Below, piece by piece: positions 1 to 64,000 of a stretch of 64,000 nt of DNA (the stretch's first letter is position 1; each line of letters opens with the position of its first letter). The position numbers and the translations under genes are program-made. The stretch is from the NCBI GenBank assembly GCA_003290465.1, contig CP030759.1, positions 2,306,572 to 2,370,571 on the forward strand, in the 5' to 3' direction. The notes below the pieces were generated by a model. It was not told where the DNA came from. It saw nothing but the letters and a program-made list of their open reading frames with translations, and made no database searches. This stretch comes from Candidatus Sumerlaea chitinivorans. Its GTDB lineage: Bacteria > Sumerlaeota > Sumerlaeia > Sumerlaeales > Sumerlaeaceae.

Positions 1-1134
1 GGTGGGCCCTACACCGACATCGCGACCCTGCCGGCGAACACGACCTCGTACAGCAACACAGGGTTGAGCGCCAACACCACCTACTACTACGTCGTGCGCG
101 CCACAAATGCTGGCGGCTCCTCCGCGAACTCGAATCAAGCGAGCGCAACCACGCCAGTGCCGGATATCATTGTGGATAACCCGTCAGCCACGTTCTCGGG
201 AACATGGACCACCGCCTCAAGCGCAACGGATAAGTACGGGGCCGACTACCGCTACGCCACATCCGGCTCCGGCGCCACGGCAACCTACAATGCCAACGTT
301 CCCATCGCCGGAAACTATCGCGTGAGCGTCTGGTACAGCCAAGGAACGAACCGGGCAAACAATGCTCCCTACACAGTGAACTTTAGTGGCGGGTCGCTCA
401 CCTACTCCGTCAATCAGCAGACGAACGGCGGCACGTGGGTGACGCTTGGCACGCATTACTTCGCTGCCGGTGGCGGGCAAGTTGTCATCGGCACCGCCGG
501 CGCGAATCCGTCCGTTGTCATTGCAGATGCGGTGCGCTTCACCTATCTCAACTCCAATGCCCCGGTGACAGTCACCTACGATGCAGTGGCTACGGAGGAT
601 GGCTACGTGCTCGAAAGTAGCGAAACCTCGAATGTGGGCGGCACCATCAATTCCTCGAACACAACCTTCGCAGTTGGCGACAACAGCCAGCGGCTACAGT
701 TCAAAGGAATTCTCAGCTTCGACACATCGCCGATCCCCGATGACGCCACCATCCAGAAGGTCACGCTCAAACTCACCCAGTATTCGATCAACGGCGGCGA
801 CCCATGGGCAAGCCTCGGAACCCTCAGCGTGGACCTTGCGGTACCCAGCTTCGGAGCGGCGACAACTTTGGCCACGGAAGACTTCGCAGCGGCCGCAACC
901 GTCACAAACGTGGCCACGGTTTCCAAGCCGTCGGGAAACAATGTCACTGTCTCGTCCGCTCTCTCGAGCGCGGGAGTTCTGAGGGTCAGCAAGACGGGTA
1001 AAACGCAGCTGCGCCTCCAGTTCGCGCTCGACGACGACAATGACTCGGCGAACGACTACGTGAACTTCTACTCCGGCAACTACAGCACGAATACAGCCTA
1101 TCGGCCAAAACTTGAGATTGAATACACACGTTAA
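1..1134 (+). CDS. Secreted FN3 / golvesin-like / DNRLRE protein, 3' part
   Basis: The reading frame is open from base 1, so the N-terminus and any signal peptide lie outside the window. The visible 377 residues hold the end of a fibronectin type III domain (about residues 1-50, with the typical YYYVVRATNAGG strand). A golvesin C-terminal-like beta-sandwich follows (about 52-165; YRVSVWYSQG, VVIADAVRF), and then a DNRLRE-type module (about 170-377), which starts ATEDGYV and contains KGILSFDTS and PKLEIEYT. DNRLRE modules are found in large extracellular proteins of polysaccharide-degrading bacteria. The protein is probably exported and binds glycan or mediates adhesion; no catalytic domain is visible in this part. 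A strong intrinsic terminator follows 38 bases after the stop. Confidence 0.8.
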   Translation, partial: GGPYTDIATLPANTTSYSNTGLSANTTYYYVVRATNAGGSSANSNQASATTPVPDIIVDNPSATFSGTWTTASSATDKYGADYRYATSGSGATATYNANVPIAGNYRVSVWYSQGTNRANNAPYTVNFSGGSLTYSVNQQTNGGTWVTLGTHYFAAGGGQVVIGTAGANPSVVIADAVRFTYLNSNAPVTVTYDAVATEDGYVLESSETSNVGGTINSSNTTFAVGDNSQRLQFKGILSFDTSPIPDDATIQKVTLKLTQYSINGGDPWASLGTLSVDLAVPSFGAATTLATEDFAAAATVTNVATVSKPSGNNVTVSSALSSAGVLRVSKTGKTQLRLQFALDDDNDSANDYVNFYSGNYSTNTAYRPKLEIEYTR

Positions 1135-1172
1135 GTCCCCGGAGAGGATGTGAGGGGACCCACACCGCAGAA

Positions 1173-1213
1173 GGGGTGGCAGGCCCGACAGCCTGCCACC
1201 CCTCACTTTTCTT
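1173..1213 (+). terminator. Intrinsic terminator after the DNRLRE protein
   Basis: A perfect 12-bp stem (1173-1184 with 1191-1202) encloses a 6-base loop and is followed by the T-rich run TCACTTTTCTT. It lies just downstream of the stop at 1134 and separates this gene from the phosphatase gene at 1386. Confidence 0.9.
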
Positions 1214-1385
1214 GCGACCCAACTTGTGGACTGGGTCATCCCCAAGCGCAATGGACCAATGGGGCTTCGGCCCTTTCGCCAACGAAAACGCCGGTGAGCA
1301 GCGTTTCCTCCTTGCATCGCTCATTTGCTCGCCCCAAACCCCTTGCTAAATTCGACGCGCAACTTGCGGAGCAAGGGTCGGCATC

Positions 1386-2093
1386 GTGAACAAAGACAAA
1401 AGCTCAAACGATTTGGCGTCGCGTCCGCCCATTCAACTGATAGTCTTTGACCTCGATGGCACGCTTGTGGACGCCTTTGAGGACATCGCTCTCGCCGTGA
1501 ATCACATGCTCGCGCTCGATGGGCTACCGCCCCGTTCTGTCGAAGAAGTCAAACGCCACGTTGGGCGCGGCGTTCGAATGCTCATTCAAGGTATCCTTGG
1601 GACGGATGACCCCGCCGTGCTCGACGAAAAAGTGCACGTCCTGACTGAGTATTATCGCCAACATCCCATTCGAACAGCTCGTCTCTACAACGGCGTGGTG
1701 ACGGGGCTCGAGAAGCTTCGCGCCGCTGGCCTTCGCCTTGCCGTCGCCTCAAATAAGCCCCACGCCTTGACGTGCTATCTACTCGAACATTTGGGTGTCG
1801 CACGGTTCTTCGATTGGATCGAAGGCCAATCGGACGCATTCCCGCGCAAGCCTGCGCCCGATGTCCTTTATCATCTCATGAAACTTGCGGGGGCCCAACC
1901 TGCGACCACCCTAATCGTAGGCGACAGCCCGACAGATGTGGAATTTGCGCGCGCTGCCGGCACAGAGGTCGTGTGCGTGACCTACGGTCAATGCACTCGC
2001 GAGGAGCTGTTGCCCTACGCCCCCGACGCTATTGTCGAAGATTTCAACGCTGTTGTTGCCAATGTGCTCGAGCGCAACAAGAAGCAGCAGTAG
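1386..2093 (+). CDS. gph: HAD-family phosphatase, phosphoglycolate phosphatase-like
   Basis: A 235-residue soluble HAD hydrolase, close to the usual length of Gph. Motif I is FDLDGTLVD near residue 22, with two catalytic Asp. Motif II is in LRLAVASNKPHALT, the conserved Lys is in FPRKPAPDVL, and motif III/IV is IVGDSPTDVEFARAAG. The helical cap lies between motifs I and II. Phosphoglycolate phosphatase hydrolyses 2-phosphoglycolate made by DNA repair or Rubisco oxygenation. Many relatives act on other small phosphate esters, so the substrate is inferred. The start is a GTG preceded by a GGAGCAAGG stretch. The gene is convergent with the guanylyltransferase gene downstream. Confidence 0.85.
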   Translation: MNKDKSSNDLASRPPIQLIVFDLDGTLVDAFEDIALAVNHMLALDGLPPRSVEEVKRHVGRGVRMLIQGILGTDDPAVLDEKVHVLTEYYRQHPIRTARLYNGVVTGLEKLRAAGLRLAVASNKPHALTCYLLEHLGVARFFDWIEGQSDAFPRKPAPDVLYHLMKLAGAQPATTLIVGDSPTDVEFARAAGTEVVCVTYGQCTREELLPYAPDAIVEDFNAVVANVLERNKKQQ

Positions 2094-2160
2094 TCGTGAC
2101 GTCGCCGGCTTGCGACAACATTGCTCGCCAATTGGGTGAACTATAAAAAGAGACATGGGG

Positions 2161-2260
2161 ACAGGCGAACGGCAACCCCTCTGCAAGGGAACGTATGCCA
2201 GTGCCCAACCACACGTCAGTCCCCGAGTGCGGACGATGTACTGCCTTGCCGTTCCCCTGT
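2161..2260. repeat. 15-bp inverted repeat between convergent genes
   Basis: ACAGGCGAACGGCAA (2161-2175) is the reverse complement of 2246-2260 with one mismatch; the arms are 70 bases apart. The element fills the gap between the stops of the HAD phosphatase and the guanylyltransferase. It could be a REP-like element or a long-range stem. No T-run follows, so it is not a clear terminator. Confidence 0.45.
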
Positions 2261-2318
2261 GCCACCCTGCAAACTCTGCCGACAGTGCCGACGCCTGTGC
2301 ACTGGTCCCACCCTTGAC

Positions 2319-3431
2319 TCACAGGTACTGGGTCATCCCATGCTGGCGTAGATACGCCACCACGTCTTTCACCCGCTGCGCTTCCGAAGCCGGTAGCACA
2401 AGAATTGCGTCAGGCGTATGCACGACGATCATGTCCTTGAGCCCCAGCCCCACCACGATCGGACCCTCATTGCAGCCGTCCTCACCCACTGAATACGCAA
2501 TTGTGTTTTGGGAGCCAAGCAAGTGCGCATTGCCAAACACGACGTTTCCGTCGCTATCGTGAGGCAGTAGGCGCGCCAGCGAGCTCCACGTGCCGATGTC
2601 ATCCCAGTCAAAGCTGGCTCGGACGACAGCAACCTTGCCCTCTTGTGAGGCCGGTTCCATCACCGCAACGTCAATGGAGATTTTCTCCAGCGGCTCGAAT
2701 GCGGTTGCGAGCGCGGTAGCCACGTTGGGCGAACTGAAAGCGTCGCGCATGGCGTCCAGTTGCGCGTAGGCACGCGGCAAATGCTTGCGGAATGCCTCGC
2801 GCAACACACTCGTTCGCCAGACAAACATCCCTGAGTTCCACCAGAAATTTCCCGCTTTCATGAACTCTTGCGCGGTCGCAAGGTCCGGCTTTTCGCGGAA
2901 CCGTTTCACCCGGAAAACGCGCTGAAATCCCTCGGCAGGCTCTCCCACCTCAATGTAGCCGTATCCCGTTTCCGGTCGATCGGGCTGAATGCCGAACGTC
3001 ACCAGCGCGTCATGCTTCTCTGCGTAGCCAATGGCCTCCGTGCAGTCCGCAGCGAAAGCCTGCACATCCCGGATAAAATGATCCGCAGTCAGGACCAGCA
3101 TGACCACGTCGGGCTCGTCGGGGAATCGGTGCGCCACATAGGCACACGCCAACGCCAAACACGCGGCGGTATTCTTGCCTTCCGGCTCAGCGACAATGTT
3201 CTCTGGCGGCAAATCGTCCGCAGCTTTTTCAATGGCGGGTTTGAGAGCACGGCCGGTAATGACGAAGGTGTGCTCCGGCGCCACGAGGGGCCGCACCCGC
3301 TCCAACGCCGCCCGCAGCATGCTGCGGTTGCCCCCAATCTTCAGCAGTTGCTTCGGATAGTGCTGACGGCTCAGCGGCCAGAACCGCTCCCCCGCCCCTC
3401 CAGCCATAATCACCGCAACCCGCTTTGTCAC
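2319..3431 (-). CDS. manC: Mannose-1-phosphate guanylyltransferase
   Basis: A 370-residue nucleotidyltransferase making GDP-mannose from GTP and mannose-1-phosphate, a donor for exopolysaccharide, LPS and glycolipid mannose. The N-terminal signature MAGGAGERFWPLSR followed by PKQLLKI is the pyrophosphorylase motif. RFREKPD carries the substrate-binding Lys region, and NSGMFVWR and DWDDIGTWSSL are typical of this family. The length matches the single-domain guanylyltransferase type rather than the longer ManC with an isomerase domain. The start is GTG with AAAGAGGGTG upstream as ribosome site. It diverges from the AftB-like glycosyltransferase, which may use related polyprenyl sugar donors, but this link is inference. 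Confidence 0.92.
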   Translation of the reverse strand: MTKRVAVIMAGGAGERFWPLSRQHYPKQLLKIGGNRSMLRAALERVRPLVAPEHTFVITGRALKPAIEKAADDLPPENIVAEPEGKNTAACLALACAYVAHRFPDEPDVVMLVLTADHFIRDVQAFAADCTEAIGYAEKHDALVTFGIQPDRPETGYGYIEVGEPAEGFQRVFRVKRFREKPDLATAQEFMKAGNFWWNSGMFVWRTSVLREAFRKHLPRAYAQLDAMRDAFSSPNVATALATAFEPLEKISIDVAVMEPASQEGKVAVVRASFDWDDIGTWSSLARLLPHDSDGNVVFGNAHLLGSQNTIAYSVGEDGCNEGPIVVGLGLKDMIVVHTPDAILVLPASEAQRVKDVVAYLRQHGMTQYL

Positions 3432-4056
3432 GATTTCACCCTCTTTCCTTCATTTTTTTATACTTATACAGTGTTATCCCTAAGACGATTTTGCACACAG
3501 CATAATGCCAGCTTCCAATCCGTCGCAAATCCAAGCTCTGTGCATACATTCCTTACAGCAGAGGAGCCGGCGGTCCATTTTTTGCCCTTTTGGTTCTTGA
3601 CGAAATCAGTCCTCAATAAGTAGCTAAAACTGCTTAAAAACAAACGAAAACTATCGTGACTCGTTGCCCGGAGGAGGCTATTGATCGTGTTCGCAAGCCG
3701 TTCCGCCTCCCAGCCACTTGTAAATTTTATTGCCCAAACATGGGGCCAAGTACACTTTTTAATCCGTAACTCCGTCCCCTTACGTTATGATACTGGCTCC
3801 CAGGCTTTGCGTGGCAACTCTTTTCTCTCTGGTTTCGCACAGGTTTCTATTCGGCTCATGGTCTCACGATCGCGCCATTTTCTAACCCGTTCTGCAACGC
3901 TACAGTCCCGGCGAGCCCACAAATGTCGACTTAAAAACAGCCATACTCTTTCTGAACCCGGATTCATTTCTGTGACTTTCTTTACGTTTTTCAGACCTAA
4001 CCTTGATTCCCTCCCAGCCTTTTCTCCATGCAGCTTTCCCTGAGAGGTAACAACTC
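3432..4056. other. Intergenic region, A+T-rich
   Basis: This 625-base gap lies between divergent genes and is clearly richer in A+T than the flanks. It must hold the promoters of both neighbours. TATAAGTATAAAA, read on the minus strand just upstream of manC, is a possible -10 region. Open frames here look random. Confidence 0.6.
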
Positions 4057-5961
4057 ATGCGGCTTCCCGAACTTCGTTTGTCCACACAGTATTACCGACA
4101 GCTATTACTGTTCACATTTATGATTCTCTACGTTTTCATTCTCATCCGCACCGCATGGATCTCTGACGATGCCTGCATTACCTTACGAACTGTTCTGAAT
4201 ACTCTCCACGGCTATGGTCCCACCTTCAATATTGATGAACGTGTGCAAGCATATACCCATCCTTTATGGTTTTTCCTTCTATGCATTAGCTCTCTTCTCG
4301 TTCCCAATGTCTTCTATGCCACCTTTGCACTATGCATCCTCGTTTCTCTGATCGCTACTGTGCTTTTGCTTCTTCGCTGCAGGCAACCTGCTATCCTAGC
4401 AATGGTTGGTCTTGCGATCGTCCTGTCGAAAGCATTTGTCGATTTTTCGACTTCTGGCCTTGAAAACCCACTAATTCATTTGCTGCTTATTATACTCGTT
4501 TCCCTAAGCCTCCGAGACGACCCAAGCTCAGTGTGGCGATCGCCACTCTTTCCGTTATTGTTTAGTGCGGTTTACCTGACACGCCAGGATTTGGTCTTAC
4601 TTATCCTCCCGCTTCTCACATATCATTTGTTTCTGCTGCGCCACAATATCCGCCAATTGGTAATCTCTGGATTAATCGCGATCGTTCCTATCTTGTTATG
4701 GTCGCTGTTTTCTCTTGTCTATTACGGTTTCCTCTTCCCAAACACGGCCTACGCCAAACTATCCACCGGTGTTCCAGGGAGCGATCTGATGCTGCAAGGG
4801 CTCAGGTACTTTTTGCGCACGATTTCGCGAGATCCTCTTACATTTTTTATTCTTATTTCGGGCGTGGTTGTCGGTTTAGCAGCAGGCGGGGTCAGCCGCT
4901 CGCTTGCGATAGGATCAGTCTGTTATCTCGCCTATGTACTTCGCGTAGGAGGGGACTTTATGGAAGGCCGTTTTTTCACAGCTCCCTTCGTGGTGAGTTT
5001 GATGATTTTAGCAAGACATCTTACTCAATTCCGTATTGCTCGCTTGTTTCCGTTTGCAGTCATAGCATTTGGCAGCTTCGGAATTTACCCTAACCTGTTG
5101 GCCGGCGCATCATATGATAAATTGAAATACGGAAGTGATATTAATGACGAACGGGCGTTCTATTTCCAGAGAATGGGATTGATCACTTGGAACTCAGAAC
5201 AACATAAGCTTCCAGAATGGGAGGTCCAAAAAGAGCCATTTGTTCACATTAAGGGCGGAGGGATTGGCCATTATTCACTACTTTGCGGACCCAGCGTGCA
5301 TATTATAGATCCCCTGGCATTGACGGACCCACTGTTATCGAGATTACCCTGTAAGAAGTGGCGAATTGGCCATTTCGAGAGGACTTTGCCAACCAATTAT
5401 CGAAAATCAGTAGCTGAGAACAGAAATCTACTGACAGATCCGGCGATCAAGCATTACTATGATGCGATTAGAAGTATTACACGTGGCCCGATTTTAAGTC
5501 TGCAACGTTTTAGAGATATTGTCTGGGTAAACTTAGATTTGATATCTGTTGGCAATGTGGATCACTACAAATATAGCTACATTCCGCCCTCCGATGAAAT
5601 TCCTTATGTCTACAATGATGATCCAAGATTGCGGGACGTGCCAGCTATCGGTTCACGTTGGGATGCCCCTGGGAATATTACATTTGAAGATGCTCTCGAC
5701 GTTAGGTTTCGCGATCCCATAGATGTCGAAAAAATAGAACTCTCCTGCGACGCAAATGATGTTTATTTTATCCTCGTCTTGCGGGAAGATCAGCTCCTTC
5801 TGGAGCAGAAGGTGGAACCCGACAATACGCCGCCGAGCGGAATGTGCCATGCCAGCGTTACGTTGAAACATCCGTGCAGAGCCGTCACCACGCTTCGTAT
5901 CGAGCCACGGATTGGGGATGGACGCTACGCGCTTGGGCATCTCACCACGAGCACGCGTTAG
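4057..5961 (+). CDS. Multi-TM glycosyltransferase, AftB/GT89-like
   Basis: A 634-residue integral membrane protein. The N-terminal part has a TM helix, then a loop with ISDDACITLRTV and ERVQAYTHPLW. This is the motif set of the AftB family (terminal arabinofuranosyltransferase, GT-C fold), in which the DD pair is the catalytic acidic motif. About nine or ten hydrophobic segments span residues 15-360, followed by a soluble C-terminal half of about 270 residues. GT-C enzymes of this type move a sugar from a polyprenyl-phosphate donor to a cell-surface glycan outside the membrane. Base composition is lower in G+C than neighbouring genes, suggesting transfer. Donor and acceptor are unknown. The stop lies before a convergent terminator belonging to ppdK. 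Confidence 0.75.
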   Translation: MRLPELRLSTQYYRQLLLFTFMILYVFILIRTAWISDDACITLRTVLNTLHGYGPTFNIDERVQAYTHPLWFFLLCISSLLVPNVFYATFALCILVSLIATVLLLLRCRQPAILAMVGLAIVLSKAFVDFSTSGLENPLIHLLLIILVSLSLRDDPSSVWRSPLFPLLFSAVYLTRQDLVLLILPLLTYHLFLLRHNIRQLVISGLIAIVPILLWSLFSLVYYGFLFPNTAYAKLSTGVPGSDLMLQGLRYFLRTISRDPLTFFILISGVVVGLAAGGVSRSLAIGSVCYLAYVLRVGGDFMEGRFFTAPFVVSLMILARHLTQFRIARLFPFAVIAFGSFGIYPNLLAGASYDKLKYGSDINDERAFYFQRMGLITWNSEQHKLPEWEVQKEPFVHIKGGGIGHYSLLCGPSVHIIDPLALTDPLLSRLPCKKWRIGHFERTLPTNYRKSVAENRNLLTDPAIKHYYDAIRSITRGPILSLQRFRDIVWVNLDLISVGNVDHYKYSYIPPSDEIPYVYNDDPRLRDVPAIGSRWDAPGNITFEDALDVRFRDPIDVEKIELSCDANDVYFILVLREDQLLLEQKVEPDNTPPSGMCHASVTLKHPCRAVTTLRIEPRIGDGRYALGHLTTSTR

Positions 5962-6211
5962 CCCGAACATCAATTGATCTGTTACTGGCATCTCCTTAGA
6001 GCTCAAATATGGGACAAACTGCAAGTCCTTCATCGTGAAGTAGAAATCCGACTGAAGCATTGGCTTGCTGATGCCTGTCACGAGTATATTTCTCAACGTA
6101 AGAGGCTTCGCATGGACTTTGCGACATAGGGCGGTGTCGGTGCGGTAGACAAAGAGGGGTTTCTTAACTGGCAGGTGTATCAAAGTCCAACGACAAGCAA
6201 GAACTAACACG

Positions 6212-6260
6212 AGAAAACAAAACGGGCGGGTGTCGCGTCCGGTTGCGACACACCGCCCGT
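6212..6260 (-). terminator. Intrinsic terminator of ppdK
   Basis: Read on the minus strand, the stem ACGGGCGG-GTGTCGC pairs across a short loop (6222-6260) and is followed by TTTTGTTTTC. It sits about 60 bases past the ppdK stop and may also limit transcription from the convergent glycosyltransferase. Confidence 0.9.
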
Positions 6261-6319
6261 GACTTCACTGTTATTTCACCAATGGCACCCGGGGAATTGC
6301 AGCGTTCGTGAGCAATCGC

Positions 6320-9244
6320 TCAGCGCTTCTTCGCCGCTTTCTTCGCAGGTGCCTTCTTTGCAGCAGCTTTCTTTGCCGGGGCTTTTGCGGCCTTCTTGGC
6401 TACAGCTTTTGCCGCCACCTTTTTGGCCGCAGGTTTTGCGGCCGCCTTTTTGGCAGGGGCTTTCTTCGCTGCGGCCTTCTTTGCTGGCGGCTTTGGTGCG
6501 GCTGCAGCCTTTTTCTCTTCCTCGATTGCCGCTTGTGCTGCGGCCAGACGTGCAATCGGCACGCGGAACGGCGAGCAGCTCACGTAGTTCATCCCGACTC
6601 GGTAGCAGAACTTCACCGATTCAGGATCGCCACCGTGCTCACCGCAGATGCCGACTTTGAGATCGGGCCGCGTCGCACGCCCGCGCTCGATACCCACCTT
6701 GATCAGCTCGCCGATGCCGTCCTGATCAATCGTCTGGAACGGATCGTCCTTCAGGATCTTCTTCTCAAGGTAGTCGGGCAGGAACGTACCGATGTCGTCG
6801 CGGCTAAAGCCGAAGCCCATCTGAGTCAGGTCGTTCGTCCCGAAGCTGAAGAACTCGGCCGTTTCAGCCATCTTCGCGGCCTGAAGCGCAGCACGCGGAA
6901 TTTCGATCATGGTGCCGTACAGGAAGTTGAGTTTGCGCAGGCCGAACTTTGCGCACACTTCTTTGTACACGCGATCCACGATCGCTTTCTGATGGGCCAA
7001 TTCGGTCTCGACGCACGTGACGGGGATCATGATCTCCGGCAGCGCCTTCTTACCGGCTTTCACCAGCTCGGCTGCGGCCTCGAGGATCGCCCGCACCTGC
7101 ATCTCCGTGATCTCAGGATAGGTGATGCCTAAGCGCACGCCCCGGTGACCCAGCATCGGGTTATTTTCCCGCAGCCCCTCGGCGCGCTTCGCGAGCTCGG
7201 CCATGTCCACGCCGAGTTCCTTCGCCAACGCCTGAAGCTTATCCTCTGAATGCGGCACGAACTCGTGCAGCGGTGGGTCGAGCAGGCGGATCGTTACCGG
7301 CCGCCCATTCATCACCTCGAGCGTCGCCTTCACGTCGTTCTTCACGAACGGGAAGAGCTGATCCAACGCCTTGCGGCGCTCGTCCGCCGTCTTACTCATG
7401 ATCATCTTGCGCAGCAGGAAGAGCGGCTTGTCGCTCCCCTCGCCATAGAACATGTGCTCGGTGCGGAAGAGCCCGATGCCCTCGGCGCCAAACTTGATCG
7501 CCTGTTCGGCGTCCTTCGGGGTGTCGGCGTTCGTGCGCACGTTCATCTTGCGGAAGCGATCCGAAAGCTTCATGAGCTCTTGGAAGGGCTTATTGTGCTC
7601 GAGGTCTGGCTCAACGAGCGGAAGCTCGCCCTGATACACCAAGCCCTTCGTGCCGTTGAGCGAGATCCAGTCGCCCTCTTTCACGACCACGCCACTCTTC
7701 GTGCGGAAGGACTTGTTATCCGGCGCGATTTCGATGTCGCCGCAGCCGACGATGCAGCACTTGCCCCACCCGCGGGCCACAAGTGCCGCGTGCGAGGTCA
7801 TGCCGCCCTTGCTTGTCAGGATGGCCTGCGACTTGTGCATGCCGTCCACATCCTCTGGCGACGTTTCCTCGCGCACGAGGATGACCTTCTCGCCACGCTG
7901 CGCCCATTCCACGGCGTCCTTCGAAGTGAAGACCACACGGCCTTTTGCGCCACCGGGGCCAGCAGGTAGACCCTTCGCGATTGGCGTGGTCTTGAGCTCG
8001 GCCTTGGGATCGAGCATCGGCAAGAGCAGTTCGAACAACTGATTCGGCGCCACGCGATTCACGGCCGTTGCCGCGTCAATGAGTCCCTCTTTGTACATAT
8101 CCGTGGCAATGCGCACCGCCGCCACGCCGTTGCGCTTACCCACGCGGCACTGCAGCATGTAGAGCGTGCCCTTTTCGATCGTGAACTCGATATCCTGCAT
8201 GTCCTTGTAGTGCTTTTCGAGGCGCCGCTGGATATCGAAGAGTTGCTTGTAGACGTCGGGCATGAGCTCTTTAAGCGTCGGCAGGTGCTTGCTCTGCTCG
8301 TTCTTGGATTCCTCGTTGATCGGCGCCGGCGTACGGATACCCGCCACCACGTCCTCACCTTGCGCGTTCACGAGGTACTCGCCGTAGAAGATCTTTTCGC
8401 CCGTACCGGGGTGGCGCGTGAAGGCTACGCCCGTGGCGCTGTCGTCGCCCATGTTGCCGAAGACCATCGCCTGAACGTTAACGGCCGTGCCCCACTCATC
8501 CGGAATTTTCTCGATGCGGCGATACTCGACCGCACGCTTGCCATTCCAACTCGCGAAGACGGCGCCGATTGCACCCCACAACTGATCCATCGGATCCTGC
8601 GGGAAGGGCTTGCCCAAGACCTTCTTCACCATGGCCTTGAACTCTTCCACGAGCTGCTTGAGGTCCTCGGTGGTGAGGTCCGTGTCGCTCGCGTAACCTT
8701 TTTCCTTTTTAACCTCCTCGAGGCGCTCATCGAGCAGCTTGCGGATGCCCTTGCCATCCTTCGGCTCAATTCCCGCGGCCTTTTCCATGACGACGTCTGA
8801 ATACATCATGATGAGGCGCCGGTAAGCGTCGTAAGCGAACCGCGGATTCTGGGTCTTCTCGATCAGGCCCACGATCGTCTCATCATTCAGCCCGACGTTG
8901 AGCACCGTCTCCATCATGCCGGGCATGGAGCGCCGTGCACCGGAGCGCACCGATACGAGCAGGGGGTTCGACTTATCGCCGAACTTCTTCTTCATCAGCT
9001 TCTCGACCTTGGCCAAGGCAGCCTCAACCTGCGCTTTGAGCTCCGGCGGATACTTCCGGTTATGCTGATAGTAGTACGTACAAACTTCGGTGGTGATGGT
9101 GAAGCCCGGGGGAACCGGCAGGCGCAGGTCCGGATGGCCGGCCATTTCCGCAAGGTTTGCCCCCTTGCCCCCCAACAACTCCTTCATGGATTCGTTTCCG
9201 TCGGCGCGACCGCCGCCGAACGAGTAAACGTACTTCTTCGCCAT
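6320..9244 (-). CDS. ppdK: Pyruvate, phosphate dikinase with Lys/Ala-rich tail
   Basis: A 974-residue enzyme interconverting pyruvate, ATP and phosphate with PEP, AMP and pyrophosphate; it acts in gluconeogenesis or PPi-linked glycolysis. The N-terminal ATP-grasp domain has GGKGANLAEM and VRSGARRSMPGMMET. The central phosphohistidine domain has GGMTSHAALVARG with the catalytic His. The C-terminal TIM barrel has GLFRTEHMF, FGTNDLTQ and VGICGEHGGD with the active-site Cys. Usual bacterial PPDK is about 870-900 residues. Here the barrel is followed by about 62 residues (913-974) made almost only of Lys, Ala and Pro, like the tail of histone H1. The start is ATG with AAGGAGG six bases upstream. 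Monocistronic, with a strong terminator. Confidence 0.97.
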   Translation of the reverse strand: MAKKYVYSFGGGRADGNESMKELLGGKGANLAEMAGHPDLRLPVPPGFTITTEVCTYYYQHNRKYPPELKAQVEAALAKVEKLMKKKFGDKSNPLLVSVRSGARRSMPGMMETVLNVGLNDETIVGLIEKTQNPRFAYDAYRRLIMMYSDVVMEKAAGIEPKDGKGIRKLLDERLEEVKKEKGYASDTDLTTEDLKQLVEEFKAMVKKVLGKPFPQDPMDQLWGAIGAVFASWNGKRAVEYRRIEKIPDEWGTAVNVQAMVFGNMGDDSATGVAFTRHPGTGEKIFYGEYLVNAQGEDVVAGIRTPAPINEESKNEQSKHLPTLKELMPDVYKQLFDIQRRLEKHYKDMQDIEFTIEKGTLYMLQCRVGKRNGVAAVRIATDMYKEGLIDAATAVNRVAPNQLFELLLPMLDPKAELKTTPIAKGLPAGPGGAKGRVVFTSKDAVEWAQRGEKVILVREETSPEDVDGMHKSQAILTSKGGMTSHAALVARGWGKCCIVGCGDIEIAPDNKSFRTKSGVVVKEGDWISLNGTKGLVYQGELPLVEPDLEHNKPFQELMKLSDRFRKMNVRTNADTPKDAEQAIKFGAEGIGLFRTEHMFYGEGSDKPLFLLRKMIMSKTADERRKALDQLFPFVKNDVKATLEVMNGRPVTIRLLDPPLHEFVPHSEDKLQALAKELGVDMAELAKRAEGLRENNPMLGHRGVRLGITYPEITEMQVRAILEAAAELVKAGKKALPEIMIPVTCVETELAHQKAIVDRVYKEVCAKFGLRKLNFLYGTMIEIPRAALQAAKMAETAEFFSFGTNDLTQMGFGFSRDDIGTFLPDYLEKKILKDDPFQTIDQDGIGELIKVGIERGRATRPDLKVGICGEHGGDPESVKFCYRVGMNYVSCSPFRVPIARLAAAQAAIEEEKKAAAAPKPPAKKAAAKKAPAKKAAAKPAAKKVAAKAVAKKAAKAPAKKAAAKKAPAKKAAKKR
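6323..6508 (-). repeat. Histone-H1-like KKAAAKK/APAKK repeat tail of PPDK
   Basis: The last 62 codons of ppdK encode degenerate repeats of the type AAAKKAPAKK, with no acidic residues. It is uninterrupted and in frame, so it is a real extension and not a frameshift product. Confidence 0.9.
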
Positions 9245-9699
9245 TCAATGCCTCCTTCGATAATTCGGGATCGCCAGCACGGCCACGCGTCCTACCGGCG
9301 CCGTAAGACCGCGTGAGCGCACCGACTCACCCGCTGTTTTCTCAACTCAACAAAAATGTAAGCCGACTTTTCCGCAACCGAACGGTGAGCGTTTTGGCCC
9401 TAAGAAAGTATGTCAAAGACAAAATGCAGCGTCTTGGAACGATCTAATATACGCGCTCCAACACAAGATATTGTTCCTCAATACCATTTGAAATTTTCCT
9501 CCGCCTAACCTTGTGCCACCCTTCCCTCCATTTCGTTGCGCCACCTCCGTTTTACTTCTCCGTAGCCCCTCGCCAAAGTTGATCAGCCTTACGACTCTGC
9601 TTTTCAACCTTCCCTTCGCCCTCCCCTGTTGCTTCGCGGCACACCACAACCTCGGCTCTTGACTTTCGCCCCGTACTCGGCGCCGTAAGTAAAAGCACT
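9245..9699. other. Intergenic region between divergent genes
   Basis: A 455-base gap with the ppdK leader and, in the other direction, the leader of the lipoprotein gene. Several TTGACA-like hexamers occur (for example near 9412 on the minus strand), but none has a convincing -10 partner. No gene or RNA was recognised. Confidence 0.5.
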
Positions 9700-10449
9700 A
9701 TGAAGAACCCAATCCACACTTCACTGCCGAGCGTGGCGTCGGCTCCCGAAAAATCCTCTCAGCTTTCTGTCTCGTGGCATACCGTTTTGCAGCGAGCTTC
9801 GCGTGCCGCGCTGGCCATCACTTGCGCTCTCGCTCTTGCCCTCACCGGCTGCGGCAAGGATAAGGGGGAGAAGGAAAAATCTGAAAAATCGCGTCGCGAC
9901 CGTCCAACGGCTGAGCGAATTCAGGAAGTCCAGCTCCGCATTGCTCATCTTCACGATTCACTGGCTCAGCTTTACCAAGAGACCGAAATCCAACAAGCAA
10001 AGATCCGCAATGCACAGGAGAATCTCGAAGCCCTCCGCAAGGCCTTAGGTGAGCTCGCACGTTCTCGAGACCTGCGTTCGGTGGCCGAAACCTCGCTGCC
10101 AGTCGCGATGGCACCTGTAGAGAAACCCAGCAAAGCGGAAACCACAAAAGAAACGAGCCGTCGCGAGAAGACCAAAGAGAAAGAAAATCGCGCCCTCTCG
10201 GTGACGCTCCTTGTATTCTTCATCGTCTTCCTCGTCGTCTTCGGTTACTCTGCGGTTGCTAAGCGGAAACGCACCGCCGCGGAAGAAACGCCGGCAGAGC
10301 AGAAAGAAGCCCAAAGCGAAAACTACATCACCGTGAATCCGCCACAAAAGGAATCGAGCCCAAGCGGGGAGGAATCCTCCCAAGGCTCCGATTCCCGCGC
10401 AAGTGGCGACGACAAGCAAGAGCCGACTCCACCGGGCGCGTCATCATAG
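9700..10449 (+). CDS. Lipoprotein with coiled coil and C-terminal TM helix
   Basis: 249 residues, function unknown. A long Ser-rich N-terminus leads into a hydrophobic stretch ending in LALTGC, a lipobox with Cys51. Residues 70-125 are charged and heptad-like (AERIQEVQLRIAHL, QNLEALRKALGEL-type pattern), consistent with a coiled coil. Residues 165-184 form a strong TM helix (VTLLVFFIVFLVVFGYS), followed by a hydrophilic Ser/Pro/Glu-rich tail. A lipid anchor plus a TM helix in the same chain is uncommon. If the lipobox is not used, the protein would have two TM segments. It lies 16 bases upstream of the pyrD start, so the two are probably co-transcribed. Confidence 0.6.
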   Translation: MKNPIHTSLPSVASAPEKSSQLSVSWHTVLQRASRAALAITCALALALTGCGKDKGEKEKSEKSRRDRPTAERIQEVQLRIAHLHDSLAQLYQETEIQQAKIRNAQENLEALRKALGELARSRDLRSVAETSLPVAMAPVEKPSKAETTKETSRREKTKEKENRALSVTLLVFFIVFLVVFGYSAVAKRKRTAAEETPAEQKEAQSENYITVNPPQKESSPSGEESSQGSDSRASGDDKQEPTPPGASS

Positions 10450-10465
10450 AATTTGCACGCTGACT

Positions 10466-11389
10466 ATGCCTGTGGACCTCTCAACTCAAGTCGGTACCCT
10501 GCGGCTGAAAAATCCCGTTACAGTCGCCTCGGGCACATTTGGCTACGGGCTCGAATACAGTGAGTTTTACGACCCCTCGCTCTTAGGCGGCATATTCCTC
10601 AAAGGCATGACGCTCCAGCCACGTGCGGGAAACGAAACCCCGCGACTCGTGGAAACTCCCAGCGGACTCATCAACTCCATCGGGCTGCAGAACATCGGGA
10701 TTGAAGAATTCTGCGAGCGCAAATGGCGTGAACTGGCCGACCTCAACACACTCATTGGGGTCAATATCAGCGGATCCACCATTGAAGAATACGAGGAACT
10801 TGCCGCGCGTGCTTCCGCTGTCCCGATCGTCGGCGCGATCGAGCTCAACGTTTCGTGCCCAAACGTCAAAGAAGGCGGCGTGGAATTTGGCCGCTCTGCC
10901 GCCACCGTGCGCGAGATCACAGCGCGGTGCGTTGCCGCAAGTCGGGTACCGGTGCTGGTCAAGCTCACGCCGAACGTCACCGACGTCGTGGAGCTGGCCG
11001 CGGCTGCCATGGAAGGTGGTGCAACTGGGGTGACCCTCGTGAACACTTTCCTCGCCATGGCCATTGATGTGGAAAAGCGACGCCCCGTGCTCGCCAACGT
11101 TTTTGGTGGACTGAGTGGGCCTGCCATTCGCCCCATCGCCGTCCGAATGGTCTGGCAGATCTGGCGGGCGTTGCGCTGCCCCATCATTGGCATGGGCGGC
11201 ATTATGTCGGGGCGCGACGCACTTGAATTCATTCTCGCCGGTGCGAGCGCGATCAGCGTGGGCACAGCCAATTTTGTGAATCCAACCGCCGCGCAGGATG
11301 TGCTACGGGAAATCGAGGATTACTGCGAACGTCACGGCGTGGAACGCATGCGCGACCTCGTCGGTGCAGCCCACTCGTCTTCGCCCTGA
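10466..11389 (+). CDS. pyrD: Dihydroorotate dehydrogenase, class 1B-type
   Basis: 307 residues from the ATG at 10466. An in-frame extension reaches upstream into the previous gene, but family alignment (short N-terminus before LSTQVGTLRLKNPVTVASGTFG) supports 10466. It oxidises dihydroorotate to orotate in pyrimidine synthesis. NVSCPN carries the Cys used as catalytic base in class 1 enzymes; class 2 enzymes have Ser. KLTPNVTD, GGLSGPAI and GMGGIMSGRDALEF form the FMN phosphate-binding part of the TIM barrel. Class 1B needs the PyrK electron-transfer subunit, which is not in the window. No obvious ribosome site, so translation may be coupled to the lipoprotein gene. Confidence 0.93.
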   Translation: MPVDLSTQVGTLRLKNPVTVASGTFGYGLEYSEFYDPSLLGGIFLKGMTLQPRAGNETPRLVETPSGLINSIGLQNIGIEEFCERKWRELADLNTLIGVNISGSTIEEYEELAARASAVPIVGAIELNVSCPNVKEGGVEFGRSAATVREITARCVAASRVPVLVKLTPNVTDVVELAAAAMEGGATGVTLVNTFLAMAIDVEKRRPVLANVFGGLSGPAIRPIAVRMVWQIWRALRCPIIGMGGIMSGRDALEFILAGASAISVGTANFVNPTAAQDVLREIEDYCERHGVERMRDLVGAAHSSSP

Positions 11390-12994
11390 CTAGAGTCCTC
11401 CACCAAAATCGTGGCTGCCATCCGCCGCCCCTTGAGCTTTGCGCTGACGTTTCGCCTCGTACATTGCTTGGTCAGCCTGAGTAAGCAGAGTCGCTGGGTC
11501 ACGCTCGCTCGGAGTGCTCACCGCCACGCCGATGCTTACAGTAGTGCGGAGCGTCGCCAATCCCGTTTCCACTGGCTCGGCTAAGGCTGACTCCAACCGA
11601 CGCGCCACCTCATGCGCAGCCTCATCGGATTCGACGTCATCGAGCAGAACCACAAATTCGTCTCCCCCCACTCGCGCCACAAAGTCCTGCGGGCGCACCG
11701 CCCCACGCAAGCGGCGCGCAACCTCTCGCAAATATTCATCCCCCACCGCATGCCCGTACGAGTCATTGATCGCCTTGAAATCGTCGAGGTCCAAATAGAG
11801 CAAGGCAAAGCGATGATGGGAATTTCGCACACTTTTAGCCGCTACGCGCTCCAGTTCCTCCCAAAAATACTGGCGATTGGGCAAATCGGTCAGAGGGTCG
11901 TGGTACGCGCCATGGCGAAATTGTTCTTCAGTCAACTTGCGCAGGGTAATGTCCGTGACACTTCCCGCGATGCGCGATGGAGAACCCGATTCGTCGCGTT
12001 CTGCCACTCCACGCGCCAGCATCCAACGCCACTCGCCGCTACGGTGCTGCATCCGAAACTCACTTTCGAAATACTTTGAGTTGCCTTTCAAATGGGCTTC
12101 CAACGCCGCTTCCACTGCGTCTTGGTCCTCAGGGTGAATCCGCCCGAACCACTCCTCTAAAGAATTCCCGAGCTCAGTCTCCCCATAACCGAGCATTTCT
12201 TTCCAACGGGGCGAATAAAAAACCGTTCCCGACCGCAAATCCCAATCCCAAATTCCGTCATTTGCCCCTGCAATGGCCCGGCGAAAGCGCGCTTCACTTT
12301 CCGCAAGCGCCTCGATCGCATGGGCCTGATCCGCGAGTGTTTTCAGAAGCGAACGCCGCCACTGCTGCCACGAGTTGATGACCACGACCGCCCCAAAGAG
12401 CACAGCGATCGATGCTGTCCAAAGTGCCAGCCGCCCTTGATGTACTTTCGCATCCGTTTCCGACGCCAATCGCGCGAGCTCCCGCTGCATGTCCGCGTTT
12501 AGCTTTTCTAAACACGCGCGTGTCTTAATGCGTAACTCATTGTACGCTTTCGAGTTCAAAACCAAGACCGCCGACGTCCACGCATTCTCCTCCTCCCCAA
12601 GTCGAAATGCGCTTTCTTCTGTCGCACGACTCGAGGTGATTCGCAGGGTCAACTCTTGCAAAAGTTCGGGAGCAATGCCCACCGTGTCAGAGGTTTCTTT
12701 GAGAGCCTGCCACAACTCTTCGGTTGCTTGCACCCAGCCTCGTTTGAATTGCTCATCCGCGGTCGAAGCGTAGGCCCTCGCGTAAATACTTTTGTTGCTT
12801 TCGTTCCAGACTAAACGTCGGTGCAGCCGCTCGCATGCCAGATGGTACGACGTAAGCCGTTGGTTCGCACGGTTGGCGCGTTCCATGCTGACCACAGCCC
12901 AACCAACCGCAAGAACGGTGAATACCAAAACCACTCCGAGCATGCGCATCCGCATGGCCCGCGGTGGGTCGTGCTGGTGTTTGCCATTCGCCAA
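11390..12994 (-). CDS. Membrane diguanylate cyclase, PAS-GGDEF
   Basis: 534 residues. TM1 (about 18-38) and TM2 (about 192-212) bracket a helical extracytoplasmic sensor of about 150 residues. A PAS domain follows (about 235-358; FRRAIAGANDGIWDWD, WRWMLARG), then a GGDEF domain (about 370-520). The active-site motif GGDEF is intact, and RPQD lies exactly five residues before it, matching the RxxD inhibitory site. The protein therefore looks like an active, product-inhibited cyclase making c-di-GMP in response to a periplasmic and a PAS signal. No EAL domain is present. It is convergent with pyrD, and the stops are almost adjacent. Confidence 0.93.
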   Translation of the reverse strand: MANGKHQHDPPRAMRMRMLGVVLVFTVLAVGWAVVSMERANRANQRLTSYHLACERLHRRLVWNESNKSIYARAYASTADEQFKRGWVQATEELWQALKETSDTVGIAPELLQELTLRITSSRATEESAFRLGEEENAWTSAVLVLNSKAYNELRIKTRACLEKLNADMQRELARLASETDAKVHQGRLALWTASIAVLFGAVVVINSWQQWRRSLLKTLADQAHAIEALAESEARFRRAIAGANDGIWDWDLRSGTVFYSPRWKEMLGYGETELGNSLEEWFGRIHPEDQDAVEAALEAHLKGNSKYFESEFRMQHRSGEWRWMLARGVAERDESGSPSRIAGSVTDITLRKLTEEQFRHGAYHDPLTDLPNRQYFWEELERVAAKSVRNSHHRFALLYLDLDDFKAINDSYGHAVGDEYLREVARRLRGAVRPQDFVARVGGDEFVVLLDDVESDEAAHEVARRLESALAEPVETGLATLRTTVSIGVAVSTPSERDPATLLTQADQAMYEAKRQRKAQGAADGSHDFGGGL

Positions 12995-13114
12995 CGTAGA
13001 GCGTGGCCCCCTCTATAAATTAATCATTTCATTTGCCTAACAATTAGGCTAAGAATCAAGTCACAAATACGCTGGCGCAACGCACAACACAGGCCACTCA
13101 ACGCACTCTTGAGT

Positions 13115-16063
13115 TTAGTAGAGCGACCAATCTTCAACCGCACTCAACGTGAACGCAAAGAACTCCCCGGCATCGAGGTTTCCATCGCCATTCGAAGTAC
13201 TGGGCACCTGAGTAGAACTAAAGAGCGTGCCGCCATTTGCAGTGCCGTACTCGACCGCCGCGATATAGATCACGCTGGGCACGTCGGCTGTCGCGACAAG
13301 CCCGCCGCCCCCCGACGGGTAAAGCTGGGAGAGGTCAATCTGGCCCTCGAGAACTCCTCCGCTACCGCCCGAAGCCTGCAGCGCGAAGCCTCCCAGTGTC
13401 TGACTCTCGTTCGCATCAAACCACCCCGACCAGTTATTGTCGTTCTCGTTTGCGAGGTAGGCATCCCACGCCACACACGTCCCGGCCTTGCCCCATGGCG
13501 CGGAGCGCACATTCGTCAGGTTTCTCGTAATAAAGATGAAGTGATCGCGCCCGTTGCCCGCGCCCTGCGTTCCAACATAGAGCAGATTGCCGTCACGCGC
13601 CACCCACAGCTTGAGACCGCCCGGCGTGTTCGCACGCACAAGCGATTCGCTCTCGGGGTTGCCGTCAATGGTCCACATCGGCGCGGGCGCGCCCTGCACA
13701 GGGAAATGCCAATCCTGACCGCTATTGTTGTCCCACGTCCCCGCCCCGTTATTGAACACCATGTCCAGTTGGGTAGCCGTAAGGGGCAAGGTCACCGTCG
13801 TCATCCACCGCTGCGCGCTCGCATTCCAGCTCATGGCGACGTCCGTGTACACCGTGGCCCAGTTATTGATGCCCCAGTGGAGGTTGACAGCCGGGGCGCC
13901 CTGAAGTGGGCCGCCAACCGGGTCGTAGGCGATCCCAACCGGTTGACCCGCCGTCGGAGTGGAAGGCGTGAGCGTCACGCGGTTCGAGCTGCCGCCCCCT
14001 CCACCACCGCTCAGATTCCCGACCCACACGTGCTGGATCGGCGTGCGCTCGACGTTGCCCTTCGCGTCCACCGCCTCCACATAGTAATCAATGAGCTTGT
14101 TCGTCTGGCCCGAGATGGTTGCGCTGAAGTGGTCCGCGATATACGTCGGGAGCACGTAGTAATTGATGTCCGGTTTATTGTACACGTTGCCCTTTGGGAA
14201 TGCGCGACCGTTCATCGGCAGCGATTGCCACGCGCCCACCTCCGGGCCACCCGCGTACGTCTCGTTCTGCGTACTGTTAAGCGGGTTGATCCCGTCATTA
14301 TCCACCCGCCACTTCAACGTCACGGAACTTAGCCCGCTGACGTCGTACACAAACGTCCAAATCGTAAAATCCGGTCCCAAGATCTTTTGCGTGTAGCCCG
14401 TTTCCACGCCAAAGTTGACCGAGCCGGGATTATACGGCCAGCGTTGCGGGATCCAAATCGTGGGCCCGACCGTATCGGGGAAATTGCCCGTCAGCACGCT
14501 GTCGGCAAACTCCACAGCCTTATTGCACGCGATCGTGCCCCGCACTTCGACGTCACCATACGTGCCGTAATAGAGAAATCCGCTGTCGAGCGCGGCGAGG
14601 AAGAAGTGCCACGCTTTCTCCACAGCGTTTGCCCCCGAGGACGGATTCGCCACTTCGGCAATGCGGGGCGTGACGCCCAACACTTTCTCCGCCGTGCGGA
14701 TGCGGTTTTCTGCTGCCAGATACACAGCGTACTCGCGTGGCTTTTCGTGCCAGCCATTCACAGGGTCGGGCTGGCCTGCGGCGTTGAGCAGGGGGTAATT
14801 CCAGTTGATGAAAGTCGGCGAGCCAAAATCGCCATCCGCATTCACCCACGCGCCATCCTCGACCTTCACTATGTCATCCGCTGGCACAGGGAATTGCGAA
14901 AGATACTGTTCGACCGTTGTCGGGTTGTAGCCAAGAGCAGCAGCCCCGTAGCAGAAATTTTGCACGCTCTCCATGTAGTAGGAGTAGCCGCCCCCGTACG
15001 CGTTGTCGCCGTCATGCGCCATCAGCACCAGCATCGGCCGCGAGGGATTGTTCTGCGACGCAATCGGCGCCAACTCGTTTGCCCCTAAGTTCCGATAGCC
15101 ATCGAACCAACTGAATTCCATAGCGCTCGGCACGACCACAAGCGTCTGCACCGCACCCGTGTACGGGTCCACGTACTGGGCACGATGAGGCGTGTAGGCA
15201 AACGGGGCCGCATTGCACGGCGAACAGCCCCGATCGATCGAGACGCGGTAATAGTAGCCCTGCGCGGGATTGAGCACGTCCGCCAAATTCGGCGGCTGGG
15301 TATTCTCACCGCCACTGCCAAGGACGAGCGGAAAATCCGCACACACCCGCGACAGGTGATTCCCCGACACCACCGCCCACTCAATTCCCACGCTCTTCAG
15401 GACTGGAATAAGGCGTTCGCTAAACGCCATCTCCGTGGGGAAGAACCCCTTGGAGAGCGGCGGGTTTGTGCCAAACCGCTGAGCCATCATGTGCTGGTGC
15501 AAGAGAAGTTCCATCTGCACGGTGCGGGTGGTCTGCAGGGGTGCCAGGGAATGGTGGTGGGTAAAGTTGACCATATCGAGCCGCGGTTTTCCCCCGCTCG
15601 TGGTCCACTGGCGCGCCTGAATGAAACTGTTCTGCCACCCCGAGTAGTAGCCGCTCAGATTCCCGCTCAGGGAGTTCACATTTTCGATGAGCGAGCCCGA
15701 GTAGGTGAGTTGGGCTCCCGCGTTGGGCAAGCCGAGAATCGTTTGCACACTATCCCGTGGGCGAAACTGGTAGGCGGCGATGCGGTCATCGAGCCCGAAA
15801 ATACTCGAGAGCGTTTCCGACGGATGCGTCCGCCCGCCATTCTGCTGCTGGATCGTATCCCAAGCCACTTCGTAATGCTCCGGCGAACCCGGTCGTTGCG
15901 CAGGCCAGTAAATGGGTTGGTGCAAATGCCAGAGATAGGAGGTTTGGACCGGGGCCGAGCCCCCTGCTGCTGGCACCATGAGGCAACCCCCGAGAAGCAC
16001 GCCACCTAAAAGGCTGAGGTGCACTCGTGCGGATTGCCGGAGGGCACGTTTTACTCGATTCAT
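13115..16063 (-). CDS. GH57-family glycosidase lipoprotein with CBM25-like module
   Basis: 982 residues from the ATG at 16063, chosen because AGGAG lies eight bases upstream; an in-frame ATG 42 bases earlier lacks this. The signal sequence ends in LLGGC, a lipobox with Cys27, so the protein is probably a surface lipoprotein. WHLHQP (residues 45-50) is the GH57 N-terminal signature. FFPTEMAF supplies the predicted nucleophile Glu211, and MAHDGDN (about 349-354) supplies the predicted acid/base Asp. The C-terminal part has a starch-binding-like module of the CBM25/53 type (about 705-790; VFNNGAGTWDNN) and a further sandwich domain. Likely substrate is starch, glycogen or another alpha-glucan; the specificity is inferred. 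The neighbouring gene is a second, divergent GH57-like protein. Confidence 0.82.
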   Translation of the reverse strand: MNRVKRALRQSARVHLSLLGGVLLGGCLMVPAAGGSAPVQTSYLWHLHQPIYWPAQRPGSPEHYEVAWDTIQQQNGGRTHPSETLSSIFGLDDRIAAYQFRPRDSVQTILGLPNAGAQLTYSGSLIENVNSLSGNLSGYYSGWQNSFIQARQWTTSGGKPRLDMVNFTHHHSLAPLQTTRTVQMELLLHQHMMAQRFGTNPPLSKGFFPTEMAFSERLIPVLKSVGIEWAVVSGNHLSRVCADFPLVLGSGGENTQPPNLADVLNPAQGYYYRVSIDRGCSPCNAAPFAYTPHRAQYVDPYTGAVQTLVVVPSAMEFSWFDGYRNLGANELAPIASQNNPSRPMLVLMAHDGDNAYGGGYSYYMESVQNFCYGAAALGYNPTTVEQYLSQFPVPADDIVKVEDGAWVNADGDFGSPTFINWNYPLLNAAGQPDPVNGWHEKPREYAVYLAAENRIRTAEKVLGVTPRIAEVANPSSGANAVEKAWHFFLAALDSGFLYYGTYGDVEVRGTIACNKAVEFADSVLTGNFPDTVGPTIWIPQRWPYNPGSVNFGVETGYTQKILGPDFTIWTFVYDVSGLSSVTLKWRVDNDGINPLNSTQNETYAGGPEVGAWQSLPMNGRAFPKGNVYNKPDINYYVLPTYIADHFSATISGQTNKLIDYYVEAVDAKGNVERTPIQHVWVGNLSGGGGGGSSNRVTLTPSTPTAGQPVGIAYDPVGGPLQGAPAVNLHWGINNWATVYTDVAMSWNASAQRWMTTVTLPLTATQLDMVFNNGAGTWDNNSGQDWHFPVQGAPAPMWTIDGNPESESLVRANTPGGLKLWVARDGNLLYVGTQGAGNGRDHFIFITRNLTNVRSAPWGKAGTCVAWDAYLANENDNNWSGWFDANESQTLGGFALQASGGSGGVLEGQIDLSQLYPSGGGGLVATADVPSVIYIAAVEYGTANGGTLFSSTQVPSTSNGDGNLDAGEFFAFTLSAVEDWSLY

Positions 16064-16483
16064 CAGCTTGGCTCCTAAGGACGATGTTGGGAAATTCACA
16101 CCCATGAAATACTGGAAATTCGGCGCCCCCCGAGGAAAGGCAAGTGGAAATTTAAATCGATCTAATTTAGGCGCGCTTTCGCGCTTCTCACCCCTTCACC
16201 GTCGAAATCCGCTGGAGAGTTCCGCATCAACCGAAACCGTTCCGCCCCATGGTGGATTCCCTGCCAGAACGTTGCTCCTACACAGCGCACCAATGGCGGA
16301 AGGGATCCTTTCCGATGGGTCGAGGAAGGCGAACACGTCCACCCCGCGCAACCCAGCTTCCCGACAGGTTCACAAGATCGCGCTGCTCTTCGCTCCATGC
16401 GATAGGCGAGAACACAAAAACCGCTATTCTGCGCGCAACGGGGACGCAGTAAACAGCGGCGAACCCGAGTGGGAGAGCGGCTT
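16064..16483. other. Intergenic region upstream of the GH57 lipoprotein
   Basis: A 420-base gap between two genes on the same strand. It holds the AGGAG site of the GH57 gene at its left end. I see no gene, RNA or clear terminator. Confidence 0.5.
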
Positions 16484-18544
16484 TTACTCTTCGCGCAAGC
16501 CGCAGTAAAGCTTGTTCTCCCACTTGTAGTTGAGGTTCTCGATTTCGGCTGTCCAAAGGTGACCGGTATTGGGCGTTAGCAACTCATCATCGCGTGTGAA
16601 CTCTTTCTTGTACCCGAGGTGCTTGAGATGACGCACCGCCGTACGCCGCGCCGCGCGCGCCACGAGGTTCAGCGTCGAGTCCTCCACCTGACTCTTCAGC
16701 GCGTCCTGCCATTCCTCCTCGGTCACCCCGTAGTCGGCCAACTGGTAGCGCTCGTACGCCGATTCAAAGTGGAAGAGCTCGTCGCGCATTAGCTCGAAAA
16801 GCCGACGCGCCTCCGCTGGCTTCTTGCGCCAATGATAGATGTACATCATGTTGCAAAGCGCCAGCGTGATCATGACCACATTCTGGTACGCCGCGCGCTG
16901 GTCGAGGTTCTCCCAGTGGGTCGCGTGACTTCGCATGGCATCGAGCGCAAAATAGTATGCCTGTGCAGCCACTCCGGCGATGAGATAATCCTCGTCCTTG
17001 AGGCGCTTGCGCACACCCCGAAGGAGCGTCTCATCCACCATGTCGCGCAACTGGATGTCCGCTTCGCTCAGGTCGTGTTGGATGAAATACTCGCGCCAAT
17101 GGATATAGAGGTAGTTCGTGAGAAAGTCGAAGATGTTCTCGCGCGCGTGGTTGCGGTCCTTTGCGCCACAAATCCCCGCCAAGACCTCGAGTGCGCCGCC
17201 GGTGAGTGTCTCCGGGTCGCCCTTCACCGCCCGCGCACACGTTCGGATGGCGCGATTGAAAGCAATTTTCCAGCACTGGGGGCCGGTCTCATGGGCTTTG
17301 CCCGTGCGGGTGCGACGCACATAGGGGCGGCTCTCGTCCACCAATTGAATCGGCGCGTTGGAATCCAGCACGCCTTCCCACCGGCCCAGATTCGGCCGGG
17401 AATGCCAATCGTTGCCGGAACTCCCATTGCGCAACTCAACGAGCTGCGGTTCGTGCGAGATACGGCGGAAAATCTTGAGCAGTTTGCGCCGGACATAGAC
17501 GTCTGGCGCAATGCCGAGATACGAAAGCTGCGCCAGCTTGATGACCTTCTGCTCGAAGTTCATCAGCGATTTGGCGTCGAACGTGAGATCCTCAATGTTC
17601 TCAAAATGCGCCCAGCAGTAGTTGATGCCCGCAGCATTCAGGTCGCTGTCCACTTTGGCAATGGTGCGGTCGATGAGCTTCTTCACCGACGGACGCGAAT
17701 AGATCATCCACTCGCTGAACGCACGATCGCGGAAAACAAGCGACACCGGCACGCGCTTGCCATCCAACTGGAGCATGTTCCACGACTTCATCAGGACGTC
17801 AAGGTCGCGGTCCACCGCCTGCTGATTGTCCAGCAGCAGGACCAGATGCGGCTCATCGAGCTCCTCCTCTTCCGCCAGCCGCATGAACTCCTCCACCAGC
17901 AGCCGTCCCACATCGTTCGCGTATGCGTACTCAGGCAACATGAAGGGCATCACAAACGCCCGTTCGTCGTGGACCTGCACAATAAAGTCGTGATACTCGC
18001 GCAGCATCTTCCAGTAGAGCGTCATCGCGATGCGCAAGCATAGCCGCTTGTCAAACTCACTATCGAGCATCGGCAGGAGCACATGGAACGGGACAGTGGC
18101 CGCGGGGCTCAGTACCCCCGAGCGCACAAGCTCCATAAGCGTGCCGTAGGTGTTCTCACTCTCCTCGTAATCGAGCTCGATCATGCGCTCCATCAAGCAG
18201 GGTTCCATGTCGAAGCTCATGAAAGGTAACAAGCCGTGCTCACCAAACCGGTCCACCAGTGCCTGACGGATGTAGATCGAGATGCCGTGGTACACACGCA
18301 GGAACACCCGATAGGCGCGCAGCATCATGTCCGTCCAGTTTTTGCCGCGCACCAACTCGTTTCCCAAAAGTGTCGAGACAGGCGAGATCCGCTCGATAAA
18401 GCGGGGAGGCTCACAAAACTTCTCTATCCATTCTTCGATGTCCTCGTCGTCGAGCGACGCGGGAAGGACACGATCAATGTCTATTCGCGACCCCGGTTGA
18501 AAGGCATGGGCATGATAAACCGGGTTGAGTAAGTTCATCGGCAT
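16484..18544 (-). CDS. Divergent GH57-like protein
   Basis: 686 residues, cytoplasmic by appearance (no signal peptide). HAHAFQP at residues 11-17 resembles the HxHxYQP N-terminal motif of GH57. GVLSPAATVPFHVLLPML matches the GH57 strand after it. FMLPEYAYAND resembles the conserved block (WLPE-type) holding the nucleophile Glu, and LVFRDRAFSEWMIY resembles the FRD-LSD-GF-Y block of GH57 relatives. I cannot find a clear equivalent of the acid/base Asp motif, so activity is uncertain. The C-terminal 250 residues are helical with no recognised domain. Two ATG codons (18544 and 18538) are possible starts. It lies upstream of, and in the same direction as, the GH57 lipoprotein, which supports a shared alpha-glucan role. 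Confidence 0.55.
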   Translation of the reverse strand: MPMNLLNPVYHAHAFQPGSRIDIDRVLPASLDDEDIEEWIEKFCEPPRFIERISPVSTLLGNELVRGKNWTDMMLRAYRVFLRVYHGISIYIRQALVDRFGEHGLLPFMSFDMEPCLMERMIELDYEESENTYGTLMELVRSGVLSPAATVPFHVLLPMLDSEFDKRLCLRIAMTLYWKMLREYHDFIVQVHDERAFVMPFMLPEYAYANDVGRLLVEEFMRLAEEEELDEPHLVLLLDNQQAVDRDLDVLMKSWNMLQLDGKRVPVSLVFRDRAFSEWMIYSRPSVKKLIDRTIAKVDSDLNAAGINYCWAHFENIEDLTFDAKSLMNFEQKVIKLAQLSYLGIAPDVYVRRKLLKIFRRISHEPQLVELRNGSSGNDWHSRPNLGRWEGVLDSNAPIQLVDESRPYVRRTRTGKAHETGPQCWKIAFNRAIRTCARAVKGDPETLTGGALEVLAGICGAKDRNHARENIFDFLTNYLYIHWREYFIQHDLSEADIQLRDMVDETLLRGVRKRLKDEDYLIAGVAAQAYYFALDAMRSHATHWENLDQRAAYQNVVMITLALCNMMYIYHWRKKPAEARRLFELMRDELFHFESAYERYQLADYGVTEEEWQDALKSQVEDSTLNLVARAARRTAVRHLKHLGYKKEFTRDDELLTPNTGHLWTAEIENLNYKWENKLYCGLREE

Positions 18545-19043
18545 AGTGGGAAATCAGTTAGTCCTTTTTGCGATTGCTATAATTCAAAATTTGGCTTCGT
18601 GCTTCACTGTCCTAAAAATTCACACTGGTGCCGTATACCGCGCTTGTCTTAATTTTTTTGTCAAGAATTTTCGGGAGTTTTTCATAAACCCCACGATTTC
18701 TTTCGCGTTTGTGACGCCACTTTGGTCGAAGTAGAAAAAATCGTGCCACGGACGCCGCCTCGTTCCCAACCGCGCGGCAACACCAGATGTGGGTCCGCTG
18801 ACGAGCCTCGTCGTCTGGCGAAGACACGCTCTGACGGGATTCGCGATGGGTCCCAAGGCAAAACCGCCACGGTGTGTGCCATCATGGCACAGCTCTCCCG
18901 CCCGCGATGGAGACCCTCCCCTTGTGTGGTCATCAATCTCCTTGAACCTTCTGTCCTCCTTCGCACTCAATGAGACATGCGAGCCCCACTCCGCTCGCAG
19001 CATTGTCAACGATCACGACCAAGCCGTTGGGGCAGGTATGCGC
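18545..19043. other. Intergenic region between divergent genes
   Basis: A 499-base gap. Its left third is A+T-rich and includes a TTGACA on the minus strand (18659-18664) that could be a -35 box for the GH57-like gene, but the spacing to GTATAC is about 20 bases. No RNA gene was recognised. Confidence 0.4.
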
Positions 19044-19655
19044 ATGAGCGATCCAACCCAAGACAAAAAAAACGGGGCGACGCAACCAGCGCCCGAACAA
19101 CCGGACGTGGAAGCCATTATGGCCGAACTCCGCGAACGGGTGGCCGAACGACGTCGCGCGCAGTTCTATCCCGAGGAGCCCCCCGCTTTACCTCCGTCTG
19201 CGTTCGTGGCGATGAGCCCCTCGCTTTCCTCAGACCCGCTGGATCGCCTGCGAGCCGCCGCTCAGCTCGACTTAGACGGCGCCTCCCACCCTGCCCCAGA
19301 GGCACCCCGGCTGTCGCTCCTCACGGCTATCAAAAAGTTTTTCCAATATTGGCGCCGCAAATACTCTGATCCGCTGTTTGCGCCTCAAACGCCACTGCGT
19401 GCAAAAATCATCGCCGCCGCCGAGAACCTGTTCATATTTCGCGCGTGGAAGAAGTTCCACCGTTACTGGACGCGTAAGTACACGGACCCGATTTTTCTGA
19501 ACCAAAGTCAGTTCAATACGCACGTGGTGGGCATGATCGAAAATTTGCTTGCACGGATCGAGAAGCTCGAGGCGGAGGTGGAGCGCCTACGCGCCGAGCA
19601 AAAGCCCCCCACGCCCCCCAAAGAAAAAAGCCGGTCGGATGATCCCCCGCATTGA
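19044..19655 (+). CDS. Hypothetical protein with duplicated YWxRKYxDP motif
   Basis: 203 residues from the ATG at 19044; another ATG at 19038 is too close to the GGCAGG site. The N-terminal 90 residues are polar and Pro-rich. Residues 97-129 and 136-168 are an internal duplication with a 39-residue period. Both copies contain KKF-x2-YW-x-RKY-x-DP-x-F and end in ENL, with 15 of 33 positions identical. The end is a short coiled coil (about 168-190) and a Lys/Pro tail. Sequences like the repeat accompany bacterial methyltransferases and glycosyltransferases, but no function can be given. The last codons overlap the terminator of the convergent cold-shock gene. Confidence 0.6.
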   Translation: MSDPTQDKKNGATQPAPEQPDVEAIMAELRERVAERRRAQFYPEEPPALPPSAFVAMSPSLSSDPLDRLRAAAQLDLDGASHPAPEAPRLSLLTAIKKFFQYWRRKYSDPLFAPQTPLRAKIIAAAENLFIFRAWKKFHRYWTRKYTDPIFLNQSQFNTHVVGMIENLLARIEKLEAEVERLRAEQKPPTPPKEKSRSDDPPH

Positions 19656-19672
19656 GGGGCCTTCCGACCGGA
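19621..19672 (-). terminator. Intrinsic terminator of the cold-shock gene
   Basis: CCGGTCGGA (19632-19640) pairs with 19664-19672, with an inner CCCC/GGGG stem. Read on the minus strand it is followed by GCTTTTTTCTTT. It lies inside the last codons and just past the stop of the convergent gene ending at 19655. Confidence 0.88.
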
Positions 19673-19717
19673 AGATCTCGTTTCGCGTTTCATGTGCGGC
19701 TTTTCAGCCGCGGGGTG

Positions 19718-19924
19718 TTACCCGTTGAGCTTGCGAACGTTCGTGGCCTGAGGACCCTTTGGCCCTTGGGTCACTTCGAAGGTGACCTGGTCACCCTCGC
19801 TTAGGCTCCGGAAGCCGGACCCTACGATCGAGGTGTGGTGGACAAAAAGGTCGGGACCATTGGCCTGAGTGATAAACCCATAGCCTTTGGCATCGTTGAA
19901 CCATTTGACGGTTCCGTTAGGCAT
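19718..19924 (-). CDS. cspA: Cold-shock domain protein
   Basis: 68 residues, one cold-shock domain of typical length. [15 protein letters not shown] contains the RNP1 motif and LFVHHTS contains RNP2. These proteins bind single-stranded RNA and DNA and act as RNA chaperones. The start is ATG, with AGGAGTAGG upstream. The long gap upstream (to 20591) probably includes a leader, as is common for cold-regulated csp genes, but I see no classical cold box. Monocistronic with its own terminator. Confidence 0.97.
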
Positions 19925-20591
19925 GCTACCTACTCCTGTGCTGCGAAAACACTTTGGTCTCGCTTAGAATCTGAGGGCTCTTGGAAGGCGGGCAGCCGGA
20001 ATAACTTTCACCCAACCGGCAGCTCCACGAGGGGAGGTGTTGCAGTTGAAGCTCAACTCTTCCGGAGGCTTTGCTTCCTGAGAAGGTTTCCCTGTCTCAT
20101 CGCCTCTCGCCCAACACTTAGAACTGCGCTGCACAATTATTCAGAGAATTCGCCGATTTCGCGGATTTTTTCATTTTTCTTAAGTTTCTGCTCCTTCGAC
20201 CGACATACGCATCCCACGGGATCGGGCGTTACTGTGGGCTCAAGAGCTCGAGAAACAGCCACCAACGAAACCGCGCCAAATCTGCAGCCGACGTCGCCAC
20301 CGTGCCGTAGCGGCGGGCTCGCGGGGACGACTCAAACTCCTGTCCTGTTCTCCCCCGCCAGTGCTTGTGCCGCCATCCGCTTCGCATTTCCCGAACCATG
20401 CGGCGGGCCATTTACTGTTTGCGGGCATTGAAAAACATTCGACAACTCAGCTCCCCGGGCGAATGCATGACCAGTTTCAGGCGTATTCGGCCGGTGAACC
20501 TGCGAACAGCCACTGTGAAGCAGGCTGTGGCGAAGGTCCGAATTTCACCTGAAGTCGCTGGCGACGAAGGCCATTGTCGGAGGAACATGCG
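19925..20591. other. Intergenic region between csp and prfB
   Basis: A 667-base gap between divergent genes. It holds the ribosome site of the csp gene and, at 20579-20583, the GGAGG site of prfB. The middle has runs of T and A but no recognised RNA, repeat or gene. Confidence 0.5.
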
Positions 20592-21711
20592 GTGATCAAC
20601 GACGTCATTGAGCGCTTGGAAGCTCTGCGCGAGCGTATTCTGCAAACGAAGGTGTATCTTTGACCACCCGGCAAAACGGGCCGAAATTGACCGCATGGAG
20701 CGCGAGGCGGCTGCCCCAGACTTCTGGAATGACAACCGCCGCGCGCAGGAACATTTAAAAGCGCTCAATAACCTCAAGCGTTTGGTCGAGCCTTGGGAAA
20801 AGCTCGAGCGCGAAGTCGACGAAGCCTTAGAAATGGCCCTCCTGCTTCGCGACGAGCCCGACGAAGCCATGGCCGAAGAACTTGCCCAGCAGACCGCTGC
20901 CCTCGAGCGCCAGCTCGAAGAACTCGAATTTCGCAACATGCTGAGCGACCCCGACGACGTCGCAAGCTGCTACCTGCACATTCACCCCGGAGCCGGCGGC
21001 ACCGAAAGCTGCGACTGGGCCAGCATGCTTCTGCGCATGTATACGCGCTGGGCCGAGCGCCATGGCTATAAGGTGTCGCTTGTGGATATCCAGCCGGGCG
21101 ACGAAGCGGGCATCGACCGCGCAACACTCTTTATCGAAGGCGAGTACGCCTACGGCTACCTAAAGGCGGAAAACGGCGTGCATCGCCTCGTGCGAATCTC
21201 CCCATTCGACGCGAACAAGCGGCGGCATACTTCGTTTGCCTCGGTCTACGCCTACCCAGATGTCGAGGACGACGTGGAAGTCGAGATCAACGAGAAGGAC
21301 CTGAAGATCGAGACTTTCCGCGCGGGTGGGCGCGGCGGCCAGCACGTCAACGTCACCGACAGCGCGGTGCGCATCACCCACCTACCCACGAAAATCGTGG
21401 TGAGCTGCCAAAACGAGCGCAGCCAACACCAGAACAAAGCCGTGGCGATGAAAATCCTCCGCGCGCGTCTCTATCAGTACTATAAGGAGCAACGCGAGGC
21501 TGAGCTCGCCGCCAAGGAAGGCGAAAAACTCGATATCGCGTGGGGCTCGCAGATCCGCTCCTACGTCTTTCAGCCCTACCAGCTCGTGAAGGACCTGCGC
21601 ACAGGCGTGGAGACCAGCAATATCGAAGCAGTGATGGACGGGGAGATTGACATGTTCATCGAAGCGTGGCTCCGGCAGCAAATGGGCAAGAAAACCCAAA
21701 CCAGCGCTTGA
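20592..21711 (+). CDS. prfB: Peptide chain release factor 2 with programmed +1 frameshift
   Basis: Translation starts at the GTG at 20592, eight bases after GGAGG. The first 23 codons end at an in-frame TGA (20661-20663). Slipping one base at CTT-TGA-C moves into the long frame, which resumes with GAC at 20662, giving about 372 residues, normal for RF2. RF2 recognises UGA and UAA and releases the finished peptide. The stop-recognition tripeptide SPF is in RISPFDANKRR, and the GGQ motif is in GGRGGQHVNV. The frameshift allows RF2 to control its own synthesis: low RF2 slows termination at UGA and favours slippage. Treating 20608 as start would give a wrong N-terminus. Confidence 0.96.
20649..20664 (+). 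promoter_or_regulatory. prfB: prfB programmed +1 frameshift site
   Basis: AAGGTG-TAT-CTT-TGA-C. It has the slippery CTT followed by TGA-C, and three bases before CTT an internal Shine-Dalgarno-like AAGGTG (AGGGGG in Escherichia coli). The internal site is weaker than the classical one. Confidence 0.93.
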
Positions 21712-22231
21712 GGCTATTGCGAAAACTCCACCCGCGACCGCGAATCGCTTAGAATCGGGTAACGGTTTTTCGTTCTTCAAAAGGATGCGGGCGCCGCCAC
21801 CACACCGCACTCTTTAGCACATTGCAACCTCGATGACCGCGACGATCGCGGTTGCCCCGCCCCCCAACTAATCTCGCTTGAACCAAGCATTGCGCGCGAC
21901 AAAATCGTACCGAGTTGGTCCTTGACTTTGGATTTTTCGATTTTCTAATGCTGAGGGGCGATCGGGCGAGACCCAAATGAGGTGGGTGGCCAATGGCCCG
22001 GCTCCGCCATGTCGAAACCCATGAAGGAGCATTGTCTGTTCGAGGCCCCGGTGGCGCCCCAACCCAAGGCTTGGGAACACCATAGCTCGAGGTTCTGCGA
22101 GACCACCAACTTTGCAGAACCGCCATGAGCAGGTGGCAAGAGCGTTCGTGTTTGATCGAGTGCCCCTTGTCCCCCCGCGGCTTCCCTCTGGGGCTCGCCC
22201 GACCGAATCGCCATCTCGAGGAGTCACAGCT
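21712..22231. other. Intergenic region upstream of acsA
   Basis: A 520-base gap with the acsA promoter candidate near 21922 and its ribosome site GAGGAG at 22218-22223. No terminator for prfB and no other gene is visible. Confidence 0.5.
21922..21949 (+). promoter_or_regulatory. Possible sigma70 promoter of acsA
   Basis: TTGACT (21922-21927) and TCTAAT (21944-21949) each match five of six consensus bases and are separated by 16 bases. This would give a leader of about 275 bases before the acsA start. Confidence 0.4.
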
Positions 22232-24187
22232 ATGACAGCACCGGCGAACATCACTTCCGTCCTTCGCGAGCACCGCACGTTTGCCCCGCCCGCATCCTTT
22301 GCCCAGAACGCGTATCTCAACAGCGAAGAAGAGTACGAGCGTCTCTATCGCGAATCCATCGAGGATCCCGAGGGGTTCTGGGCAAAACGCGCCGAGGAAG
22401 AACTCGAATGGTTCCGCATGTGGGATCGGGTACTTGAGTGGAACCTTCCATTTGCCAAGTGGTTCATTGGGGGACAAATCAACGTCGCCCACAACTGCTT
22501 GGATCGGCACGTGCGCACGTGGCGCGCAAACAAAGCCGCTCTGATTTGGGAGGGCGAAGAGGGAGAGGTTCGCACACTGACCTACCACCAGCTCCACTAC
22601 GAGGTGCAGAAGTTTGCCAACGTGCTGCGTCTGCTGGGCGTGGACACTGGCGACCGAGTGGCGATCTACATGCCGCTGATTCCCGAGGCCGTGGTCGCAA
22701 TGCTCGCATGCGCGCGCATTGGCGCAACGCACTCGGTGGTTTTCGGTGGCTTCAGCGCCGAGGCGCTTAAGGACCGCATCAACGATGCGCAATGCAAGCT
22801 CGTGGTGACCGCCGACGGGGGGCGCCGACGGGGCGACATCGTCCAGCTCAAACGCAACGTCGACGCAGCGCTTGAGGAGGCGCCTTCGGTGGACAGTGTG
22901 GTCGTGGTGCGCCGCACCGGCCAAGCCGTCCCAATGCTCCCCGGACGCGACCACTGGTATCACGAACTCATGGAAAACGTCCGGGCCGACTGTCCCTGCG
23001 TTCCCCTCGATTCCGAGCACCCGTTGTTTATTCTTTATACGAGCGGGACGACCGGAAAACCCAAAGGAGTGGTGCACTCGACGGGTGGATATCTGCTGGG
23101 GGTGACGCTCACCACCCGCTACGTTTTCGACCTCAAAGACACGGATACGTATTGGTGCACGGCGGACATTGGCTGGGTGACCGGCCATAGCTACGTCGTC
23201 TACGGTCCGCTTTCGCTCGGAGGCACCGTGTTCATTTATGAAGGCGCCCCGAACTATCCTCAGCCGGACCGGTTCTGGGCCATGATCGATCGGCACCACG
23301 TGAGCATTTTTTATACGGCGCCGACGGCAATCCGCGCCTTCCTGCGATGGGGTGAGCATTGGCCACTGCGTCACAGCTTACGCTCGCTGCGTCTGCTGGG
23401 AACCGTCGGTGAACCCATCAACCCTGAAGCGTGGATGTGGTACCACAAAATCATCGGACGCGGCCGCTGTCCCATCGTAGATACGTGGTGGCAGACCGAA
23501 ACGGGTGCGATCATGATCACCCCCCTGCCGGGGATCACCCGCACGAAACCCGGCAGCGCCACGAAGCCGTTTTTCGGGGTCGTCCCCGATGTCGTCAACA
23601 AACAGGGCGAATCCCTGCCACCCAACACTGGCGGGTTCTTGGTCATTCGCGAGCCGTGGCCTTCCATGATGCGCACCATCTACGGCGACCCCGAACGCTT
23701 CCACCGCCAGTACTTCTCGGAAATCGAGGGTGTCTACTTCACCGGCGACGGAGCGCGCCGCGATGAAGACGGTTACTTTTGGATTATGGGGCGGGTGGAT
23801 GACGTCATCAACGTCAGCGGGCACCGCCTCGGAACAATGGAGATCGAAAGCGCGCTCGTGAGCCATCCGAAGGTGGCGGAGGCCGCAGTGGTGGGCCGCC
23901 CTGACGAACTCAAGGGGCAAGCGATCTGTGCCTTTGTCACCCTTGAGCAGGGCACGGAGCCGAGCGATGAGCTGCGGCAGGAGCTACGCGAACATGTGGC
24001 GCGTGAGATTGGCGCTCTCGCCAAGCCTGACGACATCCGATTCACCGAGGCTCTGCCAAAGACGCGAAGTGGTAAAATCATGCGCCGCCTTCTTCGCGAT
24101 ATTGCGGCGGGCACCGAGAGCATCGGCGATACGACGACCCTCGAGGATTACAGTGTGTTGGCGAAACTGCGCGAGGAGTTGGAATAG
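22232..24187 (+). CDS. acsA: Acetyl-CoA synthetase
   Basis: 651 residues from the ATG at 22232, which has GAGGAG upstream; the frame is open further upstream but without a ribosome site. It activates acetate to acetyl-CoA through acetyl-AMP. Motifs of the ANL superfamily are present: [15 protein letters not shown] (phosphate loop), [10 protein letters not shown] (adenine binding), [20 protein letters not shown] (hinge), and near the C-terminus [13 protein letters not shown], holding the catalytic Lys that is often acetylated. N-terminal [11 protein letters not shown]-like sequence is typical. Single gene; no actP or pta nearby. Confidence 0.97.
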
Positions 24188-24245
24188 CGGAGGCAGACGT
24201 TTGCGAGAATCGCGAACACGCGCCAGAAAATAGAGCTGAGGGCGC

Positions 24246-24776
24246 TTAGCGAAGCGCTCGCACGAAGGCTTCCACCAACGCGCGGCCAATGGCGGAATCT
24301 GCGCCGAGCCACCATACGGCCACGGCCACAGCCACCACCGCAAAGCGAATCGGATGGCGCTCACACCAACGCAATGGCCCCCAGCGTTCCTCGTTGCGCT
24401 CATGGTACGCCGCATGCTCGCGCAACGCGCTCACGACCTCCGTCTCAATGCGTTGGACGTGGTTCTCCAGCCGCGTCAGCGCTTGCCCAATATGGCGCAG
24501 CTCACTCGTAACCTCGCCCCGCCAGTGCTCAAGGGACACAGCGCCCGCGACGCGAGTGGGACTCGTCACGGAAGTGAGCGATGCTTGGAGCCCACTCTCC
24601 ACATCCGTTCCGGGGAGCTCTCCTGCTGGACAAGCCCATTGCGACATGCCGGGACTTTTTTCTCCGGACATATTGCTCGCCACACCGCCCCCGTCAGGAC
24701 GTGGGTTCGAGACTGTCTCCGTTGGCTCCCCTTCTTGGTGGCCACGGGAGAATTTCGATGTGCCAAACGCAACCAT
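24246..24776 (-). CDS. Small coiled-coil protein with one C-terminal TM helix
   Basis: 176 residues from the ATG at 24776, with AAAGGAA upstream. The first 90 residues are low-complexity and polar. Residues about 95-140 form a coiled coil (LRHIGQALTRLENHVQRIE), then a basic stretch and a TM helix (RFAVVAVAVAVWWLGA) near the C-terminus. The order coiled coil then TM is like short phage membrane proteins of the XhlA/holin type. It is the last gene of the minus-strand run that includes phage head genes, so a phage origin is possible but not shown. Function unknown. Confidence 0.5.
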   Translation of the reverse strand: MVAFGTSKFSRGHQEGEPTETVSNPRPDGGGVASNMSGEKSPGMSQWACPAGELPGTDVESGLQASLTSVTSPTRVAGAVSLEHWRGEVTSELRHIGQALTRLENHVQRIETEVVSALREHAAYHERNEERWGPLRWCERHPIRFAVVAVAVAVWWLGADSAIGRALVEAFVRALR

Positions 24777-24983
24777 CGGATTCCTTTCAACTCTACGTAA
24801 ACAGTGAAGGCCTGCGCCGCCACGAAATGTCAGCGGCGTTCTCACGTCAGCCATGCGATACCGCGCCGTCCGCAAACGACTCTCCCGTCTATGCCCACGC
24901 TATGCACCTGCGGCTGGCGACGCGCGCAGCCGAGGGAGGAGCGCCCCATCTGGCCTGACTGGCGCCTGAGACCAACACCATGC

Positions 24984-25742
24984 CTACATTCGCTTGGCGC
25001 TCAGGGCGAAGGCCTCAAGGTTCGCGTTCTGTTCCTGCATCGTCTGGCGTGGGCCGGTCACCTTGACAAAGAGCAACCCCTGAGGTCCGCCCTCCACCAC
25101 CAACCCAAAGAGGGCGTAGTCGGGCTTGGGCTCCTGCGGAGGCCCCATCATGCCCATGGCAGTCGGCGTGTAGGTGCCGGACGTGCGCACCAAGTAGAGC
25201 CGCAGGCCCCCCGTCTCCAGTTCTGCCACGTCCGCGGGCTGGGAACCGGTCGTGGCCTCATCGCTGCGGAACTGGCCGACCCAACGCTCGATGTTCGCTT
25301 TCGGCGTCCCGCCTTGCCCTGGCCCAAACGCGAATACACTCATCTCGGCATCGCCACCGCTGCCCGGCAAACGATACTGCGCAAGCCGCACGGGCGACGA
25401 AGGCTCTTCCGGAATCCAGCCATCGGGAATCATGAAACCAATCCCCGCCGCGAGCAGTGAGCCAGTGGTGGCACGAACACCGCCGCGATCCGCTGGAGCA
25501 GGCATCCCCATGCTACCTGCGCCGGAAGCTGCGGCCCCCTGAGAAGGCATCCCGCGGGGCGCTCCCCCGCCGGCTCCTGTGTCGCTCGCAACAGCGAGCC
25601 GGAAGGGTGTGGCGGGGGGAGGCGTTTCGCCGGGCGGCCGACTCCACCGCTTTGGGGCATCGCCTTCGCCGCAGCCACCAAGCCCAACGATCACTAACGC
25701 AACCACCACACCTATCCTTCCAAGGTTCCGATCTTTGCTCAT
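24984..25742 (-). CDS. Hypothetical lipoprotein
   Basis: 252 residues from the ATG at 25742 (purine-rich GAGGGAGAG upstream). The signal peptide IGVVVALVIVGLGGC ends in a lipobox. A Pro/Gly/Ala-rich linker (about 30-95) leads to a globular domain beginning GIGFMIPDGWIPEEPSSPVR, a pattern seen in small extracytoplasmic domains. No family recognised. It sits between phage-type genes and the coiled-coil TM protein on the same strand, yet resembles a host envelope protein. Confidence 0.65.
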   Translation of the reverse strand: MSKDRNLGRIGVVVALVIVGLGGCGEGDAPKRWSRPPGETPPPATPFRLAVASDTGAGGGAPRGMPSQGAAASGAGSMGMPAPADRGGVRATTGSLLAAGIGFMIPDGWIPEEPSSPVRLAQYRLPGSGGDAEMSVFAFGPGQGGTPKANIERWVGQFRSDEATTGSQPADVAELETGGLRLYLVRTSGTYTPTAMGMMGPPQEPKPDYALFGLVVEGGPQGLLFVKVTGPRQTMQEQNANLEAFALSAKRM

Positions 25743-25944
25743 ATTTCTCTCCCTCGATCTAAACCTCTCAACAAATCGCCCGCTGGGGCCGAGCAATCAA
25801 TCGTGCAAGGAACGCCGCAGGTGGTTTGCCCTCGCTCAAGCGGTCCTTGCACGCCTTTCGGCGATATTTGCGGCCAATGAGCCTTCAAAGCAAAATTCCG
25901 CACGTTGCTTTCGATACCACACTGCAGTGATCTTGCCGGAAAAT

Positions 25945-26280
25945 TCAGGACCGCTCCGCTCTCCATTCCTGAAGGCCCACGACGCGGGCTTCGTGCTCAG
26001 GTCCGTCGGTGGGCTCCGCGACAGGGAGTTTGGCCAGATGCTCGCGGACGGCTTCCAGCACACACAATTCCACGAGAGCCTCAAGGGCTTCCCCCGATGC
26101 GGCGGGCAGAAGGGTCCTGAAGAGTGCCGCGAACTCAGCAGCTACCGCGTGCGTTTCTTTCTTGGTTGGAAGGAGCGACGTTTCCCCAAGCGCCTGCAAG
26201 GCTCTCGCAAGACCTCCTGCTTGTTCCATTACCCGCAAAAGATGTTCCGCTGCAGCATTTTCGCGCTTCTGACTTTTCAT
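25945..26280 (-). CDS. Small helical protein next to the capsid gene
   Basis: 111 residues, strongly helical, with no signal peptide or TM helix. It begins MKSQKRENAAAEHLLRVMEQ and is rich in Ala, Leu and Glu. In tailed phages the position just after the major capsid gene is often taken by a head-completion or connector protein, but this sequence shows no recognisable motif. It is 216 bases after the capsid stop. Confidence 0.45.
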   Translation of the reverse strand: MKSQKRENAAAEHLLRVMEQAGGLARALQALGETSLLPTKKETHAVAAEFAALFRTLLPAASGEALEALVELCVLEAVREHLAKLPVAEPTDGPEHEARVVGLQEWRAERS

Positions 26281-26496
26281 AGTTCTGTCTTCTCTTTCGT
26301 TCTCTTTGCTTTTTGTTTCCGGACGGCGTCGGTCAGGGAAAGCTGTGGCAGCAGGGCTACGGGCACAATCGCGTCACGGGATCCCGCCTGCAGAGACCGC
26401 GCGCGTCGCCCGCGCTTTGGCCAGCTTGAAGAATGGCTCTTAGGCCTTGCGTTCCCCCGACTGCCCTTCTCCCCCGCTGCCACAGACCTGCAAAGA

Positions 26497-27435
26497 TTAG
26501 TCCACCACGTTCAAAATCCGGTAGGCGGCCCCCGGCGCGATTAGCTTGTGGTCGTAGTACATCTGCACGCGAATCATGTCAGCCTTGCGGCGGTTTTCGC
26601 GCCAGCGCTCCACAAGCCATCCGCCGACACTTCCCCCCACCCCCGTCCACACAAACGTCGCGGCGGCCATGACTTGCTTGAGGGCGGGACGCGGTGGCAC
26701 ATGGAGAACGAACACCTCGTTCTCCCACACGCTCACGCAGATGGGCGGCTGCCCCTTGCGCGCGATGTTCTTGAACGCGCGCGGCACCAGTACCCGGTCC
26801 ACGTCGAGCACCTGTGCCAGAAGCTGCTCCGTCACGACGCCGGCGGTCGTGTACTTGATGCGCTCGACAATCCGGGGATGATTGCGCAGGACATCGAAGA
26901 CGCGATACGGCAACACCACCACGTTTGCGCGCCGCTGCGCATTTTGAAAAATGCTCTCGCGTGCCAGCTGGAAATACTGAAGCGGGTCCGTCGCGGGATC
27001 GTTCCAGTGCTCTGTCGGATCCAGTGAGGTCTCTGGAATCATGGTCGCTGTGCGCAACAAGGTCTCCAGCGCGATCTCTCGATTGAGCGCGATCTTTTCC
27101 GTAAGTAGTTCTGTGCGGTCGATGTCAGGCTGGAGCGGGGGATCGGCGTTCTCGCGCTCTTCGTCGGGGATGGCGGCCTCGAGCGCGTGATCCTCGCAGA
27201 AGTAGCTATCCGAGCTCAACGCGAAGTCCACCTCTGTGGCCTCCGCTCCAGGCGAGCGCAGATCGGGTGTCTGGCGGATCATTTCGCGCTGTGGATCATA
27301 AACGAAGTACTTGTCACTTTGTTTGCGCACCGCCACGCGTGGCGCAACCTCATCCGCAATGTAATCGCCGTTGCGATAGGCCACACTTACGTGGGTAAGC
27401 GCGGTGTCAATGTGCACTTGCGAGACTTCAGGCAT
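26497..27435 (-). CDS. Phage-type major capsid protein
   Basis: 312 residues. Features typical of major capsid proteins of Mu-like and related siphophages are visible: an N-terminal arm, HVSVAYRNGDYIADEVAPRV, then DYFC-like and NREIALETLLRTA helices. The middle has VVVLPYRVFDVLRNHPRIVERIKYT, and the end has VWENEVFVLHVPPRP and MIRVQMYYDHKLIAPGAAYRI. The first and last blocks are characteristic of HK97-fold capsid subunits. The frame is intact with no stop. It follows the cement protein gene by 59 bases, as in phage head operons. The subunit would form a procapsid together with the portal and protease encoded upstream. Confidence 0.78.
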   Translation of the reverse strand: MPEVSQVHIDTALTHVSVAYRNGDYIADEVAPRVAVRKQSDKYFVYDPQREMIRQTPDLRSPGAEATEVDFALSSDSYFCEDHALEAAIPDEERENADPPLQPDIDRTELLTEKIALNREIALETLLRTATMIPETSLDPTEHWNDPATDPLQYFQLARESIFQNAQRRANVVVLPYRVFDVLRNHPRIVERIKYTTAGVVTEQLLAQVLDVDRVLVPRAFKNIARKGQPPICVSVWENEVFVLHVPPRPALKQVMAAATFVWTGVGGSVGGWLVERWRENRRKADMIRVQMYYDHKLIAPGAAYRILNVVD

Positions 27436-27494
27436 GGGGTTTCTGTCCTTTCTTGGCTATTCGGGGTTTTCAAAAGCGTGGGTCACCAGACACG

Positions 27495-27884
27495 TTAGGC
27501 GGTGTGTTCGTGAATCGAGATGAACACCTCGATAATGTCGCCGTCGGTCACCGCTGTGGTTTCCGCAAATCCAAGGCAATTGAGCTTGGTGCCCGGGCTT
27601 GCCGTGGCTTGCTTCACCTTGCCGGAGCTGCCGGCGGCAATCACCGGGGCTCCGGCGGGAATTGCACCCGCGGCCACCACCTCGGCAATGCCCGCCTTGC
27701 GGACGGTCACGGCGCGCCCCTCCGACAACTGGCTATGCATGGTAATGCCGAGAAGCCCAGGCGCGTTCTCCGCGGCCGGCAAAGTGCACTCTCCCGGAAG
27801 TGGGCCTTGCACCACCACGCGCCCGGCTCCAACTCCGTTCGGACTAACGATTTTGTAGGTCTTGTCGAGTAAGTGAATTGGCAT
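27495..27884 (-). CDS. Capsid cement/decoration protein, DUF2190-like
   Basis: 129 residues. The pattern PGLLGITMHSQLSEGRAVTVRKAGIAEV, then AGAIPAGAPVIAAGSSGKV and LGFAETTAVTDGDIIEVFI, matches the DUF2190 family of phage capsid cement proteins. These bind to the outside of mature capsids and stabilise them. The gene lies between the protease and the major capsid genes, as in many phages. Length is near the family norm. Confidence 0.8.
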   Translation of the reverse strand: MPIHLLDKTYKIVSPNGVGAGRVVVQGPLPGECTLPAAENAPGLLGITMHSQLSEGRAVTVRKAGIAEVVAAGAIPAGAPVIAAGSSGKVKQATASPGTKLNCLGFAETTAVTDGDIIEVFISIHEHTA

Positions 27885-27941
27885 AGTTTCGCTCTCTTTC
27901 GCTGTAGAACTTGCTCAATGTCGTTGCGATGGGGCGGCTGT

Positions 27942-28907
27942 TTAAGCTTTTGCGCTTCGACGTGCGTGCGAGCTTCTCGATCCTCCGGCCCGTCCTGCCA
28001 CGCGACTCAGGGCCTCGGCGTAGCCGAGGTTTGGCTGCGACGCTTGGAGCGCCCGGGCTTGCTCGTGGAGCTCCACGCTCAGCGGATCCACCTGTTCGCC
28101 GAAACTTAACACCGGCGACGATGCAACCGTCCCGGCGAAGGACGCGAGCTCGCCCTCGACGGGCTGCTCCAGCTCGCCACACGTCAGATAATGCTCAAAC
28201 CACTCCTCCACCCCGATCTCATGCCCACGGTACGAGATGGTGGCGTCAGGTTCGAGTGCGTCCACAAACGCCAGCAGCAGTTGCGCTCCCTCGGGCGAAA
28301 TGCGCTTGCTCCCCTTCGGAACACGCGCCAAGACCACCTCGAGGCTTTTCCGTCGCAACGCACGACGCAGCTGGGTGACTTGTTGCTCGAGATCCGCGCG
28401 ACCGTTATTGTCGTCAGGCGCACTTGCCCCACTTTCGGCGTCCTCAAAACACACAATCTCTGCCTGCTCATCGAATACGACATCGCGCAGACCTTTCACC
28501 TCGGGACTCGCAGCGCCCAAAAGGGTGACAGCTCGCAGGTACGGTCGGCCCGTGGGTGCGAATTTACGGATCAGCTCCACGCTACGCTTCTTGTAGGCGC
28601 CTTGGCGCACTAACTCACGGACGACCTCCGGAACACCCGAAAGTGTGGCGACGAGACGATCGCCAACTCTGCGCAGACGCGTGACCCAGCCGAACGCCGG
28701 ACCACTCCGCGCGTGGTCAAAAGTGAGGGGCGCTTCCAGAACGTCGGGCGAATAGTCGTTTGCCAAGACCTCGAGATCCTCTTCGGTCCAACGCCCCTTC
28801 GCCCCGTAATCGCCCGATCGGAACACTTCCATCTCAAGCTCGCCCTGCGCCCCCGCGGGAACCGGGCCCACCGCGCAAGGGGGGACCTGCGTTTTGTCCT
28901 TTGCCAT
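27942..28907 (-). CDS. Phage head maturation protease/scaffold, Mu gpI-type
   Basis: 321 residues from the ATG at 28907, with GGAGG six bases upstream; an upstream in-frame TTG at 29015 has no ribosome site. The N-terminal half has TFDHARSGPAFGWVTRL and YKKRSVELIRKF followed by YLRAVTLLGAASPEVKGL, the block order of Mu-like gpI proteases, with candidate catalytic His and Ser. The C-terminal half is a Glu/Gln-rich helical region with a coiled coil (about 170-200), which in Mu-type proteins is the scaffold. The protein would shape the procapsid and then digest itself. It follows the portal gene, from which it is separated by a 183-base gap. Confidence 0.78.
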   Translation of the reverse strand: MAKDKTQVPPCAVGPVPAGAQGELEMEVFRSGDYGAKGRWTEEDLEVLANDYSPDVLEAPLTFDHARSGPAFGWVTRLRRVGDRLVATLSGVPEVVRELVRQGAYKKRSVELIRKFAPTGRPYLRAVTLLGAASPEVKGLRDVVFDEQAEIVCFEDAESGASAPDDNNGRADLEQQVTQLRRALRRKSLEVVLARVPKGSKRISPEGAQLLLAFVDALEPDATISYRGHEIGVEEWFEHYLTCGELEQPVEGELASFAGTVASSPVLSFGEQVDPLSVELHEQARALQASQPNLGYAEALSRVAGRAGGSRSSHARRSAKA

Positions 28908-29008
28908 AAGCTTCCTCCAATTTGTTGGCTTTCGTTGGATAGACGGTTTGGCTTGCGGAGAGAGAGGATAGAACCCGTGCAGCCACTCTTGCTCCGCCTT
29001 GTGTGATG

Positions 29009-29022
29009 AGAACAAATGTTCT
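29009..29022. promoter_or_regulatory. GAAC-N4-GTTC palindrome, SOS-box-like
   Basis: AGAACAAATGTTCT is a 6+2+6 inverted repeat that contains GAAC-N4-GTTC, the core of the LexA box of many bacteria. It lies in the gap between portal and protease genes. A close relative is at 33656-33671. LexA binding is inference. Confidence 0.4.
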
Positions 29023-29031
29023 AATGCGCTG

Positions 29032-29046
29032 CTACGTTTTGTGCAT
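29032..29046 (-). other. Four-codon frame with a near-perfect ribosome site
   Basis: Read on the minus strand, TAGGAGGTGAGCA precedes ATG-CAC-AAA-ACG-TAG. This excellent Shine-Dalgarno site begins a frame of only four codons. It may be a leader peptide or the remnant start of a lost gene between portal and protease. Confidence 0.35.
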
Positions 29047-29090
29047 TGCTCACCTCCTAAATCCTTGTTATTCGCCGCACTGAGGTTGGA

Positions 29091-30674
29091 TTAGTGCGGT
29101 AACTGATCCTTGTGCGCCTCGAGGGCGTCCACGAGCGGCTCCTTCTGGGCGGCTGCGTCCGCTTCCGTGCCCCCTGCCGGTCCCTGCCGCACGGGTGGCC
29201 GGTTGCCCCACGCAACCGGCGGCAGACCCAGCGCCGCGCGCACCTCATTCACCGTCAGCACCCCATACTGCAGGTGATATTGGTAAAGGTTGGCGTCGTC
29301 GTACTTGAGCACCCGGCTTACCGCGCTCGGCGCAGGCCTGCGATACTTGGCGTAGAAATAGTCGGTCTCGAGTGGCACGCCCAACTGAATGAGGCCCCGG
29401 TCGAGCTCGAGCTCGGCCTTGTAGTCCTGCGGCTGCTCGCAGTCGAACACGAGCTCGGGCGCGGCCACGTGGACCCCAAAGTTGAAGTCCACCAGCCAGC
29501 GGATGAGCTGATGCGTGAGCGCGTCGCCGAGCGCTCGCGCGTCCGCGGCCAAGTAGTCGTAGCGCACGGCCTCGTGCACCCGCCCCAGCGCAAGGCTTCC
29601 CGAGCGGCGCCCCTCGCTGGTGGTCAGCGTCTGGCCAAGCACGAGCTTCGAGATCTCGTCGTTGCACCAGTCGGCGAATTCGCGGTAGGTGCCCGCCGCA
29701 CCCGAGCGGTGCGCTTCGAGCAGCTCCATGCTCACACTCTCGGGAATGACGACCCCCAAATCGCTTTGCAGCTGCGCCACAACCTCGTTGAGGCGCTGAA
29801 TCTCCTCGGGTGTAGTCCCTGCGCCGTAGCGCGCGACGGCAGTTGGCGCCCCAAACTTCTCGTTGTACAGCGACCAAAACCGCAGATTGTTCTTCTTGAA
29901 CCAGTAGTACCAGTAGGCCTTGGCGCAGAGAGCGCTGCCATAGGGCGCGGCTGGGTGTGGCTGAAAAACGAAAATAAGGAACTTGCGGGGCGGGAGTGCG
30001 ACGGGACGCCCCCAAGGCGCGCTCCATTCGCCGGGCCGCGCCAAAAGTGCGGGGGTGCGGCCATGACCCAAGTCCCCTTGGGTTGCCGGCATCGCGCTCT
30101 GCGGCTCTGGGTCGAGCAAAAACCACTGCCCCACATCATCTTGGGCAAAGTAGCCCGGCCACCGCGGCGCAAGGCGCTCCACGCGAACGCGATTTTCTTG
30201 CTCCTCCCTCCGCCAGATGATCTCAAGGACGGCGAACCCTTTTCCGAAGGCGTCGAGCAGATGTAGGATCGCCTCGTGGAAGTTCGGAATTTCGCAAAGA
30301 GTCTCCTCGAGGAATTGAGCGACTTCTTGCCGGTGTTCGGCACGGGTGTGCGGTCCCGCCGTGCCTCCCGCCATCGCGTGTGAAGCGGCATGCTGAGGGC
30401 GCGGGGCACGGCCGCCGACTTGAACCTTGCTCGCGCCGCCTTCCCTCCAGACCACGCGCCATGGACAAGCCGCGAGGGCGTTGCGGCGGGTCTGGAGTGT
30501 GGCGAACAAGTGCGCGTCCTTCTCCTCCATCTCCTGAAACAGCCCGTAGATACCGCCGGGCATCCGCCAACGAACCTCCGCATCCAGCACATAGCTGAGG
30601 CTCGCGTCCGCCGTGGTTGCCCGGGCTGCCACACGGGCAATTTCGTGCTCAATGGGGTTAGGGCGCTTAGTCAC
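29091..30674 (-). CDS. Phage portal protein, DUF935 (Mu gp29-type)
   Basis: 527 residues from the GTG at 30674, with AAGGAG upstream; the frame is open for another 73 codons without a good start. The sequence has the DUF935 hallmarks: YGLFQEMEEKDAHLFATLQTR near residue 40, FKKNNLRFWSLYNEKFGAP and AVARYGAG in the middle, then ISKLVLGQTLTTSEGRRSGSLALGRVH and the helix with ALTHQLIRWLVDFNFG. Portal proteins form the dodecameric ring at one capsid vertex through which DNA passes. The frame is intact. In Mu-like phages the genes upstream are terminase subunits; here none is visible in the next 650 bases, where the strand changes context. Confidence 0.85.
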   Translation of the reverse strand: MTKRPNPIEHEIARVAARATTADASLSYVLDAEVRWRMPGGIYGLFQEMEEKDAHLFATLQTRRNALAACPWRVVWREGGASKVQVGGRAPRPQHAASHAMAGGTAGPHTRAEHRQEVAQFLEETLCEIPNFHEAILHLLDAFGKGFAVLEIIWRREEQENRVRVERLAPRWPGYFAQDDVGQWFLLDPEPQSAMPATQGDLGHGRTPALLARPGEWSAPWGRPVALPPRKFLIFVFQPHPAAPYGSALCAKAYWYYWFKKNNLRFWSLYNEKFGAPTAVARYGAGTTPEEIQRLNEVVAQLQSDLGVVIPESVSMELLEAHRSGAAGTYREFADWCNDEISKLVLGQTLTTSEGRRSGSLALGRVHEAVRYDYLAADARALGDALTHQLIRWLVDFNFGVHVAAPELVFDCEQPQDYKAELELDRGLIQLGVPLETDYFYAKYRRPAPSAVSRVLKYDDANLYQYHLQYGVLTVNEVRAALGLPPVAWGNRPPVRQGPAGGTEADAAAQKEPLVDALEAHKDQLPH

Positions 30675-31322
30675 GTCGTCGCTCTCCTTTGCCTCGCGCA
30701 ATTTCGCGAATCGTCCGTGGGATTCCCACCTCGCGCGACCGAAACCGACTCTCCCGCAAAACCGCCTCAATTGACAATTCCCCCCCTGCCCCTTCGCACC
30801 CCTACGAGGACCATAATCTGCGAGGGCGCATTGAGGGGGGGCGGCTTTTGGAACAGGAGGGAGGGACCCAGCAAAAGAGCCGATGAATGGCACGTTTTCG
30901 ATCGCGGCACGAAAGGGCCTGCGCGCGTGGCGTTTTCAAAAGTCTCGCTGTTCACAAACTACATCGCGGTACTACTGTGATGGAAGGAAGCCAAGGCTCG
31001 ATGGAGCGCGAACAGCTTCTGCGGTATCGAGGGACAATCGAGATACCCCACGCCCCAACTCGATGGCGCATCACGTTGAAAGTGGAAAAACAACGTCCGC
31101 GTAGCCCAAAGCGCGCCGAAATCTCACGCGCGCTCATAGCTCGTGAGGCGACCGCTCTCGCTGCTACATTCGCTAGCCGGCCAGAAAAATCGGACACACG
31201 GACCCCTTTTATGCGAAGTCGTGCTTCCCTTCGCAGCGCCTCCATGCCATAAGGAATCATCGGGGAGGGATGATTCGCGACAACACTTCCCGCCTCTCCC
31301 GTGAATTCTCAGAATGATTCTG
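30675..31322. other. Gap upstream of the portal gene
   Basis: 648 bases without a convincing gene. A 90-residue basic frame on the plus strand (from about 30979) has no similarity I recognise. A perfect 8-bp stem with a 7-base loop is at 31254-31276 (GAATCATC and its complement), without a T-run. No terminase-like, integrase-like or att-like sequence is visible. Confidence 0.5.
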
Positions 31323-31775
31323 TTAGCGGGGAGAAGCGAAATGCACCCAGCGCGGCTCGATGTCGCGATCGCTGTAGACGCAGCTCACTCCCGCGCGCTC
31401 GCGTACCAGCGTCTCGACCTCGGCTGCGGTCGCGTTCTTCACGTCCAACGTGATCGTGGTCTCGGCGACATCGTCGTCGGCCGCGTACTCGACGCCAAGC
31501 TGCCGGGTGAGCTCTACCGCCAACTCGCGCAGCGTTGTGGTCGTCGTCAGCGTCACCCGCCGCTCCGGCTCGGGAGTGAGGGTCGGCGCTGGAGTCGGTG
31601 TCGCCTTTTTCCCGCTAACCTGTGGCGGAGCGGCATTCGCCACGCGGGTCTGGTCAGGAGCAGCTTTCGGGCTTTCTTTATCCGCCGAGCCCTTCGGGCT
31701 TTCGCCGCATCCACTCACCACACAGAGCCCCACGGCTAACAACCCAATCGAAGAAATCTGTACCCACCGTCGCAT
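31323..31775 (-). CDS. Small lipoprotein with STN-like domain
   Basis: 150 residues. The signal peptide ends in LCVVSGC, a lipobox. A Pro/Thr-rich linker (about 25-72) leads to a 75-residue domain with RVTLTTTTTLRELAVELTRQLGVEYAADDDV and TTITLDVKNATAAEVETLV. This is the beta-alpha-beta pattern of the secretin/TonB short N-terminal (STN) domain, which binds partners in secretion or TonB systems. No secretin or TonB gene is in the window. Transcribed alone toward the beta-propeller-like gene downstream. Confidence 0.7.
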   Translation of the reverse strand: MRRWVQISSIGLLAVGLCVVSGCGESPKGSADKESPKAAPDQTRVANAAPPQVSGKKATPTPAPTLTPEPERRVTLTTTTTLRELAVELTRQLGVEYAADDDVAETTITLDVKNATAAEVETLVRERAGVSCVYSDRDIEPRWVHFASPR

Positions 31776-32026
31776 CCTACCTCACAAACCTCCCTCTTTC
31801 TTAATTTCCTACGAGAATGCTCTCAAAGGTCATACCCTTTTGCACCCACCTTCTATTTGGTGTTCCTGAAGATCACGTCCTTAATGCATGGCAGGGTGTT
31901 TATCCCCACACAAGCACAAACGGAAAACCGCCTTCCGTGTGGCGGCACGGAAAGCGGCGTCGATTCCTTACGAAACCCGATCGCAGCTCAGGCTTTCGGG
32001 TTTACGCTGCCGCGTAGCGCGAAGAA

Positions 32027-33544
32027 CTACTCTACGCTCAGACGCGACATACCCACTGGCAACAGGTTGGCATTCCAGGTCTGTGGGGTAGCATTGATGG
32101 CTTCACCCTGATCTGGGAATGCATCGCGGATGATCCACCGGCCTGGGTAGCTCGATCCTTGCGCATTACCAGTCGTGAAATACAGATACTGACCATCCCA
32201 CGCAAGGTCAATGCCAGCGCCTTGGTTGTTAACAGGAAGAACCCGGCCCGGCCACGCTGAGGTACCATCGGCCTTTAGGCGCCAGACGGCACCCGTCGTG
32301 CGGACAAAGACGTCGGAGTTCACGTCGCCCTTGTTTGCCAGCACCAACCCATAGAATGCGTTGCCCCATGGGCCATTCGAGGTGGCAGACGTCACAGTAC
32401 CAATAGTCCCCAACAGCGTCAGGTTGGCATGGTTGCCCCCAACATTGAGCATCGTCCAAGTGAAGACATTCTGGTCGGTCCAGAAGTTCTTCAGGAAGAT
32501 CTGGTTGCGGACGTAGCCGGCACCGTTCCAGTCGAGGCGCAGAATCCCAACCCCGCCATTTTCGCATCCGACGTAAACCACGGGAGCGTGTGGTGCACCA
32601 TTGTCAACGGCAGCCACCGCCGAGGGACCAATCAGACCGAAGACCGCTCCACCGTTACCACTGTGCAACGCAACATTGGTAATACTCGGAGTGGAGTCAC
32701 AGCGCCTCAGCAGGTTGTTGCCGTTCACGGGCAAGTAGAAGATCGAGCTTGCGCCCGTTCCAATCCGGTCACCGGAGCGGATGAATCCAGCACCTGTAAT
32801 AAAATTCGAAATAAGTGCGCCCGAACTATCGAAACGGTAGACACAGCCAGCGGAGGCGAACCCAGGCGGATTGTACCGGCTTGCCACAAAATACGAGCCG
32901 TCCGGATCCCCAAAGATGTCATACGGCTCATTTGATGTGGTGTTATTCACAACCGAGCCATACGCATAGGTTGCGATATTCGAACCATCGTTGGCATTGA
33001 AAATGTGGACGAGCTTATTGCTCGCAATGTTCATCTGGTTTCCTATGTCGCCCGCAAAAATCCGCCCGTTGTTCGCATCCAGTGCTTGGTAACGCCCAAT
33101 CGGCAGACCACCATTATTACCAATGATGTAATCCGCATTCCACAGTGCCTGGTTCATCGCGGTCACGCGAATGATGACCTCAGAACCATCCGGAATCACG
33201 CCCGCTGGGGTCACCCCAACATTCGCGTTCGCACCAACTCCATTGATCAGGTTGGGATTGCGGATGAGGGCGTTCGAGCCGTTCCAGCGAAACTCGTTGA
33301 GCCCGGCGACCATATTGCCGCGAATCGTTTGCACGATTTCACCGGCGTTATATCCCGGAACGTTGTGCGCTATGATGTACACAACGGCGTACCCCGCTTG
33401 ATCCGAGGTGAATTTGATTTTCGCACCCTGACCGTCAACCATTGTTCCAAGGGCCAGCTCGGGTGCGGACAAATTAATTGCACCAAAACTCGCGGACGCC
33501 GCAGCCGCCACTGCCGCTACCGCAAGAAGGTTCCTAAATCTCAT
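32027..33544 (-). CDS. Secreted beta-propeller-like surface protein
   Basis: 505 residues with a clear signal peptide (LLAVAAVAAAASASFG, cleavage near residue 21). Residues about 25-130 resemble an immunoglobulin-like FlgD-type domain (FTSDQAGYAVVYI, LNEFRWNGSNA). The rest has repeated strands with G/D-rich turns (DIFGDPDGSYFVASRY, IDLAWDGQYLYFTTGNAQ), suggesting a beta-propeller. No catalytic motif is seen. The GGAGG site lies nine bases upstream of the ATG. The leader contains an 18-bp hairpin and a palindromic motif. Confidence 0.7.
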   Translation of the reverse strand: MRFRNLLAVAAVAAAASASFGAINLSAPELALGTMVDGQGAKIKFTSDQAGYAVVYIIAHNVPGYNAGEIVQTIRGNMVAGLNEFRWNGSNALIRNPNLINGVGANANVGVTPAGVIPDGSEVIIRVTAMNQALWNADYIIGNNGGLPIGRYQALDANNGRIFAGDIGNQMNIASNKLVHIFNANDGSNIATYAYGSVVNNTTSNEPYDIFGDPDGSYFVASRYNPPGFASAGCVYRFDSSGALISNFITGAGFIRSGDRIGTGASSIFYLPVNGNNLLRRCDSTPSITNVALHSGNGGAVFGLIGPSAVAAVDNGAPHAPVVYVGCENGGVGILRLDWNGAGYVRNQIFLKNFWTDQNVFTWTMLNVGGNHANLTLLGTIGTVTSATSNGPWGNAFYGLVLANKGDVNSDVFVRTTGAVWRLKADGTSAWPGRVLPVNNQGAGIDLAWDGQYLYFTTGNAQGSSYPGRWIIRDAFPDQGEAINATPQTWNANLLPVGMSRLSVE

Positions 33545-33613
33545 GTGTGTACCCTCCTTTCATGAGACTGCGTATAGTTTTTGCCGGAAGCTCCGAAAAT
33601 CCCACGAAAAAGC

Positions 33614-33657
33614 TTGTAGGACAAAGTCTGATTTTTGTGTCAGGTTTTGTCTTACAA
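33614..33657 (+). promoter_or_regulatory. 18-bp hairpin, fully paired as plus-strand RNA
   Basis: 33614-33631 pairs with 33640-33657 around an 8-base loop (TTTTTGTG). In plus-strand RNA all 18 positions pair, three of them as G-U; read on the minus strand those three become A-C mismatches. No T-run follows on the plus strand. Confidence 0.55.
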
Positions 33658-33671
33658 ACACATGTTCTAAT
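33656..33671. promoter_or_regulatory. Second copy of the ATTAGAACAT-N-TGTT motif
   Basis: Read on the minus strand, ATTAGAACATGTGTTT. The copy at 29009-29025 reads ATTAGAACATTTGTTCT. Both are preceded by GCGC and lie upstream of minus-strand genes. Confidence 0.35.
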
Positions 33672-34249
33672 CGCGCGTTGGCTGTGGCATAGGCTTCTCC
33701 GGCTTGCCCTGTGCAGCGTTTCCGTCCTCCCCACCGATGGTTTTGCCTGCCCCACGATGGTTCGCATCGGCATGGCCTTTGGCCGCCGACCCACCCCTCG
33801 CAGGGGGTAGAAGGCGCCCGACTCAATTCCTGCCACGAAACGACACTGGTCCGCGGTCGACCAAGCTCGCCCGCCTCCCTCTTCGCATAAGCAAATCTTC
33901 TCTTCCGCCCGTGATAACTTACGGCTTCCGGCTCAAATCCGTCCGAACCCACAGATTCTCCGACCGCTTCGGTCCGTGCAAAGTCACTGGCACAACCCAT
34001 GCTCTCTTAGGTGGGCAGCGCACTGAAGAGATGCCGGAGAGGGGTCGAAACGTGGGAATTTGCCTCTTTCGGCAAAATTGTGGCGCAAATTGCTACATAC
34101 CATTTCAAACTCCCGTCGGCGCCGCTCTGGCTGGAACGCTCACACCTTCCCACGAGGCTGCGCGGCGGGAACGAGCGGTGGCACGCTGGACTCTGAAGTT
34201 GGGGGCCAGCTCCCTACCGTTCAAAACCTCGTGTTAGGAGGAAGAACCC

Positions 34250-36823
<2,574 letters not shown>

Positions 36824-36856
36824 TACCCAACGTAAGGAGGTGACCGACTGACCGCA

Positions 36857-38239
36857 ATGAAACGCGAAATCCTCTACCGACATTTGCCGATCGTTGCGGT
36901 GGTCGGTCGCCCCAACGTGGGCAAATCCACGCTGTTCAATCGCATCACCGGCCGCCGCAAAGCCGTCGTGCTCGACACGCCGGGTGTGACGCGCGACCGC
37001 AACTACCACATTGCGGAATGGAACGGCACGCGTTTCCTCACGGTGGACACGGGCGGCTACGAGCACGAGCCGACCAGCGAGCTTTCCGCCCTCATGCGCG
37101 AGCAGACACTGCTGGCCATCGAAGAGGCCGACGCGATTATTTTGCTCTTGGATTCGCGTGAGCCGATGCACCCCACCGACGACGAGGTCATTGAGCTGCT
37201 ACGCCGCACGGCCAAGCCCGTTTTTGTCGCCGTGAACAAATGCGACAATCGCGAGCAGCGCCTCGCAGCCATCAGCGAGTTTGCGCGTTTGGGGCTGGAG
37301 CTCTATCCCATTAGCGCGCTCCACGGCCACGGCACCGGCGACTTGTTGGACGCGGTGGTGGCCTCGCTTCCCAAACGCACGGAGGAGGAGGAAGCGGCCG
37401 AGGCTGAGTTGGGCATTCGCATCGCTGTTGTGGGGCGCCCCAACGTCGGCAAGTCCACGCTGGTGAATCGTATCCTTGGCTTCGAACGCACCATCGCGAG
37501 CCCGGTTCCGGGCACGACGCGCGACGCCATCGATACGACGTTCCGCCTAAACGACAAGATTTACACGCTCATTGACACGGCGGGCATTCGCCGCCGGGGC
37601 AAGATCGAACGCGGCGCGGAGAATCTCAGCGTCCTGAGTGCACTGATGAGCCTCGAGCGTTGCGACATCGCCCTCATCCTCGTGGATGCCACTGAGGGCA
37701 TCACCGATCAGGACGCGCACGTGGCGGGCTACGCCGTGGACGCCGGCTGCGGGTGCATCATTGTCGTCAACAAGTGGGATCTTGTGGAAAAGGACGAAAC
37801 CACTGCCGGGGCGTTCGTCAAAGCCCTGCGCGCGGAGTGGGGGTTCCTGAAACATGCGCCCGTGATCCACGTCTCGGCGCTCACCGGCCAGCGCGTCGAG
37901 CGGCTCTTCCAGCTTGTGGACCGAGTGTACGCCGAATACACGAAGGAAATCGAAACAAGCACACTCAATCGCTGGCTCCAGAAGGCGATCTCGCACGTCT
38001 CGCCACCGGTACGCCAAGGTCGTCAGCTCAAACTCAAATATGTGGTTCAAACCGGCTCAAAACCCCCCACATTCACTTTCTTCGTGAACGATCCGGCCCT
38101 CGTCCATTACTCCTACGAGCGGTACTTGGCGAACCAGCTTCGGCAGGAGTTTGGCTTTGAGGGTGTCCCCGTACGCCTTCGCTTCCGCGAGAAGGCCGAA
38201 CGGGCGCGCTCAAAAAAGCCGCCGTGGGCTGAGGATTGA
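36857..38239 (+). CDS. der: Double-domain GTPase Der (EngA)
   Basis: 460 residues. Two G domains in tandem each have GRPNVGKST, DT-x-G (VDTGGYE and IDTAGIRR), and NK-x-D (VNKCDNRE and VNKWDLVE), the Der signature. A KH-like domain ends the protein. Der is needed for 50S ribosome assembly. A GGAGGTGA site lies upstream at 36836-36843. The gene follows clpB closely and may be co-transcribed; it converges on the zinc-finger/TPR gene. Confidence 0.98.
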   Translation: MKREILYRHLPIVAVVGRPNVGKSTLFNRITGRRKAVVLDTPGVTRDRNYHIAEWNGTRFLTVDTGGYEHEPTSELSALMREQTLLAIEEADAIILLLDSREPMHPTDDEVIELLRRTAKPVFVAVNKCDNREQRLAAISEFARLGLELYPISALHGHGTGDLLDAVVASLPKRTEEEEAAEAELGIRIAVVGRPNVGKSTLVNRILGFERTIASPVPGTTRDAIDTTFRLNDKIYTLIDTAGIRRRGKIERGAENLSVLSALMSLERCDIALILVDATEGITDQDAHVAGYAVDAGCGCIIVVNKWDLVEKDETTAGAFVKALRAEWGFLKHAPVIHVSALTGQRVERLFQLVDRVYAEYTKEIETSTLNRWLQKAISHVSPPVRQGRQLKLKYVVQTGSKPPTFTFFVNDPALVHYSYERYLANQLRQEFGFEGVPVRLRFREKAERARSKKPPWAED

Positions 38240-38272
38240 AGTAGAGGGTTTTGCCAACACGTTGCTTGCCTT

Positions 38273-39775
38273 TTAGGCAGAGGAGGTTTTCCCGCCGGAC
38301 TTCGACCGAATCGCATCCAAAGCGATGCAAAAGGCAGCGTAAAACTCGCGGATGACCCGCGCTTCAAATTCGCTACAAAAGCCTTCCTGCACGCCGGCCT
38401 GGACTTCCTCAAACATGTTCACGAGGTGACGCCGGAGCGATTCGAGCTCCTCTTGCGTGCGGTCCATCAGGTTATCCTTGAAGAAGAGGATGCGCGGATC
38501 GGCCGGCGAGAGCTTTGGGAGAGGCATTGCCGGCGGCTTCTCCTCGGTAGGTGGCCGCGTCGGCGGTGCCGCGGCCAGCGAAGTGAAGGTACCCTGGAGA
38601 ATTGTGCCGCTGAGTTTCGGGTGACCGGCGCCGGATTCCGTACCCACGGGCTGCGTCTGCGGCGCCTCTGCGGTGGGTGCCTCTGCCGCGGCTCGCTCCG
38701 CCGAAGCCGCCGTAGCAGCAGCCGGGCTTGGCTCCTCTTCGGCGACCCCCACCGCGCGTTTCAATTCGCTCAGCCACGCTTCGAAGGCCAACTCGCGTTC
38801 GTCCTTCGCCTCTTGGACCATGGCCTGTAGCTCGATCGCCTTCTCAATGCGGGCCTTGAGATCCTTCAGTCCCGCATTTCCCGGCGCGTAACGCAGTCCC
38901 AAATCCACCGTCTCTTTTGCTTTTTTCAGGTTGTTCTCGCGAATGTAGTGGCGGGTCGCTGTTGTCAGCTCCTCAATCGCCTCAAAAGTGGATCCAAGCC
39001 TCAGATAAATCTCACCCAAGATACGGTGGCTATCCGGATACTCTGGGGCAAGCTCGATCATACGCTTGCACATATCGATCGCATCCTGAAGCTGGCCCTT
39101 GCGAACGTGGCGGTCCACCACCCACTTGAGCTGCGCAATGGCCTCATCCTCACGTTTCAGGCGCGAAAACAAGTAGGAGAGCTGCTTGCGCACCTTGATG
39201 TCGTCGGGACGGATGATGAGCAGGATGTTATAGATGTGGAGCATCTTGTCGAATTCGCCCCGCACCCCATAGTGCTCCGCCGCCTGAAGGTACTCGCGGT
39301 AGCCGGCCTCTTTATCTCCCAGCTCAAGATAAAGAGCTGCCAGCCGACAGCGGGTGATTTCGTTCTTGGGATCAAGCTGCACCGCTTTTTGGAGCAGCGG
39401 AAGAGCTTCGACAAGCTGGCCTTGCAGGATGAGGCGTTCCGCCCGCTCCACAAAATCCGCTGTCGACTCGCCTTGGTGGGCAATGCGGGCCATCGCCTCG
39501 GAGACGTCGCAGCCCATGTAAGCCGCGTAAAACTCGAGTAGGTTCCCCCCCTTGTGCCCCTCGCAGCCGGTGTACTGGCACTTGAACGTGTTGCTATCGG
39601 TGTAAATGATCAGGGAGCGCCGAATTTGATCCTTGTGGAGCGGACAGAAGAGGCGAATTGTGTTGCCCTCGCGATACAACGCGTTCTCGTGGAACCCCAT
39701 TTTGAGCAAGAGTTCCCACGCATTCAGCGAGGCGTTGAATTCTTTCTCTTCAGGTGAGAAATAGTAGTTTACCAC
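38273..39775 (-). CDS. CHC2-type zinc finger fused to TPR repeats
   Basis: 500 residues. The N-terminal 85 residues resemble the DnaG primase zinc-binding domain: FCPLHKDQ (Cys44, His47), FKCQYTGCEGHKGGNLLEF (Cys66, Cys71) and flanking strands. The Cys66-x4-Cys71 spacing is wider than in DnaG. There is no TOPRIM domain or RNA-polymerase-like core. Residues about 105-330 are tetratricopeptide repeats (VEALPLLQKAVQLDPKNEITRCRLAALYLELG and others). A Pro/Ala linker and a helical end domain follow. The protein is probably a nucleic-acid-binding scaffold; no role is known. GTG start, AGG site eight bases upstream. Confidence 0.75.
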   Translation of the reverse strand: MVNYYFSPEEKEFNASLNAWELLLKMGFHENALYREGNTIRLFCPLHKDQIRRSLIIYTDSNTFKCQYTGCEGHKGGNLLEFYAAYMGCDVSEAMARIAHQGESTADFVERAERLILQGQLVEALPLLQKAVQLDPKNEITRCRLAALYLELGDKEAGYREYLQAAEHYGVRGEFDKMLHIYNILLIIRPDDIKVRKQLSYLFSRLKREDEAIAQLKWVVDRHVRKGQLQDAIDMCKRMIELAPEYPDSHRILGEIYLRLGSTFEAIEELTTATRHYIRENNLKKAKETVDLGLRYAPGNAGLKDLKARIEKAIELQAMVQEAKDERELAFEAWLSELKRAVGVAEEEPSPAAATAASAERAAAEAPTAEAPQTQPVGTESGAGHPKLSGTILQGTFTSLAAAPPTRPPTEEKPPAMPLPKLSPADPRILFFKDNLMDRTQEELESLRRHLVNMFEEVQAGVQEGFCSEFEARVIREFYAAFCIALDAIRSKSGGKTSSA

Positions 39776-39920
39776 GCCGCTGACCTATCTTTCAGTCTTT
39801 GACAATCGCTTGCAAGTGTTTCATGCCACGAGCTTGTCTGTAAAGGATAAACCTATGGAACTGTACCACAGAACCGGAAAAAACGTCGAGCCGACAATGA
39901 TTTTGCAGGACAGGAACCGC

Positions 39921-41087
39921 ATGCCGTCACCCCGAAAAATGCGCGAAAGTAATCCGAGATCCGCGGCCATCCTTCCAGGCCGAAAAAGCCGCTGGAGCCT
40001 GAGAGGGTGCGTTCGGCAATACCAAGTCGCGGCACTCGCATGCTTCGTTGCCTTGCTAAGTGTGCCCGCTCTTGGGGAATACAAAGACATTCTCATTCAC
40101 CGGGATGGGACGCGGGTCGAAGGAACGATCACCGAGGAAACCGCCACAAAAATCGTCATCCAAACCGAGAAGTTTGGGCAGCTCCATTTTCAGAAGCGCG
40201 ACCTCGTGACGATTGACCGTGGGCGCGACCGTGAGGCGCGTGAGGCAGCCGCTGCTAAGGTCACCCCCACGCCCTACAACTATGCCGTTTTTATTCCTGA
40301 AGGACCTGTGAACGCTTTGTCTCCACCCGTGCAAATTCCGGTGATTGCCGGGCTCATTCTGCGCGGAGTCACCCCGCCCGCGTCCCCTTCGCCCGCGTCG
40401 GTCTCGGCTGACACAGCTACAACACCCGCCGAGGAGTTGCCCCCGACGCAACAGGTGCCGGCCGCTACCCCCATGGCGTCGGCTTCCCCCCTGCCACCGC
40501 CCACGGCCAGTCCCGCGAGTGCGAGCGCAAGCGCCGAGGCCGGCGCGGTAACGGCGTCCCGTGGCATCGCGCAGTTATCGCGAGCCGGCAAAGCTGTGAG
40601 TCTCAAAGTGGGGACTCCGCTTGGTGTCGGCGACACGATCGAAACCGGCCTCGACAGTGCAGTCGTCCTGCGCCTACTCACGGGTCACAAAATTGCTCTT
40701 GGGCCTCGCACTATTGTGCGGATTTCAAAGGTTTCTATGAGCGGAGGGTGTGTCCTCCGCCTCGAGAGTGGGGTAGTTTGGTGCGACGCGCCGGCGGAGC
40801 TCCCTGCTCCCGCAAAACTTTTTACGCTTGAAACGCCGGACTGCATCCTGACGCCGGAGCCAACAGATCTCGCCAGCGGGGCGACTGTAAAAGTTGCCTT
40901 ACTCGAGGACGGAACATTATTTGTTGGGTCGCTCAAAGGCAAAATGATCTTCTATCATGCAGGAACCGAGTTTAAAACGATTCCCAGTAACATGCCTGTC
41001 GTCTTTGACCGCAGCCGAACCCAGATGACGGAAATGCCCAACCTCCTCCCCCAGCTTCAAACCGAGTGGCAGCAGGTCCGGGAGTAG
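39921..41087 (+). CDS. FecR-like secreted protein
   Basis: 388 residues from the ATG at 39921, chosen for the AGGA site before it; upstream Met codons are in frame but lack a site. After a basic N-terminus, YQVAALACFVALLSVPALG is a signal or anchor. Next is a short beta domain (KDILIHRDGTRVEGTITEE), then a Pro/Ala/Ser linker of about 100 residues, then a FecR-like domain (about 235-330; GKAVSLKVGTPLGVGDTIETGLDSAVVLRLLTG split over strands). FecR domains are usually periplasmic signal or structural modules. No sigma factor gene lies beside it, so regulation of transport is not implied. Confidence 0.65.
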   Translation: MPSPRKMRESNPRSAAILPGRKSRWSLRGCVRQYQVAALACFVALLSVPALGEYKDILIHRDGTRVEGTITEETATKIVIQTEKFGQLHFQKRDLVTIDRGRDREAREAAAAKVTPTPYNYAVFIPEGPVNALSPPVQIPVIAGLILRGVTPPASPSPASVSADTATTPAEELPPTQQVPAATPMASASPLPPPTASPASASASAEAGAVTASRGIAQLSRAGKAVSLKVGTPLGVGDTIETGLDSAVVLRLLTGHKIALGPRTIVRISKVSMSGGCVLRLESGVVWCDAPAELPAPAKLFTLETPDCILTPEPTDLASGATVKVALLEDGTLFVGSLKGKMIFYHAGTEFKTIPSNMPVVFDRSRTQMTEMPNLLPQLQTEWQQVRE

Positions 41088-41737
41088 ACGCGAAGGGCCC
41101 CCTTGACGCTATCATCTGGACGATCAGTATCCCCAGCTAGGTGAATTGCTGCCTTCTATGAATTGCCTTGCCACACGAGAGGGGCATGGGGTGATCACAT
41201 ATTGGCCCGCCACGTCAAAGTAAGGTGTCGATTCTCTCAGGCGAAATTCAATCGGATGAATCTCGCCCACCGGAACGCCGTTCGTACCGGGAGCAAGTCG
41301 TCCCCTTTGTTAGGCTTGCGATCCAAAGGTAGGGCGCATGGTTTCAACCAAGGAAGTAGAAGCTAAAGCCACTGTTTGGCCTAGGTGCACTGCCGTGTTC
41401 AGATCCCAAACACCTGAGGTGCTGCATTCTACTTCCGAAATCGTGACCTGATTGAAGGCCGTGACGCCAGCGGATCAAAATGCGTCAACAACCACCTTTC
41501 TGGGAAGTACGCTCGTCCCCTTGCACACGAAGGCAGAAGCTGGCGAAAACGCCGCCGTTCATTGCATTTGAAATAGTTACGAATCTTATTTCACGCAGCG
41601 CGACACACCCACATTCCGTATGAACCAAGAATCACCGAGCCGACCGGCCGTGATCGGCATCAAACTTGCTCTCCTCGTGATGTGCCGAATTGGTATTGTG
41701 ACAGATCGGTGACGGTCTTCCCTGCGAGGGTCGAGCT
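41088..41737. other. Intergenic region, 650 bases
   Basis: Between the FecR-like gene and the small secreted protein. Open frames here are short and random. I see no RNA gene or terminator, only the GAGGG site of the next gene at its end. Confidence 0.4.
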
Positions 41738-41998
41738 ATGAAGAAAAAAGTTCTCGGCAGCCTATTGGGAATCGCGATGGTTGGGTTGACAATGCTGGGT
41801 GGGCAACCGGCGCACGCACGTTCCAGTTGGTACGTGAGCTTTTCCACGGGGCCGGTGTGCTACTATCCTGCACCGGTCTACTATCGGCCGGTGGTGTACG
41901 CAAGGCCAGTGGTGGTGTGCCCGCCCCCAGTCGTTTATTACCCCGCGCCTGTGTGCGGTGGGATCTCCATCGGATATTACCATCGCCATCGCCACTAA
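41738..41998 (+). CDS. Small secreted Tyr/Pro/Val/His-rich protein
   Basis: 86 residues. MKKKVLGSLLGIAMVGLTML is a typical signal peptide with cleavage near AHA (residue 27). The mature part is repetitive (YYPAPVYYRPVVYARPVVV), with three Cys and a C-terminal HRHRH that could bind metal. Relatives are common as small outer-surface proteins in many bacteria, with no known function. A strong terminator follows. Confidence 0.75.
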   Translation: MKKKVLGSLLGIAMVGLTMLGGQPAHARSSWYVSFSTGPVCYYPAPVYYRPVVYARPVVVCPPPVVYYPAPVCGGISIGYYHRHRH

Positions 41999-42037
41999 AA
42001 CTTTAGACAGTACCCCTCACATACCCCTCCCTGAATA

Positions 42038-42073
42038 GAGCCCGGTTTGCGGTGCCGGGCTCACTTTTATTTT
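42038..42073 (+). terminator. Terminator of the small secreted protein
   Basis: GAGCCCGG (42038-42045) pairs with CCGGGCTC (42055-42062) and is followed by ACTTTTATTTT. Confidence 0.88.
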
Positions 42074-42489
42074 GGGGATACGCCAAAGCGAGCGATCGAA
42101 GAGCACCCGAACGACCAACGTCATTGTGCCCTACCCTTATCCCGCCCCAGCTGTGCGGCGGTGAGATGGCTACGTAAGACAATCTATGGGAGAGGGGAAC
42201 GTCAGCCATGAAATCGTAAAGCATGGCGTTTCTCCGCACGAGAAAAGCCAGAAAACCGTCCCAAAAAAGCCTGCGCACGTGGATCCTGAAGACACCGACG
42301 AGCGGCCGCCCACTGGAATAGTGCACCTGCCAAAGTGTTTTTTGGGAGAGAGAGCCATGATCCAACGGTACATCGGGCATGCGTCCATCGCCCCTGCGAT
42401 GAAAAAAGAATGCAAAGTTTGAAGCAAAAGGGAATATGGACCAAATTAGTACTGTATCAAACCCCAAAGTTGATTAGGTGCGCCAAGCT
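42074..42489. other. Intergenic region upstream of the PTPS gene
   Basis: A 416-base gap between the terminator and the pterin synthase. A minus-strand frame here (42003-42467) covers the terminator and has no recognisable features. No riboswitch was identified. Confidence 0.4.
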
Positions 42490-42927
42490 ATGTACCTCGT
42501 AAAAATACGCATGCAGTTTGCAGCCGCCCATCGGTTGTGCCGCGAAGACCTCAGCGACGAGGAGAACTTCGCGATCTACGGGAAGTGCGCGAATCCCAAC
42601 GGCCACGGGCACAACTACGACCTCGAGGTCGCTGTCGAGGGAGAGCTCGACCCCGCGACCGGTATGGTCGTCAACTTCTATGATCTGCAGCGGGTGGTGG
42701 AAGAGCACATCTTCAACAAGGTGGACCACAAAAACCTGAATAAGGATGTAGACTTCCTGCATGGGGTAATCCCAACCGCCGAGAACCTTGCCAGATGCTT
42801 CTGGGAAGTTCTGGAACCACACGTCCGACCAGCACGACTTTTCAGCATTACGGTTGCCGAGGGTGAGGCAAATGTGGTCACTTATTTTGGCCCCAGAAAT
42901 CGAACCGGTGTATCGAATGGGGAGTAA
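42490..42927 (+). CDS. 6-Pyruvoyl-tetrahydropterin synthase-like (PTPS)
   Basis: 145 residues from the ATG at 42490. The zinc ligands are His in AAAHRLC and the two His of NGHGHNYDL. The catalytic Cys lies in GKCANPNGHGH, with Cys five residues before HGH as in animal PTPS; QueD proteins have three. The second half has VVNFYDLQRVVEEHIFNKVDHKNLN, again PTPS-like. The enzyme turns 7,8-dihydroneopterin triphosphate into 6-pyruvoyl-tetrahydropterin. Next to folE it would act in biopterin synthesis rather than queuosine, but QueD-like activity is not excluded. Confidence 0.8.
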   Translation: MYLVKIRMQFAAAHRLCREDLSDEENFAIYGKCANPNGHGHNYDLEVAVEGELDPATGMVVNFYDLQRVVEEHIFNKVDHKNLNKDVDFLHGVIPTAENLARCFWEVLEPHVRPARLFSITVAEGEANVVTYFGPRNRTGVSNGE

Positions 42928-43037
42928 CGAATTCCATCGAGGTTTGACGGATTCGGAGGTCAAAGCTGGCGCGCGAGTGAAAAGTTTTTGGGGAGGGTCA
43001 ACCACGACCCCTTTCCCAATGAAAGGAGAAAACGGCT

Positions 43038-43691
43038 ATGGCAGAGACCCATGCCCACATTCGCGATATCATTGAGCAGGCAGACGAGCTTGCACTTGCC
43101 GAGGACGTTCAGCCCTCGCACAATCCGGAACTTGAAGCGCTCGTTCGCCGCTTGCTTGAACTCATCGGCGAGGACCCCCAGCGGGAAGGTCTCCAACGCA
43201 CGCCCTTGCGCGTGGCCCGCGCTTGGGAAGCCCTGACCGCCGGCTACACGATGTCGCTCGACAGAATCGTCAATAACGCAATTTTTCACGAAAAGTATGA
43301 CGAGATTGTCTCCGTCAAAAACATCCATTTCTTTAGCCTTTGCGAACATCACCTGTTGCCCTTCTTTGGTATCGCCAACGTCGGCTACATTCCCAACGGC
43401 CGCGTGATTGGGTTGAGCAAAATCCCCCGCATCGTGGACATGTTTGCGCGGCGCCTCCAGCTTCAGGAGCGCCTCACTTCGCAAATCGCCGAAACCATCC
43501 AACAGGTGCTCCGCCCGCGCGGCGTAGCAGTCGTCGTCGAAGCCTACCATCTGTGCATGATGATGCGGGGAGTCGAAAAGCAGGATAGCCTCACCGTGAC
43601 CAGCTGCATGTTGGGTGATTTCAAGACGAACCCCCAAACGCGAAATGAGTTTCTGGAGCTGTGTGGCCGGCATTCGCTCAAAGGTAGATAA
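43038..43691 (+). CDS. folE: GTP cyclohydrolase I
   Basis: 217 residues, normal length. [13 protein letters not shown] holds the zinc Cys and His. Then come [27 protein letters not shown] and, near the end, [18 protein letters not shown] with the second zinc Cys. It makes dihydroneopterin triphosphate from GTP, the shared first step to folate, biopterin and related pterins. The N-terminal 35 residues are a helical extension. AAGGAG lies upstream. It is downstream of the PTPS gene, which uses its product. Confidence 0.97.
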
Positions 43692-43783
43692 CCACTGAGT
43701 CGGGCCCACGTGCCGATGGCTCCACGCAATAAAACGTATCGCTTGCAAATTAGAAGAAGCCGAAAGCGTGTAGTAGATTTGCC

Positions 43784-45247
43784 ATGAGTCGCCGCCGAGT
43801 GCTATTGATTGTGCCGCCCACGGGTCTCTACATCCGTGAGGATCGGTGCCAGACGCCCATCGAGGAAATGAAGACGATCGCTTTGCGGCCGCCCATCGAC
43901 CTCATGTACTCGGCAGCCTCCACGGAAAAAGCAGGGTGTGAATGCCGGCTGGTAGACTACCCGGCCGAGCGCAAATCGTGGCGCGATCTCGAAGCGGACA
44001 TCGTCGACTTCCGCCCCCACGTCCTGATGATCTCGGTCACAACTCCATCCCTGGCTCAAGATTTAGAAGCAGCCCGGGTGGCTAAACGGTTGGATCCGGG
44101 CATCCTCACGGTTGCCAAGGGTGCACATTTTCTGGTTTACGACCGCGAAACGTTGGAGCAGTGCCCGGAGCTCGACTGTGTCATCCGAGGCGAATACGAG
44201 TTGACTGCCGCGGAGCTCGGCGTGGGGGCGCCGCTGGACTCCATCCTCGGCATCACGTGGCGACGGCCAGACGGCATCATTCAGCAGAATCCCCCGCGCC
44301 CCTTCATCGAAGACCTCGATTCGATCCCCTTCCCCGCCCGACACTTGGTGCGCAATGAACTCTACTTTCGGCCGGACACCATGGAGCCGCAAACAACCAT
44401 CGTCACGAACCGCGGCTGCCCCCACTCGTGCGTCTATTGCCTTGCGCCCGTCGTGTCCGGCAAAAAGAACCGCTATCGCTCGGTTGGGAACGTTCTTGCC
44501 GAGATTCGCGAATGCGTCGAGCGCTTCGGGATTCGCAACTTCCTCTTCCGCAGCGATCTTTTCACCCAGAACAAGAAGTGGGTCATTGAGCTCTGCCAAG
44601 CGATCATTGACGCGAAGCTCGACATCGAGTGGGCGAGTAACTCGCGCGTGGATACCATCAACGCCGAAATGCTCCATTGGATGAAAAAGGCAGGCTGCTG
44701 GATCATCGCCTACGGCGTCGAGAGTGGGAATCAGGAGATGCTCGACCTAATGAAAAAGAAGGCAACGGTCGAGCAAGCGCGCGAGGCCATCCGCCTGACG
44801 CGCGAAGCCGGTATCAAGAGTAGCGTCTATCTGCTGATGGGCCTGCCGTGGGAACGGCCAGAAACGATTGAGGACAATATCCGCTTTGCCCAAGAGCTCA
44901 TGCCCGATTTCCTCGAGATCTTCTACACCTACCCATTCCCCGGCACCGAGCTCACACGCATTGCAATTGAGCAAGGGCTCATGCGCGAGGGAGAGATCCC
45001 CATTGAGGCCTACTCGCGTCCCGCCATTGGAAGTCTCTATATGACCCGCGACGAACTGGCGGCGTGGCGGCGGCGTGCCCTCCGACGCATTTATCTCCAA
45101 CCCCGGTACATTTGGCGTACCCTGCGTGGGGCCCGCTCACCTAAAGAACTTGCAAACTACGTCAAGTATGGGTTGCTCACCCTCCGCGACCTCTTTCGGA
45201 ACGGTTCCACGACGGATGAGTCGCTGAAAGCCAAGGCCATGGAATGA
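43784..45247 (+). CDS. B12-binding-type radical SAM protein
   Basis: 487 residues. The N-terminal 150 residues have a Rossmann-like cobalamin-binding fold (VLLIVPPTGLY, VLMISVTTPSLAQDLEAAR, VIRGEYE). The radical SAM motif is TNRGCPHSCVYC (CxxxCxxC). The barrel has NFLFRSDLFT, GVESGNQEMLDLMKK and LMGLPWERPETIEDN. Such enzymes often methylate or cyclise unactivated carbons, for example in hopanoid or tetrapyrrole synthesis. The substrate is unknown. The gene lies after the pterin genes and before metK, which supplies its S-adenosylmethionine. Both links are contextual only. Confidence 0.88.
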   Translation: MSRRRVLLIVPPTGLYIREDRCQTPIEEMKTIALRPPIDLMYSAASTEKAGCECRLVDYPAERKSWRDLEADIVDFRPHVLMISVTTPSLAQDLEAARVAKRLDPGILTVAKGAHFLVYDRETLEQCPELDCVIRGEYELTAAELGVGAPLDSILGITWRRPDGIIQQNPPRPFIEDLDSIPFPARHLVRNELYFRPDTMEPQTTIVTNRGCPHSCVYCLAPVVSGKKNRYRSVGNVLAEIRECVERFGIRNFLFRSDLFTQNKKWVIELCQAIIDAKLDIEWASNSRVDTINAEMLHWMKKAGCWIIAYGVESGNQEMLDLMKKKATVEQAREAIRLTREAGIKSSVYLLMGLPWERPETIEDNIRFAQELMPDFLEIFYTYPFPGTELTRIAIEQGLMREGEIPIEAYSRPAIGSLYMTRDELAAWRRRALRRIYLQPRYIWRTLRGARSPKELANYVKYGLLTLRDLFRNGSTTDESLKAKAME

Positions 45248-45436
45248 CGCAACGGCCACGCCCAACACCAAACCTTGCCTTTCGAGCAGAGCTATCCGCA
45301 GATTGGGCGGGTCCGCGGCGTTTTGATGCCCCGGCATCGGCGATAGCTGGGCCCCGTGCGCAATTTTTCTTGCGTTCAGGGGGTATCCCAAAAGTTTCTT
45401 AGCGAATGCAATGAAAGAAAAAGGAGTTATTCCCGT

Positions 45437-46603
45437 ATGACCCGACGCTTCCTATTCACGTCTGAGAGCGTCTCAGAAGGGCACCCAGACAAGGTTTGCG
45501 ACCAGATCTCCGATGCCGTGCTCGATGCCTGCCTTGCGCAGGACCCACAGAGTCGCGTGGCGTGCGAGTGCTTGGCGACAACCGGCATGGTTGTGGTCGC
45601 TGGCGAGATTACCACAAAAGCCATCGTGAACTACGCCGACATCGCCCGCGAAACGCTCCGCGGCATCGGCTACGTGGATGATGAATTCGGAATCAACGCT
45701 GACACCTGCGCCGTTCTGGTGGCTCTCGATCGCCAATCGCCGGACATCGCGATGGGCGTGGATGAGGGCGAAAACAAAGAGCAAGGCGCCGGCGACCAAG
45801 GCATGATGTTTGGCTACGCCTGTAAGGAAACCCCCGAGCTCATGCCATTGCCCATCATGCTGGCGCATCAGCTTCTGCTGAAACTCTCCGAAATCCGAAA
45901 GGCCAAGAAACTGCCCTACCTCCGCCCAGATTCAAAATCCCAGGTCACCGTCGAATACAACGACAAAGGGCAACCGCAGGGTGTGGAGACGGTCGTCATC
46001 TCGACGCAGCACTCCCCCGACGTGACCCCTGAGGACATCAAAAAGGACCTGATGGAGGTCTTGTTCCCCGAAGTGCTGGGCAATTGGTGGGACCCCAAGA
46101 AGATCAAGGTCTGGGTCAATCCCACCGGTCGCTTTGTGATCGGCGGACCGCACGGCGACACGGGGCTCACCGGTCGCAAAATCATTGTGGACACCTACGG
46201 CGGCATGGGGCGCCACGGCGGCGGGGCCTTCAGCGGCAAAGACCCCAGCAAGGTGGATCGCTCGGCCGCATACGCCGCGCGCTGGGTTGCAAAGAACCTT
46301 GTCGCGGCCGGCTTAGCGGAACGCTGCGAGGTCCAAGTCGCCTACGCGATCGGTGTCGCAAAACCCGTTTCGATCCTTGTGGATACGAAGGGAACTGGTA
46401 AGTACGACGATGAAAAGCTGACGAAGCTTGTGGAAGCGACCTTTGATCTTCGGCCGCGCGCAATCATTGAGCAACTGCAACTGCGTCGGCCGATCTATTT
46501 GCCCACGGCCGCTTACGGGCACTTCGGCCGCACCGGCGACGGCTTCACGTGGGAAAAGACCAATATGGTGGAAGAACTCGAGAAAAATCTCGCAAAACTG
46601 TGA
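45437..46603 (+). CDS. metK: S-adenosylmethionine synthetase
   Basis: 388 residues from the ATG at 45437, with AAGGAG upstream; the frame is open earlier but lacks a ribosome site. Motifs: [20 protein letters not shown] at the N-terminus, [12 protein letters not shown] (methionine/ATP), and [19 protein letters not shown]. It makes the methyl donor from methionine and ATP. I found no SAM riboswitch in the 190-base upstream gap. Confidence 0.98.
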
Positions 46604-46719
46604 GGTAAACGAAGTGGCTGCGATTGGGTGGCCGATGTGGGTCCATTAGCCCACCGCGCCACCCAATCCCTTTCCTTCGCAGCCCTGAGGAGCCAGAGAG
46701 TAAGGGAGACCCAACAATC

Positions 46720-47268
46720 ATGAACGTGGCGCTGAAGGAATGGGCTGCCATCATCCGCGTGCTCGAGCAGGGCCGCCAGGTCGTACTTCTGCGCAAAGGC
46801 GGAATTGCTGAAGTCGAAGGGCGCTTCGAGCCCACCTATCGCGAGTTCCTTCTTTATCCGACGTTCGAGCACCAAGACATCCGGCTCATCGTAAGTGAAG
46901 TTCGACCCTTTGTGCGCCAGACGGAGGCCGAGCGCAAACCCGGCATCGTGCGCATTTCCTCCTTAGCCAAAGTCGAAAACGTCGCACAGGTGCACTCGCT
47001 CGAAGAATTTGAACGCCTCGGCGTGGAGCACGTCTTCACGGACGCCTACATCGAGCAGCGCCTGAACTATAAGCCCGACTTGCCCCTTTACGTGCTTCTC
47101 CTGCGCGTGAGCACTCTGCCCCACCCCGTCGAGATCGTCGAGACCCCCGCCTACGCTGGCTGCCGTTCGTGGGTGATTTTGGACGAAGATATCCCCACAG
47201 AAGGGGCATCGCCCGTGCTGACCGACCAAGAGTTCCAACGTCGCGCGGGCCTGCTGCTCCCGCGTTGA
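46720..47268 (+). CDS. DUF1802 family protein
   Basis: 182 residues from the ATG at 46720, with AAGGGAG upstream. It begins NVALKEWAAIIRVLEQGRQVVLLRKGGI, then FEPTYREFLLYPTFEHQ, the pattern of the DUF1802 family, which has no known function. No signal peptide or TM helix. It follows metK by 117 bases and may be in the same unit. Confidence 0.75.
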   Translation: MNVALKEWAAIIRVLEQGRQVVLLRKGGIAEVEGRFEPTYREFLLYPTFEHQDIRLIVSEVRPFVRQTEAERKPGIVRISSLAKVENVAQVHSLEEFERLGVEHVFTDAYIEQRLNYKPDLPLYVLLLRVSTLPHPVEIVETPAYAGCRSWVILDEDIPTEGASPVLTDQEFQRRAGLLLPR

Positions 47269-47473
47269 CCTGCTCGCCCGGACATCCCAGAGACGGACAC
47301 CGTGGTGGGCCCCAGCCATCTTCGCTTCGACTTCCCCCTGCTCCACGTGTCCTGAGAACCACGCTAAAGCAAGCTCTGCGAGGCGAACTCCCGCAACCTC
47401 CGAAGCCCAAGCAAGCGTAATATCATTTCAGCTTCTGAATCCTCGGTAAAATAATGCGGGTGGAGTTCGCGAC

Positions 47474-49972
47474 TCAGTAGCGCGACCACTCCGTCACGCG
47501 GGCCGGCGGTGACTTTGTGACCACGGCGAATCCGTAAGGGGCAATCGTCACTGGCGTATCGGTCCAGTTTGTGTTCACACGTACCTCCTCATTCGACGGA
47601 TTTGCCAACAGCACCGACGAGGCGCCCTGCGGATAAACAGCCCACGTGTAGGGCGGAACATCGGTCGCGGTGAAATCGCGAAGGCTCAGCGTCGAGGAAT
47701 TCGTTTGGACAGCAAAGTCGCTCTCCAGCAGAGGGGACCCCACCTCCTCGCCGTTCACCGCGCGCCGCCCCCACTGCCGACTCGCCCGGTGGAAGCTCCC
47801 TTCCATCAGGTCTCCATACTCCCACACGATCGTCCGGGAGGTTGCATCTTCCACGATCTCAAGCGAGGAACTCGAGAGATAATCCGCAATGAACGCATCA
47901 TACGAATCCCACCGACTCGCCTCACTGCACGTCACAGCGAACGCTGCCTCCACACGCTTTCCTGCAAGTGGCTCAGGTGCAGGGGCATCGAGGGCATGGG
48001 TCACAATTGCCAAATGGCCATTCTGGCGCTCCACAGAGCCAATTCGGTTTCGCATGCCGATCGCTATTGCATAAAGAGGCTGAACCGCGAGAAAAGCCCC
48101 TGCTCGCCGCGCGGTCACGACGTCGCCGATTCCCACGTTCGCGGGTAAGCTTACTGGCGCGCCGTTGATCCGCACGTCTTCCCATTGAGCAAACCGTTCG
48201 TCCCCGATGAGCGCCACAAAGACCCGCGAGGCCGGCGCTTGGCTCGACGCAAATGTTCGGTCCGCCAACCACAAGAGACGTTCCCGATGCTGAAACCCAA
48301 ACATGTCGTACCCGCTGCCCGTGGCGTAACCAAGAGGTTCTGCGTTGCACGCGCCGGCACGAGCGTAGACCGCCGCGTATCCTCCCGGAGCAACCGGCTC
48401 GAAAACTTGGAGCACGAGGCCTTCGTTCCCAAGGAGTGTGTAGTTTGTGGTTGCCGCATACGCGCCTAAACTGAAGGACGTGCTCAGATAGGACGCGGTA
48501 TCGCTGTGGTAGTTGCGCTGGCGCACGAAAACCGGCAGAGGCCGCGGCCCCCGCATCGCCTCGGCAATCAGCGGATGCATGAGTGGAGGGCGAGTCGCTT
48601 GCCAATAACACGGGTTGATGTCGAGCGTGTGTTGCGCCTCAAACATTTCAGCCAGCCGCATCGGTGCGTCGTAGCCTTCCTGTTCGAGCTCGAGGGCGGT
48701 GAGGAACGCCGTCAGCCCCGCCGCCCCCCGCAACCCGTCCTCGTACACTCGACTGAACGGCCCTGCTTGTTGCCGCAACGCCGGCTGATGAAAAGCCGCC
48801 AAATCCACGAATATGCGCTGGAGTAGCTGCTCGGCCAAGGCCACCGTTTCTGTGTCCTGCGCATCCTCAACGAGTAGACTCAGTGCCCACGCGGTCACCC
48901 CGATATAAACCGGGCTGTTCGATTCCACATGCGCACCGTTGGGCAAAAAGCTTGACCAAGCCCCCCGCATCTTCGTCCGGGCAAGGTCCGCCAGTGCCGG
49001 TTCGTCGAAGACACGCGCGGCAATGGCGAGCGTGGCAGTCCCCATGAAATAAAAGTTCTCGTAAATCGGCCCAAAGCTAAAGCGCGACATCACGCCGTCC
49101 ACGACGTGCCGAAGGGCGACGCGCATCTCAGCCAGTGTGGTCGCCTCGAGCGTCGCCGGCGGATTTAGGCACAGGTGAGCCAAGATCGGCGCAAGGAAAA
49201 ACGTACTCGCGTTGTTGGGCACCCGCAGGTCGGCCGCATTCGTAAAAAACCAACCGTAGGTGGAAGACGTCGTCACCCGATCCTGCGCGTTTGCGATTGT
49301 CCGCAGGATGTCGTTTGCGCGCCGATGACTGGCTGACGACTCATCGTCGAGCAGGGCCACCGCGTAGTAGATGTCCTCGCGCATCCAGTGATAGTCGGCA
49401 TCGGGGCTGTTCGCAAGCCACGTACCGGTCGTGTCGGCGTCGAAGAATGCCCCCAACTTCCGCAGAGCGAGGCGATGAAACCGCTCTCGCAAATCTGCCC
49501 GCGCGACCGTGCCTGTGGGTGCAGGAAGCATCGGTGGCTTCTTGGTGAAGTACGTCCACCGCATGCGTCGGCTCTCAGGCAAACGCGCAATGAGATACTG
49601 CGGACCCAACGGGCAACTCTCTACCAAAACGCTGAGCGTCAGAGTTGTCGCCGGATCGTAGATGATGTGGGTGGTAGCACTGTCACCCGAGGCGAGCACC
49701 AGATGCGTCAGGCTGAGCATCTCCGTGGTAGCACTGGCGCCACTCGGCAAGTTGAACACAATACTGCCCGTAGAATCCGCGTCGAAAAAACCGCCCGAGC
49801 GCGCCCCCACTCTCGTGAACGTCGCCTCGTTCAAGAAAGTCTCAGCACGCGCAACATGCGCCAGCCCCGAAATGAGGAGCACAAGCATTGTTCCAACGCC
49901 GCATGCATTTTGCGCCCACGCTGCGATGCGGAGAGGCAGGGCACGCCACCGATCGAGGCACTTCAGGCGCAT
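47474..49972 (-). CDS. Large secreted lyase-like protein (heparinase-type fold)
   Basis: 832 residues from the ATG at 49972, chosen because a signal peptide follows (basic start, then TMLVLLISGLAHVARA). The frame extends upstream to 50116 without a good ribosome site. After an N-terminal beta part with two FFDADTTG/FFDADSTG-like turns, residues about 190-470 look like an alpha/alpha toroid (DADYHWMREDIYYAVALLDD, YENFYFMGTATLAIAARVF, SRVYEDGLRG). The end is rich in beta strands (NYHSDTASYLSTSFSLGAYA, GYDMFGFQHRERLL). This order is typical of polysaccharide lyases of the alginate/heparinase group. The His/Tyr residues could be catalytic, but the family is not certain. Confidence 0.55.
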   Translation of the reverse strand: MRLKCLDRWRALPLRIAAWAQNACGVGTMLVLLISGLAHVARAETFLNEATFTRVGARSGGFFDADSTGSIVFNLPSGASATTEMLSLTHLVLASGDSATTHIIYDPATTLTLSVLVESCPLGPQYLIARLPESRRMRWTYFTKKPPMLPAPTGTVARADLRERFHRLALRKLGAFFDADTTGTWLANSPDADYHWMREDIYYAVALLDDESSASHRRANDILRTIANAQDRVTTSSTYGWFFTNAADLRVPNNASTFFLAPILAHLCLNPPATLEATTLAEMRVALRHVVDGVMSRFSFGPIYENFYFMGTATLAIAARVFDEPALADLARTKMRGAWSSFLPNGAHVESNSPVYIGVTAWALSLLVEDAQDTETVALAEQLLQRIFVDLAAFHQPALRQQAGPFSRVYEDGLRGAAGLTAFLTALELEQEGYDAPMRLAEMFEAQHTLDINPCYWQATRPPLMHPLIAEAMRGPRPLPVFVRQRNYHSDTASYLSTSFSLGAYAATTNYTLLGNEGLVLQVFEPVAPGGYAAVYARAGACNAEPLGYATGSGYDMFGFQHRERLLWLADRTFASSQAPASRVFVALIGDERFAQWEDVRINGAPVSLPANVGIGDVVTARRAGAFLAVQPLYAIAIGMRNRIGSVERQNGHLAIVTHALDAPAPEPLAGKRVEAAFAVTCSEASRWDSYDAFIADYLSSSSLEIVEDATSRTIVWEYGDLMEGSFHRASRQWGRRAVNGEEVGSPLLESDFAVQTNSSTLSLRDFTATDVPPYTWAVYPQGASSVLLANPSNEEVRVNTNWTDTPVTIAPYGFAVVTKSPPARVTEWSRY

Positions 49973-50248
49973 GTGCAAAATCGCGTCTCTTCCTGTAAGG
50001 TGATGCGACGTGTGCCCCTCAGCCATGACAGACTTATGGGACTTCTGATAAGCAGCCGGCAATGAAAAAGCCATGACGACGCCGCTCAACATTTGGAACG
50101 ACGTCTCACACCACAAAAGTCCGCTTTCCTATACCGCTGCGGAGGCTCATCTAAAACTGCGCGCGCACGCACGCGTGCTTCAGCGCTCGTTGGTCGTGGG
50201 AGCGAGGATCACACGCGGCGTCAGCGCCAGCCTACGCCCGTTGTCGGC

Positions 50249-51112
50249 TCAGTAGATAATTTTGTTCAATGGGTATTCGATGATGCCGACGGCACCAGCC
50301 CGTTTCAGATCCGGGATGAGCTGCTTGACGAGCGCTTCATCAATGATGGTTTCGAGCGCAACGTACTGATCGTCCGTCAGGCTGGAAATGGTGGGCGAGG
50401 TGATCGCCGGCAGCACTTTGAGCACCTGCTCGAGCTTCTTGCGCGGTACGTTCATCTTCAGCCCAACTTTGCCCTCGGCATCGATTGCCGCGCGCAGTAA
50501 CATCGCAATGTTCTCGATCTTCTTGCGCTTCCACGGATCCCGCATCGCTTTTGGATTCGCGATGAGCTTCGTCCACGACTCGAGCACCGTGTCGAGGATC
50601 CGGTACTTGTTCGCGCGCAGCGAACTCCCCGTCTCCGTGACCTCGACGATCGCATCCACGAGCTCGGGCGCCTTGGCCTCGGTGGCACCCCACGAAAATT
50701 CGACTTCGGCTTTGACCTTGTGGCGCGCAAGGTACTCGCGGGTGATGTTCACGACCTCGGTGGCGATGCGCTTGCCACGCAAATCCTTAACGGAGCGAAA
50801 TGGACTCGCCTCCGGGACAGCCAGCACCCAACGGACGGGTTTCATGCTCTGCTTCGCGTAAATGAGGTCGGCGACCTCGACAACCTTCGAGCGATTCTCA
50901 AGGATCCAGTCAAGCCCTGTCAGGCCGACGTCAAAGACGCCTTCCTCGACGTAACGCGACATCTCCTGCGCGCGAATGAGAATCGCGCTAATCTCGGGGT
51001 CGTCGCACGTCGCATGATACGAGCGGCTACCCACCGTAAAGTTGAACCCGGCCTTGCGGAAAAGTGCAAGCGTGGCTTCTTGCAGGCTGCCTTTGGGCAA
51101 CCCAAGCTTCAA
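50249..51112 (-). CDS. hisG: ATP phosphoribosyltransferase, long form
   Basis: 287 residues, first enzyme of histidine synthesis. It begins [31 protein letters not shown] and the PRPP loop [15 protein letters not shown] are present. The C-terminal domain of about 75 residues ([22 protein letters not shown]) is the ACT-like regulatory domain of the long form, so HisZ is not needed. The TTG at 51112 has no ribosome site. The frame stays open upstream to a CTG at 51178, six or seven bases after GGAGGG and overlapping the previous gene by 14 bases, so the true N-terminus may be about 22 residues longer. Confidence 0.95.
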
Positions 51113-51164
51113 AATACGCGGTTGCGCGGACTCTTGGGCCGCGGCCGCACTCTTCGTCGATTTC

Positions 51165-52328
51165 TTATTTGCTACCAGAGGAGCCCTCCAAAATGTTTTT
51201 CCCTTTGATACTTACTGGTGTCCCTTTACGCACGAGCGAGTAAATTTCTTCTATGTCGGCATTGCTCATCGTGATCCACCCCACGTCTGTGTACGTCCCC
51301 ACCCGCTCCGGCACGTTGGTTCCGTGGATGCCCATATCGCGCCGCAACTGCAAAAAGCGGGAACCCAACGGATTGGCGGGATCGCCCGCCTTGATAACCG
51401 CCCCGCTTGCTGGATCGGTGTAATCTGTGCCTTTCTCGTACTTCTCTTGAATCGTGTATTCACCCGCAGGAACGCGTGTCTCCACGCGGTGGATCCCCAC
51501 CCGATACTTCTTCAAGAAAACTCCGTTATTCTTGAGGGTCAGCGTCCGCTGCCCCTTATCAATGACGATACTTGGATTGATCTTCGGGACTTTGATTTGC
51601 ACACCTACCGGCAATGCTTTGGGATTTAAGTTGTTGATCCCGACGATGAGATCCCCCGGCACCTTGAGTTGCCGTTCGAGCTTCCAAATCGAATCTCCGC
51701 GCTTTATGGTGTACAGAATATCGTCCGGGCCGGGCTCCGGCGAGCGCAGCTGCTTCATGTTGAGCTCGCCCAGCAAAAACTCTGCCTCATTGCGAGCAGG
51801 CGAGTCCGGGCGCTTGAGAATGATTTCCAAATTCTGGCGTGCAAGCTTGTCGTCCCCTTCGTCGCGGCTAATTCTCGCGAGGTAATAAAGAGCAAAATCC
51901 GCAGCGTTTGAGTCCGGGTAGCGCTCGATAAGTTTCAGAAACTGCTCTTTGGCAGCCGAAGCTTTCCCTTCGACTTCCAGCACATAACGCGCCTGATAAA
52001 GCAAAACATCCGGGGCATACGGAGATTTGGGATACTGCTGATCCAGTCGCTTAAAGTAGGCCATCGCCTCACTGTGGCGGCCCCGCTCGTAGAGGGTCTT
52101 TCCCAGCAAGTACACTGTCCGGGGTGGCGCCGTTGCACCTTGACTGTCCACTCGCTTCAGAAGTTGCAATCCACCGTCAATATCGCCGGCGGCGATCTTC
52201 TCCTCAGCTTGGGTGGTTAGCCGAAGCTGTTCTGCTACCTTCTTTTGCTGCATCATGTAAGCGGTGGCTCCCGCCAGTACCAAGGCCACCACGCACACCA
52301 TGATCACGGTCACGAAGATCTTCTTCAT
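51165..52328 (-). CDS. TPR-LysM-L,D-transpeptidase-like protein lacking the catalytic Cys
   Basis: 387 residues. An N-terminal TM anchor (6-25) leads to TPR-like repeats (about 35-180), a LysM domain (about 207-250; [16 protein letters not shown]) and a YkuD-type domain (about 255-375). The YkuD domain has [12 protein letters not shown] and [19 protein letters not shown], which match well. The active-site loop that should read SHGCIRM is DVGWITM: Cys is replaced by Trp351, and the His and Arg are also changed. The domain should bind peptidoglycan but cannot form the acyl-enzyme. Upstream of and overlapping hisG's extended frame. Confidence 0.85.
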
Positions 52329-52521
52329 GGGCGCTCAACCACCTACGCGGTTTTTACAGCAACTTCAGCGTTCGCTAAAAACTACAGTTTGGACAATGAC
52401 CGGTTGCGAGGGATTTCGAAAAAATCGTCTCCCTTGCTTCCGAAAAAACTGGAGTTTTTGGTTTGCCGCAAGGTCAAAAGATGTACGCATTCCCCGATTA
52501 TGTAAAGGAAGGTTAGGAATC

Positions 52522-55350
52522 ATGCGCTTGATTTACTTTGCGCTTAGTTTTACTCTTATAGCGAATGCGGCGGTCGGCTTGGCTGCGAATCCCGCATCCA
52601 CTTCGAAGCCACCCATCACGGCGGCCAGAGCCGCTATCCCGCGGCACGCCGGCGATCCTCTGGCCGTCCGCGCCATGAACCCCGTCTTCGACTCTTTCCC
52701 GGATAGCTCGCTGGTGGATTTTTCCTTCCTTCTCGATCCCCCAGCGGGAAAGGACGGCTTTGTGGTGCGCGCTCCGGACGGCACCTTCCGTTTTGAAAAG
52801 TCCGGCAAGCGCGCCCGCTTCTGGGGATTCACGGTCGCCGCGACTCATGCCGGGGACGTTGAGAAACCGCGCATCGAGCTTGTTACCGATGTCATGGCGC
52901 GTGCCGGCTGCAACCTGCTCCGCCTGCACGAGCTCGATAACCGCGGCGGCGAGCAATACAACCTCGTGCGCCGCTGCATCATTGACGAAGCCTACCCAAA
53001 CAACAACCGCTCCACCGAATTCGACCCCGAGTATCGCGATCGCGTGGATTGGTGGATTGCCTGCGCGCAGAAACGGGGAATGTATGTTTATCTCGTCGTG
53101 CGTGCCTACCGCACATTTCGGGAAGGCGACGGCGTGCCCAACGCCGACAAACTCGGCCGCGCTGCGAAACCCTACGCTTTCTTCGATCCGCACCTTATCG
53201 AGTTGCAGAAGAAGTACGCCGAGGACTGGCTCTTTAAGCACGTCAACCCCTACACCGGCATCCCGAACGGTCTCAACCCCGCTGTCTGCATGCTCGAAAT
53301 TGAGAACGAGGATAGCCTCTTCTTTGGCCATGTCGCGTGGCGGGAGTTTGTGGAGCCCTACCGCACCAACTTCCAGAAAATGTGGAACGACTGGCTCCGC
53401 GAGCGCTACTCCACCACCGACAAACTCCGCCAAGCATGGACAAACGCTCGCGGCGAATGCCCGCTCGGCCCAGAGGAGCGACTCGAAAACGGCACCGTCG
53501 AGTTGCCCGACATGAGCGTCCCGAATTTTGCAAAGCTCGCTTCCATGCCGTGGACGGATAAGCTCGCCTCCCCGGCTCGCACTCGCGATGGCGTGCGCTT
53601 CGCCGAGTACCTGCAGGAACGCTACTTTGCCACCATGCGCGATTTCCTGCGCGAGAAAGGCGCTAAAATGCCGCTGTGCGCCGTCGTCAATAGCGAAGTG
53701 GTCGTCGATACTTTCAGCACCACGCGCCAGCTCGATGCTACGGCCGAGAACGCGTACCTCGATCACCCGAGCTTCCTCCCCGGCGCCGAGTGGGTTGGCC
53801 GTCCCTTCTATTCAAACAAGAACTACCTCCGCGAGGTCGGTTCCTACAGCTTGGCTGCCCACATGGCCCGCTATCGGTGGAGCGGTAGTCCCTTGGTGTG
53901 CCGCGAATGGACTCAGTGCTGGCCGAACGAATACCGCGTCACAAATTTTCCCGACATGGCTTCGCTTGGTCTCGCGCAGGACTACGACATGCTCATCCAC
54001 TTCGCCTACTACACGTGGGGAGATCAGGAGATTATCTCCGCCTTCGGCCCGCAGGCAGATCCAGTGCGCTGGGGACTCAACGGGTACGCTGCTACCATGT
54101 TTTTGCGCGGCGACTTGCCGACTGAGCAAAACCTTGTCCGCATCGCTTACACGGAGAAGGATCTAAGCACGTGGGCCAGCTATAACTCACCCCTTCACGC
54201 CCTGGCATGGGACTTCCGCCTCGAGAACTGGTTTGCGGACGATCCCAACCCCCAATCAGGCGGTGCACTCCTGACGATCACTTCGGGCCGCAGTGGAACC
54301 GGCAAGCTACCGATCAAGGAGAATCTCCTGCTCTACGACGCCCGCTATCGCGAGCGGCGTGAAGGTCGGCTGGGCCCACGCGAAGAGGGACTGCTTGTCC
54401 AGAACGGCTACGATCAGTCGTGGATTTACGCCGCACCCGACTTCCCCGTGGACGAGATTCGCAAAGCAGGATTCACCCCTATCGGCGTCTCTACCGACAG
54501 TAGCTCGGCGAAGGCCTTCTTCGACCCCACGCGAAAAGCCCTTGTGTGTGCCGAGCTCACAGAAAGCAGCGCCACTGCTCTTGCGCGTAACTTCGCTCAT
54601 TACCTCGCTCAGCGAATCCCGCTCGAGCGCGTGAATTTTGCAGAGCCGACGCGCTTCGAGCTTGCCCAAGGCGCGATCGTGCGCGATACTGCAGCGGGGG
54701 TCCTCACAATTGCAGGCGAACGCACCGCCGCGCTCGCAGGCGAATTCCAGCCGGGCCAAACTTACCGCGCTGGAAGCCTCGAAGTCGTGACCTCTTCGCC
54801 CGTTGCCACCGTGATCGCTACATCGCTCGACGGCAAGCCGCTCGCGCAGTCGCGGCGCTTCGCCGTGAAGATGGCCACCGTGGCGCGCAACCGTGGCCAA
54901 CAGCTTGATCCTGTGAAATCGGGCCCCGGTGCCGGCAAATCCGTCCTGATTTATCAGGGAAGTGCGCCCGTGCAAACCGCCGGCAAACCCTCCGACTTCC
55001 CAACGACCGTTAAGATCGGTGACCGCGTCGTGGCGCAGGCCTACCTCGTGAACGGCACGTGGGAAGTGGTCTACGATCTGGACGCGCCGCACGTGGACGT
55101 GTTCTGCGACACGCCGAATGTGCGCTTTGTTGTGGATAGTAGCGCCTTCGGAGAGGGAGCGAAGACCGCTCAGATTCGCCGTTTCTTCACAGAGTATCCT
55201 CCGGAGCTCACGCCCCAACGCGGCACCGATTTCATCTACCCCGGCTTTTCTAAGTACGTGAGGCTTGAGCCCGCAGGGCAAAGCCCGAAATCCGAGAAGC
55301 CGGCTGCGAAAGCAGGTCGTCCAATGGGGCGAGCGGCCGAAGGCAAGTAG
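52522..55350 (+). CDS. Large secreted glycosidase-like protein
   Basis: 942 residues from the ATG at 52522 (signal peptide IYFALSFTLIANAAVGLAA; AAGGAAGG upstream). The first part resembles a TIM-barrel glycosidase of the GH5/GH42 type: RFWGFTVAATHAG, RAGCNLLRLHELDNRG, MYVYLVVRAYRTF, and VCMLEIENEDSLFFGH, where the E-N-E may include the acid/base. Later CREWTQCWPNEYRV could carry the nucleophile Glu. The C-terminal 350 residues are beta-rich (GQTYRAGSLEVVTSS, YDLDAPHVDVFCDTPNVRF), probably carbohydrate-binding sandwiches. The substrate is unknown. A strong terminator follows. Divergent from the LysM gene. Confidence 0.7.
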   Translation: MRLIYFALSFTLIANAAVGLAANPASTSKPPITAARAAIPRHAGDPLAVRAMNPVFDSFPDSSLVDFSFLLDPPAGKDGFVVRAPDGTFRFEKSGKRARFWGFTVAATHAGDVEKPRIELVTDVMARAGCNLLRLHELDNRGGEQYNLVRRCIIDEAYPNNNRSTEFDPEYRDRVDWWIACAQKRGMYVYLVVRAYRTFREGDGVPNADKLGRAAKPYAFFDPHLIELQKKYAEDWLFKHVNPYTGIPNGLNPAVCMLEIENEDSLFFGHVAWREFVEPYRTNFQKMWNDWLRERYSTTDKLRQAWTNARGECPLGPEERLENGTVELPDMSVPNFAKLASMPWTDKLASPARTRDGVRFAEYLQERYFATMRDFLREKGAKMPLCAVVNSEVVVDTFSTTRQLDATAENAYLDHPSFLPGAEWVGRPFYSNKNYLREVGSYSLAAHMARYRWSGSPLVCREWTQCWPNEYRVTNFPDMASLGLAQDYDMLIHFAYYTWGDQEIISAFGPQADPVRWGLNGYAATMFLRGDLPTEQNLVRIAYTEKDLSTWASYNSPLHALAWDFRLENWFADDPNPQSGGALLTITSGRSGTGKLPIKENLLLYDARYRERREGRLGPREEGLLVQNGYDQSWIYAAPDFPVDEIRKAGFTPIGVSTDSSSAKAFFDPTRKALVCAELTESSATALARNFAHYLAQRIPLERVNFAEPTRFELAQGAIVRDTAAGVLTIAGERTAALAGEFQPGQTYRAGSLEVVTSSPVATVIATSLDGKPLAQSRRFAVKMATVARNRGQQLDPVKSGPGAGKSVLIYQGSAPVQTAGKPSDFPTTVKIGDRVVAQAYLVNGTWEVVYDLDAPHVDVFCDTPNVRFVVDSSAFGEGAKTAQIRRFFTEYPPELTPQRGTDFIYPGFSKYVRLEPAGQSPKSEKPAAKAGRPMGRAAEGK

Positions 55351-55424
55351 CCGGCGGGATATGGGTGCGCCTACCGGCACGAAGCGTCGCGGGGCACGCG
55401 CAACAACCGTTGTATTCAAACTGT

Positions 55425-55463
55425 GGGCGTTGGCACGTTGAGGCCAGCGCCCCTTTTCTTTTA
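55425..55463 (+). terminator. Terminator of the secreted glycosidase-like gene
   Basis: GGGCGTTGGC (55425-55434) pairs with 55443-55452 with one G-U pair, and is followed by CTTTTCTTTTA. It abuts the mqnD stop of the convergent gene. Confidence 0.88.
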
Positions 55464-56300
55464 CTCGACAAACACGACCTGCGGACGCCGCGGAATCAGT
55501 CTCCGCTCCGCGGCAAGATCCAAAAGCAGTTCCACAGCGCGCCGCCCATCGGGGCCGTAATCGAGCGTCAAGTCGTTCACGTACATTCCGACGAAGCGAT
55601 CCGCCAACTCGTAGCCCATATCGCGTGCCCACTGCAGGCTGTAGCGCACCGCTTCGTCACGGTGGGCAAGGCCATAGGCGATGCTATCGCGCAGGATTGC
55701 GGCCACGTCCTTAATCACTTTGTCACCCAGTGCGCGTTTCACCACGTTTCCGCCAAGGGGGAGCGGCAGGTGATACGTCTCCCACCACCATTCGCCCACG
55801 TCGAAGACCTTTGTGAGCCCCGCCTGTGCATAGGTTAGCTGCCCCTCGTGGATCAGTAGTCCCGCGGCGACCTTCCCGTCGCGCACCGCCGGCAGAATCT
55901 CATCGAAGGGCATCACGCGATACGGAAAATCGCCGAGGGCAAGGCGCAATTCGAGAAATGCGCTGGTCATCGTGCCCGGCACGGCAATCTCCGTTCGCCG
56001 GAGCTCCTCGAGGCTGATCGTGTCGCGCGCCACCACCATGGGACCGTAATTCACCCCCATGCTCGCGCCGCTCGCAAGCAGCGCATAGTGGTCGGCCACG
56101 TAGGCAAACGCATGAATGGAGATCGCACTGATGTCGAGTTCCGCTCGCGTCGCCCGCTCGTTCAGCGTCTGGATATCCTGAAGAATGTGCTCGAAGCGGT
56201 AGCCACGTGTGTCAATTTTCTCGTGCGCCAACGCGTAGAACATGAAAGCGTCGTCGGGATCCGGACTGTGTGCCAGCGTCAGAGTGCGTTGTGTCGTCAT
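55461..56300 (-). CDS. mqnD: 1,4-Dihydroxy-6-naphthoate synthase
   Basis: 279 residues. AHSPDPDDAFMFYALAHEKID is the MqnD signature, followed by DISAISIHAFAYVAD and GMTSAFLE-type loops (PGTMTSAFLELRLAL). LIHEGQLTYAQAGL and GLPLPLGG-type sequence (HLPLPLGGNVVKR) complete it. It acts in the futalosine pathway, splitting cyclic dehypoxanthine futalosine to release dihydroxynaphthoate for menaquinone. No other mqn gene is in the window. Menaquinone is thus probably made by this route. Confidence 0.95.
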   Translation of the reverse strand: MTTQRTLTLAHSPDPDDAFMFYALAHEKIDTRGYRFEHILQDIQTLNERATRAELDISAISIHAFAYVADHYALLASGASMGVNYGPMVVARDTISLEELRRTEIAVPGTMTSAFLELRLALGDFPYRVMPFDEILPAVRDGKVAAGLLIHEGQLTYAQAGLTKVFDVGEWWWETYHLPLPLGGNVVKRALGDKVIKDVAAILRDSIAYGLAHRDEAVRYSLQWARDMGYELADRFVGMYVNDLTLDYGPDGRRAVELLLDLAAERRLIPRRPQVVFVE

Positions 56301-56392
56301 AGCTCCACAAACTCACCATTGCGGTTTCTCAAGATTCAAGTCGGTCGTGGATATTGTCGGACGAAAAAGTGCTCTGACCGACACCGCATGCG

Positions 56393-56434
56393 GAAAAAGA
56401 AAACGGGGGAGGCAGTGTGAAACTGCATCCCCCG
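56393..56434 (-). terminator. Terminator of the AmpG-like gene
   Basis: CGGGGGA-GCAGT pairs with its complement across 56404-56434. Read on the minus strand it is followed by TTTTCTTTTTCC. Confidence 0.88.
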
Positions 56435-56451
56435 ATCAGCAAATCCGGTTC

Positions 56452-58389
56452 TTATGCCGTTTTCTTCTTTCGGCCGAATTCGGGATCCACCGGGATGATG
56501 TAGGCCACGACAAAGCTCGAAATCGACAGCACAAGCACCACGAGGAAGAACTCAAAGTAGTGCCCCAAGAGCTCCTGAATAATGCCGCTGATCATCCCCG
56601 GAATCATGTAGCTCAAAGCCATGAAACCTGTGCACAGAGCGTAGTGACTGGTCTTATGCTCGCCCTGTCCGGCCATGTAGAGCATGTAGAGCATGTAGAA
56701 GGAGAACCCAAAGCCGTAGCCAAACTGCTCGATGAACACCGACCCCAACACGATATGGAAGGCCGGCTGATAGTAGGACAAGAGCACAAACAGCGCGATC
56801 GGCACGTTCATGAAGAGGCACATGACAAGGCGGACCTTCTGCAGTCCATACGTCGCTGCATATACGCTCCCCACGATTCCGCCTAACAGCAGCCCAAACA
56901 CGCCGATGGTGCCGTAGGCAAACCCGATTTGCGTCGTCGAAAGCCCAAGCCCGCCCTTCTCCGCCGGATCAAGCATGAAGGGGGTAATCATCTTCACCAG
57001 CATCGCATCCGCGAAGCGGTAGAAGAGCAGGAACGCAAGCATCCGCAAAATGCCCTTCTTTTGGAAAAACGACACAAACACCTGATCGAAAGGCATGCCA
57101 CTGTTGCGGGCACACGCCGAGAAGAATGCGCCAAACACCCTGCGCAGGGGGGCAATCAGTCCAAAACCAATCCCCACCACGAGTGCCAGCCCCACAAGGC
57201 ACAAGAACGCAATCAGATCCTTATGGGCATCGCCGAGTTTCTTGGGGAACAGATCGCGAATGGCCGCCGGCACCCACTCCGGTAGCTGCGAACCCAGCAT
57301 CTGTTTCACCAGCAAAGGCGCCACCAGCAGAAGGGCGGGGATACCGACCGCAAGGAACAACCAGAAGGCTGCGCGATAGAACGGTCGCTCCGCGGTCTTG
57401 CGAACGTCGAGCGCACTCTTTGGTAGGGCCAGCGAGTGGTAAAGTGCAAGTAGCAGATATACCCCGCCAACCACCCCGAGGCAAATTGCCCAAGCCCACG
57501 GAATGTTGCCAGCGCTCACCCGGAAATGCGCAACGACGGGTTGCTTGAGATTCTTATCCACCTTGAGAACAAAGCTTTTTTCCTTGTCCCACGAATCCGG
57601 CCCAAACTCAATTCGGTCCGCCTCCTCGGCTCGCACCGAGAACTCGGGACCGACAGGGAAGAAGAACGAATACCACTTCGTGTATTCCCACGAGACATTG
57701 GCCGCCACCGTGGTGTTGCTCTCTGCCGGCCGGGCAAGTCGTAAAGTCACTGCAGAAGTCGTGCCCGCGACAACGGGTTCACTCGGCAGCTTCAACACTG
57801 CGAAATCCCCGCCTCGCGGGGCCGGCACCTGCGGCACCTCACCCTTCCAGTCTTTCGGGACCGCAGCGACGCTGAACACCACTGGCTTCGGGCCGCTGTG
57901 CGATTCCAGCACCCCCGCGATGATCACAAGCACGCCCGTGCCAATGATCATGGAAAGCCGCCAGAACGTCGAGCGTAAGCCGTTGAAGAGCGCCTGCCGG
58001 TGCGGATCCAAGCCCAACATGTAGAAGCCGTCGGCTGCAATATCATGCGTCGCCGACGCAAAAGCCATGAGCGCAAAGACGGTCAACGAAGCCTTCCACC
58101 ATAAGGGCGTGGGAAGAACCAAGGAAACTAGTAAGAGGCCCACCGCCATGAGAAATTGCGTGGAGAGCACCCAGTTGCGTTTCGTCCAGTAGAGATCCAC
58201 CAGCGGGCCCCACAGCGGCTTGATCACCCACGGCAAGCCAAGCAGACTTGTGTACCAGCCGATTTGCGAATTGCTCACGCCGAAGCGCTTGTAGAGAGTC
58301 ACCGTCACCATCGTGACGACAACGTAGGGGATGCCCTGCGCAAAGTAGAGCGAGGGGACCCACCACCAACCCGAACGCTTCGGGTACAT
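56452..58389 (-). CDS. AmpG-like MFS permease with a soluble insert
   Basis: 645 residues from the ATG at 58389; an in-frame extension reaches 58491, and GGAGG lies upstream of an ATT codon at about 58413, so the start is not certain. The MFS core has YFAQGIPYVVVTM, WVIKPLWGPLVDLY and THDIAADGFYM, close to AmpG (muropeptide permease) motifs. Residues about 163-296 are a soluble, beta-rich insert (VVFSVAAVPKDWKGEV, WEYTKWYSFFFPVGPEF) between the sixth hydrophobic segment region and the next. Twelve or more TM helices are predicted. Import of murein sugars is the best guess; sugar or peptide transport is possible. Confidence 0.75.
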   Translation of the reverse strand: MYPKRSGWWWVPSLYFAQGIPYVVVTMVTVTLYKRFGVSNSQIGWYTSLLGLPWVIKPLWGPLVDLYWTKRNWVLSTQFLMAVGLLLVSLVLPTPLWWKASLTVFALMAFASATHDIAADGFYMLGLDPHRQALFNGLRSTFWRLSMIIGTGVLVIIAGVLESHSGPKPVVFSVAAVPKDWKGEVPQVPAPRGGDFAVLKLPSEPVVAGTTSAVTLRLARPAESNTTVAANVSWEYTKWYSFFFPVGPEFSVRAEEADRIEFGPDSWDKEKSFVLKVDKNLKQPVVAHFRVSAGNIPWAWAICLGVVGGVYLLLALYHSLALPKSALDVRKTAERPFYRAAFWLFLAVGIPALLLVAPLLVKQMLGSQLPEWVPAAIRDLFPKKLGDAHKDLIAFLCLVGLALVVGIGFGLIAPLRRVFGAFFSACARNSGMPFDQVFVSFFQKKGILRMLAFLLFYRFADAMLVKMITPFMLDPAEKGGLGLSTTQIGFAYGTIGVFGLLLGGIVGSVYAATYGLQKVRLVMCLFMNVPIALFVLLSYYQPAFHIVLGSVFIEQFGYGFGFSFYMLYMLYMAGQGEHKTSHYALCTGFMALSYMIPGMISGIIQELLGHYFEFFLVVLVLSISSFVVAYIIPVDPEFGRKKKTA

Positions 58390-58669
58390 GTCATCCGGAA
58401 TCGAGTGCGTGCTAATTTTACCTACCTCCCACTTAGACTCCGGCGCACCACTTTTGGCGCACCCACATGACCGCATAGCCAACGGAGTCAATCAGCAACC
58501 GCAAGCCAAATCGTCTTTGGAGCCCCGCTAAGCGCTCCCACTTTTCTCATTACCTCAAAAAAGAAATGCTCCCATTGCTTCGCCTGGTCACGCTCTTCCC
58601 CTACTTGTCGGGCGCTTAGGGGCGCTAAGAGAAGTGACTCGTCCTTCCAATCGCGATACGCTTCTTGCC

Positions 58670-59059
58670 ATGATGAACGAATCCCCATCGCAAGAAATCG
58701 GCGGCGAATCGGCAATTCCGCTTCCAGAGGTCCAGCTCAGACTCGCATCGTCTCCGTGGTCCCCCTTGGTGCGTGCCGAAGTGTGGCGAGGGCTGGCGGA
58801 CTTTTTGCTCAGCCAGCTCGGCGCCCTCGCGCACGAACAACTCACGCAGGAGACGGACGCGGAGACCCGTGCCGACGCCCTCAAAGAGCTCGTCACGGTC
58901 GCCCAACGCCTCTACGCCCTCCACAAAGGGCTCTTCGACGGCAAAGCTGAGAGCGACGAATTCGCGGACCTGCGGCCCGCCGAAGAAAACCTTGCCCGCC
59001 ACATCGAGGAACTCCGCCGCTTGCTCGCCGGCAAAAACCCGAACGCACCCTCGCCCTAA
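58670..59059 (+). CDS. Small helical hypothetical protein
   Basis: 129 residues from the ATG at 58670 (another start, a GTG at 58634, is possible). Mainly alpha-helical: LVRAEVWRGLADFLLSQLG, then a helix rich in Glu and Leu, and a Lys/Asn/Pro end. No signal peptide, TM helix or known motif. Divergent from the AmpG-like gene. Confidence 0.5.
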   Translation: MMNESPSQEIGGESAIPLPEVQLRLASSPWSPLVRAEVWRGLADFLLSQLGALAHEQLTQETDAETRADALKELVTVAQRLYALHKGLFDGKAESDEFADLRPAEENLARHIEELRRLLAGKNPNAPSP

Positions 59060-59308
59060 GGTCAATCGGTCGGCTCTGCCGCGATTAGGCGGGTAGAGCG
59101 CACAACGTCTCCCAGAGTCTGGGTCCCACATCGACGCGATGGATTCGAGGGCTCCTGGCGTTTTAGAATCACATTAGCTCGCTGGGCTTTTGCACTCGGC
59201 GGAAACAATTGGATTGCATGCATAAGCGTTGACAATTCATAGGTCTCTGTCCTAAAAAAATCATACCTTTGCAGTTCATTTCTCTTATTTCACCATGGAG
59301 AATGTGCC

Positions 59309-62080
59309 ATGCAAAGTGTCGGGGGTGTAAATCACAAGAGAGCCTATTGGCTCAACCTTTCCAAAATCGCTAAGACTCTAATGGCTTTTCTCTTGCTGTA
59401 CTCACCTGCAGTTCCTCAAGGCAGGCAGGCGGCAACGGCTGGAAGTAAAACACCGGCGCAACTTTTCCACCCACTTCAGGCTCTAAGAGTTACCGCGCGA
59501 CCCACGGGGCTGGAAATTTATTCTAAGACAAAGCCGTTATCTCGGGCAGGAACACGAATCATTCCCACAAGCCTCAGCTTCCATCAAAAGGGAACACTTG
59601 TCCACTCCACATATCTACCCCCCGCGACCGTTCAAGCGACTGCCAATGCGGTACTCCTTGACCGGGGTGATCTCCTTCAAGAAATCGTCCACTCCACCAC
59701 AGCGGGAATTCGCCAAGATTTTCTCGTCAAGCGTCTCCCAGCTGACTTGCCCGCGGCGGACCAGCTCGTTCTGACGCTTCAGATCCGCGGCGCAAGGATT
59801 ACGCAAGCGTTCGAGTCAGGCCTTGCCTTGGAAACCCCTGAGGGTAAGCGTCTTTCGTACCACTCGCTGTGCGTTACGGATGCACGCGGAGCACGCTTGC
59901 GGAGCCATTTTGTCTGCCGCGACTCCACCGAAGTTGCTATCGTCACCACTCTCGCCCCCGGCACCCGCTTCCCAATCCTCATTGATCCCACAATCACCGA
60001 TGCGGACTGGGCTTCTCTCTTCCCCCTGGCCGGTGCAAATAACAGCGTTTTCGCTGCCGTTTACGATAGTGCCGGCAATCTCTACATTGGGGGCATGTTC
60101 ACAGCCGTGGGACCTATCACTGCAAACCGAATTGCAAAGTGGAACGGGTCCACGTGGAGTCCGCTGGGAATCGGTCTACCTCAGGGTGGCAGCTATGTCA
60201 GTGCAATGGCTATTGATCAAGCTGGAAACCTCTATGTAGGAGGGGACTTTTCCAATGCCGGCGGAGTCAGTGTCTCGCACATTGCAAAATGGAATGGGAC
60301 AACATGGAGCTCGATCGGATCCACCTTAGATGGTTCCGTGACCTCCCTCGCCTTCGATCCCATAAGTGGTAATCTGTACGTGGGGGGATATTTTAGTTGG
60401 CCATATTCCCACGTTGCTGCGTACAACGTGAACACAAACAGCTGGAGCGCAGTTGGCAGCGGCTTTGCCGGCTCAGTAACCGCTTTGGGTGTGGATATGA
60501 ACGGATATCTCTACGCTGCTTACGATGACTATGTCTACGATCCGGACATTGATGACTGGGTTTTTGTATCCAACATTGCTAAATGGGACGGTAGCCAGTG
60601 GACGGATATTGCAACAAACCTCGATGCAAACGTAACCTGCTTCCTTGCTCTTCCTAACGGAGACATTCTCGCCGGCGGTGAGTTCACCGATTTGGACGGC
60701 ATTCAATACCTCGCTCGCTACGACGGTTCCTCCTGGCAAGCGTTTGGGAATCCCAGCGATGCGGTATATGCGCTGCATCGCGACGCCAATGGCATGATCT
60801 ATGCCGGGGGCTGGTTTTATAGTATCGGAAGCGCAGCTGCAGCCGGGATTGCCCAATACAACGGTACCGCTTGGACGGCCTTGGGTTCGGGTTTACCCGG
60901 CGGCGGAGTAACCGCAATTGCCACTTGTACGACGCCAACTCGTCCACTTATCGCTTCCTGTGATCCTGAGTACTCCAATCCAGCACCCTACCTTGCCCGA
61001 TGGGATGGCTCGAATTGGGCACCCACGTACGATGGATTGCGATACGGCGGTAACCTTCCCCACGTTTACTCATTCGTTCAGGATTCTTCGGGAACCCTCT
61101 ACATAGGCGGTCTTTTCTCGCACTTCGGCAACACCCAGCTAAACAACGTGGCCCGTTGGGATGGCAGCGCATGGCAGTCGGTCGGTGGCGGTGTCAACGG
61201 ATACGTGTACGGCTTGGCAATAAGTCCGACGACAGGCAACCTGTTCGCAATTGGCAACTTTACTCAAGCTGGCGGAAATCCGGCACAATTCGTGGCACGT
61301 TGGAATGGCTCGAGTTGGAGCGCATTGGGAACAGGCCTAAATATGGAGCCAAGGGCACTCACGTTCGACACGGCTGGCAACCTCTATGTCGCGGGCATGT
61401 TCACGATGGCGGGGGGCGTCCCAGCAAACCGAATTGCAAAATGGAATGGCAGCACGTGGAGCGCGTTAGGCTCTGGACTCACTGGCGGGACCTATCCGAC
61501 TGCTAACGCCCTTGCCGCGGATTCCAGCGGAAACATCTATGTCGGCGGAGGATTCCTCCAAGCAGGAGGAAATCCAGCAAATCGCATCGCCAAATGGGAT
61601 GGCTCTACTTGGCAGCCGCTTGGCACAGGGATGGACGACGATGTCTACGCTCTCGCAGTGGCTTCGGACGGTTCACTCTACGCCGCTGGAAGTTTTTCTA
61701 ACGCCGGTGGCGTCTCAGCCAAAGGAATTGCACGATGGAATGGAACAGCGTGGTCCGCTCTTGGAAGCGGCCTCACATTTTCTTCCGGACAAGGCGGATG
61801 GTGCATCACATTTGACTCGAAACACAATGTCTACGTTGGCGGCCTCTTCTCAGCAGCGGGAAGCACCCCCGCCAGCAACATTGCAGCTTGGAATGGAACT
61901 TCGTGGTTCGCTCTTGGCTCCGGCGCCAACTTTATCGTCCGTGCTCTATATATCAATCCTTCCACTGAAGAGCTTTATGTTGGTGGACGTTTCACAATCA
62001 TCGGAGACAAAGCAGCCGCTGGTGCCGGGCGCCTCACACAGCTTCTTCCGGTGCATCTGAGTCGATTCGACTTAGAGTAA
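59309..62080 (+). CDS. Secreted 13-repeat beta-propeller-like protein
   Basis: 923 residues. Start ATG with GGAG eight bases upstream; hydrophobic segment IAKTLMAFLLLYSPAV (about 20-36) is a signal. After a 220-residue N-terminal domain, a repeat of about 50 residues occurs roughly 13 times. Each has LYVGG-x-F, N-x-AGG, IAKWNG-x-TW and ALGSGL or a variant. This resembles the delta-60/Kelch-like repeats of extracellular proteins, which fold as beta-propellers. Repeats around residues 370-430 are less regular. No catalytic residues are seen; adhesion or glycan binding is likely. Possible TTGACA -35 box at 59229-59234. Confidence 0.72.
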   Translation: MQSVGGVNHKRAYWLNLSKIAKTLMAFLLLYSPAVPQGRQAATAGSKTPAQLFHPLQALRVTARPTGLEIYSKTKPLSRAGTRIIPTSLSFHQKGTLVHSTYLPPATVQATANAVLLDRGDLLQEIVHSTTAGIRQDFLVKRLPADLPAADQLVLTLQIRGARITQAFESGLALETPEGKRLSYHSLCVTDARGARLRSHFVCRDSTEVAIVTTLAPGTRFPILIDPTITDADWASLFPLAGANNSVFAAVYDSAGNLYIGGMFTAVGPITANRIAKWNGSTWSPLGIGLPQGGSYVSAMAIDQAGNLYVGGDFSNAGGVSVSHIAKWNGTTWSSIGSTLDGSVTSLAFDPISGNLYVGGYFSWPYSHVAAYNVNTNSWSAVGSGFAGSVTALGVDMNGYLYAAYDDYVYDPDIDDWVFVSNIAKWDGSQWTDIATNLDANVTCFLALPNGDILAGGEFTDLDGIQYLARYDGSSWQAFGNPSDAVYALHRDANGMIYAGGWFYSIGSAAAAGIAQYNGTAWTALGSGLPGGGVTAIATCTTPTRPLIASCDPEYSNPAPYLARWDGSNWAPTYDGLRYGGNLPHVYSFVQDSSGTLYIGGLFSHFGNTQLNNVARWDGSAWQSVGGGVNGYVYGLAISPTTGNLFAIGNFTQAGGNPAQFVARWNGSSWSALGTGLNMEPRALTFDTAGNLYVAGMFTMAGGVPANRIAKWNGSTWSALGSGLTGGTYPTANALAADSSGNIYVGGGFLQAGGNPANRIAKWDGSTWQPLGTGMDDDVYALAVASDGSLYAAGSFSNAGGVSAKGIARWNGTAWSALGSGLTFSSGQGGWCITFDSKHNVYVGGLFSAAGSTPASNIAAWNGTSWFALGSGANFIVRALYINPSTEELYVGGRFTIIGDKAAAGAGRLTQLLPVHLSRFDLE

Positions 62081-62600
62081 CTTCATCCCTACTTGCGTCT
62101 GATTCGATATAGCTGGGGGGGCGCGGTAGCTTTGCGCAGCGCCCTGCATAGCGCCGCGACTCCTCTGGTAACTGTTCGTTTTCTATCGGGTAAAGGACCG
62201 CTTACGCAACGCATTGGGCCTCCCACTCCACAAAATGTTTCTTGGATCGGAGAGAAAGTGCTTCGCTTCTTCGGGTAATCCCGATTTCTCCCCTCCCTAA
62301 GTATGGAGAAGCAAAAGCCAGTGACCCGGTCCTCCCACCCATCCTCGACTTGCACAGACTGATTACACGCGAACGTGTTGCGCGCAATGGGCGGTGCTCT
62401 CGTGCTGTTTTCGATCGCCCGAGAACCAGGTCTCGCCTGAACGAAGGTGGGGAAAAAAACACGTAAGCTGTCGGGTTGCATAGCGACGGTGAAGCGCGTT
62501 CGTACTGGACAAACTCCCATGGGGCGCTTCAAGCTCACCGAGCAGCAATGGCCGCAGTCGTTGCGTAGTACTTATTCATGCGAGAAGGAGGGGTCATGGG
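62081..62600. other. Intergenic region, 520 bases
   Basis: Between the repeat protein and the peptidase. Only random short frames and the AGGAGGGG site (62585-62592) of the next gene are seen. No terminator was found for the repeat protein. Confidence 0.45.
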
Positions 62601-63752
62601 ATGCGACTCACGCGGTGGATCTGGTTACCGCTCGCGCTAACGCTTGCTGGTGGCGCACGCTTCACATTTGCTCAGGAGAAACCAAACGAGGAGACCGCTA
62701 CAACCACCACTCCTGCAGATTGGCGCACGCGCATTGCGCCGACCGATTTTGCGTCCAGTGGGACGGGCTCGTGGCTCTCCCCCACGATCGTCGCACCGTT
62801 TCCTTTTGACGAACTAATTTACTCGTGGAACGCCGCTCTGCCGCCACGCGAAGGATTCCGCCTCTACCTGAAGGTCACGTTCGGGCCTGCCGACGAATCC
62901 CCATGGCTTTATGCGGGCTACTGGGGAGACGTGCGCGACCGCGTCACTTCCCGAAGCCTGCCACGCTTCGACGCGGGGGTCTTGGATATGGACTGGCTTA
63001 AACTCACGCGCAAAGCCGCAGCATTTCGCTTCCGGGTCGACGACGCCGGCTCCGCTCCGCTCTCGCGTCTGCCCTCGCTCGCGATCGTGGCAACGGACAA
63101 CTCGCCCTCCACGCCTACCCTCGCCCTCGCGCGAGCACTCGAAACAGTCCCCGACGCGCAGCCGCGGATTCTCGATTTGCCATTCCGTCGCCAGATGGAC
63201 TCCCGCGGAAACCTGACACCCAATCGCTGCCAGTCAGCAGCGCTTGCCACTGCCCTCGAGTACTATGGTTTGAAACTCCCGCTTGAGGAGATCGTCGCTC
63301 GCTGCTACGACGAGGAATATGCTTACCCCGGGGTGTGGCCGCGCGTCATTGCGACCGCCTCGCACTATGGTTTTGAGGCCTACATAGATCGCTTCCGCAC
63401 GTGGGATCGCGTGCGCGCCGCTCTCGCAGAGAACAAAGTCATCCTTTGCTCGATCCGCATGCGGCGCGGCGAGTGCGAACAACCACCCTACGAGCAAATG
63501 GGCAATCACATCGTCGCGCTCAATGGAGTGACGGACGACGGCCGGGTGGTCGTCACGGATTCTTTCCTCGCAAAAAGTGGGCGCGGTCGCCAGTGCCAAT
63601 GGCTGATGCGAGATTTCGAAAAAGTCTGGATGCGAGCGAAGGGAGGGATTGCCCTCGTGATTTGTCCGCCCAAGAATGCTCAGGCTAAACTTGTGACTGA
63701 TCTACCCCCATTCCCTTACGGACGCGAGCCGATCCGCGGCGATGATCACTGA
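62601..63752 (+). CDS. Secreted C39-like peptidase
   Basis: 383 residues with a signal peptide (LTRWIWLPLALTLAGGARFTFA). The N-terminal half is a beta-rich domain (residues 50-185) with LYLKVTFGPADESPW. The C-terminal half is a papain-like fold of the peptidase C39 family: NRCQSAALATALEYYG with the catalytic Cys, GNHIVALNGVTDDGRVVV with the His, and VTDSF with the Asp. The QPP-rich region before the His is typical. No transporter domain is present, so it is a secreted or periplasmic peptidase, not a bacteriocin exporter. Excellent AGGAGG site. Confidence 0.8.
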   Translation: MRLTRWIWLPLALTLAGGARFTFAQEKPNEETATTTTPADWRTRIAPTDFASSGTGSWLSPTIVAPFPFDELIYSWNAALPPREGFRLYLKVTFGPADESPWLYAGYWGDVRDRVTSRSLPRFDAGVLDMDWLKLTRKAAAFRFRVDDAGSAPLSRLPSLAIVATDNSPSTPTLALARALETVPDAQPRILDLPFRRQMDSRGNLTPNRCQSAALATALEYYGLKLPLEEIVARCYDEEYAYPGVWPRVIATASHYGFEAYIDRFRTWDRVRAALAENKVILCSIRMRRGECEQPPYEQMGNHIVALNGVTDDGRVVVTDSFLAKSGRGRQCQWLMRDFEKVWMRAKGGIALVICPPKNAQAKLVTDLPPFPYGREPIRGDDH

Positions 63753-63864
63753 TCCTCGTGGAAGCTTCTTGCATCTCATCCTCATGCTCTGAAGTGCGAA
63801 CGAAACTTTTTGGAGCGTTACTCGAGCTCATAAAATCGGCTCAGTCACGCTGGGAGGACAGCCA

Positions 63865-64000
63865 ATGAAAACGATCTGGAAGGAATTCCGCGAGTTTGCT
63901 GTGAAAGGCAACGTGGTGGACATGGCAGTGGGCGTCATCATTGGCGCGGCGTTTTCCAAGGTGGTGAATTCTCTCGTCGAGCATATTCTCATGCCACCTC
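63865..64000 (+). CDS. mscL: Large-conductance mechanosensitive channel, 5' part
   Basis: The window ends inside this gene. The visible 45 residues ([40 protein letters not shown]) are the MscL N-terminal helix and first TM helix. MscL opens under osmotic down-shock. GGGAGGA lies eight bases before the ATG. Confidence 0.93.

Follow-up and report, generated by a model that had tools for sequence, protein, structure and literature searches.

Alphaproteobacterial gene transfer agents (GTAs) are phage-derived and host-maintained, are inherited vertically over long times with congruent trees, and are encoded at dispersed loci (PMC9662315, PMC11841831, PMC10883770). A GTA is understood as a tailed particle, a head plus its associated tail (PMC11841831), and the BaGTA particles of Bartonella have been described as tailless or short-tailed (PMC9662315). 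Encapsulins are HK97-fold compartments (PMC8346489). In the literature that we searched we found no report of a GTA in the Sumerlaeota. We analysed a stretch of 64,000 nucleotides from Candidatus Sumerlaea chitinivorans (contig CP030759.1, positions 2,306,572 to 2,370,571; hereafter the window), which carries an isolated cassette of phage head genes. We consider it probable that an ancestral member of the Sumerlaeota class captured a phage head module and that the host has kept it since as a GTA-like, DNA-packaging particle. Our best reading is a host-maintained particle whose gene set is split over two loci and which, in the window's family, is reduced to a head and a motor.

As in RcGTA and its relatives (Rhodogtaviriformidae), the Sumerlaeota genes are kept by the host, follow vertical descent with congruent trees and are spread over loci. 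Unlike RcGTA, the set consists of Portal_Mu, a major capsid protein (MCP) of phrog_1005 and a Mu-type TerL, and comes from another phage ancestor; its TerL gene lies apart from the head genes, neither a tube nor a tape measure could be found, and the family of the window organism lacks tail-tip genes. BaGTA is likewise made from particle genes kept by the host, but its cluster is larger, holds TerL and MCP in one neighbourhood and belongs to another lineage. With GTAs in general the Sumerlaeota system shares host-kept phage head genes, vertical inheritance, purifying selection and a motor of TerL and portal; a tailed particle could not be recognised in the window genome. The nearest named phages are, for TerL, the MP38-type Mu-like transposable siphophages of Pseudomonas (about 31% identity) and, for MCP, RDJL, KPP23 and Arthrobacter phages (YuA/RDJL-type siphophages, about 29-32%). 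Unlike the Sumerlaeota cassette, these MP38/YuA/RDJL-type phages are complete, with a linked terminase, tube, tape measure and replication genes.

The cassette occupies positions 24246-30674 on the minus strand, and the first-pass annotation was right about the order, intactness and families of its genes: all the named ones have start and stop codons and zero internal stops. The portal protein (29091-30674; PF06074 Portal_Mu, E 7.5e-92) starts, on inspection of the sequence, with a GTG preceded by AAGGAG. The head maturation protease (27942-28907; phrog_976, E 1.2e-39) retains in alignments its catalytic His (in FDHA) and Ser (in KKRS), and is followed by a capsid cement, or decoration, protein (27495-27884; PF09956, E 2.6e-6; phrog_673) and by the HK97-fold MCP (26497-27435; phrog_1005, E 3.9e-76), the AlphaFold model of which matches PDB structures of phage capsids (3bjq, E 1.6e-13, and other HK97-fold capsids). 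Three small genes, conserved in the family, come after the MCP, all on the same strand. The first encodes a small helical protein (25945-26280) that, according to profile searches, is conserved in this family's cassettes alone; genome G010 has a weak relative, located between the adaptor and tail-tip genes. The second encodes a lipoprotein with the lipobox LGGC (24984-25742), conserved 3' of the cassette in the family, which may have a role in the particle. The third encodes a coiled-coil protein with a C-terminal transmembrane segment (24246-24539), associated with the cassette in two families and carrying an NEHRWG-like motif, which reads NEERWG in the window; its GTG start was picked from the alignment, the longer open reading frame beginning at 24875. 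This last protein may act in release or at the membrane. None of the three could be identified with Pfam or PHROGs, and the lipoprotein and coiled-coil genes accompany the cassette in relatives too. The genes flanking the cassette at both ends are host-like on inspection, its GC content (0.60-0.66) is close to that of the adjoining host genes (0.61-0.63), as the first-pass annotation had proposed, and we too recognised no terminase, tail or lysis genes at the locus. The window yielded no tRNA, and promoter and terminator scans gave nothing exceeding chance.

The same annotation had predicted a terminase elsewhere, and a catalytically intact TerL was indeed found in the window genome and most relatives. 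In the window genome, which is complete, it lies 128 kb from the cassette (G000:C1, 2201171-2202946), alone among host genes, and retains the Walker A, SAT, Walker B and nuclease motifs. Stand-alone Mu-type TerL genes are present in 34 of the 39 genomes of the class when detected by the Mu-type family phrog_38; Terminase_6N (PF03237) caught only 2 of the 39. TerL trees agree with rpoB trees (r 0.89; 10 of 13 splits common). In G013 and G033 TerL is a near neighbour of the cassette, and in G015 it is on the same contig as the portal; its flanking genes in the window genome, the OppB/OppC permease genes, flank instead the cassette in G001; and MCP, portal and TerL are jointly missing from G004 and G011, while G031 has TerL without head genes. 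This co-occurrence and shared history suggest that TerL is paired with the cassette. No gene for a small terminase or for lysis was identified. If real, the Sumerlaeota system is detectable only because the terminase occupies a second locus.

The terminase also bears on whether the capsid might be an encapsulin-like compartment that stores protein cargo and packages DNA no longer. Like encapsulins, the Sumerlaeota have an HK97-fold shell kept by the host, here under strong purifying selection, and since tail-tip genes have been lost in the window's family, DNA delivery is not obvious. Unlike encapsulins, however, they conserve besides the shell a portal, a maturation protease and a separate TerL with intact ATPase and nuclease motifs, none of which a cage requires, and no recurrent gene for a cargo enzyme was found beside the cassettes. 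We therefore regard a protein compartment as unlikely and, among the options of the first-pass annotation, prefer the GTA-like reading to a protein cage because portal, protease and terminase are all retained.

Most other families of the class carry, 3' of the MCP, genes for a gp36 adaptor, a tail-tip protein and a spike-like protein with a signal peptide, with no tape measure. Neither a tail tube nor a tape measure was found in any cassette of the class; tape measures were absent from the window genome and, in the class, were limited to true proviruses and two weak matches below the family cut-off. In the window's family the tail-tip genes are absent genome-wide, and the adaptor is absent from the window's genus and from a neighbouring genus; a search of the whole window genome gave no adaptor, distal tail protein or hub. 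The label of hub for the tail-tip protein rests on gene order and phrog_1101, and over the whole chain its structural model matched the tip proteins of lambda, T5 and JBD30 only weakly, alongside many beta-rich proteins of unrelated kinds. The 'isolated' cassette of the window is thus the extreme case within the class. Since tube, tape measure, adaptor, distal tail protein and hub are absent, DNA delivery in the window genome has no visible machinery, and the genome may hold tail genes that went unrecognised.

A family with no recognisable tail leads to another alternative, namely that head and terminase serve a DNA function inside the cell or at cell death, such as packaging or degradation of DNA under stress or a bacteriocin-like particle, and not gene transfer. 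Such a function would suit a family in which no tail is recognised and which yet has an MCP about as conserved as rpoB. On the other hand, the tail-tip gene and the spike-like gene with its signal peptide that other families keep point to particles that touch other cells, and we find this alternative improbable.

We favour instead the GTA-like particle, the genes of which suggest that the cells make capsids loaded with DNA to serve themselves, with no recognisable tail in the window's family; packaging, release and transfer of DNA by the particle are what we infer. Portal, scaffold/protease and MCP would assemble a procapsid, on whose portal TerL, supplied from the second locus, would dock and load the head with chromosomal DNA, probably by a headful mechanism after the manner of Mu-type terminases, and the cement protein would stabilise the head. 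In most families the particle would be completed by the gp36 adaptor and a tail-tip/spike assembly without a tape measure. In the window's family it would be a tailless, DNA-filled head, as expected for the window's genus because the family lacks tail-tip genes and the genus the adaptor, and exit from the cell or DNA delivery could possibly involve the two proteins encoded at the cassette end, the lipoprotein and the membrane protein. It is quite possible, although we propose it tentatively, that this family makes tailless, DNA-filled, host-encoded heads, from genes split and retained as far back as the family reaches, that either export DNA without a tail or handle the cell's own DNA.

In order to follow the history of the cassette we compared a tree of portal, protease and MCP from 23 genomes with an rpoB tree (rpoB open reading frames chosen by homology). 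The two are correlated (Mantel r 0.79, reached in 0 of 5000 permutations) and have 10 of 20 splits in common, against a permutation mean of 0.26 and a maximum of 3; the unshared half is mostly weakly supported. MCP was detected in 34 of the 39 class genomes (E <= 1e-34), nearly always in single copy, and the portal in 32, most of which have one, and the gene order is fixed across families. Selection was measured chiefly on two pairs, G016/G022 and G034/G038. In the closest, G016/G022, dN/dS was 0.046 for MCP, 0.115 for protease, 0.21 for cement and 0.154 for TerL, compared with 0.040 for rpoB, so that the check on dN/dS called for in the first-pass annotation gave low values; for the window genome with its nearest relatives dN/dS is an indication only, because dS is saturated there. 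MCP is about as conserved as rpoB in identity (84 vs 86% in G001/G007; 73 vs 75% in G000/G001). The expectation of the same locus in relatives held for the two closest genomes compared, where the host flanks are collinear, and failed between genera of the window's family, where chromosomal synteny was searched and not found. Most of the relatives are incomplete MAGs. Judged by these sequence comparisons, the cassette is class-wide, vertically inherited and under purifying selection, and the head genes and the distant TerL alike are single genes that track the host phylogeny. The domesticated capsid cassette proposed earlier is in keeping with this single copy and low dN/dS.

The same data make it very unlikely that the cassette is the remnant of a recently integrated, once-active Mu-like phage that has since been stripped of its terminase, tail and lysis genes. 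Genuine Mu-like or siphophage proviruses with homologous heads do occur in the class (L054 in G010, L053 in G034), and the window locus has no tail genes, but a remnant does not fit a single copy present in nearly all class genomes, with a tree that agrees with rpoB, head genes free of stops, an MCP with a dN/dS near that of rpoB and a gene order fixed across families; further, the true proviruses of the same genomes hold divergent MCP copies (25-28% identity). For the class as a whole a remnant is refuted, neither a patchy distribution nor gene decay having been found, and the suggestion of a plain or well-kept prophage remnant is not borne out by a locus with no complete prophage and no decay. 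Although capsid-forming satellites are typically recognised by having head genes but no tail genes, a satellite (cf-PICI-like) or other mobile element borrowing the tails of helper phages is hardly credible and the GTA-like reading is preferred because inheritance is vertical class-wide, in a fixed single copy with congruent trees instead of horizontal spread, with host genes on both sides, a locus that the closest pair shares, its host flanks collinear, and a terminase far off, immobile among host genes.

If true, this would mean that a GTA-like system arose independently from a phage in a phylum that is uncultivated. Its families would form a natural reduction series, from those with adaptor, tail-tip and spike-like genes to one with head and motor alone, which opens the question of what selection preserves a DNA-packing head once the tail is lost. 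The content of side-chain carbons per MCP residue, a GTA signature in alphaproteobacteria, is 2.93, compared with 2.94 in viral contigs, and therefore lends the GTA reading no support. MCP matches in IMG/VR are mostly in phage-like loci, at 32-43% identity, and those in genomes outside the class are sporadic (14 of 347). Two similar cassettes were found outside the class, and 'isolated capsid cassettes' of other phyla may be functional.

The window covers contig positions 2306572-2370571 of a complete genome of 3.29 Mb, and the cassette in it comprises seven minus-strand genes, running from 30674 to 24246: a portal (PF06074, E 7.5e-92), a head maturation protease (phrog_976, E 1.2e-39), a cement protein (PF09956, E 2.6e-6), the major capsid protein (MCP; phrog_1005, E 3.9e-76), a small helical protein, a lipoprotein and, ending at 24246, a coiled-coil/transmembrane protein. 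The first-pass annotation had described intact phage head genes of host-like base composition; the profile matches bear this out, none of the four head genes contains an internal stop, and the GC of the cassette agrees with that of the adjoining host genes. Clear ribosome-binding sites precede the portal and the protease. The predicted structure of the MCP, a model of moderate confidence (pLDDT 66), resembles phage HK97-fold capsids (3bjq, E 1.6e-13).

MCP was found in 34 of the 39 genomes compared from the same Sumerlaeota class, almost always as a single copy and with 46-73% identity to that of the window, and the portal in 32 of the 39; beyond the class, weaker and scattered MCP matches occur in 14 of 347 genomes. 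The relatives compared are mostly MAGs, and gene absences were judged by profile searches. The order portal-protease-cement-MCP is constant between families, and its members are dispersed in some genomes; in G016, the portal, the head genes, the tail-tip gene and the large terminase (TerL) are on four separate contigs.

We compared a tree of portal, protease and MCP with that of the host gene rpoB in 23 genomes. The two have 10 of 20 splits in common, against a mean of 0.26 and a maximum of 3 in 5000 label permutations, and the Mantel r of 0.79 is reached by no permutation. Two well-supported splits are particular to the rpoB tree, the placement of genome G015 and the order inside family f7. 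MCP and rpoB identities are nearly equal in several genome pairs (96/95, 84/86 and 73/75%), and MCP is lower in others (85/92% in G034/G038, 79/87% in G026/G032). The dN/dS measurement proposed in the first-pass annotation gave low values in the closest pair, G016/G022 (MCP 0.046, protease 0.115, cement 0.21; rpoB 0.040); synonymous sites are saturated in the window lineage, so that only amino-acid conservation is informative there. The shared locus that it proposed to look for was found in G016/G022, whose head cassettes have collinear flanks, but not between genera of the window family, where the flanking genes differ.

A search of the class with PF03237 gave few terminase matches, and the Mu-type profile phrog_38 detected TerL in 34 of the 39 genomes. 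The terminase suspected elsewhere in the window genome is of Mu type, at contig positions 2201171-2202946, ~128 kb from the cassette; its Walker A (APRGYAKST), SAT and Walker B (IILDDVE) motifs are intact, as are the three acidic motifs of the nuclease. In almost every genome inspected, TerL is solitary amid host genes; its tree has 10 of 13 splits in common with rpoB (Mantel r 0.89), and its dN/dS of 0.154 indicates purifying selection. The pairing of TerL with the head cassette is supported, because TerL is near the cassette in G013 and G033 and on one contig with the portal in G015, because OppB/OppC adjoin TerL in the window genome and flank the cassette in G001, and because MCP, portal and TerL are all missing together in G004 and G011. 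Against it, G031 has TerL without head genes; the converse, head genes without a TerL match, is seen in three genomes that are incomplete (71-84%).

In most other families a gp36 adaptor (PF07030) follows MCP; after it comes, in several families, a protein of ~200 aa ahead of the tail-tip gene, and downstream are a tail-tip (hub) protein of ~1000 aa and a spike-like protein with a signal peptide. The corresponding genes of a true provirus in G010 are placed after a tape measure protein. At class level we found no tape measure: four of 39 genomes match, the two above the cut-off within true proviruses and the two below it weakly, one of which (contig G002:C29) also resembles provirus sequence. 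By profile searches, the adaptor is missing from the window genus and its nearest neighbour genus, and tail-tip and distal tail genes are absent genome-wide in the window family except on G002:C29. The simplest reading is that tail genes were lost within this family, which, judging from its sequences, would be left with head and motor.

The analysis establishes gene content, motifs, inheritance and selection. Head proteins would assemble a procapsid, TerL would dock to it, and headful packaging of chromosomal DNA could follow. The nearest named phage TerLs, at ~31% identity, are those of Mu-like transposable phages, which package host DNA ends. On anatomy alone, a role in release may be proposed for the coiled-coil transmembrane gene. 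Gene transfer agents (GTAs) are thought to descend from headful packagers (PMC7947584); they are of phage origin and vertically inherited, and their genes often occupy loci separated by hundreds of kilobases (PMC9662315, PMC11841831, PMC10883770). Their usual description includes a tail, whereas the window genome, tested for one by profile searches, has no recognisable tail genes, and the cassette is therefore not classed as a GTA; as far as DNA packaging goes, it may be said to work like one. Full-text searches of open-licence literature turned up neither a GTA nor a comparable cassette described for Sumerlaeota; the phylum's main genome paper mentions neither phage nor capsid and states that no pure culture existed.

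Outside the class, similar isolated head cassettes lie between host genes at L202 7222-12693 (G222) and L203 10008-14486 (G320), with portal, protease, MCP and either gp36 or cement, and no terminase at the locus; they are perhaps the same kind of domestication. L119 (IMGVR_UViG_3300016457_000611), an IMG/VR "viral" contig, carries the Sumerlaeota cassette including the tail-tip gene (MCP 58% identity); it is probably a piece of bacterial DNA wrongly classed as viral. At L210 2208-7951 (G029) the tail-tip gene directly follows the portal, the protease-cement-MCP block is absent, and no MCP was found in the genome; G021, of the same genus, carries the full cassette, and the gap is either a deletion or an assembly error. 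In the G010 cassette, possibly the most complete form within the class, four additional genes separate the adaptor from the distal tail protein (L027 10236-12130): a tail-terminator-like phrog_490, an Ig-domain phrog_2175, a relative of the window small helical protein and one unknown. Loci L054 (G010), L053 (G034) and L207 (G002) are true Mu-like/siphophage proviruses or pieces of them, and their heads, where present, are divergent.
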